Shown: positions 1-58,132 of the stretch, piece after piece
How positions within the stretch are numbered: position 1 is the first letter of the stretch
Layout: the number at the start of each line of letters is the position of its first letter
Assembly (NCBI GenBank): GCA_021806005.1
Contig: JAJZDM010000012.1
Span: forward strand, 1 to 58,132
Source: Acidobacteriota bacterium
GTDB lineage: Bacteria > Acidobacteriota > Terriglobia > Terriglobales > Acidobacteriaceae
Length of the DNA stretch: 58,132 nt
Reading direction: 5' to 3'
The notes under the pieces: generated by a model
Database searches by the model: none
Told to the model about the DNA's origin: nothing
What the model saw: only the letters and a program-made list of their open reading frames with translations
Position numbers and translations under genes: made by a program

Positions 1-351
1 CTCGGGATTGCGCGCATGCTCAGTGAACTCGTCGCCCGCAAAGCTCTCGATCCAACCCGGCTCCCCCGGCTCTTCCTCCGCGGGAGCGCTGGCCATCACG
101 GAGCGCTCCCGGCGCCGCCGCTTCCACTCATCCTGCGCCACATTCAAAACGATGCGGTACAGGTAGGTTGACAGCGCCGCATCGCCGCGAAACTCCGGCA
201 GCGCCCGGTACAGCCGCAGGAACACCTCCTGCGCAAGATCCTCCACCTGCGCTCCGCCTCCAGTGAGCCGCGCAAGGGTGCGGAACACCATGCCCTGGTG
301 CTCCCGCACGAGCGCCTCAAAGTTCTCCGGAGATGCAAGGTCACGGCTCAT
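1..351 (-). CDS. ECF-type RNA polymerase sigma-70 factor, 3' truncated by window edge
   Basis: The frame opens with ATG at 351 and runs off the left edge, leaving 117 residues. Region 2 is clear: residues 10-75 contain ALVREHQGMVFRTLARLTGG, then VEDLAQEVFLRLYRALPEF and STYLYRIVLNVAQDEWKRR, the usual sigma2 layout of ECF factors (core polymerase binding and -10 recognition). An acidic linker (about residues 85-105) follows, where region 4 would come next. Region 4 lies outside the window, so the subgroup cannot be assigned. The gene is divergent from the DUF6249-like gene at 599, with about 250 bp between them. No anti-sigma gene is visible on this side; one could lie beyond the edge. Confidence 0.88.
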   Translation of the reverse strand, partial: MSRDLASPENFEALVREHQGMVFRTLARLTGGGAQVEDLAQEVFLRLYRALPEFRGDAALSTYLYRIVLNVAQDEWKRRRRERSVMASAPAEEEPGEPGWIESFAGDEFTEHARNPE

Positions 352-598
352 CGCGTCTGTCTCTATCGAATCCCTCTCTCGCTCTCAGACCTGCCGTTGC
401 GCCCGCCCATGCGCCTTGCATGCCGCCGGCAGCCGACAGTGCGGCGCTCGTCTGACCAATCCCCGGTCTCTGCCCTCAGACTTCATCTTGCGCCCAAAGT
501 TTCACCGATGCAGATGAAACTTTCCTCCTCCCTCGCAGTCGAAGCGCCACAGAGACCGGCTGCTCGCAACCCATGCCTGCCGCCCGAGGAGTACTGCC
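352..598. other. Divergent intergenic region
   Basis: This is 247 bp between the sigma factor (minus) and the small membrane protein (plus). It must hold both promoters, but I see no convincing -35/-10 pair and no strong palindrome. A GAGGAG ribosome binding site lies just before the ATG at 599. Confidence 0.5.
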
Positions 599-1084
599 AT
601 GATTCTTGAAACCTTCTCTTCCCTGGGCGACATCGCCAACAGCCCCTTCATCGTTCCCGTCGCCGCCTGCACGATGGTGCTGGGCATCGTGGTCGCCCGC
701 ATCTGGTCCGGCGCGCGCAAGCGCGAACTGGAGAGCCATGAGCGTCTGGCCGCGATCGCCCAGGGCATCACCCCGCCGCCCACTGCCGAAGAGCTGGTCC
801 TTACCCAGGCCCCGCGCCAGGCCGGCGGCAGCCTGCGCCGCCGCGCCAACATCCGCCTGACCGGCATCGTGCTGGTAAGCGCCGCCGCCGGCATCGTCCT
901 GTTCTTCGCCGCGCTGGCGGCCATCCTTTTGAATCGCGACGTTCTGTGTGGAGCGGCCACCGGCCTCATCCCGCTGGGCATCGGCGTTGGCTTTCTGATC
1001 GACAGCCGCATCCAGGCGCGGGAGATCGAAGCGGCCACGGAAGCCGCCTCTGCTCCGGCGCCCCCTCCGGCGTACAACGCCTGA
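599..1084 (+). CDS. DUF6249-like small membrane protein
   Basis: 161 residues starting at ATG 599, with GAGGAG at a normal distance upstream. Residues about 17-37 form one hydrophobic segment, and two more lie at about 88-112 and 117-135. Between them is a cytoplasmic-looking stretch containing ELESHERLAAIAQG and RRRANIRLTG, then DSRIQARE after the last helix. The pattern of one helix, a HER(L/M)A..I.(Q/K)G motif and a C-terminal pair of helices resembles DUF6249 proteins, which often sit next to ECF sigma factors in Acidobacteriota. Function is unknown. The divergent sigma gene may be a regulatory partner, but nothing in the sequence proves it. Confidence 0.8.
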   Translation: MILETFSSLGDIANSPFIVPVAACTMVLGIVVARIWSGARKRELESHERLAAIAQGITPPPTAEELVLTQAPRQAGGSLRRRANIRLTGIVLVSAAAGIVLFFAALAAILLNRDVLCGAATGLIPLGIGVGFLIDSRIQAREIEAATEAASAPAPPPAYNA

Positions 1085-1137
1085 CCCGGCGCACGAGGGC
1101 GCGGAGTTCGTGCCGGACGACGTAAACTGGAAGCTCT

Positions 1138-2475
1138 ATGACTGACAGCAAGAAGGCCCCGGCGCGCCCCGCACTCAAGGCCGTCCGTGGCACCCGCGAT
1201 CTCCTCCCGGACCAGACGCCGCTCTGGAACCACGTCGAGACCACCGCCCGCAACCTCTTCGCCCGCTACGGCTTCGGCGAGATCCGCACCCCCGTCTTTG
1301 AGGCCACCGAACTCTTCGCCCGCGGCGTCGGCGAGGAGACCGACATCGTCAGCAAGGAGATGTTCACCTGGGAGGACCGCGCTCGCGCCGCCAGTGAGAA
1401 GCCTCAAACCCTCACCCTGCGCCCGGAGAACACCGCGGGCGTGGTCCGCGCCTACATCGAACACCAGTTCGCCAACAGCGGAGCCCTGCAGAAGCTCTAC
1501 TACATCGGTCCGCAGTTCCGCCGCGAGCGCCCCCAGCGCGGCCGCTACCGCCAGTTCTGGCAGATCGGCGCCGAGGTTATCGGCCCACCCTCCTCCGGCT
1601 CCGAGTCCCCCCTGCGCGACGCCGAGATCCTGGAGATGCTGGCCACCCTGCTCGACGAGTTGGGTATCCGCGGCTGGCAACTCGAGCTGAACTCGGTCGG
1701 CTCCGCCCAGGACCGCGTCCACTACAACGAGACCCTGCGCGCGGCCCTGCAGCCCATCCGCAGCCAGCTCTGCGCCGACTGCCAGCGCCGCGCTGACACC
1801 AACCCGCTGCGCGTCCTGGACTGCAAGGTCCCCGAGGACCAGCCCCTGATCGACACCCTGCCCAGGATCGCCGACCATATCTCCGCCGACTCCCGGGCCC
1901 ACTTCGACGCTGTGCGCGCCGCGCTTGACGCCTGCAAGGTTCCATACCACCTGAACCCGCGCCTGGTCCGCGGCCTGGACTACTACACCCGCACCACCTT
2001 CGAGTTCACCGTCACCACCGGCCTCGGCACCCAGAACGCCCTGCTCGGCGGCGGCCGCTACGACGGCCTCAGCGAGATGCTCGGCGGCCCGCGCGCCCCC
2101 GGCATCGGCTTCGCCATCGGCGAAGACCGCCTGATCCTCACCCTCCAGGCCCAGCAGCAAGAAGACGCCAGAACCTCCGGAGCCGCGTCCGCCAACCTGC
2201 TCGACGCCTACATCGCCCCGCTGACCCCGGCCCAGAATCCCGCTGCCCTGGCCCTGGCCCGCGAGCTCCGCGCCGCCAACCTGAAGATCGAGGTCGGCGA
2301 CGGCTCCTTCAAGCTCCGCAAATCCTTTGAGACCGCCAACAGCCTCGCCCGCCACATCATCCTCCTGGGCGAAGACGAAGCCGGCAGCGAGCTCTACACC
2401 GTAAAAACCTTTGCCAGCGGAGAACAGGTGAAGGTCCCGCGGGCAAATCTGCCCGAATTGCTCGCTGGAGTTTAG
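1138..2475 (+). CDS. hisS: Histidyl-tRNA synthetase
   Basis: 445 residues, the normal length for bacterial HisRS, a class II aminoacyl-tRNA synthetase that charges tRNA(His). Visible motifs are KAVRGTRDLLP near the N-terminus, TLRPENTAGVVRAYIEH (motif 1 side), FRRERPQRGRYRQFWQIGAE (motif 2, about residues 125-145) and the HisRS-specific LVRGLDYYTRTTFEF at about 276. These are followed by GGGRYDGL and a GIGFAIGEDRL motif 3. The C-terminal anticodon-binding domain begins near residue 350. ATG at 1138 is used; no strong Shine-Dalgarno precedes it. aspS follows after 34 bp, so the two synthetases are probably co-transcribed. Confidence 0.97.
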   Translation: MTDSKKAPARPALKAVRGTRDLLPDQTPLWNHVETTARNLFARYGFGEIRTPVFEATELFARGVGEETDIVSKEMFTWEDRARAASEKPQTLTLRPENTAGVVRAYIEHQFANSGALQKLYYIGPQFRRERPQRGRYRQFWQIGAEVIGPPSSGSESPLRDAEILEMLATLLDELGIRGWQLELNSVGSAQDRVHYNETLRAALQPIRSQLCADCQRRADTNPLRVLDCKVPEDQPLIDTLPRIADHISADSRAHFDAVRAALDACKVPYHLNPRLVRGLDYYTRTTFEFTVTTGLGTQNALLGGGRYDGLSEMLGGPRAPGIGFAIGEDRLILTLQAQQQEDARTSGAASANLLDAYIAPLTPAQNPAALALARELRAANLKIEVGDGSFKLRKSFETANSLARHIILLGEDEAGSELYTVKTFASGEQVKVPRANLPELLAGV

Positions 2476-2509
2476 AGACAAAGCGCAAACTTCGTACAAT
2501 AGAAGAATT

Positions 2510-4366
2510 GTGACTCTCGACTTCTTAGGCACACTCCAACGCACACAGACCTGCGGCGAACCGCGCAGCGCGCAGGCTGGTCAGGTGATGACCCTCATGG
2601 GCTGGGTCAACCGCCGCCGCGACCATGGCAACCTCATCTTCCTGGACCTGCGCGACCGTACCGGCATCACCCAGGTGGTGCTCGACAAAGAGGTCAGTCC
2701 GGAAGCGCACGCCAAAGCCGAAGCCGCCCGCCCCGAGTATGTGGTCGCCGTTACTGGAGTGCTGCGTACCCGCGGCGAAGGCCTGGCCAACCCCAATATG
2801 GCCACCGGAGAGGTAGAGTTGGTGGCTCACTCCCTGCTGCTGCTCAACGACGCCCGGACACCTCCCTTCTCGCCGGCCGAGGAGGCCATCGCCAACGAAG
2901 AAGTCCGCCTGAAGTACCGTTACCTGGACCTGCGCCGCGCCGAGATGCAGCAGAACTTCGCCATCCGCAGCCGCGTCGCCATGGCCATCCGCAACTTCCT
3001 GGTGACCCAGGGCTTCCTGGAGATTGAAACTCCCTTCATGACCCGCTCCACCCCCGAGGGAGCACGCGACTACCTGGTTCCCAGCCGCGTCCACCCCGGC
3101 CACTTCTACGCCCTTCCCCAGTCTCCCCAGATCTTCAAGCAGATTCTGATGGTCTCCGGCTTCGACCGCTACTTCCAGATCGCGCGCTGCTTCCGCGACG
3201 AGGACCTGCGCGCCGACCGCCAGCCCGAGTTCACCCAGATCGACCTCGAGATCAGCTTCCCGCAGATGGCCACCATCTTCACCGTCACCGAAGGCTTCCT
3301 GCGCGCAGCCTTCTCCGCCGCAGGCATCGAACTGGGCGCCGAGCCCTTTCTGCGCATGACCTACGACCAGGCGATCCAGCGCTACGGCATCGACAAGCCG
3401 GACATGCGCCTGCCCGCCATGGTGGATCTCTCCGCAGACCTGACAGCCGAGCTGCGCGAAACGCTGAAGATCGACCCCGCACTCCCCGTGCTCGGCTTCA
3501 CCGTGCCCAGCGTGGGCGAACTGAGCGGCACCGCTCGCAAGGCTCTGCTCAGCGAAATCCGCTCCAGCTTCGGCGACTGCGGTCTGGACATGCTCGACGT
3601 GGCCCGCCTGCGCACCAACCCTGCCTTCACGCCCCTGGCAGAGGCCATCGAGGCCCGGCTGAGCGCGGAGATGCAGCGCTTCAACGGCGGCTCTCACGGC
3701 ACGGAAGATCTCGCCGTCGTGATCACCCCCAAACCCGGCACGCCAACGATGTGGAACTACGATCCGCAGTGGATCTACAAGCGCGTCGGAGCTCTTCGCC
3801 TGGATCTGGCCAAAAAGTTTGCCGACCGCCACAAGCTCTTCCAGCAGACCCACACCGCCGCCGACTTCAAGTTCCTCTGGGTCACAGACTTCCCCATGTA
3901 CGAGTGGAACGAGGAGAGCAAGACCTGGGACGCCGCCCATCACCCCTTCACCTCGCCGCATGAGGAGGATATCCAGTCCGGCGCTCTGGTCAACGACAAG
4001 GGTGCGGTTCGCGCCCTGGCCTACGATGTGGTGCTGAACGGCACCGAACTCGGCTCCGGCTCCATCCGTATCCATCGCAAGGATGTGCAGCAGGAGATCT
4101 TCCGCTCCCTGGGCATGTCCGACGAAGAGGCCCGGGAGCGGTTCGGATTCTTCCTCGATGCCTTGGAGTACGGTACGCCTCCGCACGGTGGCATCGCCCT
4201 CGGCCTGGATCGCATCGTGATGATCCTGGCCGGCGCCGCCAGCCTCCGCGAGGTCATCGCCTTCCCCAAGACCGCCAAGGCCATTGACCTGATGGTGGAT
4301 GCGCCCACCACGGTCAGTGACCAGCAGCTTCGCGAGCTCAGTCTGCGGGTAGCCACCCGTAGCTGA
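2510..4366 (+). CDS. aspS: Aspartyl-tRNA synthetase, predicted non-discriminating (Asp/Asn) type
   Basis: 618 residues from a GTG start at 2510, preceded by AGAAG at close spacing and by a TACAAT hexamer at 2495-2500. The N-terminal OB-fold anticodon domain (about 1-125) is followed by the class II catalytic core with QSPQ near residue 203, FRDEDLRADRQPEFTQID near 229 and the motif 3 GLDRIVMIL near 564. The bacterial GAD insertion lies at about 290-430. The residue after RRRD in the OB domain is His39 (E. coli has Leu), and the later loop reads GEGLANPNM with Gly91 (E. coli has Lys). In characterised bacterial AspRSs, His and Gly here mark enzymes that also aspartylate tRNA(Asn), which is then amidated by GatCAB. 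That specificity is inferred. Confidence 0.97.
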   Translation: MTLDFLGTLQRTQTCGEPRSAQAGQVMTLMGWVNRRRDHGNLIFLDLRDRTGITQVVLDKEVSPEAHAKAEAARPEYVVAVTGVLRTRGEGLANPNMATGEVELVAHSLLLLNDARTPPFSPAEEAIANEEVRLKYRYLDLRRAEMQQNFAIRSRVAMAIRNFLVTQGFLEIETPFMTRSTPEGARDYLVPSRVHPGHFYALPQSPQIFKQILMVSGFDRYFQIARCFRDEDLRADRQPEFTQIDLEISFPQMATIFTVTEGFLRAAFSAAGIELGAEPFLRMTYDQAIQRYGIDKPDMRLPAMVDLSADLTAELRETLKIDPALPVLGFTVPSVGELSGTARKALLSEIRSSFGDCGLDMLDVARLRTNPAFTPLAEAIEARLSAEMQRFNGGSHGTEDLAVVITPKPGTPTMWNYDPQWIYKRVGALRLDLAKKFADRHKLFQQTHTAADFKFLWVTDFPMYEWNEESKTWDAAHHPFTSPHEEDIQSGALVNDKGAVRALAYDVVLNGTELGSGSIRIHRKDVQQEIFRSLGMSDEEARERFGFFLDALEYGTPPHGGIALGLDRIVMILAGAASLREVIAFPKTAKAIDLMVDAPTTVSDQQLRELSLRVATRS

Positions 4367-4379
4367 GTGGAGAGAGTCC

Positions 4380-4802
4380 ATGCCTAACCTCACGCGCTGG
4401 CCGGTCTCCCGCCGCATCCTGGCCGGCGCCCTCATCCTCTATAGCGCTCTGCTCGGTGTGCTCAGCTCCCACGTCTTCTACACCACCATCCACGCCGGCC
4501 CGGATCCTGGCGGGTTCGGCAGCGGCGGCACACTCGATGCGCCTGGCGTCATCGTCTTCACCCTCACCCTGCTCTTTCCTCTTCTCTTGGTCCTTGGCCT
4601 GTGGAGACCGCGGCTGGCCAGCGCCATGCTTCTTGCCGGGGCCGCAGTTCTGCTCGCGCTAACCCTGGCCGCACCGCACCACACCGGCAGTGCCTCCGCC
4701 GGAGTGGTTGGAGCCAGCCTTCTCTTTTTGGGGGTGCCGATGCTGGGCGCCGCCATCCTGTTCCAGCGAAGCGGACGGAGGTCTTCATCACCGGAGCGCT
4801 GA
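4380..4802 (+). CDS. Small integral membrane protein of unknown function
   Basis: 140 residues, starting 13 bp after aspS with GGAGAG before the ATG, so probably the last gene of the hisS-aspS unit. Four hydrophobic helices are visible: about 11-32, 54-74, 77-97 and 104-126. A periplasmic-looking, glycine-rich loop (PDPGGFGSGG) lies between the first two, and the C-terminal tail is basic (RSGRRSSSPER). I do not recognise a family and see no catalytic motif. A degenerate copy of the dispersed intergenic repeat starts right after the stop codon. Confidence 0.75.
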   Translation: MPNLTRWPVSRRILAGALILYSALLGVLSSHVFYTTIHAGPDPGGFGSGGTLDAPGVIVFTLTLLFPLLLVLGLWRPRLASAMLLAGAAVLLALTLAAPHHTGSASAGVVGASLLFLGVPMLGAAILFQRSGRRSSSPER

Positions 4803-4804
4803 AG

Positions 4805-4860
4805 CTTTTTCCGTGTAGGCGTAGACCGGAGCCGGAACCTCCATGGGCGTTTTGCCCCGG
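4805..4860 (-). repeat. Degenerate copy of a dispersed intergenic repeat
   Basis: The stretch carries the two conserved ends of the repeat seen at 39539 and 41332: gtgtaggcgtaga on the left and atgggcgtttt on the right, with a diverged middle of nearly equal length. The orientation matches those two copies. It lies between the aspS operon and the rhomboid-like gene, which converge here. Confidence 0.5.
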
Positions 4861-4883
4861 CAGGTTTTCCCACCCGCAGACGG

Positions 4884-5723
4884 CTAATTCATCCAGCGGC
4901 GGTCGTTCGGGTCGCGCGGCTTCCCATCCGGATCAACGTACCGCCCGTCCTCATCGAGGCTCACGTCCCTTCCCTGCTTCCGCATATACACCGTGAACTT
5001 CCTGGCGGCTCGCCGCCGCTTGGCCCGGTAGTACTCATTACGCACGGCAAACCAGCGCTCTGTGAGGCCCAGACGAAGTCCGCGCCGGGGAGCCAGCTTG
5101 AGGAACCCATAGCCCACCCCCGCATTGCACAGCGCCGTGAGCGCTCCGAACCGGTCGCCACCCACCAGAGCCAGAGCCAAATAGAACAGCACATAGACGA
5201 CCGCCAGATACCTGGCCTTGAGCGTGAACAGGAAGTTGAACTGCACCTGCTGTTCCGCGTTCAACACACCGTAGGCGACCATCACCGCCAGAACCGCGGG
5301 CCACATCCCCTGCGTAGCCACATAGGGGCCGAGCCCCGGAATGCTGCCACCCAGCAGGCTCAGCAGCACCGCCAGGGTGCCACCAACCACCGTCACCACC
5401 AGAAAGTACTCCCCCAGCCAGCCGCCCCCCCGGTCATCCTCCAGCGCGGAGGCGAAGAACCACAGCGAAAGGAGCGCAAACGCCAGACTGAGCATCCCGC
5501 TGCCCACAAACGGGTAGGTAATCAACTGCCAGAGCATCCCCGGCAGCGCCTGTCCGGCCTGCAGCCGGAGAAGGTTCACCAGTAGTTCCGTGGACGGGCG
5601 GGCGAATAGGGCCAGCAGCGCCGCCCCCAGATACTCCACCAGCGCAATCAGAATGATGCGCCGCGTGACCCCGCGAAAGGGCGGGAAGATCAGCGAGACC
5701 GGTTGGTTGGATCGGAACGCCAT
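4884..5723 (-). CDS. Rhomboid-like membrane protein lacking the catalytic dyad
   Basis: 279 residues with about six hydrophobic segments between residues 20 and 215 and a basic C-terminal cytosolic tail rich in Arg/Lys and Asp. The N-terminal half (WQLITYPFVGSGMLSLAFALLSLWFFASALED) resembles the first two helices and L1 loop of rhomboid intramembrane proteases. Active rhomboids have GxSG in helix 4 and a His in helix 6. The corresponding stretches here read VATQGMWPAVLAVMVAY and ALCNAGVGYGFLK, with neither Ser nor His. It is therefore probably a rhomboid-like pseudoprotease, acting at the inner membrane without peptide cleavage. It is convergent with the aspS operon and divergent from the LysW-like gene. 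Confidence 0.72.
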   Translation of the reverse strand: MAFRSNQPVSLIFPPFRGVTRRIILIALVEYLGAALLALFARPSTELLVNLLRLQAGQALPGMLWQLITYPFVGSGMLSLAFALLSLWFFASALEDDRGGGWLGEYFLVVTVVGGTLAVLLSLLGGSIPGLGPYVATQGMWPAVLAVMVAYGVLNAEQQVQFNFLFTLKARYLAVVYVLFYLALALVGGDRFGALTALCNAGVGYGFLKLAPRRGLRLGLTERWFAVRNEYYRAKRRRAARKFTVYMRKQGRDVSLDEDGRYVDPDGKPRDPNDRRWMN

Positions 5724-5920
5724 GGACTCTCTTTCTCCTGCTCCAACGCCGCCTTCTGCGTTCTTTGTAACCTGCCGCCGCTACCCTGCATCTCAAGGTT
5801 GACGCGCCGCCAGTCTACCGCTAGAACTAGAAAAGACGATCGTGGTGCAAGCTCCATGGTACTCGCTGCCCCATGGTGCCTATCCATATTGGCTTCGTGC
5901 CGCAAAAGAGGAATGTGCTT

Positions 5921-6121
5921 ATGTCAGTCTTGTGCCCGGAATGCGAAAACCCCCTGGACATTGACGTGGATGACGTTGAAGAAGGCGAGATCATTCAGTG
6001 CGATGAGTGCGGAACTGACCTTGAAGTCGTCTCCAGCGATCCGTTGGAATTGGCGCCTGTCGATGAAGAGGGTTACAGCGATGAGGACGAGGATCTCCCC
6101 TTGGACGAGGAGGACGAGTAG
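5921..6121 (+). CDS. LysW-like zinc-ribbon protein with extended acidic tail
   Basis: 66 residues from ATG 5921, chosen because AGAGGA lies 8 nt upstream and the zinc ribbon begins at once. Cys5-x2-Cys8 and Cys27-x2-Cys30 form the ribbon, followed by [17 protein letters not shown], which closely follows the amino-group carrier protein LysW of the AAA lysine/arginine pathway. In LysW the C-terminal EDWGE glutamate is conjugated to the substrate. Here the motif is absent; instead 13 of residues 48-66 are Asp or Glu and the chain ends in Glu66. No lysX, lysZ, lysY, lysJ or lysK gene is in the window. It may be a carrier with a different modifying enzyme or a small zinc protein with another role. 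Confidence 0.8.
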
Positions 6122-6242
6122 CTTGCCCTGTAGCCTGAAACGTCCTTGGACTGCGTGTCCAGATCTTACCGCCAACCCACCGCGGAGACCTGCGCCCCAG
6201 ACCGTCCTCCGCCCCAGGGCTATCCTGGAGGCTGGTTTGGCC

Positions 6243-6647
6243 ATGGTCCTGGCGGCCGGCCTCGCCCTGCCGACCTGCGTCCTGCTGCTGGCTGCGCCTC
6301 CCGCAGCCTCCGCACAGAAGAATGTTCCCCAGGAGCGCATCCTGGAGGGCAAGGTGATCAACAAGGACGGGGATCCCATTGGCGGAGCCGTGGTCTATCT
6401 TGAGGACCTGCGCTCCAGCGGCATCAAGACCTACATCGCGGACGACGATGGCCACTTCCGCTTTGGCAACCTCTCCCGCGTGAATGACTACCAGCTCTGG
6501 GCAGAATCCAACGGCGTTCGCTCCAGATCCCGCGAGATCAGCTCCTTCGATAACTCCAACAAGTTCTACATCACCCTCAAGGTCAACGTCTCCAAGCCCG
6601 TCTCCCTGGATGGCCCCACCGTCAACGGTGCCGGCGAGCTTCCCTGA
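6243..6647 (+). CDS. Secreted protein with a carboxypeptidase-regulatory-like (Ig-like) domain
   Basis: About 134 residues from ATG 6243, with GGAGG some 13 nt upstream; a TTG two codons earlier is an alternative start. Residues 1-24 are a signal peptide ending PAASA, then QKNVPQERILEGKVINKDGDPIGGAVVYLEDL. This is the typical opening of CarboxypepD_reg-like beta-sandwich domains (VxGxVxDxxGxPlxGAxV). The rest (YIADDDGHFRFGNLS, YQLWAESNGVRSRS, FYITLKV) completes one such domain. These domains occur in secreted or outer-membrane proteins; a stand-alone copy is presumably a binding or structural module. It follows the LysW-like gene by 121 bp in the same direction. Confidence 0.75.
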   Translation: MVLAAGLALPTCVLLLAAPPAASAQKNVPQERILEGKVINKDGDPIGGAVVYLEDLRSSGIKTYIADDDGHFRFGNLSRVNDYQLWAESNGVRSRSREISSFDNSNKFYITLKVNVSKPVSLDGPTVNGAGELP

Positions 6648-6711
6648 CGTTGTCCTGCGAGAACCAGGTTCTGGGCGACCTGCCTTCCCCTTTGCCTCAG
6701 CCTTATGACGC

Positions 6712-6749
6712 CCCGGTTGCTCCCTGCCCTCCGGCAGGGAGCAACCGGG
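6712..6749 (+). terminator. Perfect 17-bp hairpin without T-run
   Basis: Arms of 17 nt (cccggttgctccctgcc and its exact complement) enclose a CTCC loop, 65 bp after the preceding stop codon. There is no T-tract, so it is not a classical intrinsic terminator, but the place and stability suggest a 3'-end or transcription-stop element. Confidence 0.5.
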
Positions 6750-6834
6750 CACGCTGGTTCACTCGCCTGAAGACGTTGTTTCCCGCAGGCTCTGCCGGGG
6801 TCCTCCGCAGGCCCCAGCGGAGGCCTCCGCCTCT

Positions 6835-6862
6835 GGCGAATCTTCGGCGAATATAATTCGCC
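6835..6862 (+). promoter_or_regulatory. -10 box inside a palindromic operator for the Y-family polymerase gene
   Basis: A perfect TATAAT lies at 6852-6857, six bases before the ATG at 6864, so the transcript should begin at or next to the start codon. The -10 box sits within a perfect inverted repeat, GGCGAAT-ATA-ATTCGCC, at 6846-6862, and another GGCGAAT lies at 6835-6841. Three half-sites over the -10 box are the expected layout of a repressor operator. The regulator is not identified; a damage-response repressor of LexA type is the obvious guess for this gene. Confidence 0.6.
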
Positions 6863-6863
6863 C

Positions 6864-8255
6864 ATGGGCGACTCTGCCGCAGCGGACATCTTCGGCTTCC
6901 TCCACGTCGACCTCAACAGCTTCTTCGCATCCGTGGAGCAGCAACTCCACCCCGAGTACCGCAACCGGCCCACCGGCGTGGTTCCAACCATCGCCGACAC
7001 TACCTCCCTGATCGCGGCCAGTTATGAGGCCAAGGCTCTGGGCATCAAGACCGGAACACGCGTTCTCGACGCCAGACGCATCTGCCCGGAGATCATCCTG
7101 GTCCACGGCAACCACGCCACCTACGCCGAGTACTCGCACCGGATCGTTGCCGCCGTGGAGCGCGTCTGCCCGGTAGCCCACACCCCCTCCATCGACGAGA
7201 TGGTCTGCCAGCTTCTGGGCCGCGAACGCGAGCCTGCCCGCGCCCGGCAGATCGCATTGGAGATCAAGCAGGCCATCCGCGACGACGTCGGCGAGACGCT
7301 GCGCTGCTCCATCGGCATCGCTCCCAACCGCTATCTGGCCAAGATCGCCAGCGACATGCAGAAGCCCGACGGCCTGGTCGGTCTGCTGCCCAGCGGTCTG
7401 CCCGGCTCCATCGCCCACCTGGAGCTGCGCGACCTTCCCGGCGTCGGCGCCCGCACCGAACTCCGCCTGAACGCCCAGGGGATCCGCACCATGCCGGAGC
7501 TGCTGGCGCTGGACCGCACCGCCATGCGCAGCCTCTTCGACTCCGTCTGGGGAGACCGCGTCTACCACTGGCTGCGCGGCAATGACACCGGCGACGACGG
7601 CGCGCCCCTCCCCTCCGCGGTCCAGAAGTCCCTGGGCCACTCCCACGTGCTGGCTCCCGAGCACCGCTCCCCGGAGGGCGCCTGGGCCGTAGCGCACAAG
7701 CTGCTGCACAAGGCAGCCATGCGTCTGCGCATGGAGAAGTTCTTCTCCGGCTCCCTGGCCCTTACCGTCAAGTACGCTCTCAGCGCATCGCAGGCGGCCA
7801 GCCTCTCCGGGAGTCGATCCGGAAGCCCGTCCGGAAGCCGATCCGGATTCCAACCTGGAATCCAACCTGGGAACGAACGGGTCAAGAAGCATCTGAGCGG
7901 CCTTACCGAGACGGGATGGGGGATGGAGGCACGCTTCCATCCCTGCCAGGACACGCTCTCTCTGCTGGAAGCGCTGCAGGGCTGCTGGAAGCAGGCGCCC
8001 ACCGATCACCGGCACGCGAAGCCCTTCTTTGTGGGCATCACCCTGCGCAACCTGATCCCTGAGGCGGAGATGCAGGGATCGCTCTTTGAAGAGCCAGGCA
8101 ACCGCAGAGAGCTCTCGGCCACCATGGACAAGCTCAACCTGAAGTACGGACACACCACCCTTCACTTCGCCGGCATGCTTCCGGCCCGAGACAGCGCCCC
8201 CACCCGCATCGCCTTCACCCAGATTCCCGTGCAGTACGGCCAGGAGTACATGTAG
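6864..8255 (+). CDS. Y-family (DinB/Pol IV-like) translesion DNA polymerase
   Basis: 463 residues. The palm motif FLHVDLNSFFASVEQQ with Asp16, the ASYEAKALGIKTGT stretch and TPSIDEM with Asp111-Glu112 supply the metal-binding residues of Y-family polymerases. LRCSIGIAPNRYLAKIASDMQKPDG and the helix-hairpin-helix ELRDLPGVGARTELRLNAQGI follow. The little-finger region is interrupted near residues 312-335 by a low-complexity SGSRSGSPSGSRSG segment and a FQPGIQPG repeat. The sequence TIADTTS where Pol IV usually has a GG.S motif, and MVCQL after SIDE, show that it is a diverged subgroup rather than classical DinB. No Shine-Dalgarno is present; the start codon lies six bases after a TATAAT box, consistent with a leaderless mRNA. 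Confidence 0.9.
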   Translation: MGDSAAADIFGFLHVDLNSFFASVEQQLHPEYRNRPTGVVPTIADTTSLIAASYEAKALGIKTGTRVLDARRICPEIILVHGNHATYAEYSHRIVAAVERVCPVAHTPSIDEMVCQLLGREREPARARQIALEIKQAIRDDVGETLRCSIGIAPNRYLAKIASDMQKPDGLVGLLPSGLPGSIAHLELRDLPGVGARTELRLNAQGIRTMPELLALDRTAMRSLFDSVWGDRVYHWLRGNDTGDDGAPLPSAVQKSLGHSHVLAPEHRSPEGAWAVAHKLLHKAAMRLRMEKFFSGSLALTVKYALSASQAASLSGSRSGSPSGSRSGFQPGIQPGNERVKKHLSGLTETGWGMEARFHPCQDTLSLLEALQGCWKQAPTDHRHAKPFFVGITLRNLIPEAEMQGSLFEEPGNRRELSATMDKLNLKYGHTTLHFAGMLPARDSAPTRIAFTQIPVQYGQEYM

Positions 8256-8357
8256 CCTCGCCCTTCCGCCGCCGATACAGCAGATACCGCGCGTCCTTCG
8301 TGCCCCGGAGCCTTTCCACCGTCCTCGGCGCGCGCCGCCAACACGCCTCGCCAACGA

Positions 8358-9974
8358 TCAACGCGCTCTGCACGTCCAGGCGTCCAACTCCGCGCCTTGT
8401 CGTTCAATCGCGTACCGGCGTACAAACGTATCGTGCAGCGCCGGCGGAAACACATAGGTGAACGTGAACGGCCGCTCTCCATGAGGTATCAGCCAGACGT
8501 CGTCGGAACAGTGGTCCATCCGGGTGATGACGCCGTCCGGGAAGCTCTCAAAAAACTCCTCCAGCCGGGGGCTTCCATCCAGGGTGTACGGCTCGCCATG
8601 CAGCACGGGCAGATAACGCAGCCACTCTGCCGTTCCATGCCATTGGCCATACCCCACCTGAAGCGTGCGCCCGCGATACTCCGAAAGATACGCTTCGAGC
8701 TCCACTCTTCCCCTGCGAAGCTCCACTGCCTGCGCCCGCGCCTCGCTCACCGTGGTTGCATCTCGGGGAGCAAACGACAACCCAATCGCCATACCGCCCA
8801 GCGCCAGCGCCAGCACAACGAACTCCCGGCGCAGTGACCCGCCCTTCCCCTGTAACGAGCTTGCCTCCGTCGACCCCAGGGCCATCGCAAGATATCCAGC
8901 CTGAACAGGGATCAACTGCCAGAAGTGCCACACCCCTGTACCCGGCTTGTCTGCAACCCAGGCTACTGCCAGCGCGCAACCCACGATCGACGCCCAGAGC
9001 GCCACCGCTGTCCTCCTTTGCGATCCCTGCAGCAGTCCGATGCCAGCCCACTGCAGCAGCAGCAGCGGCAACAGCAGAAACGCAGCATAGGCCAGCGCTG
9101 GCACAACAAGATCGGGACTGATCGAATGCAAGCCTCCCGGCACCGCATGCAACCATGCAACATAGTTCGGCAACGAAAACTCCGGAAGAGCGAAGGGCGC
9201 CAGGCCCACCGCCGCCGCCAGCACCGCCGCGGTCACCACCGACCTGAGCCCATGTCTCCGATAGAGCAACAGAACCACCAGAAGCGCAGCCGCCAGCACC
9301 GTAACCTTCAGGTCAACCGCCAGCCCCAGGCAGATCCCGGTCAGCACTCCGGCCCATAGGCCAACGTCCATCATCGCTGCTCGTGTCGCTAACGCCACCG
9401 TGAGCAGAATCCAGATGTCCGCTCGCATCCCCAGCGCATATCGCATCTGCTCCATCACCGCGCCCAGAGGTAGCGCAAGCAGCGCCAGCGCCACATCGCG
9501 GCGCAGGGCCTTTCGGAAGATGCTATACAAACTCAGACAGACCAGAAGGTTGGCCGCAAGCACCACAGCCCGCAGGGCCAGAAATCCTCCCCCACACAGC
9601 GCAAGCACCGCCCGGTACAGCAGAAATGTGACCGGCCCATAGCGCAGCGAGTACCCAAACTCCGCCGAGTGCAGCGAGTGATACACCGGCTGACCATGCA
9701 GGCTGGCGGCGGAGATCGCCAGAATGTCGGCCTCATCTCCCTGGAAGAAAACGCAGTGCCCAGCAGCCAGGTTCAGCGCCACATACAGGCCCAGCGTCAG
9801 CAGCCCCGCTCCCAGCCCGATGCGCCGTGCCAGAGTCCTCCGCCGCTCCGGTTCGACGCTCCGCAGCAGCACCGCGCACAACCACGCAAGCGAGGCCCCG
9901 ATCAGAAACCATACCAGGGGAAGTTCTCGTAGAACTCTCAGCGTCCGCTCTCCCCTCTCCAGTGCTTCGGCCAT
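8358..9974 (-). CDS. GT-C type membrane glycosyltransferase-like protein
   Basis: About 538 residues if translation starts at ATG 9974, just before the first membrane helix (ELPLVWFLIGASLAWLC). The frame stays open further upstream, but that part overlaps a gluQ fragment and lacks family character. About ten to eleven hydrophobic helices span residues 18-410. The first large periplasmic loop contains FFQGDEADILAISAASLHGQPVY, with the acidic GDE motif usual for GT-C polyprenyl-phosphate-sugar transferases. A soluble C-terminal part of about 130 residues (LQVGYGQWHGTAEWLRYLPVLHG) follows. Donor and acceptor are unknown. It probably belongs to a surface-glycan locus with the FkbM methyltransferase upstream on the same strand. 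It is convergent with the polymerase gene. Confidence 0.7.
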   Translation of the reverse strand: MAEALERGERTLRVLRELPLVWFLIGASLAWLCAVLLRSVEPERRRTLARRIGLGAGLLTLGLYVALNLAAGHCVFFQGDEADILAISAASLHGQPVYHSLHSAEFGYSLRYGPVTFLLYRAVLALCGGGFLALRAVVLAANLLVCLSLYSIFRKALRRDVALALLALPLGAVMEQMRYALGMRADIWILLTVALATRAAMMDVGLWAGVLTGICLGLAVDLKVTVLAAALLVVLLLYRRHGLRSVVTAAVLAAAVGLAPFALPEFSLPNYVAWLHAVPGGLHSISPDLVVPALAYAAFLLLPLLLLQWAGIGLLQGSQRRTAVALWASIVGCALAVAWVADKPGTGVWHFWQLIPVQAGYLAMALGSTEASSLQGKGGSLRREFVVLALALGGMAIGLSFAPRDATTVSEARAQAVELRRGRVELEAYLSEYRGRTLQVGYGQWHGTAEWLRYLPVLHGEPYTLDGSPRLEEFFESFPDGVITRMDHCSDDVWLIPHGERPFTFTYVFPPALHDTFVRRYAIERQGAELDAWTCRAR

Positions 9975-10110
9975 CCCCCTGCTGACAGGTATCTCGTGCG
10001 ACGCTGCGGACTCGGCACCACGAAGCTCAGTATATCCCGCGCCCTGAAGGCATGCGGAGATCCGCGTCAACCACCACCCTTGACCGATCGTAAAATGGTT
10101 CTTCCAGCAC

Positions 10111-10290
10111 GATAACCACCCCCCTTCATCGGCCGCCTGGCCCCCACCGGACTGCTGCACCTTGGCCACGCGCGCAACTTCTTCATCGCCCACCAGCGCG
10201 CCCGCTCCGCGCACGGCATCCTCTACCTTCTCCGCGAAGAACCTGGACCTCCAGCCAGGATGAGATCGCTCGGCCGGCCCGGGGAGTTCT
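10111..10290 (+). pseudogene. 5' fragment of gluQ (duplicated remnant)
   Basis: Bases 10158-10229 match 69 of 72 positions of intact gluQ at 11836-11907, including the HLGHA signature. Just before, the copy has lost two codons, and just after, it carries a three-base and then a one-base insertion, so the frame breaks. The equivalent start codon is missing and nothing resembling the rest of gluQ follows. It is therefore a fragment of a recent duplication, not a gene. It lies directly upstream of the divergent glycosyltransferase gene. Confidence 0.85.
10249..10284. repeat. Short repeat also found upstream of gluQ (11618-11651)
   Basis: Both places share ccagcc, two variable bases, then gatgagatcgctcgg and ggc. 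At 11619 the unit folds into nested arms, CCAGCC/GGCTGG outside and GCGAT/ATCGC inside around GAG. The copy here has a weaker fold. It marks the edge of the duplicated segment. Confidence 0.5.
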
Positions 10291-10445
10291 TCCGGCTACC
10301 TTCGATGCCAGGCTGCCTTCGATCCTGGGCTGCGTGAAGGGAGAGATATCCGGCTCTATCCGACAGAAAATTCATCGCAGTCGGACGAGAAGATGGCTGG
10401 ACGACTCCAGGATGTTTCGATGCTTAGGACCACCATCACCCCGCA

Positions 10446-11204
10446 CTACTTTGCTGTTGGAACCGCCAGCGTGTTGAAGCATGCGGCGTCGACGCGGACG
10501 CGCGGGCTGCTGTTCCAGTCAAATAACTTATACTCGTGCCTCAGTAGGATTTCAGTCACAACATCGCGAGAACGTTTTGCCATCTCACAAAGCAGGACAG
10601 GACGCACCTCGGCCAGCATCCGCTCCGCACCGCGCAACACCAAAGCCTCTGCACCCTCCACATCGATCTTCAACACATCCGGTGCTGGCAGGCCCTGCTC
10701 GAGCAACCAGTCCAGAGTAACGGTAAGCACACTCACCGTTTCGCGGACACCGCCTGTCTGCGTTGATCCAGTTAAGCTATCCAGATAGTTGGCCGCACGC
10801 CCGCGCTGCGCAATGTTGAAGGAGGCGATCCCCAGGGAATCGGCAACCGCAATGGGAAGCACTTGAACGCGGGCCGAAGATGCCGGTTGAAGGGCAGACG
10901 ACCTCCGCAAGAGCGTGGCGAGCCAGATATCGGCCTCAACGGCAACCACCGTCCCGGTAGCTCCCGCGCGCTGCGCGGCAGCTATGGCAAACAGCCCCAC
11001 ATTCGCACCTAAATCCCATACGATACTCCCCTGGTGGACAAACTCCCTGGCGAAATCGAAGAGGTCCGACTTCAGACGCGGTCGCCACAGGCTCAACGCA
11101 GCGCCCGGCGTGATGACGATCGGGACTCGCTCGAAGTCGCCGGGAAGGTGTCGCGTGAAAACGATGTTGCGGCTGAGATGTTCGAGTACGGTACGCATGA
11201 CCAT
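10446..11204 (-). CDS. FkbM-family SAM-dependent methyltransferase
   Basis: 252 residues from ATG 11204, preceded by AGGAG at 10 nt. The SAM-binding motif I is SIVWDLGANVGLFAIAAAQ (about residues 61-79), followed by VVAVEADIWLATLLRRS. The FkbM signature LKIDVEGAEALVLRGAERML lies at about 186-205, with VRPVLLCEM after it. FkbM enzymes O-methylate sugars or polyketides; here a surface glycan is the likely target given the nearby glycosyltransferase. GC in sampled lines is about 57 %, lower than most neighbours. The gene lies between the two copies of a gluQ-derived duplication, which suggests acquisition or rearrangement of this patch. Confidence 0.88.
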   Translation of the reverse strand: MVMRTVLEHLSRNIVFTRHLPGDFERVPIVITPGAALSLWRPRLKSDLFDFAREFVHQGSIVWDLGANVGLFAIAAAQRAGATGTVVAVEADIWLATLLRRSSALQPASSARVQVLPIAVADSLGIASFNIAQRGRAANYLDSLTGSTQTGGVRETVSVLTVTLDWLLEQGLPAPDVLKIDVEGAEALVLRGAERMLAEVRPVLLCEMAKRSRDVVTEILLRHEYKLFDWNSSPRVRVDAACFNTLAVPTAK

Positions 11205-11228
11205 GTCTATCCGTCTCCTGAGCAGGTC

Positions 11229-11519
11229 CTATGGGTAGTTTATGGTTCGGGCAGCCGTGTGCGTCAGAGCACCTTCGGTACCGGAGCCGGCGTGAAAGCC
11301 GCACGAGCACCTGGTGAAGACTCGGCACTCGTTGCCCAGACACCCGGTCTCCGCGTTGAATCGTTCACCGCGGAGACCGGGTGCGAGGAGAACGAGACCG
11401 AAACCGGCCAGGAACCACACCAGCGGATGCTCCGCGATGAAGAGCAAAAGAATGAAAAGCAAGAGATTGATGTCCTGAAATAGCAGCCGGTGGAGACCAG
11501 CGTATCCTCCTGGGCTCAT
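11229..11519 (-). CDS. Small membrane ORF of unknown function, possibly a degraded gene end
   Basis: About 96 residues from ATG 11519; an ATG at 11582 in the same frame gives 117. Residues 12-50 are strongly hydrophobic (LLLFILLLFIAEHPLVWFLAGFGLVLLAPGL). The rest is Cys/Gly-rich and looks random. HPLVWFLAGFGLVLL resembles LPLVWFLIGASLAWLC at the start of the glycosyltransferase at 8358-9974, so this may be the decayed 5' end of a related gene. A 15-bp perfect hairpin lies inside the frame. Coding status is uncertain. Confidence 0.35.
   Translation of the reverse strand: MSPGGYAGLHRLLFQDINLLLFILLLFIAEHPLVWFLAGFGLVLLAPGLRGERFNAETGCLGNECRVFTRCSCGFHAGSGTEGALTHTAARTINYP
11341..11383. repeat. Perfect 15-bp inverted repeat with 13-nt loop
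   Basis: cacccggtctccgcg at 11341-11355 pairs exactly with 11369-11383. It sits inside the doubtful small membrane ORF, which argues against strong coding constraint there. There is no T-run beside it. Confidence 0.75.
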
Positions 11520-11528
11520 GCGTGAAAT

Positions 11529-11558
11529 CCACTCGGCACGGAATGCCGTGCCGAGTGG
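11529..11558. repeat. Perfect 13-bp inverted repeat with 4-nt loop
   Basis: ccactcggcacgg at 11529-11541 pairs exactly with 11546-11558 around AATG. It lies between the small membrane ORF and gluQ, in a divergent region that should hold promoters for both strands. A cruciform, an operator or the scar of a mobile repeat are possible. Confidence 0.75.
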
Positions 11559-11775
11559 GGCGAAGGTTCGGTCTTCCGCCACAGTTGTTTGGCTTAAGGT
11601 CTCAGTGCAATTTCTTCACCAGCCGCGATGAGATCGCTCGGCTGGCTTGGGTGTCTTCCGCTTCAACTCGATACTATTATGGATGCGTGACGGGAGCGGG
11701 ATGTGGCTGGATCCGACTTGGCAGGGTGGGACCATCCGGAAAGACTGCCTTACCGCTTGCGATGCATCCACATCC

Positions 11776-12645
11776 ATGAAAGCAGCGACTACTCCCTACA
11801 TCGGCCGTCTGGCTCCATCCCCAACTGGACTCCTCCACCTTGGCCACGCACGCACCTTCTTCATCGCCCACCAGCGCGCCCGCTCCGCGCACGGCATGCT
11901 CTACCTTCGCGACGAAGACCTGGACCGGCAGCGCTCCCGCCCGGAGTTCTCCGCCGCCATGCGCGAGGATCTGCTCTGGCTCGGCCTTCGCTGGGACGCT
12001 GAACTTCGCCAGAGCGAGCGTCTTCCCATCTACCGCGCCGCTCTCGATCGCCTGCTCGCCGCCGGCCTCGCCTATCCCTGCTCCTGCTCCCGCCGCGACC
12101 TGGCCCAGGCCATGCAGGCCCCGCACGAAGACGCCGCCGCCGCACCCGAGGACGATGAGCCCATCTACAACAATCGCTGCCGCCCCGCCGCAGCCTCTCC
12201 CACAGCAGCCTTCGCCACAGGCTGCAACTACCGCTTCCGCACCCCCGACCAACTCCAGGTCGCCTTCACTGACCTGCACGCCGGCCCGCAGTCCTTTACC
12301 ACCTCAAGGGACTTCGGCGACTTCCTGATCTGGCGCAGGGCCGAGCCCGGCGACACCTCCGGTCTCGGCCTGCCCAGCTATCAACTCGCCTGCGTCGTCG
12401 ATGACGCCCAAACTGGCATCACCGAGGTAGTCCGGGGCGGCGATCTGCTGAAGTCCACCGCCCGCCAGATCCTGCTGCAGCGCGCCCTGGGCTATCCCAC
12501 CCCCGCCTGGTTCCACTGCGACCTGATGCGCGACCACTCCGGCATCCGCCTGGCCAAGCGCCATGACGCCCTGGCCCTGCGCACCCTGCGTGCCAGGGGC
12601 ATCACCGCCGCCGAACTCCCCGCCCTCTTCCAGGACCACCCCTGA
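11776..12645 (+). CDS. gluQ: Glutamyl-Q tRNA(Asp) synthetase
   Basis: 289 residues from ATG 11776, the usual size of GluQRS, a truncated GluRS without an anticodon-binding domain. It attaches glutamate to queuosine-34 of tRNA(Asp). Visible features are IGRLAPSPTGLLHLGHA (the HIGH region), then Cys102-x-Cys104 with Tyr131 and Cys135, which match the zinc ligands of E. coli GluQRS. EVVRGGDLLKSTARQILLQ and the KMSKS equivalent IRLAKRHDA near residue 256 follow. The frame is open upstream to 11647, but family alignment and the position of IGRLAPSP favour 11776. tgt, which inserts the queuosine precursor, is elsewhere in this window. Confidence 0.95.
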   Translation: MKAATTPYIGRLAPSPTGLLHLGHARTFFIAHQRARSAHGMLYLRDEDLDRQRSRPEFSAAMREDLLWLGLRWDAELRQSERLPIYRAALDRLLAAGLAYPCSCSRRDLAQAMQAPHEDAAAAPEDDEPIYNNRCRPAAASPTAAFATGCNYRFRTPDQLQVAFTDLHAGPQSFTTSRDFGDFLIWRRAEPGDTSGLGLPSYQLACVVDDAQTGITEVVRGGDLLKSTARQILLQRALGYPTPAWFHCDLMRDHSGIRLAKRHDALALRTLRARGITAAELPALFQDHP

Positions 12646-12650
12646 GCGGC

Positions 12651-12679
12651 TGCGGCCGGCACTGAGTGCGCCGGCCGCA
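12651..12679. terminator. Hairpin between convergent gluQ and S9 peptidase genes
   Basis: tgcggccggc at 12651-12660 pairs with gccggccgca at 12670-12679 across a 9-nt loop. It lies between two convergent stop codons and could act in both directions, although T-runs are missing. Confidence 0.5.
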
Positions 12680-12705
12680 AGGAACCTTCCCCGTCCGCTC
12701 CGGGT

Positions 12706-15141
12706 CTAATGCTCCGCCCGGTAGGCCTTCAGAATCTGGTCATACGGCGTGGGGACAAAGTCCACCGGCGGTACGCCACCGGCCAGGTGCTTCACAAAGT
12801 AGTCCCACCTGCGCCGCATCACATAGGGCTCATCCTTCGCATAGCCGTGATGCATGTTGGGCAGCATCAGCATGTCGAAGTTCTTGTTGGCCTGGATCAG
12901 CGCGTTCACCACCAGCAGCGTGTTGTTGGGAGGAACGTTGTCATCCATGGTGCCGTGAACCAGCATCAGGTGGCCCTTCAGATTGGCAGCGTACCTCTCA
13001 TTGGCCTGCGCGTCGTAGTTGTCCTCGCCGTGCGGTCCAATCGTCTCCAGCCCCGCCCAGCGCTCATCCCAGTCATCCTCATACTCCCGCTGGTCGTGGT
13101 TGCCGCTCTCCGCCCATCCCACCTGGAAGAACTCCGGGAAGTGGAACATCGCGGAGACGGTCGCGTTCCCACCGCCGGAGTGCCCGGTGATCCCCACCCG
13201 GTCCAGGTCGATCCACGCATCGCGCGTCGCCAGATCCTTGATCCCCGACACCTGATCAGGGATCGTGTCATCGCCCATATCCGCCGGATTGGAGGCGTGG
13301 GCGTCATGGAAGCTCTTGGAACGGTGCGGATTGCCCATCCCATCGATGCACACCACCACAAAGCCAAGCTCGGCCATCGACTGCAGATCCCCTCGCGCGG
13401 CCGCAAACCCCGGCGGACCGAAAACCGAGCACGATCCGTCCTGCGGCCCCGGATACACATAATCGATCACCGGATACTTCTTGGCCGGATCAAAGCTCGT
13501 CGGTCGGAAGAGCAATCCGTAGAGCGGCGTCACGCCATCCCGCGCCTTCACCTCGATGCGTAGCGGCGGCTTCCATCCCGCCGCCAGAAGCCGAGAGATA
13601 TCCTGGTGCGCCAGAGTCACCAGCGCCTTGCCCGTCCTGCCGTCGCGCAGCACCGCCGTCTGCGGCGTGTTCACCGTGGAGTACACATCTACAAACGTGC
13701 TGCCGTTGCCCGGCGCAGTGATCGCATGGGTGGCGTCCTCCGGCGTCAGCAGCGTCTGCTGCGTCCCATCCAGATTCACCCGGAAGTAGTTCACGTAGTA
13801 GGGATCCTCGCCCGCAACCTTGTTGGTTGCCGTGAACCAGAGCACTCCGGTCTTCTCATCCACGGCCTTGATCTCAGCCACGGGACCGTCACCCTGAGTC
13901 ACCTGGTTCACCAGTGCGCCGCTGTTCAGGTTGTACAGATAGTACTGTGCCCAGTTGCTGCGCTCGCTGGCCCACAGAAACTCGTTGCGACTCCACAGCA
14001 CCTTCCAGTCCGTCGTCGCCTGCCACCCGTAGTAGCTCTCCACATGCTCGTGATAGATCGGCTTCACCTCTCCGGTTGCGGTGTCGGCCATCTCCACCCA
14101 CTCATCCTTGTGATCCCTTGAGGTGGAGACAAAGGCCAGCCGGGAGCCGTGCGGTGAGAACTCCACATCGCTCCAGCGGCCGTCGCCATCGCAGCTCACG
14201 TCATCGCACTCCATGCTGCGATGCTCCAGCGGCGGTGTCTTCAGCCGCACCACCTTGCCCGTCGCCACGTCGATCACCACCGGCTCGATCATCGTGACGT
14301 CCTTGTCGCCCACCAGCGGGTAGCGCCACGCCTCCAGCTTGGGATGGCGGTTGGTCACCGGCACCAGGTACATCAGCCCGGTCTTGCGCTGGTCCTGCTG
14401 GAAGGTCGCAATCTTGCTTCCATCCGCCGACCAGGTCAGAATCGCGCCATCCGAGTGCTGCCATCCGGCGTTGTCGGTCGCGTAGCCGAAGTCCGGCACG
14501 CCGTCCGTGGTCAGCGCTCTCTCCTGGCCGGTAGCCACCACGCGGATCCACAGGTTGTTGTCCCGAATGAACGCCGCCAGCTTTCCGTCGGGCGACAGAT
14601 TGTCCTGGCCTTTGCCGTGGCGCGCCGTGCCCTCGGTCGAGACCTCCGCAGGGCTGGGAGGCTTCGGCTCCTCTTTGCACATGGCCGCTGCCTGATCACA
14701 GTCAAAGACCCCATCGCTCGTCGTCACGGAGAAGCCGCCCTGCGCCAGCTCCGCAAAGTTGCTCACGCCCAGATGATCGGCCTCCACAGCGGCCGTCTTC
14801 ACCGCAGGATTGGCAGCGTGCATCGCCGCAGTGATCGCGGCAGCCAGCTTCTGATTGTCGAACGCCGGCGCGACGGTACGGTGGACGGGGTCGGCGATCC
14901 CGTACATCGTGCCATGGACCCCGGGGTCGCGGTAGAACACCCGCCCGTCCGGCAGGTACTTCACGCCACGGATCGTATGATGCACCAGCCCATCCACGTT
15001 GTAGAACATCCAGCGCTCGGCTTGCGCGTAGTCCTGTCGGGTGTACACTTTCTGCGCAGCGGCCGGTAGCACGGCGGCCACTCCGGCAGCCAACCATCCA
15101 GCGATCATCCAACAACGGCGACTCAACATGGCAGGAATCAT
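12706..15141 (-). CDS. Secreted S9-family (dipeptidyl peptidase IV-like) peptidase
   Basis: 811 residues from ATG 15141 (ATG 15129 is an alternative). Residues about 8-29 form a signal peptide ending LPAAAQ. Residues 100-520 make the beta-propeller of DPPIV-type enzymes, with LSPDGKLAAFIRDNNLWIR and LTWSADGSKIATFQQD repeats. The alpha/beta hydrolase domain carries the nucleophile in GHSGGG (Ser at about 655), Asp in HGTMDDNVPP and His in MHHGYAKD. Such enzymes cut dipeptides or short peptides after Pro or Ala in the periplasm or outside the cell. It is convergent with gluQ. There is no partner gene; probably a nutrient-scavenging enzyme. Confidence 0.93.
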   Translation of the reverse strand: MIPAMLSRRCWMIAGWLAAGVAAVLPAAAQKVYTRQDYAQAERWMFYNVDGLVHHTIRGVKYLPDGRVFYRDPGVHGTMYGIADPVHRTVAPAFDNQKLAAAITAAMHAANPAVKTAAVEADHLGVSNFAELAQGGFSVTTSDGVFDCDQAAAMCKEEPKPPSPAEVSTEGTARHGKGQDNLSPDGKLAAFIRDNNLWIRVVATGQERALTTDGVPDFGYATDNAGWQHSDGAILTWSADGSKIATFQQDQRKTGLMYLVPVTNRHPKLEAWRYPLVGDKDVTMIEPVVIDVATGKVVRLKTPPLEHRSMECDDVSCDGDGRWSDVEFSPHGSRLAFVSTSRDHKDEWVEMADTATGEVKPIYHEHVESYYGWQATTDWKVLWSRNEFLWASERSNWAQYYLYNLNSGALVNQVTQGDGPVAEIKAVDEKTGVLWFTATNKVAGEDPYYVNYFRVNLDGTQQTLLTPEDATHAITAPGNGSTFVDVYSTVNTPQTAVLRDGRTGKALVTLAHQDISRLLAAGWKPPLRIEVKARDGVTPLYGLLFRPTSFDPAKKYPVIDYVYPGPQDGSCSVFGPPGFAAARGDLQSMAELGFVVVCIDGMGNPHRSKSFHDAHASNPADMGDDTIPDQVSGIKDLATRDAWIDLDRVGITGHSGGGNATVSAMFHFPEFFQVGWAESGNHDQREYEDDWDERWAGLETIGPHGEDNYDAQANERYAANLKGHLMLVHGTMDDNVPPNNTLLVVNALIQANKNFDMLMLPNMHHGYAKDEPYVMRRRWDYFVKHLAGGVPPVDFVPTPYDQILKAYRAEH

Positions 15142-15312
15142 CCTCTTCTGAAAAATGTTTAGTCCGTAGACAACGGTCCCATCAGCCTATTCCAAAATCA
15201 TCCCGGCGGCGAGTTCCTGCACGCGGATCCAGCACCTGGATCCCAGACCCCGAAGTCACACGCAGCCCGTTGACCTCGCGGCGCTCCAGCTTATCCGGCA
15301 CCGCATCCGGCA

Positions 15313-15352
15313 GAAAAAAAGCGCGCCCCACAGGGGCTCCGTGGGACGCGCC
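15313..15352 (-). terminator. Rho-independent terminator of icd
   Basis: Read on the minus strand, GGCGCGTCCCAC pairs with GTGGGGCGCGC across a short loop and is followed by seven T residues. It begins about 24 bp after the icd stop codon. This is the clearest intrinsic terminator in the window. Confidence 0.9.
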
Positions 15353-15375
15353 GTTTCACTGCAACCGTACCGGTA

Positions 15376-16776
15376 TTACATGTTCTCGATCATCCGGGTG
15401 GCGAACTGGCTGGTCTTGACCTTGGTCGCACCCTGCATCTGGCGCTCGAAGTCATAGGTGACGTACTTCTGCTCAATGGTCTTGGCCATCGACGACTCGA
15501 TCAGGCGCGCCGCCTCGTGCCATCCCAGGAAGTCGAACATCATCACGCCGGAGAGAATCACCGAGCCCGGGTTGATCACGTCCAGATCCGCATACTTCGG
15601 AGCCGTTCCGTGGGTGGCCTCAAAGACCGCGTATCCATCGCCGATGTTGGCGCCCGGAGCGATGCCCAGACCGCCCACCTGCGCCGCCGCCGCGTCGGAG
15701 AGGTAGTCGCCGTTCAGATTGGTGGTGGCCAGCACGCTGTACTCGGAGGGACGCGTAACCACCTGCTGGAAGATCGAGTCCGCAATGCGGTCATTGATCA
15801 TCAGCTTCTTCTTCCACTGACCGTTGCCGTGGGTAGCTCCGATCTTGGCGATGACATCCTTGACCTCCTGCACCACGGAGTCCTGGAACTCCTTGGCCGC
15901 AAAGCTCAGACCCGGCTCGACCATCTCCGCGTTCTGCTCCGGCGTCAGGTTCGAGTTGGCCTCCAGATTGCCCAGAATCCAGCTCTCGCGCTCTGTCACC
16001 GTCTCGTTGCGGAACTCCTGCGTCGCTACCTCGTAGCCCCACTCGCGGAACGCTCCCTCCGTAAACTTCTGGATGTTGCCCTTGTGCACCAGCGTGACGC
16101 TCTTGCGGCCTTCAGCGAGCGCAAACTTGATCGCCGCGCGCACCAGCCGCTTGGAGCCTGTCACCGAGATGGGCTTGATGCCGATGCCCGAGTCCAGACG
16201 GATCTGCTTCTTGCCGCCCTTCAACATCTCACCGTTCAGGAACCCGATCACCTTGGCCGCCTCCGGCGTGCCCTCCTGAAACTCGATGCCGGCGTAGATG
16301 TCTTCGGTGTTCTCGCGGAAGAGCACGATGTTCATCAACTCGGGATGCTTCACCGGGCTCGGCACGCCAGGATAGTACTTCACCGGCCGCACGCACTGGT
16401 AAAGGTCCATCAACTGCCGCAGAGCCACATTCAGGCTGCGGATGCCGCCACCCACAGGGGTCGTCAGCGGTCCCTTGATGGAGACCCGAAAAGCGACCGT
16501 TGCCTTCACCGTATCCTCCGGCAACCAGTTCTTGGTCTGGGCAAAGGCCTTCTCCCCGGCGAGCACCTCGAACCACTTCACCTTGCGCTTGCCGCCATAA
16601 GCCTTCTCCACGGCAGCATCAAAGACCCGCTCAGAGGCCTTCCAGATGTCGCGTCCGGTGCCGTCGCCCTCGATAAAGGGGATAATCGGATTGTCCGGCA
16701 CGATGTATTTGCCATCTTTGTACTCAATAACCTGGCCGTCCTGCGGCACAGGAATTCCGTTGTAGCTGGTCTGCAT
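15376..16776 (-). CDS. icd: NADP-dependent isocitrate dehydrogenase
   Basis: 466 residues; the TCA-cycle enzyme that converts isocitrate to 2-oxoglutarate. [11 protein letters not shown] lies near the N-terminus, and the substrate serine is in [13 protein letters not shown], the position phosphorylated by AceK in enterobacteria. [24 protein letters not shown] and [17 protein letters not shown] follow. The coenzyme determinants match E. coli Icd: HGTAPKYAD (Lys-Tyr) and VTYDFERQM (Tyr and Arg), which indicate NADP rather than NAD. AAGGAC precedes the ATG. The long upstream region (16777-17237) carries an inverted repeat that could regulate it. Confidence 0.97.
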
Positions 16777-17182
16777 TGTCCTTAAACTCCCAGAGGTTTT
16801 CGATCGAGATCAGTGGCTCGCAGCTCGACGTCCCTTTCGGTGCGCACTCACATCCGGACATCATCGTACTCCTCCGATACTTCACTTATCGAACCGCAAA
16901 CCGATAAGCGAACGCGCGGAGAAGCTACCGCCGCTGATTTTCCAATTTTAACGCTCCTCGTCTCCACTCGCCTAACGCACCCCAAAACAGGGTCGTTTTC
17001 GGCACTCTTCCAGGGCGAGAAGCGCATGCCCCCGATGGATCCTGCGAGGCACAGATCCGCTCTTCCTGCTGCGAGCCAAAGCTCTGAGCAGGCTCCTTCA
17101 TGGGCGGCTTTGCTTCCAACCCCGGTTTGTTGCGCCGCCAGACAGCAAGTGTCGGGCGATGGGGTGCTGCGCCATCCGGAGC
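16777..17182. other. Intergenic region upstream of icd
   Basis: About 400 bp without a believable gene on either strand. It contains the 5' region of icd. The only structure I see is CTTATCG (16885-16891) and its complement CGATAAG (16902-16908) around a 10-nt spacer, about 110 bp before the icd start, a possible operator. The remainder (16920-17180) shows nothing recognisable. Confidence 0.5.
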
Positions 17183-17217
17183 CTTAAAAGAGCAGAGCCC
17201 GCCGATCAGCGGGCTCC
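17183..17217 (-). terminator. Intrinsic terminator of the OsmC-like gene
   Basis: On the minus strand gagcccgc and gcgggctc (17195-17202 with 17209-17216) form an 8-bp stem with a 6-nt loop, followed by a short T-rich stretch (TGCTCTTTTAA). It begins about 20 bp after the OsmC stop codon. Confidence 0.8.
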
Positions 17218-17237
17218 GCTTACCGCACAAGACAGGC

Positions 17238-17663
17238 TTAGTTCAGCGTGGCGTCCAGAGTGATCTCTGCCGCCTTCAACAGCCGGGAGATCGGGCAGTT
17301 GACCTTGGCTGCAGCCGCGATCTCATCGAACTTGGCCTTCTCGATGCCGGGCACCACGGACTGGTTCGAAAGGTGAATCCGGGTCACCGTGGGGCCGCTC
17401 GGAAGCATCTCGAGGGTGACGGTCGCGGTAGTCTCCACCGAGGTCGGCGTGTGGCCGGCCTTGGCCAGTTCATTGGAAAAGGCCATGGAGAAGCAGCCCG
17501 CGTGGGCGGCGGCCACCAGTTCCTCGGGGTTGGAGCCGGTACCCTCTTCAAAACGGGACTTGAAGCTGTAGGGAGTATTGTGCAGCGTCTTGCTCTGGGT
17601 GGAGAGGCTACCGTGCCCAGCCTTGAGGTCGCCGTTCCATAGAGCGGTTGCTTTGCGGTCCAT
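17238..17663 (-). CDS. OsmC-family peroxiredoxin
   Basis: 141 residues, normal for OsmC. The two redox cysteines are Cys57 in AAAHAGCFSMAFS and a second near residue 122 in VNCPISRLL. GTGSNPEELVAAAHAGCF is the family signature. OsmC proteins reduce organic hydroperoxides in the cytosol using dihydrolipoamide-type or lipoylated partners. AAAGGAG stands before the ATG at a normal distance. The permease gene on the same strand starts about 1.4 kb upstream and ends 130 bp before this gene, so joint transcription is possible but not shown. Confidence 0.95.
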   Translation of the reverse strand: MDRKATALWNGDLKAGHGSLSTQSKTLHNTPYSFKSRFEEGTGSNPEELVAAAHAGCFSMAFSNELAKAGHTPTSVETTATVTLEMLPSGPTVTRIHLSNQSVVPGIEKAKFDEIAAAAKVNCPISRLLKAAEITLDATLN

Positions 17664-17793
17664 TCAAAAATCTCCTTTCGTGATTCGATGCAGTGCATGA
17701 GATGCGCGATGCGAGTCCGCACGTTGCGTCCGCCCCTCAGGTGGCTGGCCTGCCTGCGGTCCGGCTCGACGGGGACTGCCGCGCGCCATGCGC

Positions 17794-19161
17794 TCAGAGA
17801 GATCGCATAGAAATGAACCGCACCAGGAAGAGCACGGCCAGCAGATAGAGCATCCAGTGCTGGCGGCGGAAGCCTCCGGTGGCCAGTTCGAGCGCTGCAA
17901 AGCTGATCAGGCCGAAGGAGAGGCCGGTGGCGATCGAATAGCTCAACGGAATCGTAATCACCGTGAGGAAGGCAGGGATGGCGACTCGTGGCTCGTTCCA
18001 CTCGATCGAAGAGGAACCCTTGAGCATCAACGCACCCACCAGGATGAGGGCAGGAGCCGTGGCGAAGCCGGGGATGGCCCCCGCAATCGGGGCGACAAAG
18101 ATGGCTGCCAGAAAGAGTACGCCGGTCGTAATCGACGTAACGCCGCTGCGGCCTCCCGCTGCAACCCCGGCAGCGGACTCGATATAGCTGGTCACGGTGG
18201 AGGTCCCGGCCAGAGCCCCCACCACGGTAGAGGTCGCGTCGGCCAGAAAGATACGGTTCAGCCGGGGAATCGTATGATCCTCGCCGATCAGTCCGGCCTG
18301 CTCCGCAACGGCCACCAGCGTGCCGATGTTGTCAAACAGATCGACAAACAGGAAGACAAAGATGATCTCGAAGGCGTTCAGATGCAGCGCCCCGCGTATA
18401 TCCAGATGCAGCGCCGTGGAACCAATCGCCAGAGGATTGAAGCTGGAGGGCTGGTACTTCACCTGATGCAGCAGGATGCCCAGGACCAGCGTTCCCAGCA
18501 CCCCCAGCAGCATCGCGGCCTTCACCCGGTAAGCCTGCAGAATGGCAATCAGCAGCACCCCGAAGATCGCCAGCAGCGTCGCCGGCCGGTGCAGGTCTCC
18601 AAGCGCGACCACCGTCGCAGGGCTGCGCACAATGATGCCGGCGTTCACCAGACCGATAAAGGCGATGAACAGTCCGATGCCGCCCGCCACCGCGGCATGA
18701 AGTTGATGAGGAATCGCGCCCACCAGACGCTGGCGCACGCCACCCAGCGTCAGCACCAGAAACAGAATGCCGGAGAGAAAGACCGCGCCCAGGGCCGTCT
18801 GCCAGGGGATATCCATGCCTTTGACCACGGTATAGGTGAAGTACACATTCAGCCCCATCCCCGGCGCCAGAGCCAGCGGGTAGTTCGCCAGCAGTCCCAT
18901 CAGGATGGACCCGATCGCCGCGCACAGGCAGGTACTCACCGTCACCGCAGCCAGCGGCATCCCCGTCTGCGAGAGGATGGCCGGGTTCACAAAGATGATG
19001 TAGGCCATGGTGATGAAGGTGGTAAAGCCGGCAAGAATCTCCGTTCGCCAGGTGGTCTGGTGCTCGGCGAAACGGAAGTAGGCTTCAAGACGGGAGCGCA
19101 TGCGCAGAGAGAGACCGTCTCCTTCGTGACTGCGGGAAATCAAAGACCGTGGTCTCAGCAT
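17794..19161 (-). CDS. NCS2-family purine (hypoxanthine/guanine-type) permease
   Basis: 455 residues if the ATG at 19161 is used. An in-frame ATG at 19101 gives MRSRLEAYFRFAEHQTTWRTEI, closer to typical AzgA-like N-termini, and cannot be excluded. Some 12-14 hydrophobic helices are present. Family motifs are EILAGFTTFITMAYIIFVNP, ANYPLALAPGMGLNVYFTY, FVFLFVDLFDNIGTLVAVAEQAGL and GTSTVTSYIESAAGVAAGGRSG, all characteristic of AzgA/GhxP nucleobase:proton symporters in the inner membrane. The exact purine cannot be read from sequence. It is divergent from the DUF985 gene. Confidence 0.93.
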   Translation of the reverse strand: MLRPRSLISRSHEGDGLSLRMRSRLEAYFRFAEHQTTWRTEILAGFTTFITMAYIIFVNPAILSQTGMPLAAVTVSTCLCAAIGSILMGLLANYPLALAPGMGLNVYFTYTVVKGMDIPWQTALGAVFLSGILFLVLTLGGVRQRLVGAIPHQLHAAVAGGIGLFIAFIGLVNAGIIVRSPATVVALGDLHRPATLLAIFGVLLIAILQAYRVKAAMLLGVLGTLVLGILLHQVKYQPSSFNPLAIGSTALHLDIRGALHLNAFEIIFVFLFVDLFDNIGTLVAVAEQAGLIGEDHTIPRLNRIFLADATSTVVGALAGTSTVTSYIESAAGVAAGGRSGVTSITTGVLFLAAIFVAPIAGAIPGFATAPALILVGALMLKGSSSIEWNEPRVAIPAFLTVITIPLSYSIATGLSFGLISFAALELATGGFRRQHWMLYLLAVLFLVRFISMRSL

Positions 19162-19242
19162 ACATTCTGGCTTCCAGGCTGCCGTGCCGAACCCCGCGAG
19201 CTCAGCGCCCAGGGGAAGGCGGGTCCCGGACCACGGCTGGCT

Positions 19243-19254
19243 TAAGATAGGGTC
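19243..19254 (+). promoter_or_regulatory. -10 box and leaderless start of the DUF985 gene
   Basis: TAAGAT at 19243-19248 lies exactly six bases before the ATG at 19255, leaving no room for a Shine-Dalgarno. The spacing is the same as at the polymerase gene (6864) and the PfkB gene (44178). Confidence 0.5.
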
Positions 19255-19845
19255 ATGACCTCAGAGGACGTGAAGCGGGTTCTCCATCTCCAGCCCCATC
19301 CGCGTGAGGGCGGGTGGTACAAACGCACCTGGGAGGCCGCTGAGCCACTGCCGCCGGAGGCCTTCCTCGATAGGCGATACGCTGGTCCGCGTCCAACCTC
19401 CACAGCGATCTACTATCTGTTGGAAGCCGACGCGTTCAGCCCCATGCACGTCCTGAAGAGCGACGAGATCTTTCATCACTACCTGGGCGATGCCGTGGAG
19501 ATGCTGCAACTGCTCCCGGACGGCAGCAGCCAGCGGGTCATTCTGGGCCGGGAGATTGCATCCGGGCAGAGGCCGCAGTGGGTGGTGCGGCGCGGCGTGT
19601 GGCAGGGATGCAGGTTGCTGCGCGAGGGTTCAGGAGGCGAGAGGCAGAACTCCGGGCTCGTGGGACGGGGCTCGGGGCTGTCGCCCGGGGGCTCACGGCC
19701 GTCCCCCTCGCTTGGCTGGGCGCTCCTGGGCTGCACCGTCAGCCCAGGGTTCGAGTTTGAGGACTACGAGGAAGCGCGCGCCGGGGATCTCTTGGCCAAG
19801 TGGCCGCAGCAAACCGATCTCATCCGCGCCCTCACCCACGGCTGA
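19255..19845 (+). CDS. DUF985 (Cupin_5) protein with an internal insertion
   Basis: 196 residues. LHLQPHPREGGWYKRTWEA, STAIYYLLEADAFSPMHVLKSDEIFHHYLGD, and WALLGCTVSPGFEFEDYEEA are signature blocks of the DUF985 cupin family (jelly-roll fold, related to sugar-binding cupins). His and Glu in HVLKSDEIFHHY could bind metal or ligand. Most family members have only a few residues between the WQ.(A/C)RL and WALLG strands. Here about 30 Gly/Ser/Pro/Arg-rich residues intervene (REGSGGERQNSG onward). The biochemical function of the family is not settled. Confidence 0.88.
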   Translation: MTSEDVKRVLHLQPHPREGGWYKRTWEAAEPLPPEAFLDRRYAGPRPTSTAIYYLLEADAFSPMHVLKSDEIFHHYLGDAVEMLQLLPDGSSQRVILGREIASGQRPQWVVRRGVWQGCRLLREGSGGERQNSGLVGRGSGLSPGGSRPSPSLGWALLGCTVSPGFEFEDYEEARAGDLLAKWPQQTDLIRALTHG

Positions 19846-20018
19846 GCCTCGGCACCGTACCCGCGAACCTCCACGTGAAGGCCCGTCGATGGGCCTGGAC
19901 TTGCCATCCCCCAGTTCAACTCTGCGCAAAAGCCGCGAAAGCTCCGCCAAGAAAACGCTTTCTAGGGTAAACTTCGAGCGTTGGCGATTCCACTCTCCGA
20001 TTGCGAGTAAACCTCCTT

Positions 20019-21926
20019 ATGCGTCTGCAAAGCTACCTTCTGCCCAGTCTCTTGCTTACCGTTCTTCCGGCTGCAGCGCAGCAGCCGGTACCCCGCCTTC
20101 AGATCGATACCGCGACGATCGTCCGTCCGGCCAGCCCCGGGTTGTACGGTCTGATGACCGAGGAGATCAACCACTCCTATGAGGGAGGCTTGTACGCCCA
20201 GTTGATCAGCAACAACACCTTCCGCGGCAACTGGATGAGCGTGGAGGAGTGGGGCCTCGCCATCAAGGGCGATGCGCAGGCCACCTCCCAAGTGGACCCC
20301 AAAGATGGCCCCAGCGCAGCCCTGCCCGAGAGCCTGGAGCTGAAGGTCGCCTCAGCCTCACCGTCGAGTCCGGCAGGGGTGAGCAACCCTGGATACTGGG
20401 GCATCGCCGTGCGCCCGCATACCACCTACACCGGCTCGTTCTACGCCGAAGCTGCCCCGGAGATCGGCCCGGTGACGGTAAGCCTGATCGCCAACCAGTC
20501 CGGCGCCGTGCTGGCCTCCGCGCTGGTTGCCCTCGCGGGCAGTGGATGGCGAAACTATGCCTTCCAGCTCCACACCGGTCAGACCGAGAGCTCGTCTCAG
20601 AACCACTTTGAACTCACAGTCGCCCATCCCGGAACCCTGCATCTGCAGCTCGTTACCCTGTTTCCGCCGACCTTCAACGATCAACCCAACGGTGACCGGC
20701 CGGATCTGATGGAGAAGCTGGCGGCCATGCACCCCACCTTCCTGCGGCTCCCCGGGGGCAACTACCTGGAGGGAAACTCCATCAAGGAGCGCTTTGATTG
20801 GGAGAAGACGATTGGCCCGCTGGTGGACCGGCCAGGCCATCAGGGTCCGTGGGGCTACTGGTCCACGGATCAGTTCGGGCTGCTCGAGTTTCTGGATTGG
20901 ACCGAGGATCTGCACGTTGAGCCCGTGCTGGCCGTCTATGCCGGCTACTCGCTGAAGGGTGAACATGTAAACCCGGGCAAAGACCTGGAACCTTATGTGC
21001 AGAGTGCGCTCGATGAGGTGGAGTATGTCACCGGCGACGCACACACCCGCTGGGGCGCTGAACGCGCGCGGGATGGTCATCCCGCTCCCTTCCCTCTCCA
21101 CTACATCGAGATCGGCAATGAAGACTGGTTCGATCGCAGCGGCACCTATCCCGCGCGCTTTGCGCAGTTCGCGGAGGCGCTGCGCAAGCAGTATCCGCAG
21201 TACAAGCTCATTGCAACCGGACCGGTCCAGGAGAAGCCCGGCGATCAACCCGACGTCGTCGATGATCACTACTACAAGTCGCCGGAACAGATGTTCGCCC
21301 TGGTGCATCACTACGACGCCGCGCCGCGCACCGGCCCCAAGGTCTTTGTGGGCGAGTGGGCAACGGTCTCCGCAACGCCCACGCCGGACTTTGGCGATGC
21401 CCTGGGAGACGCCGCCTGGATGACCGGCATGGAGCGCAACAGCGATCTGATCCAGATCGCCAGCTACGCTCCACTGTTTGTCAACGTTCATGACGACGCC
21501 TGGACGACCAACCTCATCGGCTACGATGCAAACTCCAGCTACGGCTCGCCAAGCTACTATGCGCAGTGCCTCTTCGCCGCGCACATGGGCGATGCCATTC
21601 CGCAGAGCTCACTGACCGGGGTCAGCCCCTCGGCCCGCTTCTTCTACTCGGTGACCGAGTCGCGGCAGAAGCGGGTACTCCACCTGAAGCTGGTGAACGC
21701 CACGACGCTGGCCCAGCCTCTGGAGCTGGCCTTGGAGAACGCAGGGGCCGGAGAGCATGTGGCCACCGTCTACTCCCTCCATGGGGCCACCTTCGCCGCT
21801 ACCAACACCCTCCAGAGTCCCACGGCGATCCATCCGGTGCAGAGCTCCCAGCACTTCAACGGCACAGATCTGAAGCTCACCGTTCCCGCACTGACTATCG
21901 AGGTCATCGATCTTCCGTTGAAGTAG
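20019..21926 (+). CDS. Secreted alpha-L-arabinofuranosidase (GH51-type)
   Basis: 635 residues from ATG 20019; a TTG at 20001 would add six. The N-terminus is a signal peptide (LLPSLLLTVLPAAAQ). A carbohydrate-binding-like beta domain (about 80-225) precedes a TIM barrel. FLRLPGGNYLEG is the family motif. The acid/base Glu lies in YIEIGNEDWF (about residue 367) and the nucleophile Glu in KVFVGEWATVS (about 446). A C-terminal beta domain follows. GH51 enzymes release arabinose from arabinan and arabinoxylan side chains. Together with the GH31 enzyme at the right edge it suggests hemicellulose use. It is convergent with prpD. Confidence 0.93.
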   Translation: MRLQSYLLPSLLLTVLPAAAQQPVPRLQIDTATIVRPASPGLYGLMTEEINHSYEGGLYAQLISNNTFRGNWMSVEEWGLAIKGDAQATSQVDPKDGPSAALPESLELKVASASPSSPAGVSNPGYWGIAVRPHTTYTGSFYAEAAPEIGPVTVSLIANQSGAVLASALVALAGSGWRNYAFQLHTGQTESSSQNHFELTVAHPGTLHLQLVTLFPPTFNDQPNGDRPDLMEKLAAMHPTFLRLPGGNYLEGNSIKERFDWEKTIGPLVDRPGHQGPWGYWSTDQFGLLEFLDWTEDLHVEPVLAVYAGYSLKGEHVNPGKDLEPYVQSALDEVEYVTGDAHTRWGAERARDGHPAPFPLHYIEIGNEDWFDRSGTYPARFAQFAEALRKQYPQYKLIATGPVQEKPGDQPDVVDDHYYKSPEQMFALVHHYDAAPRTGPKVFVGEWATVSATPTPDFGDALGDAAWMTGMERNSDLIQIASYAPLFVNVHDDAWTTNLIGYDANSSYGSPSYYAQCLFAAHMGDAIPQSSLTGVSPSARFFYSVTESRQKRVLHLKLVNATTLAQPLELALENAGAGEHVATVYSLHGATFAATNTLQSPTAIHPVQSSQHFNGTDLKLTVPALTIEVIDLPLK

Positions 21927-21964
21927 AGCCTGCATCCCGCGGGTGCAACGGACACCCACGGAAA

Positions 21965-22004
21965 GGGGCTGCGCAGGCGCATTCGGCCTGCCGCAGCCCC
22001 TTTT
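21965..22004. terminator. Terminator between convergent GH51 and prpD
   Basis: GGGGCTGCG-CAGGC pairs with GCCTG-CGCAGCCCC with one bulged C, followed by TTTT on the plus strand. On the minus strand the same stem is followed by TTTC. It probably serves both genes. Confidence 0.8.
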
Positions 22005-22027
22005 CCATCGCTCACGGCTCTCTGCCC

Positions 22028-23476
22028 CTACACCACGTAGAGGCTGACGTACTGCTCCACCGGTGTGGCTTCCAGAATGGCCTGGTCCAGAGAAGCGTTC
22101 AGGATGCGATCGCGAACCTCCGGGGAGAAGCGGCGATCGAGGTTGGCCCGGAACTTGTCCAGCAACAGAGGAACACCGTCGTTGCGGCGCAGCCGGTGGC
22201 CGATGGGGTACTCCACCACCACCTCCGGCAGATGGGCGCCATCCGTGGTCTGGACGCTGAGAGCGTTGGCAATCGAGCGCTTGTTTGGATCGTGATAGTC
22301 CTCCGTGAATCGTTCCTCTTCGACGCAGTGGATGCGGGAACGAAGCGAGTCAATCTGTGGACCCAGAACGGGGTCGCAGGCCACCGAATCCTCATAGTCC
22401 TGGGCGGTCAAACTGCCGGTAATCAACGCCACCGCCACCATGTACTGGATACAGTGGTCGCGGTCGGCCGGGTTGTTCAACGGGCCCTGCTTGTCGATGA
22501 TGCGCATGCAGGCCGAATGCGTGCGAATGGTCACACGCTGGATGGCTGCCGCGGACTTGCCCATCCCGGCCAGTTGGTGATGCAGCCGGATGGCCGCCTC
22601 CACCGCCGTCTGGGCGTGGAACTCGGCGGGAAAGGAGATCTTGAACAGGACGTTCTCCATCACATAGGAGCCATAGGGACGCTGGAACTTGAACGGCTGA
22701 CCCTTGAAGCTGACATCGTAAAATCCCCAGGTCTTGGCCGTCAGCACTGAGGGATAGCCCATCTCACCGGTGCTGGCGATCAGCGCCAGCCGAACCGCAC
22801 GCGAGGTGGCGTCGCCGGCCGCCCAGGACTTTCTGGAGCCGGTGTTGGGAGCGTGCCGGTAGGTGCGCAGCGCCTGGCCATCCACAAAGGCCAGCGAGAC
22901 CGCGTTCAGCGTCTGCTCGCGCGTCAGCTCCAGCAACTGGCAGACCACCGCCGTGGAGGCCACCTTCACCAGAATCACATGGTCCAGTCCCACCCGGTTG
23001 AAGGCGTTCTCCAGCGCCATGCAACCCTGAATCTCGTGGGCTTTGATCATCGCCGTCAGCACATCGTGCATGCGCAGCGGATGACCATTGCGACTCAGCC
23101 AGTCGGCTACCGCCAGAATCGCGCCCAGGTTATCCGAAGGATGGCCCCACTCCGCGGCCAGCCAGGTGTCGTTGAAGTCCAGCCAGCGGATCATCGTACC
23201 GATATTGAAGGCAGCCTGCACCGGGTCCAGCCGGTACGACGTGCCCGGGACACGCGCTCCATGATGCATGGTCAGGCCCGGAACCAGGGGACCGAGGAGT
23301 TTGGTGCACGCCGGAAACTCCAGCGCCTGAAGGCCGCAACCCAGCGTGTCCAGCAGACACAGGCGAGCCGTCTCATAGGCCAGTTGGCTGGTGATCTTGT
23401 AGTTGAGTGCGTAATCGACGATATCGGCGATCGGCTGGTCAAAGTGCGGGTGGGCGATCGAATTCGGTGCGGACAT
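22028..23476 (-). CDS. prpD: 2-methylcitrate dehydratase (MmgE/PrpD family)
   Basis: 482 residues from ATG 23476, chosen because GAGGAG lies five bases upstream and the family sequence starts here; the open frame further up has no similarity. PrpD dehydrates 2-methylcitrate to 2-methyl-cis-aconitate in the methylcitrate cycle. Visible family blocks are IADIVDYALNYKI, LLDTLGCGLQALEFPAC, IRWLDFNDTWLAAEWGHPSDNLGAILAVA (substrate-binding region), KAHEIQGCMALENAFNR and SRKSWAAGDATSRAVRLAL. It is the last gene of the prpB-prpC-prpD operon, 104 bp after prpC. Confidence 0.95.
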   Translation of the reverse strand: MSAPNSIAHPHFDQPIADIVDYALNYKITSQLAYETARLCLLDTLGCGLQALEFPACTKLLGPLVPGLTMHHGARVPGTSYRLDPVQAAFNIGTMIRWLDFNDTWLAAEWGHPSDNLGAILAVADWLSRNGHPLRMHDVLTAMIKAHEIQGCMALENAFNRVGLDHVILVKVASTAVVCQLLELTREQTLNAVSLAFVDGQALRTYRHAPNTGSRKSWAAGDATSRAVRLALIASTGEMGYPSVLTAKTWGFYDVSFKGQPFKFQRPYGSYVMENVLFKISFPAEFHAQTAVEAAIRLHHQLAGMGKSAAAIQRVTIRTHSACMRIIDKQGPLNNPADRDHCIQYMVAVALITGSLTAQDYEDSVACDPVLGPQIDSLRSRIHCVEEERFTEDYHDPNKRSIANALSVQTTDGAHLPEVVVEYPIGHRLRRNDGVPLLLDKFRANLDRRFSPEVRDRILNASLDQAILEATPVEQYVSLYVV

Positions 23477-23580
23477 AGACTCCTCGGAGATGGTGGTGGA
23501 GAGCTTCGGACTCCCGGGACGGAAGAAGAGGTAACACGTGGTGCAACTGTGGGCAAAGACCGCCCGGAGCTGTAGCGTGA

Positions 23581-24762
23581 CTAACCGCGCTGGGCGAGAG
23601 GGACAAAAGCAAGGTTCTCCGGACCTGTGTAGTTGGCGCTGGGGCGGATGATCTTCCCATCCGCGCGCTGCTCCATCACGTGCGCGGACCAGCCGCTGGT
23701 GCGCGCCATGGCGAAGATGGGGGTGAACATCGCCGTCGGAATGCCCATCGTGTGATAGGCCGCCGCCGAAAACCAGTCCAGATTCGGAAACATCCGCTTC
23801 ACCTCCCACAGCACAGACTCCAGCCGTTCGGCGACGTCGTAGATGCGCAGGTCGCCGGCAGCCTCGGAGAGATCGTGCGCCACCTTCTTGATCACCGCGT
23901 TGCGCGGGTCGCTGATGGTATACACCGGATGCCCGAAGCCAATGATGACCTCCTTGCTCTCGATGCGCCGGCGGATATCGGCCTCCGCTTCGTCGGGCGA
24001 GCCGTAGCGCTGTTGAATCTCCAGCGCCACCTCGTTGGCTCCGCCGTGCTTTGGCCCCTTCAACGCTCCAATCGCTCCAGCGATGCAGGAGTGCACATCC
24101 GAGCCTGTCCCGGCGATCACCCGGGCCGTAAACGTAGATGCGTTGAACTCATGCTCGGCGTAGAGAATCAACGAGGTGTGCATGGCGCGAACCCACTCCG
24201 GGCTGGCCGGCCGGCCGTGCAGCAGATGCAGAAAATGCCCGCCGATGCTGTCATCCTCGGTCTCCACCTCAATGCGATGGCCGGAGTGCGAAAAATGATA
24301 CCAGTACAGCAGCATCGAGCCCAGCGAGGCCATCAAACGGTCGGCGATGTACAGCGCAGAGGGCTCCGTATACGGCTGGGGTTCGGTCTCCACCGTGGCC
24401 AGCATGGAGACGCCCACCCGCAGCACATCCATGGGGTGCGCCGTCGCAGGAACCTGCTCCAGCGCTACCTTCACCGGTTGCGGCAGGCCGCGCAGACCGA
24501 CCAGACGCTGCTTGTAGTGCCCCAACTCCTGCGCATTCGGCAGCCTGCCGTAGAGCAGCAGATGGGCTATCTCTTCAAACTCACAGTGGGCAGCCAGATC
24601 CAGGATGTCGTAGCCGCGGTAGTGCAGGTCGTTGCCGCTGCGCCCCACCGTGCATAGAGCCGTGTTGCCGGCCGCGACCCCGGAGAGTGCGACGGACTTC
24701 TTAGGCTTGAAACCCGGGGTGGCGGCGATGCTCTGTGTCTCCGGATGCGAAGCAGTACTCAT
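23581..24762 (-). CDS. prpC: 2-methylcitrate synthase
   Basis: 393 residues from ATG 24762, preceded by a strong GAGGAGG. The citrate-synthase fold is shown by [29 protein letters not shown], the active-site His in [13 protein letters not shown] and the second His in [14 protein letters not shown], with [15 protein letters not shown] later. Sequence alone does not separate methylcitrate from citrate synthases well, but the place between prpB and prpD makes propionyl-CoA plus oxaloacetate the expected substrates. A hairpin lies between this gene and prpB. Confidence 0.95.
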
Positions 24763-24780
24763 ATTCCTCCTCTTGAAAAG

Positions 24781-24802
24781 GCCCGGGGGCATAGACCCGG
24801 GC
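24781..24802 (-). promoter_or_regulatory. Intercistronic hairpin between prpB and prpC
   Basis: GCCCGGG at 24781-24787 pairs with CCCGGGC at 24796-24802. On the minus strand the stem is followed by CTTTTC and then the prpC ribosome binding site. It resembles a weak terminator or a 3'-end stabiliser that would let prpB and prpC differ in expression. Confidence 0.45.
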
Positions 24803-24966
24803 GTCGCTACCGCAGTTCAGGCTCCTCTCAGGCAGATCAGAGCCGGTGTGGAGGCAGATCTACCGGCTGACCTGGCGACTCCTCCTGATCCTTACGGCTA
24901 CCTCTCGCGCCTGGCTTCCCTTCTCTCCGGCTCTCCGTTCCTTGGCTCTCCGTTCTTCCTCTCCCG

Positions 24967-25977
24967 TCATTCGCTCTTCTTTTTGCCAGGTCGCTTCCCT
25001 CGGCTCTGCGCCGCCTTGTCGTCCTTCGCCTGCACCGGCTCCTGGTTCTTCTGCCGGCTGGTTCTTTTCTCTCCAATCTCCTCCATCGCTTCCCGGGCAA
25101 ACAGCCGATCGAGCTTCTGCTCGTAGGCGTGGTAGCCCAGGAAATCGTAGAGCTCGGCCCGGGTCTGCATGGTCTTGACCACCCGCCGTTGGGTGCCATC
25201 CGCGCGGATGTGCCGGTAGACGCTCAGTGCGGCGGCGTTCATGGCGCGGAAGGCGGAGAGCGGATAGAGCGCCAGGGAGACCTCCGCGCTGCGCAGTTGG
25301 CTCAGCGTGAACAGCGGCGTCGATCCAAACTCCGTAATGTTGGCCAGGATGGGCACCCCGGTGCGCCCGGCGAAGGCGCGGTACTGGCTCAGCTCCGCAA
25401 CCGCCTCTGGAAAGACCATATCCGCTCCGGCCTCCACGCATGCGGCGGCACGGTCCAGCGCGGCGTTCAAACCCTCCGACGCCAGCGCGTCGGTGCGCGC
25501 CATGATCACGAAGGCGGGGTCCGTGCGGGCGTCCACCGCCGCCTTGATGCGGTCGACCATCTCCGCCGTGGGGACGATCTGCTTGTTGGGACGATGGCCG
25601 CAGCGCTTGGCCTGTACCTGGTCCTCGATGTGGCAGCCCGCAGCACCGAACTTGATCAGCGAGCGGACCGAACGGGCCAGATTGAAGGCGCCGCCAAAGC
25701 CCGTATCGATGTCCACCAGCAGCGGCAGCGGACAGACGTCGGTGATGCGCCGCACGTCGGTGAGCACATCGTCCAGAGTCGAGATTCCCAGATCGGGCAT
25801 ACCCAGCGAACCTGCGGCCACTCCGCCTCCGGAGAGGTAGAGCGCCCGGTAACCCAGCCGCTGCGCCATCAGCGCGTGGTATGCATTGATCGCGCCTACC
25901 ACTTGCAAGGGGTGTTCAGCCTTGATGGCCGCGCGGAGCTTTCCTCCTGCCGTGGTGGCTTGCAGCGTCTCACTCAT
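24967..25977 (-). CDS. prpB: Methylisocitrate lyase with basic C-terminal tail
   Basis: 336 residues from ATG 25977, with GAGGAA upstream. The isocitrate lyase/PEP mutase barrel shows [46 protein letters not shown] and the catalytic cysteine loop KRCGHRPNK (about residue 125). [11 protein letters not shown] and [11 protein letters not shown] complete the family pattern. PrpB splits 2-methylisocitrate into pyruvate and succinate, the last step of the cycle. The usual protein ends near residue 295; here about 40 further residues are rich in Lys, Arg, Gln and Glu ([10 protein letters not shown] at the end). A 24-bp palindrome lies 57 bp upstream. No PrpR regulator is in the window. Confidence 0.95.
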
Positions 25978-26033
25978 CCGTTTATTTCCTCGTCCAAGAA
26001 GAAAAACCAAGTTGACAGCGTTGTTCGAATGCT

Positions 26034-26057
26034 TGGCAGTGATCTTGATCACTGCCA
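26034..26057. promoter_or_regulatory. Perfect palindrome upstream of prpB
   Basis: tggcagtgatc and its exact complement flank TT, giving 11-bp arms. It lies 57 bp before the prpB start codon, a suitable place for an operator controlling prpBCD. There is no T-run on either strand, so a terminator is less likely. Confidence 0.55.
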
Positions 26058-26223
26058 GGAGTTTCATCCTCGAATCCGACGATAACGAAAGTCAAATCCC
26101 TGCCCGCTCCGTCTGCCACCCGCTGCACCGTCCCCGCGGTCACAGGCCCCACCCAGCCTCGCGTCAAGCGGACGCGGCGGGCCATCCAGCGGGCGCAGCA
26201 GATCCTCAAGCAGCCGGTGTGCA

Positions 26224-27840
26224 TCATTGGGCAGGCGGGCTCGTTCCCCTTGGGGCAGGCGGCGCGCCTCCCTGGGCCGGCTTTGCCGGGCAGGCGCACG
26301 CGCGGAAGCCTGCCGCATCCGGATCTGTCATGGCGCAGGCGTAGAGAGGCCAGGCAATGGACTCCAGCATCTCCAGCTTTTGCACCTTCGACAACTGGCC
26401 TGGTTGGAGGATCGCGGCCCTGCTGTCACTGAGTACCCCGGCGTAGAAGTACTGCTGGTAGGAGCGGCTCACCGGATTCAACCCGGAGGGATCCCCAAGA
26501 AAGATGCCGGTGAGCTTCTCCAGCGAGCGGCCGGAGAGATCGGGAAGGTGATAGGTGGACGCGTAGCTGTACTCCTTGCTCCAGACCTTCTGCCCCCCAG
26601 CCTCTTCCCTGGCGACATAGACCGAATAGTCCTTCACCACGGCGGTCTGCGGATCCACCTGGGCGACGGTGAAGGAGGGGTGGTTGCCGTCAATCGGGGA
26701 GATCGAAGGAATCAGCTTTCCGGGTACGGGAGCGGAGAGGCCGCTGCTGCTGGAACCGCCAAAGACACGAACCTCGTCCATGTGGGTATGGCCAAAGAGA
26801 GCAAGACGGATCACATCCGGATAGGCGGCGATGGTCCGGGCCAGATCCGCAGAGCGCAGAAACTGCTCGGGGTCCTGACCAGCGCAGACGTTGCGTGCAC
26901 GGGTAAAGGTTCGATAGACGTCGATGCCGGGTGGAATGTGCGCCATGATCCAGACCTGCTGATGCGCAGCCCGGGCTGCGGCGAGTTGGGCGCGAAGCCA
27001 TGCGATCTGCTCGCCGGCGGCCGCCGCAGCCCCATCCCCGTGGCACCCTGCGTAATGGCTGGACTCGAAGAGGTCCTGCAGGATGATCATCCGGGAGGAG
27101 CGCATCGCGGCGGGGAGCGCCAAATTAACGTCTCCCAGTTGAGGGTAGGTCTGCAGAATGGCCGAACCGTTGGCGACGGAGCGAGCCGCCGCGGCGAAGC
27201 TCCGGGCTGAGGCCTGCAGAAAGGCGCTGCCTGGATCTTCCTCGTAGTCGTGGCAACCTGAGTCGTTGTTTCCCAGGGCAAAGTAGATGGGGGAGTGGGG
27301 AAAGGTGGCCCGCAACTGCAACGTGATGAAGGCTACCGTGCGGGACGCGAACGCGGACAGTTCAGCGGCTCCGGCGTCCGGCGCCAGGGCGTGAAATCGG
27401 CAGTCGAACTGATGGGCCAGAAGGTCACCGGAGACGGTAACGAACAGCGGATCGGGCTGCTGCGCGTGCTCCGCCTGCAGGCTGGAGGCCAGCAGCTCCG
27501 GCGGTGTATCCACGCCTTTGGCGTTGCACCTGGCCTGAAGCCTGGCAAACGCCGCAGCCTGATCCGGCGAGGCCGGAGCAGAGAGGATGGCCGCCCAACC
27601 GCTGGCGGAGGCAGAACGAAGCTGCGCAAATCGGGCGGGATCGTGGAATGGATCCAGATGGACGTCAGACAGCATCAGAACCGCCACCGGTCTCCGCGAA
27701 CGCGGCGCCGGGGAAACGGATGAAGACGAAGACGCGATGGCCAGTGAAGCAAGACAGAGCAGACCGGCCAGCGACAGGAGATAGGAAGATTTCAACCTCG
27801 GGCACCTCGCTGCGGCAGTGGATCGATTATCCTTGCACAT
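26224..27840 (-). CDS. Secreted calcineurin-like metallophosphoesterase (acid sphingomyelinase-like)
   Basis: About 538 residues from ATG 27840. The N-terminus is a basic stretch and a hydrophobic core (YLLSLAGLLCLASLAIASS), a signal peptide or anchor. The metal-binding motifs of calcineurin-like phosphoesterases appear in order: LMLSDVHLDPFHD, VSGDLLAH, FALGNNDSGCHDY, WIMAHIPPG and LALFGHTHMDEVRVF. The order and the GNND form resemble acid-sphingomyelinase-like enzymes, which act on phosphodiesters outside the cytosol; the substrate is unknown. The C-terminal 25 residues are Ala/Pro/Cys-rich. The gene is divergent from the YiaK-like reductase with about 70 bp between starts. Confidence 0.88.
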   Translation of the reverse strand: MCKDNRSTAAARCPRLKSSYLLSLAGLLCLASLAIASSSSSVSPAPRSRRPVAVLMLSDVHLDPFHDPARFAQLRSASASGWAAILSAPASPDQAAAFARLQARCNAKGVDTPPELLASSLQAEHAQQPDPLFVTVSGDLLAHQFDCRFHALAPDAGAAELSAFASRTVAFITLQLRATFPHSPIYFALGNNDSGCHDYEEDPGSAFLQASARSFAAAARSVANGSAILQTYPQLGDVNLALPAAMRSSRMIILQDLFESSHYAGCHGDGAAAAAGEQIAWLRAQLAAARAAHQQVWIMAHIPPGIDVYRTFTRARNVCAGQDPEQFLRSADLARTIAAYPDVIRLALFGHTHMDEVRVFGGSSSSGLSAPVPGKLIPSISPIDGNHPSFTVAQVDPQTAVVKDYSVYVAREEAGGQKVWSKEYSYASTYHLPDLSGRSLEKLTGIFLGDPSGLNPVSRSYQQYFYAGVLSDSRAAILQPGQLSKVQKLEMLESIAWPLYACAMTDPDAAGFRACACPAKPAQGGAPPAPRGTSPPAQ

Positions 27841-27910
27841 CTGCTGACGAGTGTAGCCCGGATATGTGTAGACTGATTGCCAAGACGGCGCATGGGGAGC
27901 AGGGTAACCT

Positions 27911-28984
27911 ATGAGACGTGTCGAGTTCGCTGAGCTGCAGGGGCGGATGGAGCTGGTTCTGCTGGCGCTGGGAGTTGCACCGGCCCGTGCGGCCCTTGGG
28001 GCAAAGCTGATGGCGGAGACGGATCGTGATGGGGTGCGGACCCACGGTATCGCTCGCCTGCCGCGGTTTGCACAGTGGGTGCAGAGCGGACTGATCGATC
28101 CCCGTGCCGGACCCGAGAAGGTGGCTGGCTTCGGCGCCATCGAACGCTGGACAGGACGGCGAGGCCCCGGAAATCTGGCTGCCTACTCCGCCATGCAACG
28201 CGCCATGGAGCTGGCCCGCGAGCATGGGCTGGGATGCGTGGCCCTGGCCGACACCTCCCACTGGATGCGCGGTGGAACCTATGGATGGCAGGCGGCCGAT
28301 GCGGGCTTTGCCTCCATGTGCTGGTCCAATACGCTGCCGAATATGCCTCCGTGGGGAACCGGCAGCGCCGCTCTGGGAAACAATCCTCTGGTGGTGGCCA
28401 TCCCGCGCCGCGTCCTCTCGCAGGGTGAAGGCGCAGGCCACTCCGCCCCCATCGTACTCGATATGGCCATGAGCCAGTTCTCCTACGGGGCCCTGGCCTC
28501 GTATCGCGCCCGCGGCGAACCTCTCCCGGTGCCCGGCGGCTACAACGAGTACGGTCGGCTCACCACCGATGCGGCGGCGATTGAACGCTCCCATCGGGCC
28601 CTGCCCATCGGCTACTGGAAGGGATCTGGCCTGGCCTTTGTGCTGGACGTCCTGGCGGCCATGCTGAGCGGAGGGCTGGCAACGCACGATCTCTCTCCGG
28701 ACCCGCTCCAGGAGGTGGGGCAGTCCCAGGTCTTTCTGGCCATCGCTCCAGCCTCCGTAGAGACCATCGAAGAGCTGAGCCGCTTCGCCCAGGGCGCCGG
28801 TGTGGCGCAGCGGGCCATCGACGCCCTGCACGCTGCCAGACCGCTGCAGGCTGGCGAATCGGTTCGTTATCCGGGTGAGGGAACCCTGCGCAACCGCGAA
28901 GAAAGCATGCTGCTGGGCGTTGCCGTGGAAGATGCCGCCTGGGAGGCCTTCGTGCAGTTGGAACTCGAACTCTCCCACGCATGA
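27911..28984 (+). CDS. YiaK/DlgD-type NAD(P)-dependent 2-oxoacid reductase (Ldh_2 family)
   Basis: 357 residues. It belongs to the malate/L-lactate dehydrogenase family with a non-Rossmann fold: DRDGVRTHGIARLPRFAQWVQSG, DTSHWMRGGTYGWQAADAGF, NTLPNMPPWGTGSAALGNNPLVVAIP and LPIGYWKGSGLAFVLDVLAAMLSGG are visible. The HWMRGG..GWQAA and GYWKGSG blocks match E. coli YiaK, a 2,3-diketo-L-gulonate reductase, more than malate or lactate enzymes. Thus a sugar-acid substrate is likely. The neighbours are unrelated, so no pathway can be fixed. GAGCAGGG stands before the ATG. Confidence 0.88.
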   Translation: MRRVEFAELQGRMELVLLALGVAPARAALGAKLMAETDRDGVRTHGIARLPRFAQWVQSGLIDPRAGPEKVAGFGAIERWTGRRGPGNLAAYSAMQRAMELAREHGLGCVALADTSHWMRGGTYGWQAADAGFASMCWSNTLPNMPPWGTGSAALGNNPLVVAIPRRVLSQGEGAGHSAPIVLDMAMSQFSYGALASYRARGEPLPVPGGYNEYGRLTTDAAAIERSHRALPIGYWKGSGLAFVLDVLAAMLSGGLATHDLSPDPLQEVGQSQVFLAIAPASVETIEELSRFAQGAGVAQRAIDALHAARPLQAGESVRYPGEGTLRNREESMLLGVAVEDAAWEAFVQLELELSHA

Positions 28985-29033
28985 AGGCTGCGCGGGCGGA
29001 AGGAACCTGTGGCACGGTGCTGGGATCTTAACC

Positions 29034-29069
29034 CGGAACGGAGGAGAGGCTCGCCTCTCCTCCGTTCCG
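29034..29069. terminator. Perfect 16-bp hairpin between convergent genes
   Basis: cggaacggaggagagg and its exact complement enclose CTCG. It lies midway between the stop codons of the YiaK-like gene and the unknown gene at 29092. No T-run is present on either strand. Confidence 0.65.
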
Positions 29070-29091
29070 CACCGCCTCTCGATCCTCTCCA

Positions 29092-30036
29092 CTACATGTT
29101 CGTGTGCCCGTGGCGCATGGCCTCATTGAAGCTGGGCTTGATAAAGGCCAGCGCCTCGCTCACCTGGGCGCGGTAACCATCCTCCTGGCCGCGCAGCTTG
29201 TCACTGGCCGTAGCCCACTCGCCGCTGCCATCCATGGCGATCAGCCCGTCTGCCGTGAGCGCCTGCGCGGTCCGCTTCAGATCCGCAACGCTGCTGTCGA
29301 GGTACTGCGCGTCACGGGGATCGGCGATCCAGACCGCCTGGCCGCCGCCCAGGACGTGCGAGAGCCAGAAGACCTTGGCCGCGAGATAATCGCTGCGCTG
29401 CCGCTCAGTCGTGTCGTTGAAGATGAAGATCTGCTGCTTCATCGAGTAGTAGCGCGTGGTCACCGGAACAGGCTGGCGGTTACCGGACTGCACCAGTTCA
29501 AGCTGGCCCTGGTCCATGGTCTTGCGCACCGCGTTGTAGATGACCCCTTCCGCAAACGGCTGCTCCAGGGCCACCAGAACCGACGCAAAGGTCTGCGTCA
29601 TGGAGGCGGAGACCTCGGCGTGCAGCTTGCTGTCACGCCCATCCTCCAGCCGGACGCTTCCATGCACAATGAAGGTATCCGCACCGGAGGTGGAGCTATG
29701 GAAGGGCCAGCCGAAGTGGCTAAAGCTGAGCGGTAACCCGTGCAGCGTCAGGTGGACGTCCGGGCGAGGGTTGCGCAGCCGCTGCGCCACCTCGCTCAGG
29801 TAGACCGCCAGCAACGCCGCAACCTTTGGGTCCGCGGCGTCAAAACCCTGGCTGAGTTCGAGCAGCTTCTCGGCCGCAGGACCGGAGCGCGACGCGGCGC
29901 CGCCGGCCAGCGTCAGGATGGAACGCGTAGTGGGCGCGCCGGTAAAGTCTGTGCCGGAACCGGCCGGCATCAGGTTCAGGCCGGCTTTGTGCGCGGCCGC
30001 TTCCAGCGCCGGTGAGAGTTGCGTGGATGTAGTCAT
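29092..30036 (-). CDS. Conserved-looking protein of unknown function
   Basis: 314 residues from ATG 30036, with GAGGAA upstream. The same frame remains open through the opposite dehydrogenase gene, but that extension has no protein-like composition. I do not recognise the family. The sequence is soluble, without signal peptide or membrane helix. Notable blocks are LTLHGLPLSFSHFGWPFHSSTSGADTFIVHGSV, TTRYYSMKQQIFIFND, AAKVFWLSHVLGGGQAVWIADPRDAQYLDSSV and a C-terminus AFIKPSFNEAMRHGHTNM. Alternating polar and hydrophobic patterns in the middle suggest a mixed alpha/beta fold. It is divergent from the acyl-CoA dehydrogenase gene. Confidence 0.7.
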   Translation of the reverse strand: MTTSTQLSPALEAAAHKAGLNLMPAGSGTDFTGAPTTRSILTLAGGAASRSGPAAEKLLELSQGFDAADPKVAALLAVYLSEVAQRLRNPRPDVHLTLHGLPLSFSHFGWPFHSSTSGADTFIVHGSVRLEDGRDSKLHAEVSASMTQTFASVLVALEQPFAEGVIYNAVRKTMDQGQLELVQSGNRQPVPVTTRYYSMKQQIFIFNDTTERQRSDYLAAKVFWLSHVLGGGQAVWIADPRDAQYLDSSVADLKRTAQALTADGLIAMDGSGEWATASDKLRGQEDGYRAQVSEALAFIKPSFNEAMRHGHTNM

Positions 30037-30189
30037 GGGAGTGTTCCTCGTGCCTGAGATAGCAGGGTCTATTTTAGTGCAATCTCCCGGCTGCCGGGTC
30101 GGCCGGAGCGAGCGTCGTGCCGTCTTCACACCATCTCCGCGACGACGCCGCACACCCCAAACCCGCTGGTGATCTAGAATGGCTTGGCT

Positions 30190-31380
30190 ATGGCATTCAA
30201 GTATCAAGGCGTTGACTTTATCTCTTTTGACTCTCTGCTCTCCGAAGACGAGCTTCTGGTTCGCAGCAACACCCGCTCCTTCATCGAAGACCGACTGATC
30301 CCCATCATCGAGTCCTGCAACCGCGAGGGCCGCTTCCCTCGCGAGCTCATCCGGCCCATGGGCGAACTTGGTTTCTTTGGCGCCACCCTGCCGGACTACG
30401 GCTGCGCCGGCATGAACAACGTGGAAGCCGGCCTGCTCTATCAGGAGATGGAGCGCGGCGACTCCGGCATCCGCAGCTTTGCCAGCGTCCAATCGGCCCT
30501 GGTGATGTATCCCATCCACACCTTCGGCTCCGCGGACCAGAAGGCGCAGTGGCTGCCAAAGCTGGCCACCGGCGAGAAGATTGGCTGCTTCGGCCTCACC
30601 GAGCCGGACTTCGGCTCCAACCCCGGTGGCATGCGTACCCGGGCCCGCCGAGAGGGCGACGAGTTCATCCTCAATGGCGAGAAGATGTGGATCACCTCCG
30701 GCAGCATCGCCGACGTGGCCGTGATCTGGGCCAAACTGGAAGATCCGTCCTCCGACAAGGAGCCGCGGATCCGCGGCTTCCTGGTGGAAACGGACCGGCC
30801 GGGCTTCTCCGCTCAGGACGTGCACGGCAAGTGGTCGCTGCGCGCCTCGGTCACCTCCGGCCTCTCGCTGCAGAACGTCCGCGTTCCTGCAACCAGCCTG
30901 CTGCCCGGCAGCGACGGCCTCAAGTCGCCCCTGGAGTGCCTCAGCCAGGCGCGCTACGGCATCGCCTGGGGAGCCATCGGCGCGGCCATGGCCTGCTACG
31001 ACACCGCGCTGCAGTACGCCAAACAGCGTAAGCAGTTCCGCAACCAGCCCATCGCCAGCCATCAACTGGTGCAGGAAAAGCTGGCCTGGATGATCACCGA
31101 GATCACCAAGGCGCAGCTCCTCGCCCTCCAGGTGGGCCGCCTCAAGGATCAGGGCAAGGCCGGCTTCCAGCACATCTCCATGGCCAAGCGCAACAACGTC
31201 TGGATGGCCCTGGAGTGCGCCCGTCTCTCCCGCGACGTCCTCGGAGCCAACGGCATCGCCGACGACTACCCGATCATGCGCCACATGATGAATCTGGAAT
31301 CCGTCAAAACCTACGAGGGCACGCAGGACATCCACACCCTGATCATCGGCCAGAGCGTCACCGGCGTCGCCGCATATTAG
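30190..31380 (+). CDS. gcdH: Acyl-CoA dehydrogenase, glutaryl-CoA dehydrogenase-like
   Basis: 396 residues from ATG 30190. TAGAAT at 30175-30180 lies nine bases upstream and there is no Shine-Dalgarno; a TTG at 30184 is also in frame. FAD-binding motifs are KIGCFGLTEPDFGSNPGGMRTRAR and GEKMWITSGSIADVAVIWAK. The catalytic Glu is in VKTYEGTQDIHTLIIGQSVTG, the arrangement seen in glutaryl-CoA dehydrogenase, and RDSGIRSFASVQSALVMYPIHTFGS also follows that subfamily. The reaction would be oxidation and decarboxylation of glutaryl-CoA to crotonyl-CoA in lysine or tryptophan breakdown. A general acyl-CoA dehydrogenase role is the alternative. Confidence 0.9.
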   Translation: MAFKYQGVDFISFDSLLSEDELLVRSNTRSFIEDRLIPIIESCNREGRFPRELIRPMGELGFFGATLPDYGCAGMNNVEAGLLYQEMERGDSGIRSFASVQSALVMYPIHTFGSADQKAQWLPKLATGEKIGCFGLTEPDFGSNPGGMRTRARREGDEFILNGEKMWITSGSIADVAVIWAKLEDPSSDKEPRIRGFLVETDRPGFSAQDVHGKWSLRASVTSGLSLQNVRVPATSLLPGSDGLKSPLECLSQARYGIAWGAIGAAMACYDTALQYAKQRKQFRNQPIASHQLVQEKLAWMITEITKAQLLALQVGRLKDQGKAGFQHISMAKRNNVWMALECARLSRDVLGANGIADDYPIMRHMMNLESVKTYEGTQDIHTLIIGQSVTGVAAY

Positions 31381-31431
31381 AGCAGATTCCCCGGGAGATC
31401 GAGGTTGCAGAGAAGCGTTACGGCTGTGCCC

Positions 31432-33567
31432 TTACGGGGTGCTGCCTGCGCTCTGCAGCCGCGCCATCTTCATCTTCAGTTGCTCAATATCCTGCGCCTG
31501 CAGGTCCGGTCGTACACTCTCGCGAAGCTGCAGCGCCTTTTGATACTGCGCCATCGCCGCAGCCTTCTGCCCCTCGGCGGCGAACACATCGCCCAGCGTG
31601 TCCTCCACCTGGCCGGACTGCGGCGCCAGCCGCGCCGCATCCTCGGCCTTGGTCAGGGCAGCGGCCAACTGTCCGTCGTCGATCAGATCCTCCGCTCCCT
31701 GCGCCTCCGCCAGCGCCGCAGCCAGCGGAATCCTGAACGTGCCCTGATACACATAGACCCCATGCTGAATCACAGCCACCGGCTTGATCTTCCAGAACTG
31801 CCCATACGGATTCAGGCTCCCGTCGCCAAACTCGATCCCCTCCAGATCAGAGGCGCTGATCAGCACCGTCCCGCTGATCACCGGAGGCACCTGCACCGGC
31901 ACATCCAGCCACCACAGAAGATTAGCCGTCGGTAACCGCCGGCAGGGAATCCCGTAGTCCTTCGCGTCGATGGATCCATCGGGAAAGTAGACGAACCAGC
32001 AGTCGGTGATGTGCCTCTGGTCCAGATAAACCTTCACCGCCTTCAACTGCTGTCCCCAATCCGTATTGGCGTCGCCCAGGTAGCGGTCCACCCTCTCCGG
32101 CCCGCCCCAGGCCCGATTGCCATACGCCATGTAGGCCGGTGAGACCTGCACCGAGGTGAGCGCCTGCCAGACCAGCAGCGTCGCCAGCAGCCAGCCCCAG
32201 CGAAGATCCCATTGCCGCAGTAGCGTCGCCGTGCCGCCCACCAGCACATACAGGAACGCGTACACCGGCAGCATATGGCGTATGCCAATGTCCATATTCG
32301 CGCTCATTGAGATCGCCAGGTACACCGCAACCGGCGAGAGCAGAAAGATCAGATCCTTCGCTGCACACTTCGCCCCACCCCCTCCGCCGGACCGCGCCGT
32401 GGGCGAGCGGCGGTAACCCCACCACGCCAGCGGTGTCAGCGCCAGCAGCAACAGGAACGGCAGCGTGGACTTGATCAGCAGGGCCACCGGAAAGTACTCC
32501 CAGTTGCCGTGCGGGTATACCTTCCCCCAGAAGTAGCTGGTATCGTCGTAGGCGATCTGCTGGGTGTTCTCCAATCCCCACAGATACCCCTCCGGCAGCA
32601 CCTTGTAGTGAGCCAGCAGCCCCAGCATGCGGGCATCGCGCTGATCCCGCATCTGGGTCAGATACTCCGCCAGCGGCGGATTCAGATCCTTGCCAACAGG
32701 CGCCGCCCGGTACCTGAACCCGTAGAAGCTCCACACCACCACCCAGGCGATCAACCCCACCGCCAGCAGCGCCTCGCTCCTCCGCCACAGCACGTCCCAG
32801 CCCTGCGCGGCCCGACCCTTCTCCGCTGCCTCCGATCCCGGCTCCTGGAGAGCAGCCGGTCTCCGCACTGCTGCCAGCACCGCCTCCAGCACCACGATCA
32901 GCGCCAGAATTGGCAGCAGAAAGATCCCCGTGTACTTGGCGGAGAGAGCCAGCCCCAGCGCCACCCCCGCCACCACAAGCCGCACCAGGCTCCGCCGCCG
33001 GCAGTACCTGTAGAAGCTGTACACCGAGGCCAGGAAGCAGCAGGCCGCTCCCACATCCGTCGTGACCATCGCTCCGTGGGCCAGGAAGTTCGGATCGAAG
33101 ACAAACAGAGCCAACGCAAAGATCCCACCCTCAAACCCGAACATCTCCTCCGCAAACAGATAGATCAGCAGGCCCAGCGCCAGGGCGTAACTCATCGCCG
33201 CCATCCGCGCCGGGAAGAGCACGCGGTCGCCGCCGTTGCCGAACACAAACACCCGTCCATCCAGAAACGCCTCAGTCGGATCCTCCCGCCCCAGATTCGG
33301 CGGCACCGTGAGACGCATCCGCAGCAGAGGCAGCGCCGCGGTCAGCTTGATCAACGGCGGCACCTCGGGATTCAGGCGGTAATCGTCGAACTTCCAGATC
33401 GTGTAGCCGTCCAGCAGGTGATGCGGCTCATCCCAACTCGAGGAGGTCGCCCGGGCAACGTGCACCAGTTGCAGCGCCTGCAGAAGCAGCAGTGAAACAA
33501 CGCAGACCACCCGCACCCATCGCCTCTTCTGCAACCTCAAAGCGCCCTGCAGCCTCAACGCCGCCAT
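31432..33567 (-). CDS. GT39-type membrane glycosyltransferase with C-terminal TPR-like helices
   Basis: 711 residues from ATG 33567. A cytosolic basic N-terminus precedes about ten to twelve helices. The first periplasmic loop has SSSWDEPHHLLDGYTIWKFDDYRLNPEVPPLIK, the acidic DE motif and NPE.PPL pattern of PMT/ArnT-like GT-C enzymes that use polyprenyl-phosphate sugars. Further loops contain DTSYFWGKVYPHGNWEYFP and NIDMGIRH-like NMDIGIRHMLPVY. The last 110 residues are soluble and helical (AAALTKAEDAARLAPQSGQVEDTLGDVFAAEGQKAAAMAQYQKALQL), a TPR-like pair. Protein or glycan acceptor is unknown. It is convergent with the acyl-CoA dehydrogenase gene and precedes no obvious partner. Confidence 0.85.
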   Translation of the reverse strand: MAALRLQGALRLQKRRWVRVVCVVSLLLLQALQLVHVARATSSSWDEPHHLLDGYTIWKFDDYRLNPEVPPLIKLTAALPLLRMRLTVPPNLGREDPTEAFLDGRVFVFGNGGDRVLFPARMAAMSYALALGLLIYLFAEEMFGFEGGIFALALFVFDPNFLAHGAMVTTDVGAACCFLASVYSFYRYCRRRSLVRLVVAGVALGLALSAKYTGIFLLPILALIVVLEAVLAAVRRPAALQEPGSEAAEKGRAAQGWDVLWRRSEALLAVGLIAWVVVWSFYGFRYRAAPVGKDLNPPLAEYLTQMRDQRDARMLGLLAHYKVLPEGYLWGLENTQQIAYDDTSYFWGKVYPHGNWEYFPVALLIKSTLPFLLLLALTPLAWWGYRRSPTARSGGGGGAKCAAKDLIFLLSPVAVYLAISMSANMDIGIRHMLPVYAFLYVLVGGTATLLRQWDLRWGWLLATLLVWQALTSVQVSPAYMAYGNRAWGGPERVDRYLGDANTDWGQQLKAVKVYLDQRHITDCWFVYFPDGSIDAKDYGIPCRRLPTANLLWWLDVPVQVPPVISGTVLISASDLEGIEFGDGSLNPYGQFWKIKPVAVIQHGVYVYQGTFRIPLAAALAEAQGAEDLIDDGQLAAALTKAEDAARLAPQSGQVEDTLGDVFAAEGQKAAAMAQYQKALQLRESVRPDLQAQDIEQLKMKMARLQSAGSTP

Positions 33568-33749
33568 CCCGCTCTTCCCCCTCCGTATCGCCAGTATGCA
33601 CCCGCGCCACGACCGGCGCAGGCCATCCTCTCGATCCACGGCAACGTCGTGCCAAACCCAATCTCTACCGAGAGCTGAAAGCAGCAACGCCGCAACCAGG
33701 CCCTCCAACCCCTACATTCGCCCAGACACATCGCGGAGCCCACCACGCT

Positions 33750-34913
33750 TTACTCCGCCACGCGAAGCCGCTCGCCGTCCGCGTAGGACGACCGCACCCG
33801 CTCCATGGTCTCCAGATAGAACGCCAGATTGTGAATCGAGTTCAGCGCAGCTCCCAGAGCTTCACCGCTGGAGAACAGGTGGCGCAGGTAAGCCCGCGTG
33901 TATCTCCGGCAGACCATGCATCCGCAGCCCTCGTCCAGCGGCCGCTGATCCTCGGCGTTATCCAGCTTCTTCACATTCACCCGCCGCACCGCGCTGCTGC
34001 GATCCTTCGGGTCCTCACGCACAAAGACCAGGCCATGTCGGCCGGCGCGCGTGGGCAGAACACAGTCCATCATATCCACGCCCATGCGCGCGTACTCCTC
34101 AATCTCATCGGGATACCCCACGCCCATCACATAACGCGGCTTGTCCGCGGGCAGATATTCGAGTGTCCGGGCGATCATCTCGCGGGTCACCTCGCGCGGC
34201 TCGCCCACGGCCAGCCCGCCGATCGCATAGCCCGGCAGATCCATCTCCACCAGCCGCAGTGCACTCTCCCGGCGAAGGTCGGCGTACATTCCGCCCTGCA
34301 CAATCCCAAACAAAGCCTGATGCCTGCCCTCGCCGGGAAGGCCGGGCTGCGCCCACGGCGTCTCCTGCCGATGTTCCATCCAATACCGCTTCGAGCGCTC
34401 GGCCCAGGCGTGGGTCAGAGCCATGGAGTCCCGCGTCCGCTCCCAGCTCGCCGGCGTCTCTACGCACTCGTCAAAGACCATCATCACGTCCGCGCCCAAG
34501 GCGATCTGCACCTCCATGGAGTGCTCAGGAGAGAAGAAGTGGCGGCTGCCATCCAGATGAGAACGAAACTCCACGCCCTCCGGCGAGATCTTCCGCAGCT
34601 TGGCCAGGGAGAAGACCTGGAAGCCGCCGGAGTCGGTCAGCATGGGCCGCTCCCAGCTCATGAACCGATGCACCCCGCCCAGCCGCCGGATCAGCTCATG
34701 GCCGGGCCGCAGATAGAGATGGTAGGTGTTGGCCAGGATGATCTCGGCGTTCAGGCTCTCGAGCACTCCCTGCTCCACAGTCTTCACCGTGGCCGCGGTT
34801 CCCACCGGCATAAACACCGGAGTCTGCACCACGCCATGGGGCAGCGTCAGCTCCGCCCTCCGCCCGCCGCCCGCGCTGCTGGCGGCAATCTTGAAAAAAA
34901 GAGACATCGACAT
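33750..34913 (-). CDS. tgt: tRNA-guanine transglycosylase (queuine tRNA-ribosyltransferase)
   Basis: 387 residues. ATG 34913 and the second ATG at 34907 are both possible; TACAAT lies eight bases before the latter, which would make it nearly leaderless. The enzyme exchanges G34 of tRNA(Asp, Asn, His, Tyr) for preQ1. The proton-acceptor Asp is in MLTDSGGFQVFSL, the covalent Asp in DMMDCVLPTRAGRHG (about residue 280), and the zinc ligands are in GCGCMVCRRYTRAYLRH plus the His in NSIHNLAFY. FGIVQGGMYADLR and YAIGGLAVGEP are also diagnostic. gluQ, which modifies the product on tRNA(Asp), is in the same window. Confidence 0.97.
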   Translation of the reverse strand: MSMSLFFKIAASSAGGGRRAELTLPHGVVQTPVFMPVGTAATVKTVEQGVLESLNAEIILANTYHLYLRPGHELIRRLGGVHRFMSWERPMLTDSGGFQVFSLAKLRKISPEGVEFRSHLDGSRHFFSPEHSMEVQIALGADVMMVFDECVETPASWERTRDSMALTHAWAERSKRYWMEHRQETPWAQPGLPGEGRHQALFGIVQGGMYADLRRESALRLVEMDLPGYAIGGLAVGEPREVTREMIARTLEYLPADKPRYVMGVGYPDEIEEYARMGVDMMDCVLPTRAGRHGLVFVREDPKDRSSAVRRVNVKKLDNAEDQRPLDEGCGCMVCRRYTRAYLRHLFSSGEALGAALNSIHNLAFYLETMERVRSSYADGERLRVAE

Positions 34914-35125
34914 TCATTGTAGAAGGGCAGTGTGCTCCTCCACAGCAGCATCGCGAAGACTCTTCCACGGCCAACTCGGCGCTGACCGTGGTACACCTCG
35001 GGAGTCGCCGGCCAAAGGATTCGGAAGCATCCCGCTTCGCTCAACAGACGGAATCCCTCCCGCACGCGTATGCTGTTGGCACCAGACCCCGGCCCCCGCC
35101 AGACCTGTTTGTCGGAGGAACAAAG

Positions 35126-36065
35126 ATGCGCCCCGTTTCGCGCCGCTCTGTCTGTACCCTTCTGCTGCTTAGCCTGCTCGCCGACCTTCACGCCCACGCC
35201 ACAGCCCCACAGCGCCGCTGCGGGTGACCATCGGCAACCCGATTGCTGCGCTCACCGTCCCGTGGTGCTTTCATCCCGGCGACAATATGGCTTGGGCGCA
35301 ACCCGGCTACGACGACTCCGCATGGCCGACCATGGACCTGACACCGTCTGCGGGTTCCATCGACCCCACCATCGGCAGCAACGGCTTTGTCCCCGGCTGG
35401 ACGGCCAAAGGCTACCCGAGGCTGACGGGCTATGCCTGGTACCGGATCCAGGTGGAGGCGAGCAGCGGAGACGGCGATGCGGTCCCACCCTTGGCCATCC
35501 GCATGCCGGAGGATGTCGACGACGCCTACCAGGTGTACGTGGACGGGCATCTGACGGGAGAGATGGGCCACTTCCGGTCGCAAGGGGTTTCCTATATCAG
35601 CGCCCGGCCGCGCTGCTCGCCGTACTCAACACGCGCATGATCGGCCGCAGCAGCGGCGGCTTTACCACCTGCCTGGTGGTCCGCGTGGAGGCCGATGGCA
35701 CGGCGATAGCCGCCAACGCCGGCCATCTGGCGCCCTATCTCAACGGGCTTGAGGTCTCCGTGGCCAACGGGCTTCCGCTGGGTTTGAGCGCAAGCGCGAG
35801 CTATGAGGAGACCGTCTTCCGCATAGCAGCCGGCGACCGGCTGACCCTGATCACCGATGGAGTGGTGGAGGCCCGCCGGGAGACCGGCGAGCTGTTCGGG
35901 TTTGAACGCGCGGCGGAGATTGCGCAGAACTCCCCAGCGGAGATCGCAGCAACCGCCCAGCACTTCGGCCAGGAGGACGACATCACCGTGCTGGGCGTGG
36001 CGCGGCTCTCCACCCAGCCGGCCACGGCACGCGAGCTGCCCGACCTCTTCTCCGCGCCTGCCTGA
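35126..36065 (+). pseudogene. Broken SpoIIE/PP2C-type serine phosphatase with internal deletion
   Basis: A good start exists at ATG 35126 (GGAGG seven bases upstream) with a signal peptide, but the frame stops at 35225-35227. A one-base shift gives LRVTIGNPIAALTVPWCFHPGD onward to GYAWYRIQV and VYVDGHLTGEMGHF, the beta-sandwich sensor domain of membrane-bound RsbU/SpoIIE phosphatases. At about 35600 this frame ends. In a third frame the sequence jumps directly to the C-terminal half of the PP2C domain (GRSSGGFTTCLVVRV, AANAGHLAPYLNG, LTLITDGVVEARRETGELFGFERA, DDITVLGVARL). The membrane region, the linker and the first half of the phosphatase domain are missing. Two shifts and one deletion make activity impossible. 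Confidence 0.85.
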
Positions 36066-36093
36066 TCGCGCCCGGCGCAGCATCATCCCAGCC

Positions 36094-36729
36094 TCAAGGA
36101 TGCGGAGGCGTTGGCGGCGTCGGAGGCGTTGGCGGTGCAGGTAGCTGGCCCATCATTCCGCCCAGCGCGCCTAACTGCCCCAGATCCGCCAATGATCCCC
36201 TTCCGCTCATGTGGATGAAGGTCAACTCCCTCGGCTCGACCGTCATGATCACCATCTCGCTGCCCTGGTTGTTGGGCAACGCACGGTTGCAGATGTCCGT
36301 CGAGGACTGATCCTTGCTCTCGGACGTATGGATGAAGCAGTTCCAGCCCCCCGTATGCAGCTTCTGCCGATAGGCGTCCACATCCTTCATGTTGTACATC
36401 CCCGGCTGCGGATACTTGTAGCTCCGCACCACCATCAAGTGCATCTTTCTGGCCACTTGGCCGCCGCTCTTGCCGCTCACCATCCCCAGCATCTCCGGCC
36501 CCAGATTGACGTCCGTCACGTCGCTTGCGCCCTTGGCAAACCTCTCCGTACCCGCAAACAGCTCATCCTTGCCTTGGGGAGCGCCGATGGTCACCATCCG
36601 CGCCTGCGCCTGGTTCTGGTCCTGCATGGATACCGCCGGAGCGAACGTCTGCCCAGCAGCCGCCGCAACCAACATCGCCGCCGCCATCAGCATCCCCGCC
36701 ACTGTCATCCCAACTCGCCTCACGCCCAT
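36094..36729 (-). CDS. Secreted protein of a sigma-factor operon, proline-rich C-terminus
   Basis: 211 residues from ATG 36729, preceded by AAGGAG. The N-terminus (VGMTVAGMLMAAAMLVAAAAGQ) is a signal peptide. The mature part is about 160 residues with NLGPEMLGMVSGKSGGQVARKMHLMVVRSYKY and LTFIHMSGRGSLADLGQLGALGG. This layout resembles DUF4252-type proteins found behind ECF sigma factor genes, but I am not certain. The end is a PPT repeat encoded by 9-bp tandem repeats (about 36097-36140). It is the third gene after the sigma factor and the anti-sigma-like gene, 58 bp after the latter. Confidence 0.75.
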   Translation of the reverse strand: MGVRRVGMTVAGMLMAAAMLVAAAAGQTFAPAVSMQDQNQAQARMVTIGAPQGKDELFAGTERFAKGASDVTDVNLGPEMLGMVSGKSGGQVARKMHLMVVRSYKYPQPGMYNMKDVDAYRQKLHTGGWNCFIHTSESKDQSSTDICNRALPNNQGSEMVIMTVEPRELTFIHMSGRGSLADLGQLGALGGMMGQLPAPPTPPTPPTPPHP

Positions 36730-36787
36730 CTCCGGCTCCTTCCGCTTCCTCAATCTTGCAGACCTCTGCTCTCGAACCCTCGCCAAC

Positions 36788-37195
36788 CTACTGGCCCAGG
36801 TTCACCCCAGCCTGCCGCAACTGCTCCCGGGTCTGCTGGAGAGCATGATCGGTAACCCGGACCGCTGCCGTGAACTGCTCGTCCGCCAAGGCAACCCGCT
36901 CCTGGCGCAGACGCCACTCCCGGACTCCCAGGGTTCCCAAGAGCAGCGCCGCCGCCAGCGCGCCAACCGCCCATCTCCGCGGCTTCCGCAGAACGTACAC
37001 CAGCCCGCCCCGGCTCGGCCGGAACCAGCCGCTCCCACCCCTGCGCAGCTCTTCCTCCGCCTCGACCGCCGCAGCCACTGACTTCGCCAGCGTCTCCGGC
37101 GCATCTACCCGCTGCAGCGCCCTCTGCAGGCTCTGCTCAAACTCGTCCATCGCCTCCCGCTCGTCCATCGGCTCCCGCTCATCCTGCCCGTTCAT
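36788..37195 (-). CDS. Anti-sigma-factor-like single-pass membrane protein
   Basis: 135 residues. The N-terminal half is acidic and helical (MDEFEQSLQRALQRVDAPETLAKSVAAAVEAEEELRR). One membrane helix lies at about 76-92 (WAVGALAAALLLGTLGV), then a helical periplasmic part (VALADEQFTAAVRVTDHALQQTREQL). Its ATG overlaps the stop codon of the sigma gene (ATGA), so the two are translationally coupled. That arrangement and topology fit a membrane anti-sigma factor. I see no HxxxCxxC zinc motif, so it is not a ZAS-type protein. Confidence 0.75.
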   Translation of the reverse strand: MNGQDEREPMDEREAMDEFEQSLQRALQRVDAPETLAKSVAAAVEAEEELRRGGSGWFRPSRGGLVYVLRKPRRWAVGALAAALLLGTLGVREWRLRQERVALADEQFTAAVRVTDHALQQTREQLRQAGVNLGQ

Positions 37196-37803
37196 CGCAC
37201 ATACTCCTTCAATGTCACCGCGGCCTTTCGCCTCAACAACTGCAAGCCGCGCTGCAGATGGCTCTTCACCGTCGCCACAGGCTGCCCCAGCAGCGTCGCA
37301 ATCTCATCGGGACTCATCTCCTCCTGGTAGCGCAGCACCACAGCCACTCGCATCGCCTCCGGCAGGGTCTGCAGCAACTCCTCCAGCCTCGCTGTCAACG
37401 CCGCGTTCAACTCCGCGCTAAGGGGTGCACCACCGCCCTGCGCGGCTGCATCCGAACTGTGCTGCTCCTCCAGCCACTCCTCCGCCGCGGACTCCGGCCG
37501 CACCGCCCTTCGCCGCAGAGCATCCGTCGCCCGATGCACCGTCACCCGGCGCAGCCAGAACCGCACATGATCTTCGCTCTCCGCCGGGGTCTGCGCCGCG
37601 CCCAGCCAGCGATACAACGCCAGAAACGCATCCTGCGCTACCTCTTCGGCGGTTGCATGCTCTCCCGTCACGCGCAGAGCCAGCGAGAACACCATGCGCT
37701 GGTGCCTCTCCACCAGCCTGCGAAACTCTTCCGCCTCGATCCTCACGCGCGCCCTCACTTTCCGATACGCAGACTCCCGCCCGCCGGAATGCAAAATCTT
37801 CAT
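37192..37803 (-). CDS. ECF-type RNA polymerase sigma factor
   Basis: 203 residues from ATG 37803; the GGGAGGG directly before the ATG is too close for an ordinary binding site, and a GTG shortly downstream is an alternative. Region 2 is EEFRRLVERHQRMVFSLALRVTGEHATAEEVAQDAFLALYRWL. Region 4 is RLEELLQTLPEAMRVAVVLRYQEEMSPDEIATLLGQPVATVKSHLQRGLQLLRRK, with a clear helix-turn-helix. The open frame extends far upstream but without protein character. It is the first gene of a three-gene operon with the anti-sigma-like and the secreted protein. Confidence 0.92.
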   Translation of the reverse strand: MKILHSGGRESAYRKVRARVRIEAEEFRRLVERHQRMVFSLALRVTGEHATAEEVAQDAFLALYRWLGAAQTPAESEDHVRFWLRRVTVHRATDALRRRAVRPESAAEEWLEEQHSSDAAAQGGGAPLSAELNAALTARLEELLQTLPEAMRVAVVLRYQEEMSPDEIATLLGQPVATVKSHLQRGLQLLRRKAAVTLKEYVR

Positions 37804-37925
37804 CCCTCCCGTGATGCGCCACCATGCTGCCTGTCGCCCTGCAACAAGACGCCGGATCTGTCCCACCATGCCACACAAAGCAGCTATGCTAATTCTCGAA
37901 GCCTTCTTGACCCTCCCGCCCGACT

Positions 37926-37946
37926 TCCGGGAGCACTGCTCCCGGA
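37926..37946. promoter_or_regulatory. Palindrome between the sigma factor and prmC
   Basis: Ten-base arms (tccgggagca and its complement) meet around a single C. It is about 125 bp upstream of the sigma gene and 90 bp upstream of prmC, in the divergent promoter region. Operator or hairpin; the regulator is unknown. Confidence 0.45.
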
Positions 37947-38037
37947 GCGACCCTGCAAACGCGTCTTCCCTGGAGCCCCCCGGCGAGGACTCAACGCTGC
38001 ACTCCCCTGAATGGAGGATGGCCTGCCCCGCTGTCTT

Positions 38038-38901
38038 ATGACCCTGCGCGAAGCCCTCACCGAAGCCACCGCCTCCATCCCACGCCGCGAGGCCGAGACG
38101 CTGCTGGCGCATCTCCTCTTCCGCGACCGCCCCTGGCTGATCGCACACTCTGAGACCGAACTCTCCACCACCCTGCTGCACTCCTACCGCTCGCTGGTAA
38201 CCCGCCGCGCCGCTCGCGAACCCATCCAGTACCTGACCGGGGCGCAGGAGTTTTACGGCATCAACCTGCGCGTCACGCGCGACACGCTGATCCCCCGCCC
38301 GGAGACCGAACTCCTCGTCGAGTCCATCCTGGAGTGGATCGCAGCCCAACCCGAGCTTCGTTCGCCACGGCTGCCCCTGCGCATCCTGGATGTAGGCACC
38401 GGCACTGGCGCCATCGCGATCGCCCTGGCCACCCATCTTCCCGCCGCGAATATCACTGCGACCGACCTCTACCCCAAACCCCTCTCCATCGCCGAGCACA
38501 ACGCCGGCCGGCTCGGCCTGGGCCATCGGATCTTCTTTCTCCAGTCTGATCTGCTCGCCGCTCCATACTTCGCCGCAGCGCCACCCTTTGACGTCATCGT
38601 CTCCAACCCGCCTTACATCTCCATCTACGAAGCGGCCACCATGCCCGAGGAGGTCCTGCAGCATGAGCCGCACACCGCTCTCTTCGCCGGCCCCTCCGGC
38701 CTGGAGATCTACCAGCGCCTGATTCCGGCGGCTCACAAGGCGCTGAAGCCGGGCGGCCTGCTGGCGCTGGAGATCGGCTATGGCCAGAGTGACTCGATCC
38801 GCAAGCTCATGGAGAAACCCGCAGACGGCCCCTGGAAGGATCTCCGCATCCGCAACGACTACGCCCAGATCCCCCGCATCGTACTGGCCACGCGAGCCTG
38901 A
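38038..38901 (+). CDS. prmC: Release factor glutamine methyltransferase
   Basis: 287 residues from ATG 38038 (MTLREALTEA matches usual PrmC N-termini); an in-frame ATG at 38011 is possible. PrmC methylates the Gln of the GGQ motif in RF1 and RF2. The N-terminal helical domain is followed by EPIQYLTGAQEFYG and TLIPRPETELLVE. The SAM motif ILDVGTGTGAIAIALA and the catalytic NPPY (VSNPPYIS, about residue 190) are present. It stands alone between the divergent sigma operon and the convergent DUF4126 gene. Confidence 0.95.
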   Translation: MTLREALTEATASIPRREAETLLAHLLFRDRPWLIAHSETELSTTLLHSYRSLVTRRAAREPIQYLTGAQEFYGINLRVTRDTLIPRPETELLVESILEWIAAQPELRSPRLPLRILDVGTGTGAIAIALATHLPAANITATDLYPKPLSIAEHNAGRLGLGHRIFFLQSDLLAAPYFAAAPPFDVIVSNPPYISIYEAATMPEEVLQHEPHTALFAGPSGLEIYQRLIPAAHKALKPGGLLALEIGYGQSDSIRKLMEKPADGPWKDLRIRNDYAQIPRIVLATRA

Positions 38902-38963
38902 CCCACCTTCCCGCTGCGCCGCGCAGCCGCCCGCGGAAGCGGCCACGCAGACAAACATGCGCT

Positions 38964-39467
38964 CTACTGGCCGGCCTGCGGCAGAAACACCAGGACACCC
39001 GGAAGATACTGGTGCAACTGCCAGCATCCCCAAATGGCCAGCCCCAGAGCGATCGCAGACTCCAACAACGCCACCGGCAGGTCCCTGCCCAGCGCCCTGG
39101 ACCAGTACAGCCGCACCCGGTACCCCCCAAAGGCTCCGATCCCCACTCCGATCAGGCCAAAGAGGATCCCGCCCGCAGCCGGCTCAGAGACACCTCGCGC
39201 CGCCAGAGCCCCCGCCAGCGACCCAAGCACAATGCGCGCGGAAAGACCCAGCGGCGCGATGCGGTCGGGCGCCTGTGGTAGCGTGTCCCCCACGTACTCT
39301 CCCAGTGCGGCCAGGGTTGCGACGATCACCACCACCAGGCTCCCCGCCCAGTGCGCCCACCCGGATTGGGGCAGCAGGCCCAGCCACGCAAACCAACAGA
39401 CCACCGCCAGAGCCGTCATCGACCGCAGCCCCGCCGTAATGCCCAACAACACATACGAAAGAATCAC
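38964..39467 (-). CDS. DUF4126 membrane protein
   Basis: 167 residues from a GTG start at 39467, chosen because AAAGGAG lies six bases upstream. No ATG gives a better N-terminus. Four or five hydrophobic helices are present. GITAGLRSMTALAVVCW near the start and EYVGDTLPQAPDRIAPLGLSARIVLGSLAGA are the characteristic blocks of DUF4126. The LRSMTAL motif is diagnostic. Function is unknown; these are inner-membrane proteins. Convergent with prmC. Confidence 0.88.
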   Translation of the reverse strand: MILSYVLLGITAGLRSMTALAVVCWFAWLGLLPQSGWAHWAGSLVVVIVATLAALGEYVGDTLPQAPDRIAPLGLSARIVLGSLAGALAARGVSEPAAGGILFGLIGVGIGAFGGYRVRLYWSRALGRDLPVALLESAIALGLAIWGCWQLHQYLPGVLVFLPQAGQ

Positions 39468-39538
39468 CCCAGTCTCCTTTCTCCTTACTATCCACTGCCT
39501 CGCCTCGCGGTTCAACCCCTGGCAGCCACAGGCCCTAT

Positions 39539-39608
39539 GGCAGTTTCGGTGTAGGTGTAGAGGGCGACTCGACTTCGATGGGCATTCTCCCCCAATGAAA
39601 ACGCCGCT
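39539..39608 (-). repeat. 70-bp direct repeat, copy 1
   Basis: Bases 39539-39608 match 41332-41401 at 67 of 70 positions in the same orientation. Both copies contain gtgtaggtgtagagggcg and gatgggc. The two copies flank the lipoprotein beta-propeller gene. Confidence 0.92.
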
Positions 39609-39654
39609 GCAAGCCCGCTTCGGGATACCCATCAATACCGAAAATGCCATATGG

Positions 39655-39790
39655 CTCTCTCCGTGCAGGTGTAGCCCGAGACCTCGTCCTGCAGGCTTTA
39701 GGGGCGTCAGCCGCAAGCCTCCGGGAACCCCGGTCGTTGGCGAAAGCGCCCGTAAAGATCCTGGCTTTGGGTATACCTGCACGGAAAAAG
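39655..39790. repeat. Two opposed short relatives of the dispersed repeat
   Basis: ctccgtgcaggtgtagccc at about 39659 and, in the opposite direction, gggtatacctgcacggaaaaagc at about 39770 form an imperfect inverted repeat about 100 bp apart. The second unit resembles the start of the repeat at 4805. The remaining 39791-39943 shows nothing recognisable. Confidence 0.45.
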
Positions 39791-39943
39791 CTTGATGGGC
39801 AAAAAATGGCGCAGCCAGGACGCAGCTCCGTGGGTGTTGCGGGAGGCGGTATCCGAAACACGATGGCCGGGGCCAGCCCCAACGTCTTGCATCGAGGGCA
39901 GCAGGAACTCGGGCCTTCTCCGGGCGGCGGAGCTGTCCCTCAC

Positions 39944-41149
39944 CTACTGGCGTTCAGCCGTGAAGGCCGTGGACAAGCCACCTGTTGTGACTCCCGTCAT
40001 CCCCACGCTGCTCAGGGTTCCGTCGCTGTTGACCGTATAGATGGAATCGTCACTCTCCTCATTGGTCACGTAGACGAACTTCCCGCTCGGGTCGAAGTCG
40101 ATGCGGAAGGGCATCGTGCCCGTGGCGACGGTGCCCGTCGGGCTGGCCGCAGTCTTATTCAGGATGAGGCTGCCGGAACTGGCGTCGATCGTGAACATCG
40201 AAACGGTATTATCCTGACGGTTCACCACATAGGCATAGCTGCTCGTTGGATCAACGGCAATCGCCGTAGGCTGATTGCCCGCCGAGACCGCGCCCGATGG
40301 ATTCTCCGTCAGCACCCCGGTCGTCGGGTCCACCGTAAACTGCGTCACCGCGTCGGAGCCTCCACTGCCAGTGAAATTATTCACCACATAAGCAAACTTG
40401 TCGGAGGGAGCAACGGTCACCTGAAAAGGAATCCCGTCGGTAGTAACCGTAGCCGGCGTCGTCGGCGTCAGAAGCCCGGTCGTCTGGTTGATCGCGTACA
40501 TCGAAACCGTAGCCCCTACGCTATCGGTTGAGGACACGTAGAGAAAATGGCCCGTAGGGTCAACCGTCAGAAAACCTGGCTGCGAAAGCAACTCGCCGGG
40601 GAGCATCGTCGACACAAACGCTGGCGTCGTCGGGGTCAGTACCCCCGTGGTCTGGTTGATCGTGAACATCGAAACCGTGCTGTCATCTGTATTGGCTGTA
40701 TAAACGAACCGCCCCAGCGGATCGATGGCGATCCCCTGCGGTAACCACCCCGTCGAAACCGTCGCAGGTGTCGTCGGCGTAAGAACTCCAGTCGCCGGAT
40801 TGATCGTATACATGGAGATGCTGGACGGACCGGACACGTTGGAGACAAGGTTAGCCACGTACGCAAACCGCCCCAGCGGGTCCGCAACCATCTGCTCCGA
40901 GTTATCGTTTGCCGAGGACGAGTATCCCGTAGGCACAGACGCAGGCGTCGTGGCATTGAACTGCCCCGTGCAAGAGTCAACCGTAAACATGGAAACCGCG
41001 TAGCCGGTCAGAACATACGCAAATTCAGGCGTGGCCGAAGCCACGCATGCAGCCTGAGCCGACGATCCTGGAGGAGAATTTCCGCCACACCCTACATCCA
41101 TCAAGACCACTGCGCACAGGATCACAGGATAAACACAGGTCAGCTTCAT
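39944..41149 (-). CDS. Beta-propeller lipoprotein (lactonase/YncE-like)
   Basis: 401 residues. MKLTCVYPVILCAVVLMDVGCGGN is a lipoprotein signal with the lipobox ending at Cys21. The rest is a seven-bladed propeller with repeats of AVDPLGRFAYVAN, VSMFTINQTTGVLTPTTPA and the like, typical of the lactonase family (6-phosphogluconolactonase fold). Those catalytic residues are not evident, so a binding or structural role is likely. The gene is lower in GC (53-60 % in two lines sampled) than most neighbours and lies between two 70-bp direct repeats, suggesting acquisition. Confidence 0.85.
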   Translation of the reverse strand: MKLTCVYPVILCAVVLMDVGCGGNSPPGSSAQAACVASATPEFAYVLTGYAVSMFTVDSCTGQFNATTPASVPTGYSSSANDNSEQMVADPLGRFAYVANLVSNVSGPSSISMYTINPATGVLTPTTPATVSTGWLPQGIAIDPLGRFVYTANTDDSTVSMFTINQTTGVLTPTTPAFVSTMLPGELLSQPGFLTVDPTGHFLYVSSTDSVGATVSMYAINQTTGLLTPTTPATVTTDGIPFQVTVAPSDKFAYVVNNFTGSGGSDAVTQFTVDPTTGVLTENPSGAVSAGNQPTAIAVDPTSSYAYVVNRQDNTVSMFTIDASSGSLILNKTAASPTGTVATGTMPFRIDFDPSGKFVYVTNEESDDSIYTVNSDGTLSSVGMTGVTTGGLSTAFTAERQ

Positions 41150-41331
41150 TTGAGTGCCTTGGTTTGTTGGCCCAAATGCTACCCAAATCCGGAATAGCTT
41201 GTCAAAACCAGGGCAGCTTCTCGACCGTCAGAATCCACAACATCTCTTCGAATCCGCTCCGGCAAGACCCCTTTCCCTGCCGGCAGATTTTGCGGCGCAG
41301 AAATTCAGAACATCCCAACCTCCCAGGCTAA

Positions 41332-41401
41332 GGCAGTTTCGGTGTAGGTGTAGAGGGCGACTCGACTTCGATGGGCGTTTTCTCCCAATGAAAACGCCGC
41401 G
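41332..41401 (-). repeat. 70-bp direct repeat, copy 2
   Basis: Second copy of the unit at 39539-39608, with three mismatches. It lies about 180 bp upstream of the beta-propeller gene and 70 bp past the stop codon of the S10 peptidase. The rest of 41150-41470 holds no gene that I can support. Confidence 0.92.
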
Positions 41402-41470
41402 GCAGGCGCACTCCGTGCGCCCCATACACACGGGAAAGCTGTAGCCTCTGGGCCTCGCCCGTCATCACCC

Positions 41471-43060
41471 TCAATGATTCTCTACCAGACCCTCGCCCAG
41501 TTCGTGCAACTTCTTCCCATTCGACCAGCGCGAATAAAACATATGCCCACCCGGGAACTCATGCACGGAGAACTGGCTCGCAAGCTTTGCCGGCAGCTCA
41601 TTCTGGGTAAGCAGCGACCCCATGAAGGGGCAGGACAGATCATCCCATCCATGCACGACGAGCACATCCATCTTGGGATCCGCAGCCATCGCCTCGCGCA
41701 GATCATCCACCGCCCCTTCGCGCAGCGTCGGTCCTGAGCGGTCCCAGTCCCGGTTCACCTGGTAGGAGAGCGCATAGTACTGCGCATCGGTCTTCCATCC
41801 CACCGTATTCGTAATGAAGTTCACCATCGCCGTCGTCACCGGCGCCACGATGCTCTCCAGAATGGGATCGCTGGACTGTTGATAGGGCGCATACGGAAAG
41901 GGATCCGGCAGGGTCACATTCGAGTCATACACGCTGCCGATCGTTCCCTGCTCCCGATGCACCTCGCGCAGATACGCCTCCGTACTCAGGCGTCCGCCGG
42001 AGTACTTCACAAACTCTGCATCCAGCCCGGTCATCTCCGTCACCTTGGCAATCATCGCGTCGGTGGCCGTCTTGTCCGCCGGTCCCTTGATCAGCGCCTC
42101 GGCATAGTCGCCCTCGGTATACGCAATCACCGGCTGCATCGCCGCGTCACTGAGCTTGTGCTGCCGCTCCAGGTACGCCGCCGTAATCGAAGGCAGCGTG
42201 ATCATCCACGGGATGGGGGACAGGTTCCCATTCCCAAACGAAGGATTCAGATACGGGCTCACCAGAATGATCCCGTTCATGGCCACGCCCAGCGTCGACT
42301 GCATGTAGTGCGTCATCCGCGGTACGCGATATCCGCCGTAGCTCTCGCCGATCAGATACTTCTTGTCCAGCAACCGTTCATTCTTCACCAGCCACTTGTA
42401 GATCACCAGCGACAAGTACTGAATATCCGGGGTCGGAGCGTAGAACAGCTTCTTGGCCTGCGCCTCAGGCACCAGCGCCCTGGAGAACCCCGTCCCGATC
42501 GGATCAATGAACACCTCATCGGCAAAGTCCAGCCATGTCCCGGGATTGTCGCTCAACGCCGCCGGATCACTGGCCGAATCGCCCTGGTCGGCAAAGGCCA
42601 GATGCTTCGGCCCAATCGCTCCCAGGTTCAGATACACGCTGGAGGCGCCCGGCCCGCCGTTCACCGCAAACAGCACCGGCCGGTCCGGAGCTCCCTTCTC
42701 ATGATCCAGAACATAGGACGTATACATCACGTCCCCGGTCGGCTTTCCCTTGTCGTCGGTCAGCCGGATGGTTCCCACCGTCGCCGTATAGTGCAGCGTC
42801 TTGCCGCTCACCGTGATCGTCTGCTCCACAGACTTGTCCGCCGGCAGTTCGATGGCCTTCAACTCCGCAGGCGTCAGCTCCGCACTTGGCTTGGCCGTCT
42901 GAGCTGCCTCAGCCCCGGCCTCCGGATGTTCATGCTGGGCTGCAACGGGCAGAGGCGAGGCCGCCAGCAATGAGACGAGCGCCAGCAGTGCCGGCGTCCG
43001 AAGGACAGCCGGAAGGGATCTGCGATGCGTAACGATGGGGAGAGGACGTTGCAGGCTCAT
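41471..43060 (-). CDS. Secreted S10-family serine carboxypeptidase-like protein
   Basis: 529 residues from ATG 43060. A signal peptide (LLALVSLLAASPLPVAAQ) follows a basic N-terminus. The alpha/beta hydrolase domain has the oxyanion block LFAVNGGPGASSVYLNLGAIGP, the nucleophile Ser in YLIGESYGGYRVP (about residue 240), Asp in VVHGWDDLSCP and His in FPGGHMFYSR. This is the S10 carboxypeptidase triad. The bacterial members are periplasmic or secreted, with poorly known substrates. No partner is adjacent; the PfkB gene lies upstream on the same strand, 167 bp away. Confidence 0.92.
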   Translation of the reverse strand: MSLQRPLPIVTHRRSLPAVLRTPALLALVSLLAASPLPVAAQHEHPEAGAEAAQTAKPSAELTPAELKAIELPADKSVEQTITVSGKTLHYTATVGTIRLTDDKGKPTGDVMYTSYVLDHEKGAPDRPVLFAVNGGPGASSVYLNLGAIGPKHLAFADQGDSASDPAALSDNPGTWLDFADEVFIDPIGTGFSRALVPEAQAKKLFYAPTPDIQYLSLVIYKWLVKNERLLDKKYLIGESYGGYRVPRMTHYMQSTLGVAMNGIILVSPYLNPSFGNGNLSPIPWMITLPSITAAYLERQHKLSDAAMQPVIAYTEGDYAEALIKGPADKTATDAMIAKVTEMTGLDAEFVKYSGGRLSTEAYLREVHREQGTIGSVYDSNVTLPDPFPYAPYQQSSDPILESIVAPVTTAMVNFITNTVGWKTDAQYYALSYQVNRDWDRSGPTLREGAVDDLREAMAADPKMDVLVVHGWDDLSCPFMGSLLTQNELPAKLASQFSVHEFPGGHMFYSRWSNGKKLHELGEGLVENH

Positions 43061-43227
43061 GTCGATTACTTTACGCTGCCAGCCTGTGCTCCGGCCATGC
43101 GAGGCGGCTCTTCTCATCTCCCCACCCTCCAGCCTGCCACACCCGGCCATTGGGTGGCCGCGCACGGATTCAACGCCCCTGCGCTGAGAGGCTTCAGCCT
43201 GTTGTGGTCCTGAGCCCCGGGGAGCGG

Positions 43228-44178
43228 TCAGGCCAGGATCCGGGCGAGTTCGTCCGGCATGGGATAGCGATCACCGCCGGCCAGCAGCGCCTCGATCTCC
43301 TCAACCGGTCGAATTCCACCACGAGCGCCGCTGGCCATGCAGTTCACCGCGGCGGCGGCGCAGCCAAATGCCAGTTGCCGGTCCAGCTCCCACCCCTGGG
43401 CCAGGCCATACAGAAACCCCGCGTGGAAGATATCCCCGGCGCCGGTGGTATCTACCGTCGGCACGCGGAAGGCGGGGCTGAAGAGGAACCGTTGCCCATC
43501 CCAGGCCAGAACGCCATCCGGCCCCAGCGTCGCCGCCGTCAGCCTGCACCCATAGCGCGAGTGCATCCTGCGCAAGGCGCGGCAGAGATCATCCTCCTGC
43601 ATCAACCGGCAGGGAAGATCGCGGCTCACAATCAGGTAGTCCACCTTCTCGATCAGCTCATCCACCCCGGTGTACACCTCATCCAGGTCCGCGGTCACCG
43701 GCAACCCAGCGTCCCGCGCCCATGCTGCGGCCAGCGTTGCCGCCGCCGTGTCAAACCCATCCAGGTGCAGCGCCCGGGCGCTTACAATCCACTCCCGTTC
43801 CAGATCCTGCGGCTGCAAGGCCAGGCGCTCGTCACGGCGGCAGAGAACCGTCCGCTCTCCGGAGCCGTCCACCAGAATCAGGGAGCGTGGGCTGGCGGCC
43901 TCGGGCACCGTCACCAGCCGCGTCTCCACACCTGCCTCAGTGAAGGCCCGCGCGTGCAACCGCGCGGCCTCATCGTCACCCAGCTTGCCCACGTAGCGCG
44001 TGCGCATGCCCCAACTCTGGCAGGCCACCACGGCAGTAGCCACCTGGCCGCCGGGCGAGACCGCCTCCTGCTGGTACTCCGTCTTTGACCCGCGCCGGGG
44101 AAACTCCCGGAGGGGGATCAGTGTGTCGGTCGCGTTGAGCCCCACTCCGACCAGATCCACTACTGGCGTCGATGGCAT
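43228..44178 (-). CDS. PfkB-family carbohydrate kinase
   Basis: 316 residues. The ribokinase fold is shown by PGGQVATAVVACQSWGMRTRYVGKLGDD near the N-terminus, TAATLGPDGVLAW and the catalytic-base motif VDTTGAGDIFHAGFLYGL (Asp at about 247). The sugar specificity cannot be read. TAGAAT lies exactly six bases before the ATG and no Shine-Dalgarno is present, so the mRNA is probably leaderless. The next gene on this strand, the S10 peptidase, is 167 bp downstream. Confidence 0.92.
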   Translation of the reverse strand: MPSTPVVDLVGVGLNATDTLIPLREFPRRGSKTEYQQEAVSPGGQVATAVVACQSWGMRTRYVGKLGDDEAARLHARAFTEAGVETRLVTVPEAASPRSLILVDGSGERTVLCRRDERLALQPQDLEREWIVSARALHLDGFDTAAATLAAAWARDAGLPVTADLDEVYTGVDELIEKVDYLIVSRDLPCRLMQEDDLCRALRRMHSRYGCRLTAATLGPDGVLAWDGQRFLFSPAFRVPTVDTTGAGDIFHAGFLYGLAQGWELDRQLAFGCAAAAVNCMASGARGGIRPVEEIEALLAGGDRYPMPDELARILA

Positions 44179-44184
44179 TGGCTC

Positions 44185-44190
44185 ATTCTA
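44185..44190 (-). promoter_or_regulatory. -10 box of the leaderless PfkB gene
   Basis: TAGAAT on the minus strand, followed by six bases (GAGCCA) and the ATG at 44178. It has the same spacing as at 6852 and 19243. No clear -35 element. Confidence 0.5.
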
Positions 44191-44265
44191 TGCTGCTCCG
44201 GCATGGATGCTGACCGAGGGCTCCCCGAAAGGAGCAGGCCTGGAGAACAGGGCGAAGCGCAGGCC

Positions 44266-46458
44266 TCAATCCCAGGCAGGCTCCTTCTCTACCTCTACCA
44301 GCGTGGAATAGAACGTAGGCCCTCCACCCATGTCCGTGAGCCGCTGGCTGGTAAGCGCGTTGCCGTTCTGCCCGTCCACGCTGAGCTTCTGCCAGTCCAG
44401 CCGCGACGCCACCACGCCCGCGGGAACGGCATCGCCCACGCTGGCCAGCAGCATGATCTGCCCGCGCTGATTCCACACCCGCACCCGATCGCCAGTAGCG
44501 ATCCCGCGCGCGGAGGCGTCGCTGGGGTGCATCTCCAGCATCCCCGCCGTCCTGCGCTCCATCTGCCGGTGTCCGGGCAGGTTCGCAAAGGTGGAGTTCA
44601 TGTAGTTGTCCGCCTTGCGCGGCAGGAACTCCAGGGGAAACCGGCCTCCTCCCTCGGCTCCGTGGCGCGACTCAACCGGCGCCACCCACTCTGGAACCGG
44701 GGTCAGTTCGGCTCGCCGGCTCGGCGTCCTGAACCACTCCCGGGTGCTGAACGGCAGCGTCTGACCGTCGGAATCTTTGGGCAGCGATAGTGCCACGCTG
44801 CCCTCGCTCTCCAGCCGCTCCCGGGTGATGCCGGCAAAGTACGGGTGTCCGCTCCCCAGTGCCTGCTCGATCAACTCGTCCTCGCCATCCGTGAAGGCGG
44901 CTTCGCCGGGGAACATCCGCCGGCCCAGCTCCCCAAACAGCCAGACATTGGATCGCGCCTCCCCCAGGGGCGCGATCGCCGGCTGCGAGATCTGGGCGAA
45001 GAGATGGCCGTAGGCTCCCATCAGATCCTTGCTCTCCAGAAAGGTGGTTGCCGGCAGCACCAGGTCGGCGTAATCCGTAGTGTCGGTAAAAAACTGTTCA
45101 TGCACCACGGTGAACAGGTCCTGGCGGCGAAGTCCCTGCAGCACCCGCCCGGAGTCTGGCGCGATGGCGGCCGGGTTGCTGTTGTAGACAAAGAGCGCCT
45201 TCACCGGCGGCTCGGCGTGCACATGGCGCTCAGCGGCGCTGCTCCCGCCGTTGCCCAGCTCCGTCAGCGCCAGCCCCAGTTCAGACATGTTCACCATCCG
45301 CGCCGCCCGTCCCAGAGAACTGGCCTGCATCAACTCCGGCATCTGCAGCCGCTCCGCAGCAAACGGGAACGCCCCACTGACGGAGAGTTGCAGACCACCC
45401 CCCTGCTGCTTCCAACTCCCGGTGATGAGTGGCAGCATAGCGACGGCGCGCACCGCCGTTCCGCCGTTCTGGCTGCGTTGCACCCCGTAGTTCAGCCGAA
45501 TCGCGGCCGGCCCGCCACGTCCCTGCCCGGCGCCTCCATAGGCGCGCGCCAGGCGCTCGATCGCCTCGGCTGAAAGACCCGTGACCGGCGCCACCCGCCG
45601 CGGCGCGTGCTCGGCGCGCAACGCATGGTCGCGGAGTTGGTCGGCTCCCCGGGTACACTCGCGAAGATACGCCTCATCCGCGTAGCCGTCGCGGAAGAGC
45701 ACGTGCATCAGCGAAAGGGCCAGCAGCCCGTCCGTTCCCGGATGGACCGCGAGGTGCTCATCGGCCAGAGTCGCTGTGCGTGTCCTGTAGGGATCGATCA
45801 CCACCAGCCGGGCGCCCTTGTTCCGCGCCTGCTCGATAAAGGGCCAGAGGTGAATGTTGTTGCCATGAACATTCCCTCCCCAGACGATGATCAGACCCGC
45901 ATGCGCAAAGTCCTGGGGAGATGTTCCCAGGCGAACGCCGTACACCTGCTTCAACGCCTCGCCGCCGGCTGTGGAACAGATGGTACGGTCCAGTCGCGAT
46001 GCCCCCAGGCGATGGAAGAACCTGCGGTCCATGGAACCGTAGCCCAACTGGCCGATGGTGCCCGCATAACTGTAGGGCAGCACGCTCTCCGGGCCAAACT
46101 CTTCAGCGACCGACTTCAATCGCCGCGCCACCAGATCGAGGGCCTCATCCCAGCCGATGCGCTCAAAGACCTCCGCTGCATCCAGGGTGCCCGGCCGGGG
46201 CCCTTTGGGCGCATCCTTCCTGCGCCGCATCGGGTAGAGCAGCCGCTGCGGGGAGTACACCCGATCCAGGTAGCGCGCCACCTTGCCACACAGAAATCCC
46301 TGCGTCACCGGATGAGCGGGATCGCCCTGCACCTTGATCGCTCGCCCGGTAAGAGTATCCACCGTGACCAGAACGCCGCAGGAGTCCGGACAGTCGTGTG
46401 TGCACACCGCACGCACAGTCTTGGTGCTGGATCCGATCTCCGTGCTCACTGCGGCCAT
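44266..46458 (-). CDS. Molybdopterin-dependent oxidoreductase (DMSO reductase superfamily)
   Basis: 730 residues from ATG 46458, with GAGGAG upstream. A [4Fe-4S] site is formed by Cys19, Cys23, Cys27 (VCTHDCPDSCGVLV) and Cys57. ICSTAGGEALKQVYG, IIVWGGNVHGNN and VVIDPYRTRTATLADEHLAVHPGTDGLLALSLMHVL are cofactor-binding motifs of the family. The C-terminal beta-barrel has RVRVWNQRGQI. There is no twin-arginine signal, so it is cytosolic. No electron-transfer subunit is next to it. The substrate is unknown; many single-subunit members remain uncharacterised. Confidence 0.93.
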   Translation of the reverse strand: MAAVSTEIGSSTKTVRAVCTHDCPDSCGVLVTVDTLTGRAIKVQGDPAHPVTQGFLCGKVARYLDRVYSPQRLLYPMRRRKDAPKGPRPGTLDAAEVFERIGWDEALDLVARRLKSVAEEFGPESVLPYSYAGTIGQLGYGSMDRRFFHRLGASRLDRTICSTAGGEALKQVYGVRLGTSPQDFAHAGLIIVWGGNVHGNNIHLWPFIEQARNKGARLVVIDPYRTRTATLADEHLAVHPGTDGLLALSLMHVLFRDGYADEAYLRECTRGADQLRDHALRAEHAPRRVAPVTGLSAEAIERLARAYGGAGQGRGGPAAIRLNYGVQRSQNGGTAVRAVAMLPLITGSWKQQGGGLQLSVSGAFPFAAERLQMPELMQASSLGRAARMVNMSELGLALTELGNGGSSAAERHVHAEPPVKALFVYNSNPAAIAPDSGRVLQGLRRQDLFTVVHEQFFTDTTDYADLVLPATTFLESKDLMGAYGHLFAQISQPAIAPLGEARSNVWLFGELGRRMFPGEAAFTDGEDELIEQALGSGHPYFAGITRERLESEGSVALSLPKDSDGQTLPFSTREWFRTPSRRAELTPVPEWVAPVESRHGAEGGGRFPLEFLPRKADNYMNSTFANLPGHRQMERRTAGMLEMHPSDASARGIATGDRVRVWNQRGQIMLLASVGDAVPAGVVASRLDWQKLSVDGQNGNALTSQRLTDMGGGPTFYSTLVEVEKEPAWD

Positions 46459-46680
46459 GGTCTGCTCGATCAACTCCTCTTCCCTGGGCTGACGTGCGGC
46501 ACCTGGGACGCCAGACGCTCTGCCCGGTCCAAGCCCGCCTGGCTGCACCCGGTCCACAGGAAGACGCCTCCAGTGGTAGGGTAAGAGCAGCGCGGAGCCT
46601 GCCAGACGATCCGTTCCTGAGGCTGCGTGCTGGAACATCCGCTCCTCCTACTCTATCCTCTTCACTCTGCTCCGGGCGCT

Positions 46681-47529
46681 ATGCACACTGACATCCTGCT
46701 GGAAGCCCATGACCTGGTCAAAGACTTCGGCTCGGCGCGGGTGATTCAGGGCGTCTCGCTCGAGATCCGGCGCGGAGAGACGCTGGGACTCGTCGGAGAG
46801 TCCGGCTCCGGCAAAAGCACCCTCGCACGCATGCTTCTCCGCCTGCTGGAGCCCACCAGCGGCCGCATCCTGTTCCACGAGTCGGACGCAGGCAGCTTCA
46901 ACCCCGCTGCCTGCGCTGCTCCTGGCCCGGCAGGGAAGGTTTACAGCCTGTTGGATCTGAAGACACGGCAGATGCGACGTCTTCGCCGCCGGCTCTCCAT
47001 GGTCTTTCAGGACCCCTTCGCCGCGCTCAATCCGCGCATGACCGTCCAGGAGATCCTCGCCGAACCCTTCTCCATCCACCATGAACAGCCTGCCGGGGGG
47101 CTCTCCTCACGGCTGAACGAGCTGCTCGCCGAGGTTGGCCTGGAGACGGACGCCCTGCGACGCTACCCCCACGAGTTCTCCGGGGGCCAGCGACAGCGCA
47201 TCAACATCGCCCGCGCCATCGCGCTCCGCCCGGAGTTCCTGGTCCTGGACGAACCGGTGAGCGCACTGGACGTCTCGGTAGGGGCCCAGGTGATCAACCT
47301 GCTGCGTGACCTGCAGCAGCGCTATGGCCTTACCTGTTTGTTCATCTCCCACTCGATGCCGCTGGTGCGCTACCTGTGTCACCGCATCGCCGTGATGCAG
47401 GACGGACGGATCGTCGAAACCGGCGATTGGAGCCAGGTGTGCAACACTCCTCGAGAACCCTACACCCGCAGGCTGCTCGCCGCCACACCGGAGATCCCGG
47501 CGCTGCAGCCCGGACCTGCAGACACTTAG
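46681..47529 (+). CDS. Orphan OppF/DppF-like ABC transporter ATPase
   Basis: 282 residues from ATG 46681. Walker A is GESGSGKST, the Q-loop is [17 protein letters not shown], the signature is [10 protein letters not shown], Walker B is [14 protein letters not shown] and the H-loop is [11 protein letters not shown]. The C-terminal [17 protein letters not shown] is typical of oligopeptide/dipeptide transporter ATPases. About 30 Ala/Pro/Gly-rich residues are inserted before the Q-loop ([19 protein letters not shown]). No permease, binding protein or OppD-like partner is adjacent, so it must work with components encoded elsewhere. It is divergent from the molybdopterin enzyme, with a 222-bp gap. 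Confidence 0.92.
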
Positions 47530-47620
47530 GGACTGCCGCCGGCCAGCGTCGACGTCCGTCTCAGGATTTCAAGCGTTCAGGAAAGCCAAACGGAGCGATC
47601 TCCCCACGCAAGCCCGAGCC

Positions 47621-48055
47621 TCAAGAAGCCGACCCGCTCTGCCGGGCGGCCTCCACGTCGGCCACGTTGCGCAGGTAATCCCAGGAGTAGATCCCCGACT
47701 CGTGACCGTCGTTCCACTTGAACCGCAGAGCGTAGTTGCCCACCTGGGACACATCCAGGGGCCGCGCCGGATCCTGATAGATGGGCAGCAGCGCTGGCTT
47801 CGCCCCGGTCTGGCCAGGGAACACGCCGGCTCTCTCACGCTCTTCCGTGCAGGTGGCGCAGGGGCAGGCCGCGCGCAGCCAGGCAAAGCTCCAGGAGCTG
47901 CGGTGGCCGTCCTTCCACTCGATGACCACCCCGCTGCCGCCCGTCTGGTCCACCCTCACCCGGGCCGGCTGAATCGCCTCACCCGTCAACTTCGGCGGCT
48001 CCTCGGCAGAGCAGGCCGGCGCGGCGGTTGTCACTCGAATTCCTTCATGGCTCAT
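47621..48055 (-). CDS. DUF971 protein
   Basis: 144 residues from ATG 48055. IEWKDGHRSSWSFAWLRAACPCATCTEER and VGNYALRFKWNDGHESGIYSWDYLRN are the two conserved halves of DUF971, the domain also found at the N-terminus of gamma-butyrobetaine hydroxylases. The CPCATC cysteines may bind zinc or iron-sulfur. DUF971 proteins are often linked to iron-sulfur cluster assembly or carrier genes (Mrp/ApbC), but none is here. The function is unproven. Confidence 0.9.
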   Translation of the reverse strand: MSHEGIRVTTAAPACSAEEPPKLTGEAIQPARVRVDQTGGSGVVIEWKDGHRSSWSFAWLRAACPCATCTEERERAGVFPGQTGAKPALLPIYQDPARPLDVSQVGNYALRFKWNDGHESGIYSWDYLRNVADVEAARQSGSAS

Positions 48056-48151
48056 AGTCTCTGTCTCCAATCTCCATGCTTCTATTCTGCCGCCTTTTCT
48101 TGCTGGGCGAATCCGCAGCCTCGTTCCAGACTCACCACGAACGTCCTGGCC

Positions 48152-48170
48152 CTCCGGCCTCTGGCCGGAG
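48152..48170. terminator. Short hairpin downstream of SemiSWEET
   Basis: CTCCGGCC pairs with GGCCGGAG around TCT, just past the SemiSWEET stop codon. No T-run. A possible 3'-end element of the tauE-like/SemiSWEET unit. Confidence 0.4.
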
Positions 48171-48173
48171 CCT

Positions 48174-48461
48174 TTACTTCGGCCGCACCGTGTCCCGGTC
48201 AAAGCGCAGCTTCAACACCAGGATCGTCAGCGAAAGCGCGAAGGTCAGCCCGTTGGCCAGGGTCATCGGTCCGGAGTGCTTGAGCAGTCCATAGATCAGC
48301 CACGCGAAGGTTCCCGCCGAAAAGATCAGGAACATCCCCAGCGAGATATCCCGCGCCGACCGCAGCCGGACCACGCGCAGCAGTTGCGGCACAAAAGCCA
48401 CCGTAGTCATGGTTGCGGCCGCATAGCCGATCGCTTCCATCTCGGCGGGTGTCATGCTCAT
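48174..48461 (-). CDS. SemiSWEET (MtN3/PQ-loop) sugar transporter
   Basis: 95 residues with three membrane helices, the size of bacterial SemiSWEETs, which work as homodimers. IGYAAATMTTVAFVPQLLRVVRLRSARDISLGMFLIFSAGTFAWLIYGLL contains the PQ motif and the ISLGMF and AWLIYG blocks of the family. GLTFALSLTILVLKLRF is the third helix. The ATG overlaps the stop codon of the TauE-like gene (ATGA), so the two are co-translated. It moves sugars across the inner membrane by facilitated diffusion. Confidence 0.92.
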   Translation of the reverse strand: MSMTPAEMEAIGYAAATMTTVAFVPQLLRVVRLRSARDISLGMFLIFSAGTFAWLIYGLLKHSGPMTLANGLTFALSLTILVLKLRFDRDTVRPK

Positions 48462-49243
48462 CCCTGTGCCTGCCTCCAGAAGAAGTATGCCGCGATCACA
48501 ACTCCCGTAGCCACCACAATGGCACGCAGCACCTCGCCGTTGGCACGGCGTGCAAAGCGCGCTCCCACCCAGCCGCCCAGCGCGGCAAAGACCATGGAGA
48601 CCACACAGTAGCGCCATTCAATCGCACCCTTCAGAATGAAGGTCACGATCGCGCACATGTTGGAAAGGGTTGCCGTCAGTACCTTGGTCGCGTTCAACGC
48701 ATGCATCCGCTCCATCCCGAAGAGCGCCAGGATGGTCATGACGATGAAGCCGCCGCCGGCGCCAAAGTAGCCGATATAAAAACACACCGGAAACAGAGCG
48801 CACGCCAGCCAGAACTTGTTGATCGGGTGCTCCTCACCGGGGTGCACCGGACGCCTGCGGATCCATCGCGAGACGCGTCCGCTCACGCCGAAGATCAGCG
48901 TACCGCCCAGAATCAGCCAAGGGATGAGATACAGGAATGTTCGCTGCCGGGTATGCAGCAGCACCTCGGCTCCGCTGACGCCACCCAGCACGCAGGTAAC
49001 AGCGATGGTGGGCAGAATATCTCTGCGCAGATCCTTGCGCAGAGTGGCCAGCGAGGTTACTTGCCCAGGCCACAGCGCCACGGTGTTGGTTGCATTGGCC
49101 TGGACCGGGAGCACTCCCATACCCATCATCGCCGGAAAGGAGAGAAACGATCCTCCTCCAGCCATCGCGTTCATGACGCCTGCGATGGTGGAGGCTGCCA
49201 CGAGCCAGATGAAAGGAAGGTGCGAGGTCAGGTCCCAATACAT
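48458..49243 (-). CDS. TauE/SafE-family (sulfite exporter-type) permease
   Basis: 261 residues with about seven to eight helices. GVMNAMAGGGSFLSFPAMMGMGVLPVQANATNTVALWPG and the second half repeat IGYFGAGGGFIVMTILALFGMERMHALNATKVLTA are the paired motifs of TauE/SafE proteins (DUF81). These carry sulfite, sulfoacetate or related organic anions. It overlaps the SemiSWEET start by four bases. TAGAAT lies nine bases before the ATG, without a clear Shine-Dalgarno. Confidence 0.92.
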   Translation of the reverse strand: MYWDLTSHLPFIWLVAASTIAGVMNAMAGGGSFLSFPAMMGMGVLPVQANATNTVALWPGQVTSLATLRKDLRRDILPTIAVTCVLGGVSGAEVLLHTRQRTFLYLIPWLILGGTLIFGVSGRVSRWIRRRPVHPGEEHPINKFWLACALFPVCFYIGYFGAGGGFIVMTILALFGMERMHALNATKVLTATLSNMCAIVTFILKGAIEWRYCVVSMVFAALGGWVGARFARRANGEVLRAIVVATGVVIAAYFFWRQAQG

Positions 49244-49436
49244 GTACTCTTCATTCTACTGAGAAGCAGAACCGACCATGGGCACAGGACCGAATTGTTT
49301 GACAGCCGCTCTCTGCAGCTTCGCTTCCTTTGCCGGACATCCCTCCGGAGAACATGCGGCTGCGTCTTCCCTCCACCCAGGCGGGGGGAACGCCCAAGGA
49401 TGCTGGGCCTCGCGCGACACCTGCAGAAAATCTCCT

Positions 49437-50021
49437 TTAGCTGCCGAGACTTGTCAGCGGCTCTTCCTGCCGCAGGTCTGTCAGGCGCAGCGCCTCGTCA
49501 ACGCTCTCTGCTACCAGCAGAACACCTCGGTTGCCGCGCAGCATGCCCTCGCGGTCGCAGACGTCCAGGAACTGGAGCAGCGTGTCATAAAACCCAGCCA
49601 CATTGAGCAGAATGACCGGCTTGTCATGAAGGCGCAGCGTCTGCCAGGCCAGCGCCTCAAACATCTCTTCGAAGGTTCCATAGCCTCCGGGGAGGATAAC
49701 GAAGGCGTCAGCCTTCTCCGCCATCAGAGCCTTGCGGGTGTGCATCGTGCTGGTCACGTGCAGCTCGCTGACGCCATCGTGGGCCACCTCGAGATCCACC
49801 AGCACCTGCGGAATGACACCCACAACGTAACCCCCGGCCGCAAGAGCTCCCTTGGCCACCGCTCCCATCAGCCCTGTCTTGCCACCGCCAAAGACCAGGC
49901 CCAGACCACGCTCAGCCAGGGTCCGGCCGAGGTCTTCCGCCACCTGGACGTACTCTCTTCGCGCGCCCTGCGCCGAGGCGCAGAACACCGCAACACTCTT
50001 TTCAGGGATGGTCGCTGTCAT
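49437..50021 (-). CDS. LOG-family cytokinin riboside 5'-monophosphate phosphoribohydrolase
   Basis: 194 residues from ATG 50021; an in-frame ATG 30 bases upstream is less likely. AVFCASAQGARREYVQVAEDLGRTLAERGLGLVFGGGKTGLMGAVAKGAL opens a Rossmann-like fold. MHTRKALMAEKADAFVILPGGYGTFEEMFEALAW holds the family's catalytic Arg and PGGYGTxxE motif (about residue 107). LOG proteins hydrolyse nucleoside 5'-monophosphates to base and ribose phosphate. In non-plant bacteria the physiological substrate is often AMP-like. Confidence 0.93.
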   Translation of the reverse strand: MTATIPEKSVAVFCASAQGARREYVQVAEDLGRTLAERGLGLVFGGGKTGLMGAVAKGALAAGGYVVGVIPQVLVDLEVAHDGVSELHVTSTMHTRKALMAEKADAFVILPGGYGTFEEMFEALAWQTLRLHDKPVILLNVAGFYDTLLQFLDVCDREGMLRGNRGVLLVAESVDEALRLTDLRQEEPLTSLGS

Positions 50022-50109
50022 CCTCTCAGCATACAACCGGGCGTGCACCATGGGATTCGCACCGCCCGGTCTGCGCCATTGAGTCCGACGCTCAGATCGG
50101 CGCGAAACG

Positions 50110-51699
50110 CTACCCCCTGCCCGGCTCGATCTCAAAGCTCACACCCTGCGCCAGGGGCAGTCGGGTTCCGTAGTTGATGGTGTTGGTGGCGCGCCGCATG
50201 TACTGCTTCCAGGCATCGGAACCGGACTCGCGCCCGCCTCCCGTCTCCTTCTCTCCCCCAAAGGCCCCACCGATCTCCGCGCCGGAGGTGCCGATGTTCA
50301 CGTTGGCGATCCCACAGTCCGATCCAGAGGCGGAGAGAAACCGCTCCGCCTCCCGCATGTTCAAGGTGAAGATCGACGATGAGAGTCCCTGCGAGACGTC
50401 GTTGTGCAGCGCGATGGCCTCCTCCAGCTCGCGATACTTCATCACGTAGAGGATGGGCGCGAAAGTCTCGCGCTTCACCACCGGGAGCTGCGCCGCGACC
50501 TCCACCAGAGCGGGCCGCACATAGAAGGCAGCCTCTCCGCCCAGGGCTTCAACCGCGATGCGCTCGCCACCGGTGATCGCGGCGCCCTCGGCGCGCGCCT
50601 CCTGCAGCGCGGCCTGCATGGCCGCATGGGATCGTTGGTCAATGAGCGGGCCCACCAGCGTCCCAGCCACGCGCGGATCTCCCACCACCACCGAGCGATA
50701 CACCTGCTTCAACCGCGAGATCAGATCCTCATAGACCGACTCGTGGACGATCAGGCGGCGCAGCGTGGTGCAGCGCTGGCCCGCCGTTCCCAGCGCCGCA
50801 AAGGCGACCGCGCGCAGGGTAAGATCCAGATCCGCGCTGGGGCAGACGATCGCCGCGTTGTTGCCGCCCAGCTCCAGCAGGGCGCGCCCAAAGCGGCTGG
50901 CCACGCGCGGCCCCACAGCCCGGCCCATCGCCGTCGAGCCGGTCGCCGAGAGCAGCGCGATTCGCGGCGAGTCCACCATCAACTCACCCAGCCTTGCCCC
51001 ACCCAGCAATACAGCGCAGAGACCCTCCGGGACGCCACCCACCTTCGCTGCCGCGCGCAGAAACAGAGCCTCCACGGCCAGCGCCGTCAGCGGCGCCTTC
51101 TCCGAGGGCTTCCACACCACTGCATCCCCACATACCAGAGCCAGCGCCGCGTTCCACGACCACACCGCCACCGGGAAGTTGAACGCTGAGATCACGCCGA
51201 CCACTCCCAGCGGATGCCAGGTCTCCATCATCCGATGGTCCGCACGCTCGGAGGCAATCGTCCGTCCCTCCAACTGCCGCGACAGGCCAACGGCGAAGCT
51301 GCAGATATCGATCATCTCCTGCACCTCGCCCACACCCTCGGACAGAATCTTGCCGGTCTCCAGCGTAACCAGTCGGCCCAGCGCCTCCGCCTCCGCGCGC
51401 AACTCCTCTCCAAGCGCGCGCACCAGCTCTCCACGTTTCGGAGCCGGCACACTGCGCCAGACAAGAAAGGCCCGCTGCGCCGCCTCGATCGCCTCCCGCG
51501 CCGCTGCTTCACTGGTCTCCGGCACCTGCGCCATCTCCTGCCCGGTGATCGGCGTATGCACCTGGATCTCGTTGCCGGAGGACTGGCCCGCACTCCCGAC
51601 CAGCCTGGTCAGCGTCTCCTCCACTCCCAGCCGCGCGAGCAAGGAGCGAACCTCCTCCTTAAGCGAAGACAAATCGTGCCCAACCGTATTCAGCATCAT
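50110..51699 (-). CDS. ALDH7-type aldehyde dehydrogenase (aminoadipate-semialdehyde dehydrogenase-like)
   Basis: 529 residues from ATG 51699, with GGAAGGAG before it. NAD-binding FNFPVAVWSWNAALALVCGDAVVWKPSEKAPLTA, the catalytic Glu in RALLELGGNNAAIV (about residue 275) and the nucleophile Cys in GTAGQRCTTLRRL (about 307) are evident. Members with GNNA rather than GGK(S/N), LLSATGSTAMGR and IANVNIGTSGAEIGGAFGGEKETGGGRESGSDAWKQYMRR belong to ALDH7, which oxidises alpha-aminoadipate semialdehyde. The class III aminotransferase 82 bp upstream supports lysine catabolism. Confidence 0.92.
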   Translation of the reverse strand: MMLNTVGHDLSSLKEEVRSLLARLGVEETLTRLVGSAGQSSGNEIQVHTPITGQEMAQVPETSEAAAREAIEAAQRAFLVWRSVPAPKRGELVRALGEELRAEAEALGRLVTLETGKILSEGVGEVQEMIDICSFAVGLSRQLEGRTIASERADHRMMETWHPLGVVGVISAFNFPVAVWSWNAALALVCGDAVVWKPSEKAPLTALAVEALFLRAAAKVGGVPEGLCAVLLGGARLGELMVDSPRIALLSATGSTAMGRAVGPRVASRFGRALLELGGNNAAIVCPSADLDLTLRAVAFAALGTAGQRCTTLRRLIVHESVYEDLISRLKQVYRSVVVGDPRVAGTLVGPLIDQRSHAAMQAALQEARAEGAAITGGERIAVEALGGEAAFYVRPALVEVAAQLPVVKRETFAPILYVMKYRELEEAIALHNDVSQGLSSSIFTLNMREAERFLSASGSDCGIANVNIGTSGAEIGGAFGGEKETGGGRESGSDAWKQYMRRATNTINYGTRLPLAQGVSFEIEPGRG

Positions 51700-51781
51700 T
51701 GCATCTCTCCTTCCAATTTCCTTTCCACGCCTCGTGTGCCCTCGGCATCCGTTGTCTGCGTAGCCGAGGGCAGAGCCAGGC

Positions 51782-53167
51782 CTACTGCATCGCCTGCGCG
51801 ACGCACTCCTCCAGCAGGTCCAGCGCGACCTCCATCTCCTCCCCGGTAATCACCAGCGGTGGACAGATGCGCAGGGTGTTGGCGCCGCAGCCCAACATCA
51901 GCAGTCCGCGCTCAAAGGCCAGATCAACGATCTTGTCCCGCAGACCCCCTGCAGCCTCCCGACTCTGCTGGTCGGTGACAATCTCTACGCCGATCATCAG
52001 CCCTCGTCCGCGCACATCGCCGACGATGGGATACCGTCCCACCCAGCTCTCCAGCCGTTCGAGCGCCGCCGCTCCCACCGTTGCCGCATTCCCCATCGCC
52101 TCGCGCTCAATGATGTCCATCGTCGCCAGCGCCGCGGCCAGGCAGACCGGATTGCCCCCAAAGGTGCTGGCGTGCGATCCCGGCACCCAGTCCATCACCT
52201 CTGCCCGGGCCAGGCAGACACCCAGCGGCATGCCGGACGCAATGCCTTTGGCCATGCACACGATATCCGGTTGCACGCCGGAGTGCTCGATCGCCCACCA
52301 CTTGCCGGTGCGCCCCGCGCCGGACTGAATCTCATCCACCACCATCAGAATGCCGTGACGGTCGCAGATCCGCCGAATCTCCTGCAGAAAGATATCCGGG
52401 GCCACCACGTAGCCTCCCTCGCCCTGGATCGGCTCGACGAAGATGGCTGCGACCTCCTCCGGAGCCAGCAGCGTCTTGAAGACCTTCTCTTCGATATACC
52501 GCGCACAGCCCAGAGCGAACGCCTCCTCATCCTGAGGTCCCCCGCTGCATCCGCGGTAGGCGTAGGGGTAACGCACATGGGTCACGCCAGGGACAAACGG
52601 CGCAAAGCGGCGCTTCTGCTGCACCTTGGAGGCGGTCAGCGAGAGCGCTCCCATCGTCCGCCCGTGGAAGCTGCCCACAAAGCTGATGATGTTCTGCCGG
52701 CCGGTGTGATAACGCGCCAGCTTGATGGCGCACTCGATCGCCTCCGCTCCGGAGTTGCCGTAGTAGATCCGATGCGGTCCGGGCATGGGAGCAATCGCCG
52801 AAAGCCGGGCCGCTACCCGGGGCATCAGGTCATAGTAAAAATCCGTCCCGGACATATGCAGAAGCTGTGCCGCCTGCTCCTGCACCGCCTTCACCACCTC
52901 CGGGTGACAGTGCCCGGTGGAGTTGACCGCGATGCCCGCGGTAAGGTCCAGAAACTCATTGCCGTCTACATCTTCAATCCGGCACCCAAAGCCGCGCTTC
53001 ACCACCAGCGGGTAGCCGCGCGTATAGCTGGGGGAGATGTAACGGTCATCCTCAGCGACCACCGCCTGGGCGCGTGGGCCTGGAACGGCGCCCACAAACT
53101 TCGGACCGAAGCGCGCATGCATCTCCGCGGTCGCTGTACGTTGCACGGCATGGATCAGGTGGCTCAT
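51782..53167 (-). CDS. Class III PLP-dependent aminotransferase (4-aminobutyrate/lysine type)
   Basis: 461 residues from ATG 53167, with AAGGAG upstream. AVNSTGHCHPEVVKAVQEQ, the cofactor block YYGNSGAEAIECAIKLARYHTGRQNIISFVGSFHGRTMGALS, the Asp in VVDEIQSGAGRTGKWW and the Schiff-base Lys in DIVCMAKGIASGMPLG identify a subgroup II ornithine/GABA-like enzyme. The ALDH7-type gene follows closely, so omega-amino group removal from lysine, giving aminoadipate semialdehyde, is a sensible guess. GABA or ornithine are alternatives. A possible small ORF and promoter lie about 370-530 bp upstream on the same strand. Confidence 0.93.
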   Translation of the reverse strand: MSHLIHAVQRTATAEMHARFGPKFVGAVPGPRAQAVVAEDDRYISPSYTRGYPLVVKRGFGCRIEDVDGNEFLDLTAGIAVNSTGHCHPEVVKAVQEQAAQLLHMSGTDFYYDLMPRVAARLSAIAPMPGPHRIYYGNSGAEAIECAIKLARYHTGRQNIISFVGSFHGRTMGALSLTASKVQQKRRFAPFVPGVTHVRYPYAYRGCSGGPQDEEAFALGCARYIEEKVFKTLLAPEEVAAIFVEPIQGEGGYVVAPDIFLQEIRRICDRHGILMVVDEIQSGAGRTGKWWAIEHSGVQPDIVCMAKGIASGMPLGVCLARAEVMDWVPGSHASTFGGNPVCLAAALATMDIIEREAMGNAATVGAAALERLESWVGRYPIVGDVRGRGLMIGVEIVTDQQSREAAGGLRDKIVDLAFERGLLMLGCGANTLRICPPLVITGEEMEVALDLLEECVAQAMQ

Positions 53168-53537
53168 GGAAGCTCTCTCCTTCTGCAGGGATGCCCGCCC
53201 CGGCACACGGTTCCTGGGATACCAGGCCGGACCGGAGGACCCTGCGGCTCATAGGACGTGAAGGCTCAGGCTCGGCAGCGCTCCCGTCCCGAAATGGGGC
53301 GAGGAAACCGCTGAGCTTCGAACCGTCTTCCTGGCGCTTCAGGCACCTTGATCGGGTCGCGGAGTGGGGAGCCGGAACGCCGGTCAGCATCTTCTCCAGG
53401 GAAGATGCCACGGCAGATCCTCTCAGGGAAACCCATCTACGGAAGAGCTGGGATCGAACTCAGCTCACACCGGGACAAAGACTGCGCTGGAACAGAGGGA
53501 CGCCAGGACTGTGGGGCGTCGAGGATGCCGTGAAGGC
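53168..53537. other. Upstream region of the aminotransferase
   Basis: About 370 bp without a credible gene on either strand. I see no strong hairpin, riboswitch-like fold or tRNA. If the TATAAT near 53695 drives the aminotransferase, this is a long leader. Confidence 0.45.
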
Positions 53538-53669
53538 TTAGTCGCCGGAGAAGAGATTGGGACGCAGGCTGCTGGGCAGGGCGCGGGAGTGCGTATAGAG
53601 ACGCACAGGCACCTTGGAGCGCCGCAACATCTCGCCCAGGCTCATGGTCAGATTGGCAACCATCCACAT
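53538..53669 (-). CDS. Possible 43-residue small protein or leader peptide
   Basis: The frame starts at ATG 53669 with GTGAGG four bases upstream. A perfect TATAAT on the minus strand at 53698-53693 places the transcript start about 17 bases before the ATG. The product MWMVANLTMSLGEMLRRSKV continues with a basic, Pro-rich part and ends NLFSGD. It has no membrane helix or known motif. It lies between ilvD (53721, same strand) and the aminotransferase. The promoter-RBS-ORF arrangement is good, but conservation is unknown. Confidence 0.4.
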   Translation of the reverse strand: MWMVANLTMSLGEMLRRSKVPVRLYTHSRALPSSLRPNLFSGD

Positions 53670-53692
53670 ACGCCTCACCCGCTTGTGGATGG

Positions 53693-53698
53693 ATTATA
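53693..53698 (-). promoter_or_regulatory. Perfect TATAAT -10 box
   Basis: Located just after the ilvD stop codon and pointing towards the small ORF and the aminotransferase. The expected -35 position (around 53716-53721) does not resemble TTGACA. Confidence 0.45.
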
Positions 53699-53720
53699 GC
53701 GCTTTCGTCGCTGCTGCGAC

Positions 53721-55607
53721 TCAGTCGCCGGCGCTGAGCGCCGCCACCCTCTCCTCGCGCCTCTGCAGCCCGGCGAGGCTGCGCACCGCACCCTGCGCGG
53801 CGCTGGTGGTCATCGCGGCGTAGGCCTCCAGAGCCTTGGAGACCTGACGATCCCGCGCCCGTGGCTTCCACGCCTCCGCTCCCCTGGCCTCCATCCTCTG
53901 CCGCCTCCGCCCCAGCTCCTGCTCCGGCAGATCCACGCGCAGCAGACGCCGCGGGATATCGATCTCGATGGTGTCTCCCTCTTCGACCAGAGCCAGAGCG
54001 CCGCCCGCAGCGGACTCCGGTGAGATGTGCCCCAGACAGAGCCCCGAGCTGCCGCCGGAGAACCTGCCGTCCGTGATCAGCGCGCAACTCTTGCCCAGCC
54101 CCTTGGACTTCAGATAGCTGGTGGGATACAGCATCTCCTGCATACCGGGTCCGCCCTTCGGCCCCTCGTAGCGGATCAGCACCACATCCCCGGGAACGAT
54201 CTGGTCGCCCAGAATCGCATCCACCGCCGACTCCTGGCTCTCGAAGATCCGCGCCCGCCCGATAAACGTCAGCAGACTGGCATCCACGCCCGCGGTCTTC
54301 ACGATGCACCCCTCCTCGGCGATGTTGCCGTACAGCACCGCCAGCCCACCATCCTTGCTGAAGGCATGCTCCGCGTCGCGGATGGCCCCGCTGTGCCGAT
54401 CCAGATCCAGCTCCGGGTACCGTTTGTTCTGACTGAAAGCAACCGTAGTCCGAACCCCTCCTGGCGCGGCGCGATAGAACTCTTCAACCTCCGGAGCAAC
54501 ACCGCGCTTCACATCCATCCGGTCGATGGCCTCGCCCAGCGAAGCTGCGTGAACGGTGGGCGTCTCCCGATGCAACAGGCCTGCTCGATCCAACTCGCCC
54601 AGAATGGCGAAGATCCCTCCGGCGCGATGTACGTCTTCCATGTGCACCGTGGGCGAAGAGGGAGCCACCTTGCACAGATGCGGCACCCGGCGCGAGAGCC
54701 GGTCGATATCCAGCATGGTGAAGGGCACCTCGCCCTCCTGCGCCGCGGCCAGCAGATGCAGCACCGTGTTGGTTGAGCCGCCCATCGCGATATCCAGCGT
54801 CATCGCATTCTCAAAGGCTGCAAAGCTCGCGATGCTGCGCGGCAGCACACGCACATCATTCTGCTCGTAGTACCGCTTGGCCAGATCCACGATCGTGCGT
54901 CCGGCACGCAGAAACAGCTCTCTTCGATCAGCGTGCGTGGCCAGCACGCTGCCGTTGCCCGGCAGCCCCAGGCCCAGCGCCTCCACCAGACAGTTCATGG
55001 AGTTGGCGGTAAACATCCCGGAACACGAGCCGCAGGTCGGGCACGCCGAATGCTCATACTCTTCCACCTCCGCATCGCTGCGCTTGGGATCGGCGGCAAG
55101 AATCATCGCGTCGATCAGGTCGATCGACTTCAGGCCATCGCCCTGCTGAACCTTGCCCGCCTCCATCGGTCCGCCAGAGACGAAGACCGCGGGAATATTC
55201 AGCCGCAGCGCGGCCATCAACATGCCCGGCGTGATCTTGTCGCAGTTGGAGATGCACACCAGCGCATCGGCGCAGTGCGCATTCACCATGTACTCCACGG
55301 AGTCCGCGATCAGCTCGCGCGAGGGCAGGCTGTACAGCATGCCTCCATGGCCCATGGCGATCCCGTCGTCCACGGCGATGGTGTTGAACTCTTTGGCCAC
55401 GCCGCCGGCCCGGGCAATCTCCTCGCCCACCAGTTGGCCAAGATCCTTCAGGTGAACATGGCCGGGGACAAACTGGGTAAAGGAGTTGGCAACGGCGATG
55501 ATCGGCTTGCCAAAGTCGCCGTCCTGCATCCCGGTGGCGCGCCAAAGGCTGCGCGCTCCGGCCATATTGCGTCCATGCGTCGAGGTTCGTGACCGATAGG
55601 CTGGCAT
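53721..55607 (-). CDS. ilvD: Dihydroxy-acid dehydratase
   Basis: 628 residues from ATG 55607 ([14 protein letters not shown] is the usual N-terminus); an ATG three codons upstream is also in frame. TACAAT seven bases before 55607 suggests a leaderless start, although GGAGG lies in between. IlvD removes water from 2,3-dihydroxy-isovalerate and -methylvalerate in Val/Ile/Leu synthesis. Fe-S and Mg ligands are in [20 protein letters not shown] (Cys near 123) and [22 protein letters not shown] (about 195). [19 protein letters not shown] is the C-terminal signature. The last 60 residues are Arg/Ala/Glu-rich, as in E. coli-type enzymes. Confidence 0.97.
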
Positions 55608-55760
55608 GTCCTCCATTGTACGGCGCGCGTACGAGTACCGCGCAGCCCAAAACGCCCCCAGGCCGGCCCAGAGGCTTCAGCCGGCCCTCCCCATCCAAGA
55701 GGGCGAGTCCCCCAGACACGAGTCACCCGGAGGCGAGTCAGGGCTCAGGCCTCCGCCGCC
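55608..55760. other. Intergenic region between ilvD and the GH31 gene
   Basis: About 150 bp. It contains the ilvD promoter region, with a TACAAT immediately before the start and a GTAC-rich near-palindrome (about 55618-55638). No further gene. Confidence 0.4.
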
Positions 55761-58132
55761 CTACCGGACCACCTTGACCACCTCGCCCTTCGCAAAGCCC
55801 ACATCCGCTCCAGCGGCCGAGAACTTCCCGGTAGCGTCGTTCCAGCGCAGATGGCTTATCTGATACGCCCCCTTCTCATACGCGTAGGTTGTGCCGTCGT
55901 CGCGGTACAGATCAAACGCCCCATCGGCTCCCGGGAAGACCATCACCTTGGCGATCTTCTGCTCCTCGTTGGTGCTCTCCACAGGAGTTCCCAAGGGCAG
56001 GATGGAGCCGGCCCGCACGAACAGCGGAATCTCATCGATGGGCGCGCTCACCCGCAGCCGCTCTCCGCCATGTACCCTCTCATGCGTCCAGAAGTTGTAC
56101 CAGTCGGTTCCCGCCGGCAGATACACCTCCCGGCTGGTCATCCCCTGCCGCGTCACCGGAGCCACCAGCAGCGCCGGCCCGAACATGTATTCGTCACCTA
56201 TATCCGCGACCTTCGGATCGTCACCAAAGTCCATGAACAGCCCGCGCATGAACGGTGCCCCCGTCTCGTGCGCGCTCCAGCCCAGGGAGTAGATGTAGGG
56301 CAGCAACTGATAGCGCAGGCGCAGAAACTTCGCCAGAATCGGCTCGGCCTGCTTCCCATAGCTCCACACCTCGTTCTCCGGCCGGGTGCCATGTGTGCGG
56401 AAGTTGGGCAGAAAGGCGCCATACTCAAACCAGCGCACATATAGCTCCGGATAATCGTCGTCATGCCCCACCACCGCGCGAGCATCCTTCGGATCGATCA
56501 GCACCGGCCGCTTCGGCTGGTGATCGCGCGGCAAACCCTGCCACCCACCGATGTCCGTGCTCCAGTAAGGCATTCCGGAGGCCACAAAGTTGATCCCTGC
56601 CGGAACCTGGCGGCGCAGCACATCCCACGTCGGAGCCACATCCGAAGACCAGAAGACCGTTCCATTCTGCTGCGCTCCCAGATACGCTGAGCGGGCCAGG
56701 ATGAAGGCGCGCTGCTGCATCTCCCGGCGCATCCCCGCATACACCGCCGAGGTATGGAACAGAGGGTACACGTTGAAGTACTCCGTCCCTGGCCCCACGT
56801 GCAGGTAGCTTCCATTGGGCGGCAGATCCGGCTCGGTCTCGTCCAGCCAGAAGGCATCAAAGCCCAGCTTCACATAGTTCTGCCGGATCACATCCCAGAA
56901 CCATCGCCCAGCCGCCGGATCGGTCGTGTCGATGTCGCTGCCGGCCAGGTCGTAGGGCAAACCGTTGGTCGGCGTCCCATCGGCCTGATGTTCCAGCCAT
57001 CCGTTCTTCAACAAGGTGGCGTAGTACCGGTCGGAGGGCACAAACCGCGGCCACACGCTGATCATCACATGGAAGTTCATCGCGTGCAGCTCCTGGTTCA
57101 TCTTCGCCGGATCCGGCCACTGCCGGGGATTCATATCCATCTGCCCCATCTTCGTGTAGGTGAACCAGTCGATCACCAGGTCGTCGATGGGCAGATGCCG
57201 CTCCCGGTACCCTTTGGCTACCGCCAGCAGCTCCGCCTGGCTCCGGTAACGCTGCTTGCTTTGGATGAACCCGTAAGCCGACTTGGGCAGCATCGGCGTC
57301 GCGCCGGTCAGCAGCCGATACCCCGCATAGATCTCGTCGTAGCTCTCCCCCGCGATCACAAAGAAGGAGACCCTCTGGCCCACCTGCGACGTCCACTGCG
57401 TCTGGTCATTGACCGCAAAGGCGACTCGGGTCCGCGAAGGATTATCCCACAGCAGTCCATAGCCCTTGCTGGAGACCACAAACGGGACGCAGATCGTCTC
57501 TCCCCCCGTAGCGTCATAGTTCTGGGCGCAGCGCAGCACATGGCCGCGGCGATCCAGAAAACCCATCTGGTTCTGTCCCAGTCCGTAGTCGTGCTCATCA
57601 CTCGGCGCCGCAAAGCTCGCGCCCACCTGGTAGAACGGATCGTCTCCCGGACGCCGGTCCTCCAGCACCCCTCGATTGCCATCCTTGTTGTTGGGCACCG
57701 ACATCTGCCAGTTCCGCATATCCAGCAGCGTCTTACCGTCCGGCGTTGTCACCTTCACGCCCACCCACGGGTTGGACCCGATGAAGTAGCTGGGTAGCTC
57801 CCCCGCCGCCGCTCTGGCCGGCTGCGGCTTGCTCTGCGGCGAGACCGTCACCACCATCCGCGCGGAGCGCAGCACATCTCCCTTTGGACCACTCGCGATG
57901 CTCCATCCCTCGCCCTGTGGCTGGGCAAGAATCCCATACCCCGGAGCCGCGAGAGCGCGGTCTTTCAACAGACTCAACGTCACCCGCACCACGTTGGGCG
58001 CATACGGCTGGACCACCACCGTCGCATCGCCCCGCTGCAGCGTCAACTGCTGCGCTCCGGCGCCGGAGAGGGCCATCGCCATCGCCATCGCACCGATCCA
58101 CGAACTCACCTTGAATGCCCACTGGCTCCGCT
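55761..58132 (-). CDS. Secreted GH31 alpha-xylosidase-like enzyme, 5' end outside window
   Basis: The frame is open to the right edge. A GTG at 58109 could start the protein, but codons beyond it (RSQWAFK) fit a longer signal peptide ending SGAGAQQ, so the true start is probably outside. GH31 catalytic blocks are DDLVIDWFTYTKMGQMDMN, the nucleophile Asp in FDAFWLDETEPDLPPNG and the acid/base Asp in TVFWSSDVAPTWDVLRRQV. YWSTDIGGWQG and PNFRTHGTRPENEVW follow. WLDETEP is typical of alpha-xylosidases, acting on xyloglucan side chains, rather than alpha-glucosidases. A C-terminal beta-sandwich completes the enzyme. Confidence 0.93.
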   Translation of the reverse strand, partial: RSQWAFKVSSWIGAMAMAMALSGAGAQQLTLQRGDATVVVQPYAPNVVRVTLSLLKDRALAAPGYGILAQPQGEGWSIASGPKGDVLRSARMVVTVSPQSKPQPARAAAGELPSYFIGSNPWVGVKVTTPDGKTLLDMRNWQMSVPNNKDGNRGVLEDRRPGDDPFYQVGASFAAPSDEHDYGLGQNQMGFLDRRGHVLRCAQNYDATGGETICVPFVVSSKGYGLLWDNPSRTRVAFAVNDQTQWTSQVGQRVSFFVIAGESYDEIYAGYRLLTGATPMLPKSAYGFIQSKQRYRSQAELLAVAKGYRERHLPIDDLVIDWFTYTKMGQMDMNPRQWPDPAKMNQELHAMNFHVMISVWPRFVPSDRYYATLLKNGWLEHQADGTPTNGLPYDLAGSDIDTTDPAAGRWFWDVIRQNYVKLGFDAFWLDETEPDLPPNGSYLHVGPGTEYFNVYPLFHTSAVYAGMRREMQQRAFILARSAYLGAQQNGTVFWSSDVAPTWDVLRRQVPAGINFVASGMPYWSTDIGGWQGLPRDHQPKRPVLIDPKDARAVVGHDDDYPELYVRWFEYGAFLPNFRTHGTRPENEVWSYGKQAEPILAKFLRLRYQLLPYIYSLGWSAHETGAPFMRGLFMDFGDDPKVADIGDEYMFGPALLVAPVTRQGMTSREVYLPAGTDWYNFWTHERVHGGERLRVSAPIDEIPLFVRAGSILPLGTPVESTNEEQKIAKVMVFPGADGAFDLYRDDGTTYAYEKGAYQISHLRWNDATGKFSAAGADVGFAKGEVVKVVR

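Follow-up and report, generated by a model that had tools for sequence, protein, structure and literature searches.

A predicted direct-repeat LexA operator at a translesion polymerase gene of a Granulicella-like acidobacterium

The site directly upstream of a translesion polymerase gene in the window (the whole stretch of DNA analysed, 58,132 nucleotides) very probably serves LexA, the SOS repressor of this Granulicella-like acidobacterium, as an operator of the direct-repeat type. Comparison of the orthologous polymerase promoters indicated that their conserved element is the direct repeat GCGAA-N6-GCGAA and not the palindrome GGCGAAT-ATA-ATTCGCC, which the original prediction had put forward as a possible motif of a DNA-damage regulator. 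The idea of a DNA-damage operator was retained, and the palindromic motif was given up in favor of the direct repeat, which recurred at the orthologues and at other repair genes. LexA as the binder, repression, induction by damage, and a leaderless transcript are predictions from sequence comparison. The host genome was acidobacterial, and the closest titled lexA loci (among the best 80 of 437) were those of Granulicella and Acidobacteria MAGs, with 95% protein identity.

On the forward strand, positions 6835–6863 of the window read GGCGAAT-CTTC-GGCGAAT-ATA-ATTCGCC-C, followed by the ATG at 6864. The first half-site, GGCGAAT at 6835–6841 (+), is the third half-site that had been noticed just upstream of the palindrome, and the second GGCGAAT, at 6846–6852 (+), is the left arm of the palindrome. 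The palindrome itself is real and exact at 6846–6862; its right arm, ATTCGCC at 6856–6862, is an inverted third half-site (− strand) in the same 11-bp register and was lineage-specific. The core of the predicted LexA operator is the direct repeat GCGAA-TCTTCG-GCGAA at 6836–6851 (+), with an 11-bp pitch, a pattern that was found exactly in the host genome and in orthologous promoters. Directly 3' of it lies the −10-like hexamer TATAAT (6852–6857, +), which runs from the last base of the second GGCGAAT into the right arm. A six-base gap (6858–6863, +) separates this hexamer from the ATG. The coordinates thus place the operator on the −10/start region of the gene, as had been proposed, and the geometry fits a putative leaderless start. 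No obvious −35-like hexamer was found 17 bp upstream of TATAAT when the sequence was read by eye. From the operator to the ATG, 26 of 28 positions were invariant in the five closest species vs 3 of 81 positions upstream; the invariant positions comprised 15/16 in the direct repeat, 6/6 in TATAAT, and 5/6 in the six-base leader.

The gene at 6864–8255 (+) encodes a Y-family translesion DNA polymerase of 463 aa, in agreement with the original prediction. The Pfam matches were IMS (1.8e-37), IMS_C (2.4e-8), and IMS_HHH_1 (1e-6), and DNA polymerase IV and Dbh were the best matches among solved structures. The translation contains the motifs SIDE and HVDLNSFFAS, as expected of a Y-family polymerase. 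At 7800–7880 of the window, imperfect short repeats around GATCCGGA/TCCGGAAGC encode a Ser/Gly-rich stretch; because many relatives no longer align continuously around this stretch (residues 312–339), we infer that it is a linker of varying length. Near the polymerase gene, positions 5873–6121 (+) encode an 82-aa LysW-like zinc-ribbon carrier protein (Pfam PF21344, 2.1e-15).

The promoters of the polymerase, lexA, recA, and imuA genes were compared among relatives. The polymerase set covered 83 of 85 places, with two second pieces of already included genes omitted. The lexA set comprised 51 places among the matches listed (30 with loci, 20 hand-picked, and the host), and the recA set comprised 30 matches with loci, including the host. 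For imuA, 40 RecA-like second matches were chosen by frame length and score, with later ones omitted, and the host was added; by tblastn, 40/40 matched host ImuA and 39/40 matched host ImuB. Upstream positions were counted from match starts rather than annotated starts, and the host genome was excluded from the pair and promoter counts and included in the orientation and 77-operator counts.

The direct repeat was found exactly, on either strand, in 38/82 polymerase, 45/50 lexA, 13/29 recA, and 35/40 imuA promoters, counts that represent related species sharing ancestry and not independent events. The largest counts in any of 100 shuffles were 2, 1, 1, and 1, respectively. With at most one mismatch, the repeat was present in 74/82, 50/50, 22/29, and 37/40 of the same promoters, and the largest shuffle counts were 7, 5, 4, and 4. 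Some one-mismatch boxes are expected by chance (shuffle means of 2.8 in 82 polymerase and 1.4 in 29 recA promoters). The box was absent even with one mismatch from 8/82 polymerase and 7/29 recA promoters, and the recA box was patchy among the relatives. When TTCGC pairs in any orientation and at spacings of at most 30 bp were counted within 200 bp upstream, the 11-bp direct repeat was the one strongly enriched class, with 38/82 polymerase and 45/50 lexA promoters vs 3/82 and 3/50 for the next class; in 100 shuffles, no class exceeded 2. Moreover, the box was exact in 80/80 of the titled lexA loci (the best 80 of 437), whose titles mostly named Acidobacteria or their genera and in a few cases other groups (Verrucomicrobia, Rhodanobacteraceae). 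A direct repeat common to the lexA, recA, imuA, and polymerase promoters is consistent with the proposed look of a DNA-damage-regulon operator.

The same promoters did not bear out the palindrome. The original prediction had named its absence from other DNA-repair promoters and from orthologous genes as the result that would count against it, and with at most one mismatch it occurred in 1/82 polymerase promoters (that of the close relative G116), 0/50 lexA, 0/29 recA, and 0/40 imuA promoters. With at most three mismatches, it was found in 7/82 polymerase, 4/40 imuA, 2/29 recA, and 1/50 lexA promoters, the shuffle means being 1.3, 0.7, 0.8, and 0.7, respectively; in these polymerase promoters, most of the fit consisted of GCGAAT plus the −10. 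Exact palindromes numbered one in the window and one in the 4.16-Mb genome, with 0.015 expected in the genome from the base composition of the window. Five places with at most three mismatches were found in the window vs 3.2 expected by shuffling, and the degenerate palindrome was judged non-enriched there because 23 of 100 shuffles reached five. Genome-wide, 25 places with at most two mismatches were found vs 2 in the reversed control, a contrast that is probably not fair, since the reversed pattern contains TAA, a triplet seldom met in coding DNA. Of these places, the 15 with loci, including the window site, were read out as sequence. The contigs of lexA (C139), imuA (C86), and recA (C41) carried none of the 25. 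With this result and the lack of conservation at the orthologues, the palindrome was rejected as a regulon motif.

In the host genome, the direct repeat was exact at the polymerase gene and at lexA, where TTCGCCTTTTATTCGC is followed by TACAAT, six bases, and ATG. The recA box, TTCGCTTTTCTTTTGC, had one mismatch. At imuA, the half-sites TCGAA-GCGAA-ACGAA followed one another at 11-bp pitch and ended just before the ATG, with one mismatch to the box. Exact GCGAA-N6-GCGAA occurred at 23 places in the host genome vs 7 in the reversed control, the gene context being checked at lexA, the polymerase, L050, L059, and L060 only; with one mismatch, the counts were 414 vs 293 among the matches listed. 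The window spacer, TCTTCG, differed from the A-rich spacers seen in many relatives. The pattern with an A/T-rich spacer, GCGAANWWWWRGCGAA, was found with at most one mismatch at 9 places in the host genome vs 8 in the reversed control, and the window operator did not match it even at one mismatch. Three of the nine places were exact, one at lexA and the other two in the stretch preceding mraZ, which occurs on two contigs. Counting matches to a pattern is thus too non-specific to reveal a regulon in the host genome, and the operator claim is carried by the gene-by-gene comparison.

Two further loci of the host genome were of note. An exact TTCGC-N6-TTCGC lies about 360 bp upstream of mraZ at the head of the division cluster (L050, G000:C61:300-315), and a near-identical second copy of this stretch lies at the end of another contig, which stops short of mraZ (L059, G000:C165:8398-8413). 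In 6/30 relatives, an exact box was located in the 1500 bp preceding the matched mraZ stretch, with no fixed distance or orientation. LexA binding at a mraZ homologue has been reported for gut bacteria, according to an excerpt of PMC3998124. The imuA-imuB DNA of the host (G000:C86, L131) was 82% identical over 1807 bp to that of G008 (L202), a genome of another genus. The host ImuA and ImuB (partial) proteins were 87% and 82% identical to those of G008, vs 70.5% for LexA and 52% for the polymerase. The cassette on contig C86 may have been horizontally transferred, or the contig may have been mis-binned.

The host LexA (P0001, 201 aa) contained the LexA DNA-binding domain (PF01726) and the S24 peptidase domain (PF00717), and it aligned with a solved LexA across the AAG, GDSM, and TLKR stretches, which are associated with self-cleavage. 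From these features, the host LexA is predicted to be self-cleaving. The region corresponding to the recognition helix differed from that of the aligned E. coli-like LexA, and this divergence is in keeping with a different box. In the proposed mechanism, a LexA dimer would bind the two same-direction GCGAA half-sites one helical turn (11 bp) apart. As the half-sites lie immediately upstream of TATAAT and touch it, bound LexA would keep RNA polymerase off the promoter. Upon DNA damage, RecA filaments would trigger the self-cleavage of LexA, and the polymerase gene would then be expressed from a transcript probably starting at or beside the ATG. The inverted right arm would not be needed for this direct-repeat reading.

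The promoter geometry among the relatives was in line with such a mechanism. A TANANT hexamer came directly after the operator in 32/77 of the polymerase operators in plus orientation (TATAAT itself in 25/77), and in 11 of these 32 promoters the nearest in-frame ATG or GTG was six bases further. In the titled lexA loci (best 80 of 437), a TANN[AC]T hexamer directly followed the nearest box in 76/80, and the start was 12 or 13 bases after the nearest box in 76/80. The transcript of the polymerase gene probably begins at or beside the A of the ATG at 6864 and would then be leaderless. Both lexA and this polymerase gene thus have the operator in the space immediately before the −10, and from this placement LexA is presumed to exclude RNA polymerase at both genes.

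The conserved block could in principle be promoter sequence only, that is, a −10 and a start region with no operator, and the frequency of TATAAT directly after the repeat fits this view. It is nevertheless extremely improbable, since the repeat can face either way with respect to the gene (TTCGC in 51/51 lexA places and mostly GCGAA at the polymerase genes, the host included), recurs at lexA, recA, imuA, and the polymerase gene, and, where exact at recA, sits 97–227 bp before the matched coding stretch. In another view, the palindrome itself would be the target of a dimeric repressor of its own, which would bind the inverted GGCGAAT arms over the −10. The perfect 7-bp arms, so rarely expected in the genome, agree with it, as do the right arm, exact in 4/5 of the closest species (host counted) with one base changed in the fifth, and the mild excess of palindromes at up to three mismatches at the polymerase and imuA genes. 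It was nonetheless judged very unlikely: the palindrome was nearly absent at one mismatch from the polymerase promoters and wholly so from those of lexA, recA, and imuA, none of its 25 genomic places fell on the contigs of the latter three genes, and inverted half-site pairs reached at most 3/82 polymerase and 3/50 lexA promoters. Furthermore, with the second half-site and TATAAT given, only the five bases TCGCC must agree for the palindrome to arise.

A refinement of the direct-repeat LexA operator, rather than a replacement, is a tripartite operator, in which the direct repeat is joined by the right arm as an inverted third half-site, likewise in 11-bp register, and a second dimer or an alternative pairing would reach over the transcript start and tighten repression. 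TTCGC at the place of the right arm was exact in 5/77 operators in plus orientation (G000, G212, G209, G211, and G213) and was present with at most one mismatch in 8/77; at the other offsets from 16 to 35, it was exact only at offset 31 (3/77) and with at most one mismatch never exceeded 4. This local excess, the retention of the arm in the host subclade, and the extra half-sites at 11-bp pitch elsewhere, in direct orientation, favor the refinement. Rows of three exact direct half-sites at this pitch were observed in 6/80 titled lexA loci (best 80 of 437; L284, L289, L308, L328, L336, and L344), and three half-sites with mismatches were observed in the imuA promoters of the host (G000:C86, L131) and G008 (L202). 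These other third half-sites are direct and not inverted, however, and the right arm was limited on the polymerase tree to one subclade with two changes, among near relatives whose conservation may reflect shared descent and constraint on the start region. The tripartite operator is a tentative and rather unlikely refinement. As a feature confined to this subclade and largely conserved in the five closest species, the right arm is of recent origin and has been retained locally; it may extend the operator as a third half-site, or may be a coincidence or part of the constrained start region. It is less likely still, although conceivable, that LexA can combine the middle half-site with either neighbor, so that the spacer, the −10, and the start codon of a leaderless polymerase gene would all be covered. 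If true, one LexA would read both direct and inverted repeats, a stepping stone between the two known operator symmetries. If the third inverted half-site works, the move of a symmetric repressor between palindromes and direct repeats would become testable.

For the Acidobacteriaceae, which form a large group in soils, the direct-repeat LexA operator would provide a well-defined SOS box, TTCGC-N6-TTCGC, with named SOS targets, that is, lexA, recA, imuA-imuB, a Y-family polymerase, and possibly mraZ. Together with gene context, the box would allow SOS genes to be predicted in relatives that have not been cultured.

LexA boxes of the palindromic kind are CTGT-N8-ACAG in E. coli and GAAC-N4-GTTC in B. 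subtilis, as given in an excerpt of PMC3323433. The system predicted here shares with these two the regulator family and the regulon core (lexA, recA, and error-prone polymerases), but its half-sites are direct instead of inverted. The LexA box of Alphaproteobacteria is the direct repeat GTTC-N7-GTTC according to PMC3323433, PMC8565304, and PMC3091678. The window site is similar to it in being a direct repeat of the same 11-bp pitch with TTC common to both half-sites, and differs in the half-site, TTCGC instead of GTTC, and in the T-rich spacer of many relatives. GTTC-N7-GTTC, sought on the coding strand within 150 bp upstream of the 80 lexA loci (best 80 of 437), was exact in only 1/80, and its best match had one mismatch in 31/80 and two in 48/80. 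A half-site of the alphaproteobacterial GTTC type was rejected for the window site, which reads GAAT-N7-GAAT on the + strand. The LexA box of Acidobacterium capsulatum, published in 2006, is reportedly GTTC-N7-GTTC; it is likewise acidobacterial, and the half-site found here, TTCGC, differs from GTTC. The work of Mazon et al. 2006 (Microbiology 152:1109) on the A. capsulatum LexA box is cited in PMC7739468, and its title, as it stands in reference lists, links this box to the alphaproteobacterial lexA gene. In the section of PMC7739468 concerned, LexA is stated to have come to recognise direct repeats in several instances, with citation of the A. capsulatum work and two others. Among the open-library matches listed, none dealt with the SOS box of Granulicella or Terriglobus. 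The imuA-imuB-dnaE2 SOS mutagenesis cassette contains LexA-regulated error-prone polymerases, and the acPolY2-like group of the Y family is represented by A. capsulatum PolY2 (both from excerpts of PMC6511836). The gene studied here resembles these systems in encoding an error-prone polymerase for which LexA regulation is predicted. The window site is best read as a LexA box of the direct-repeat kind already cited for A. capsulatum and Alphaproteobacteria, from which its TTCGC half-site would distinguish it.
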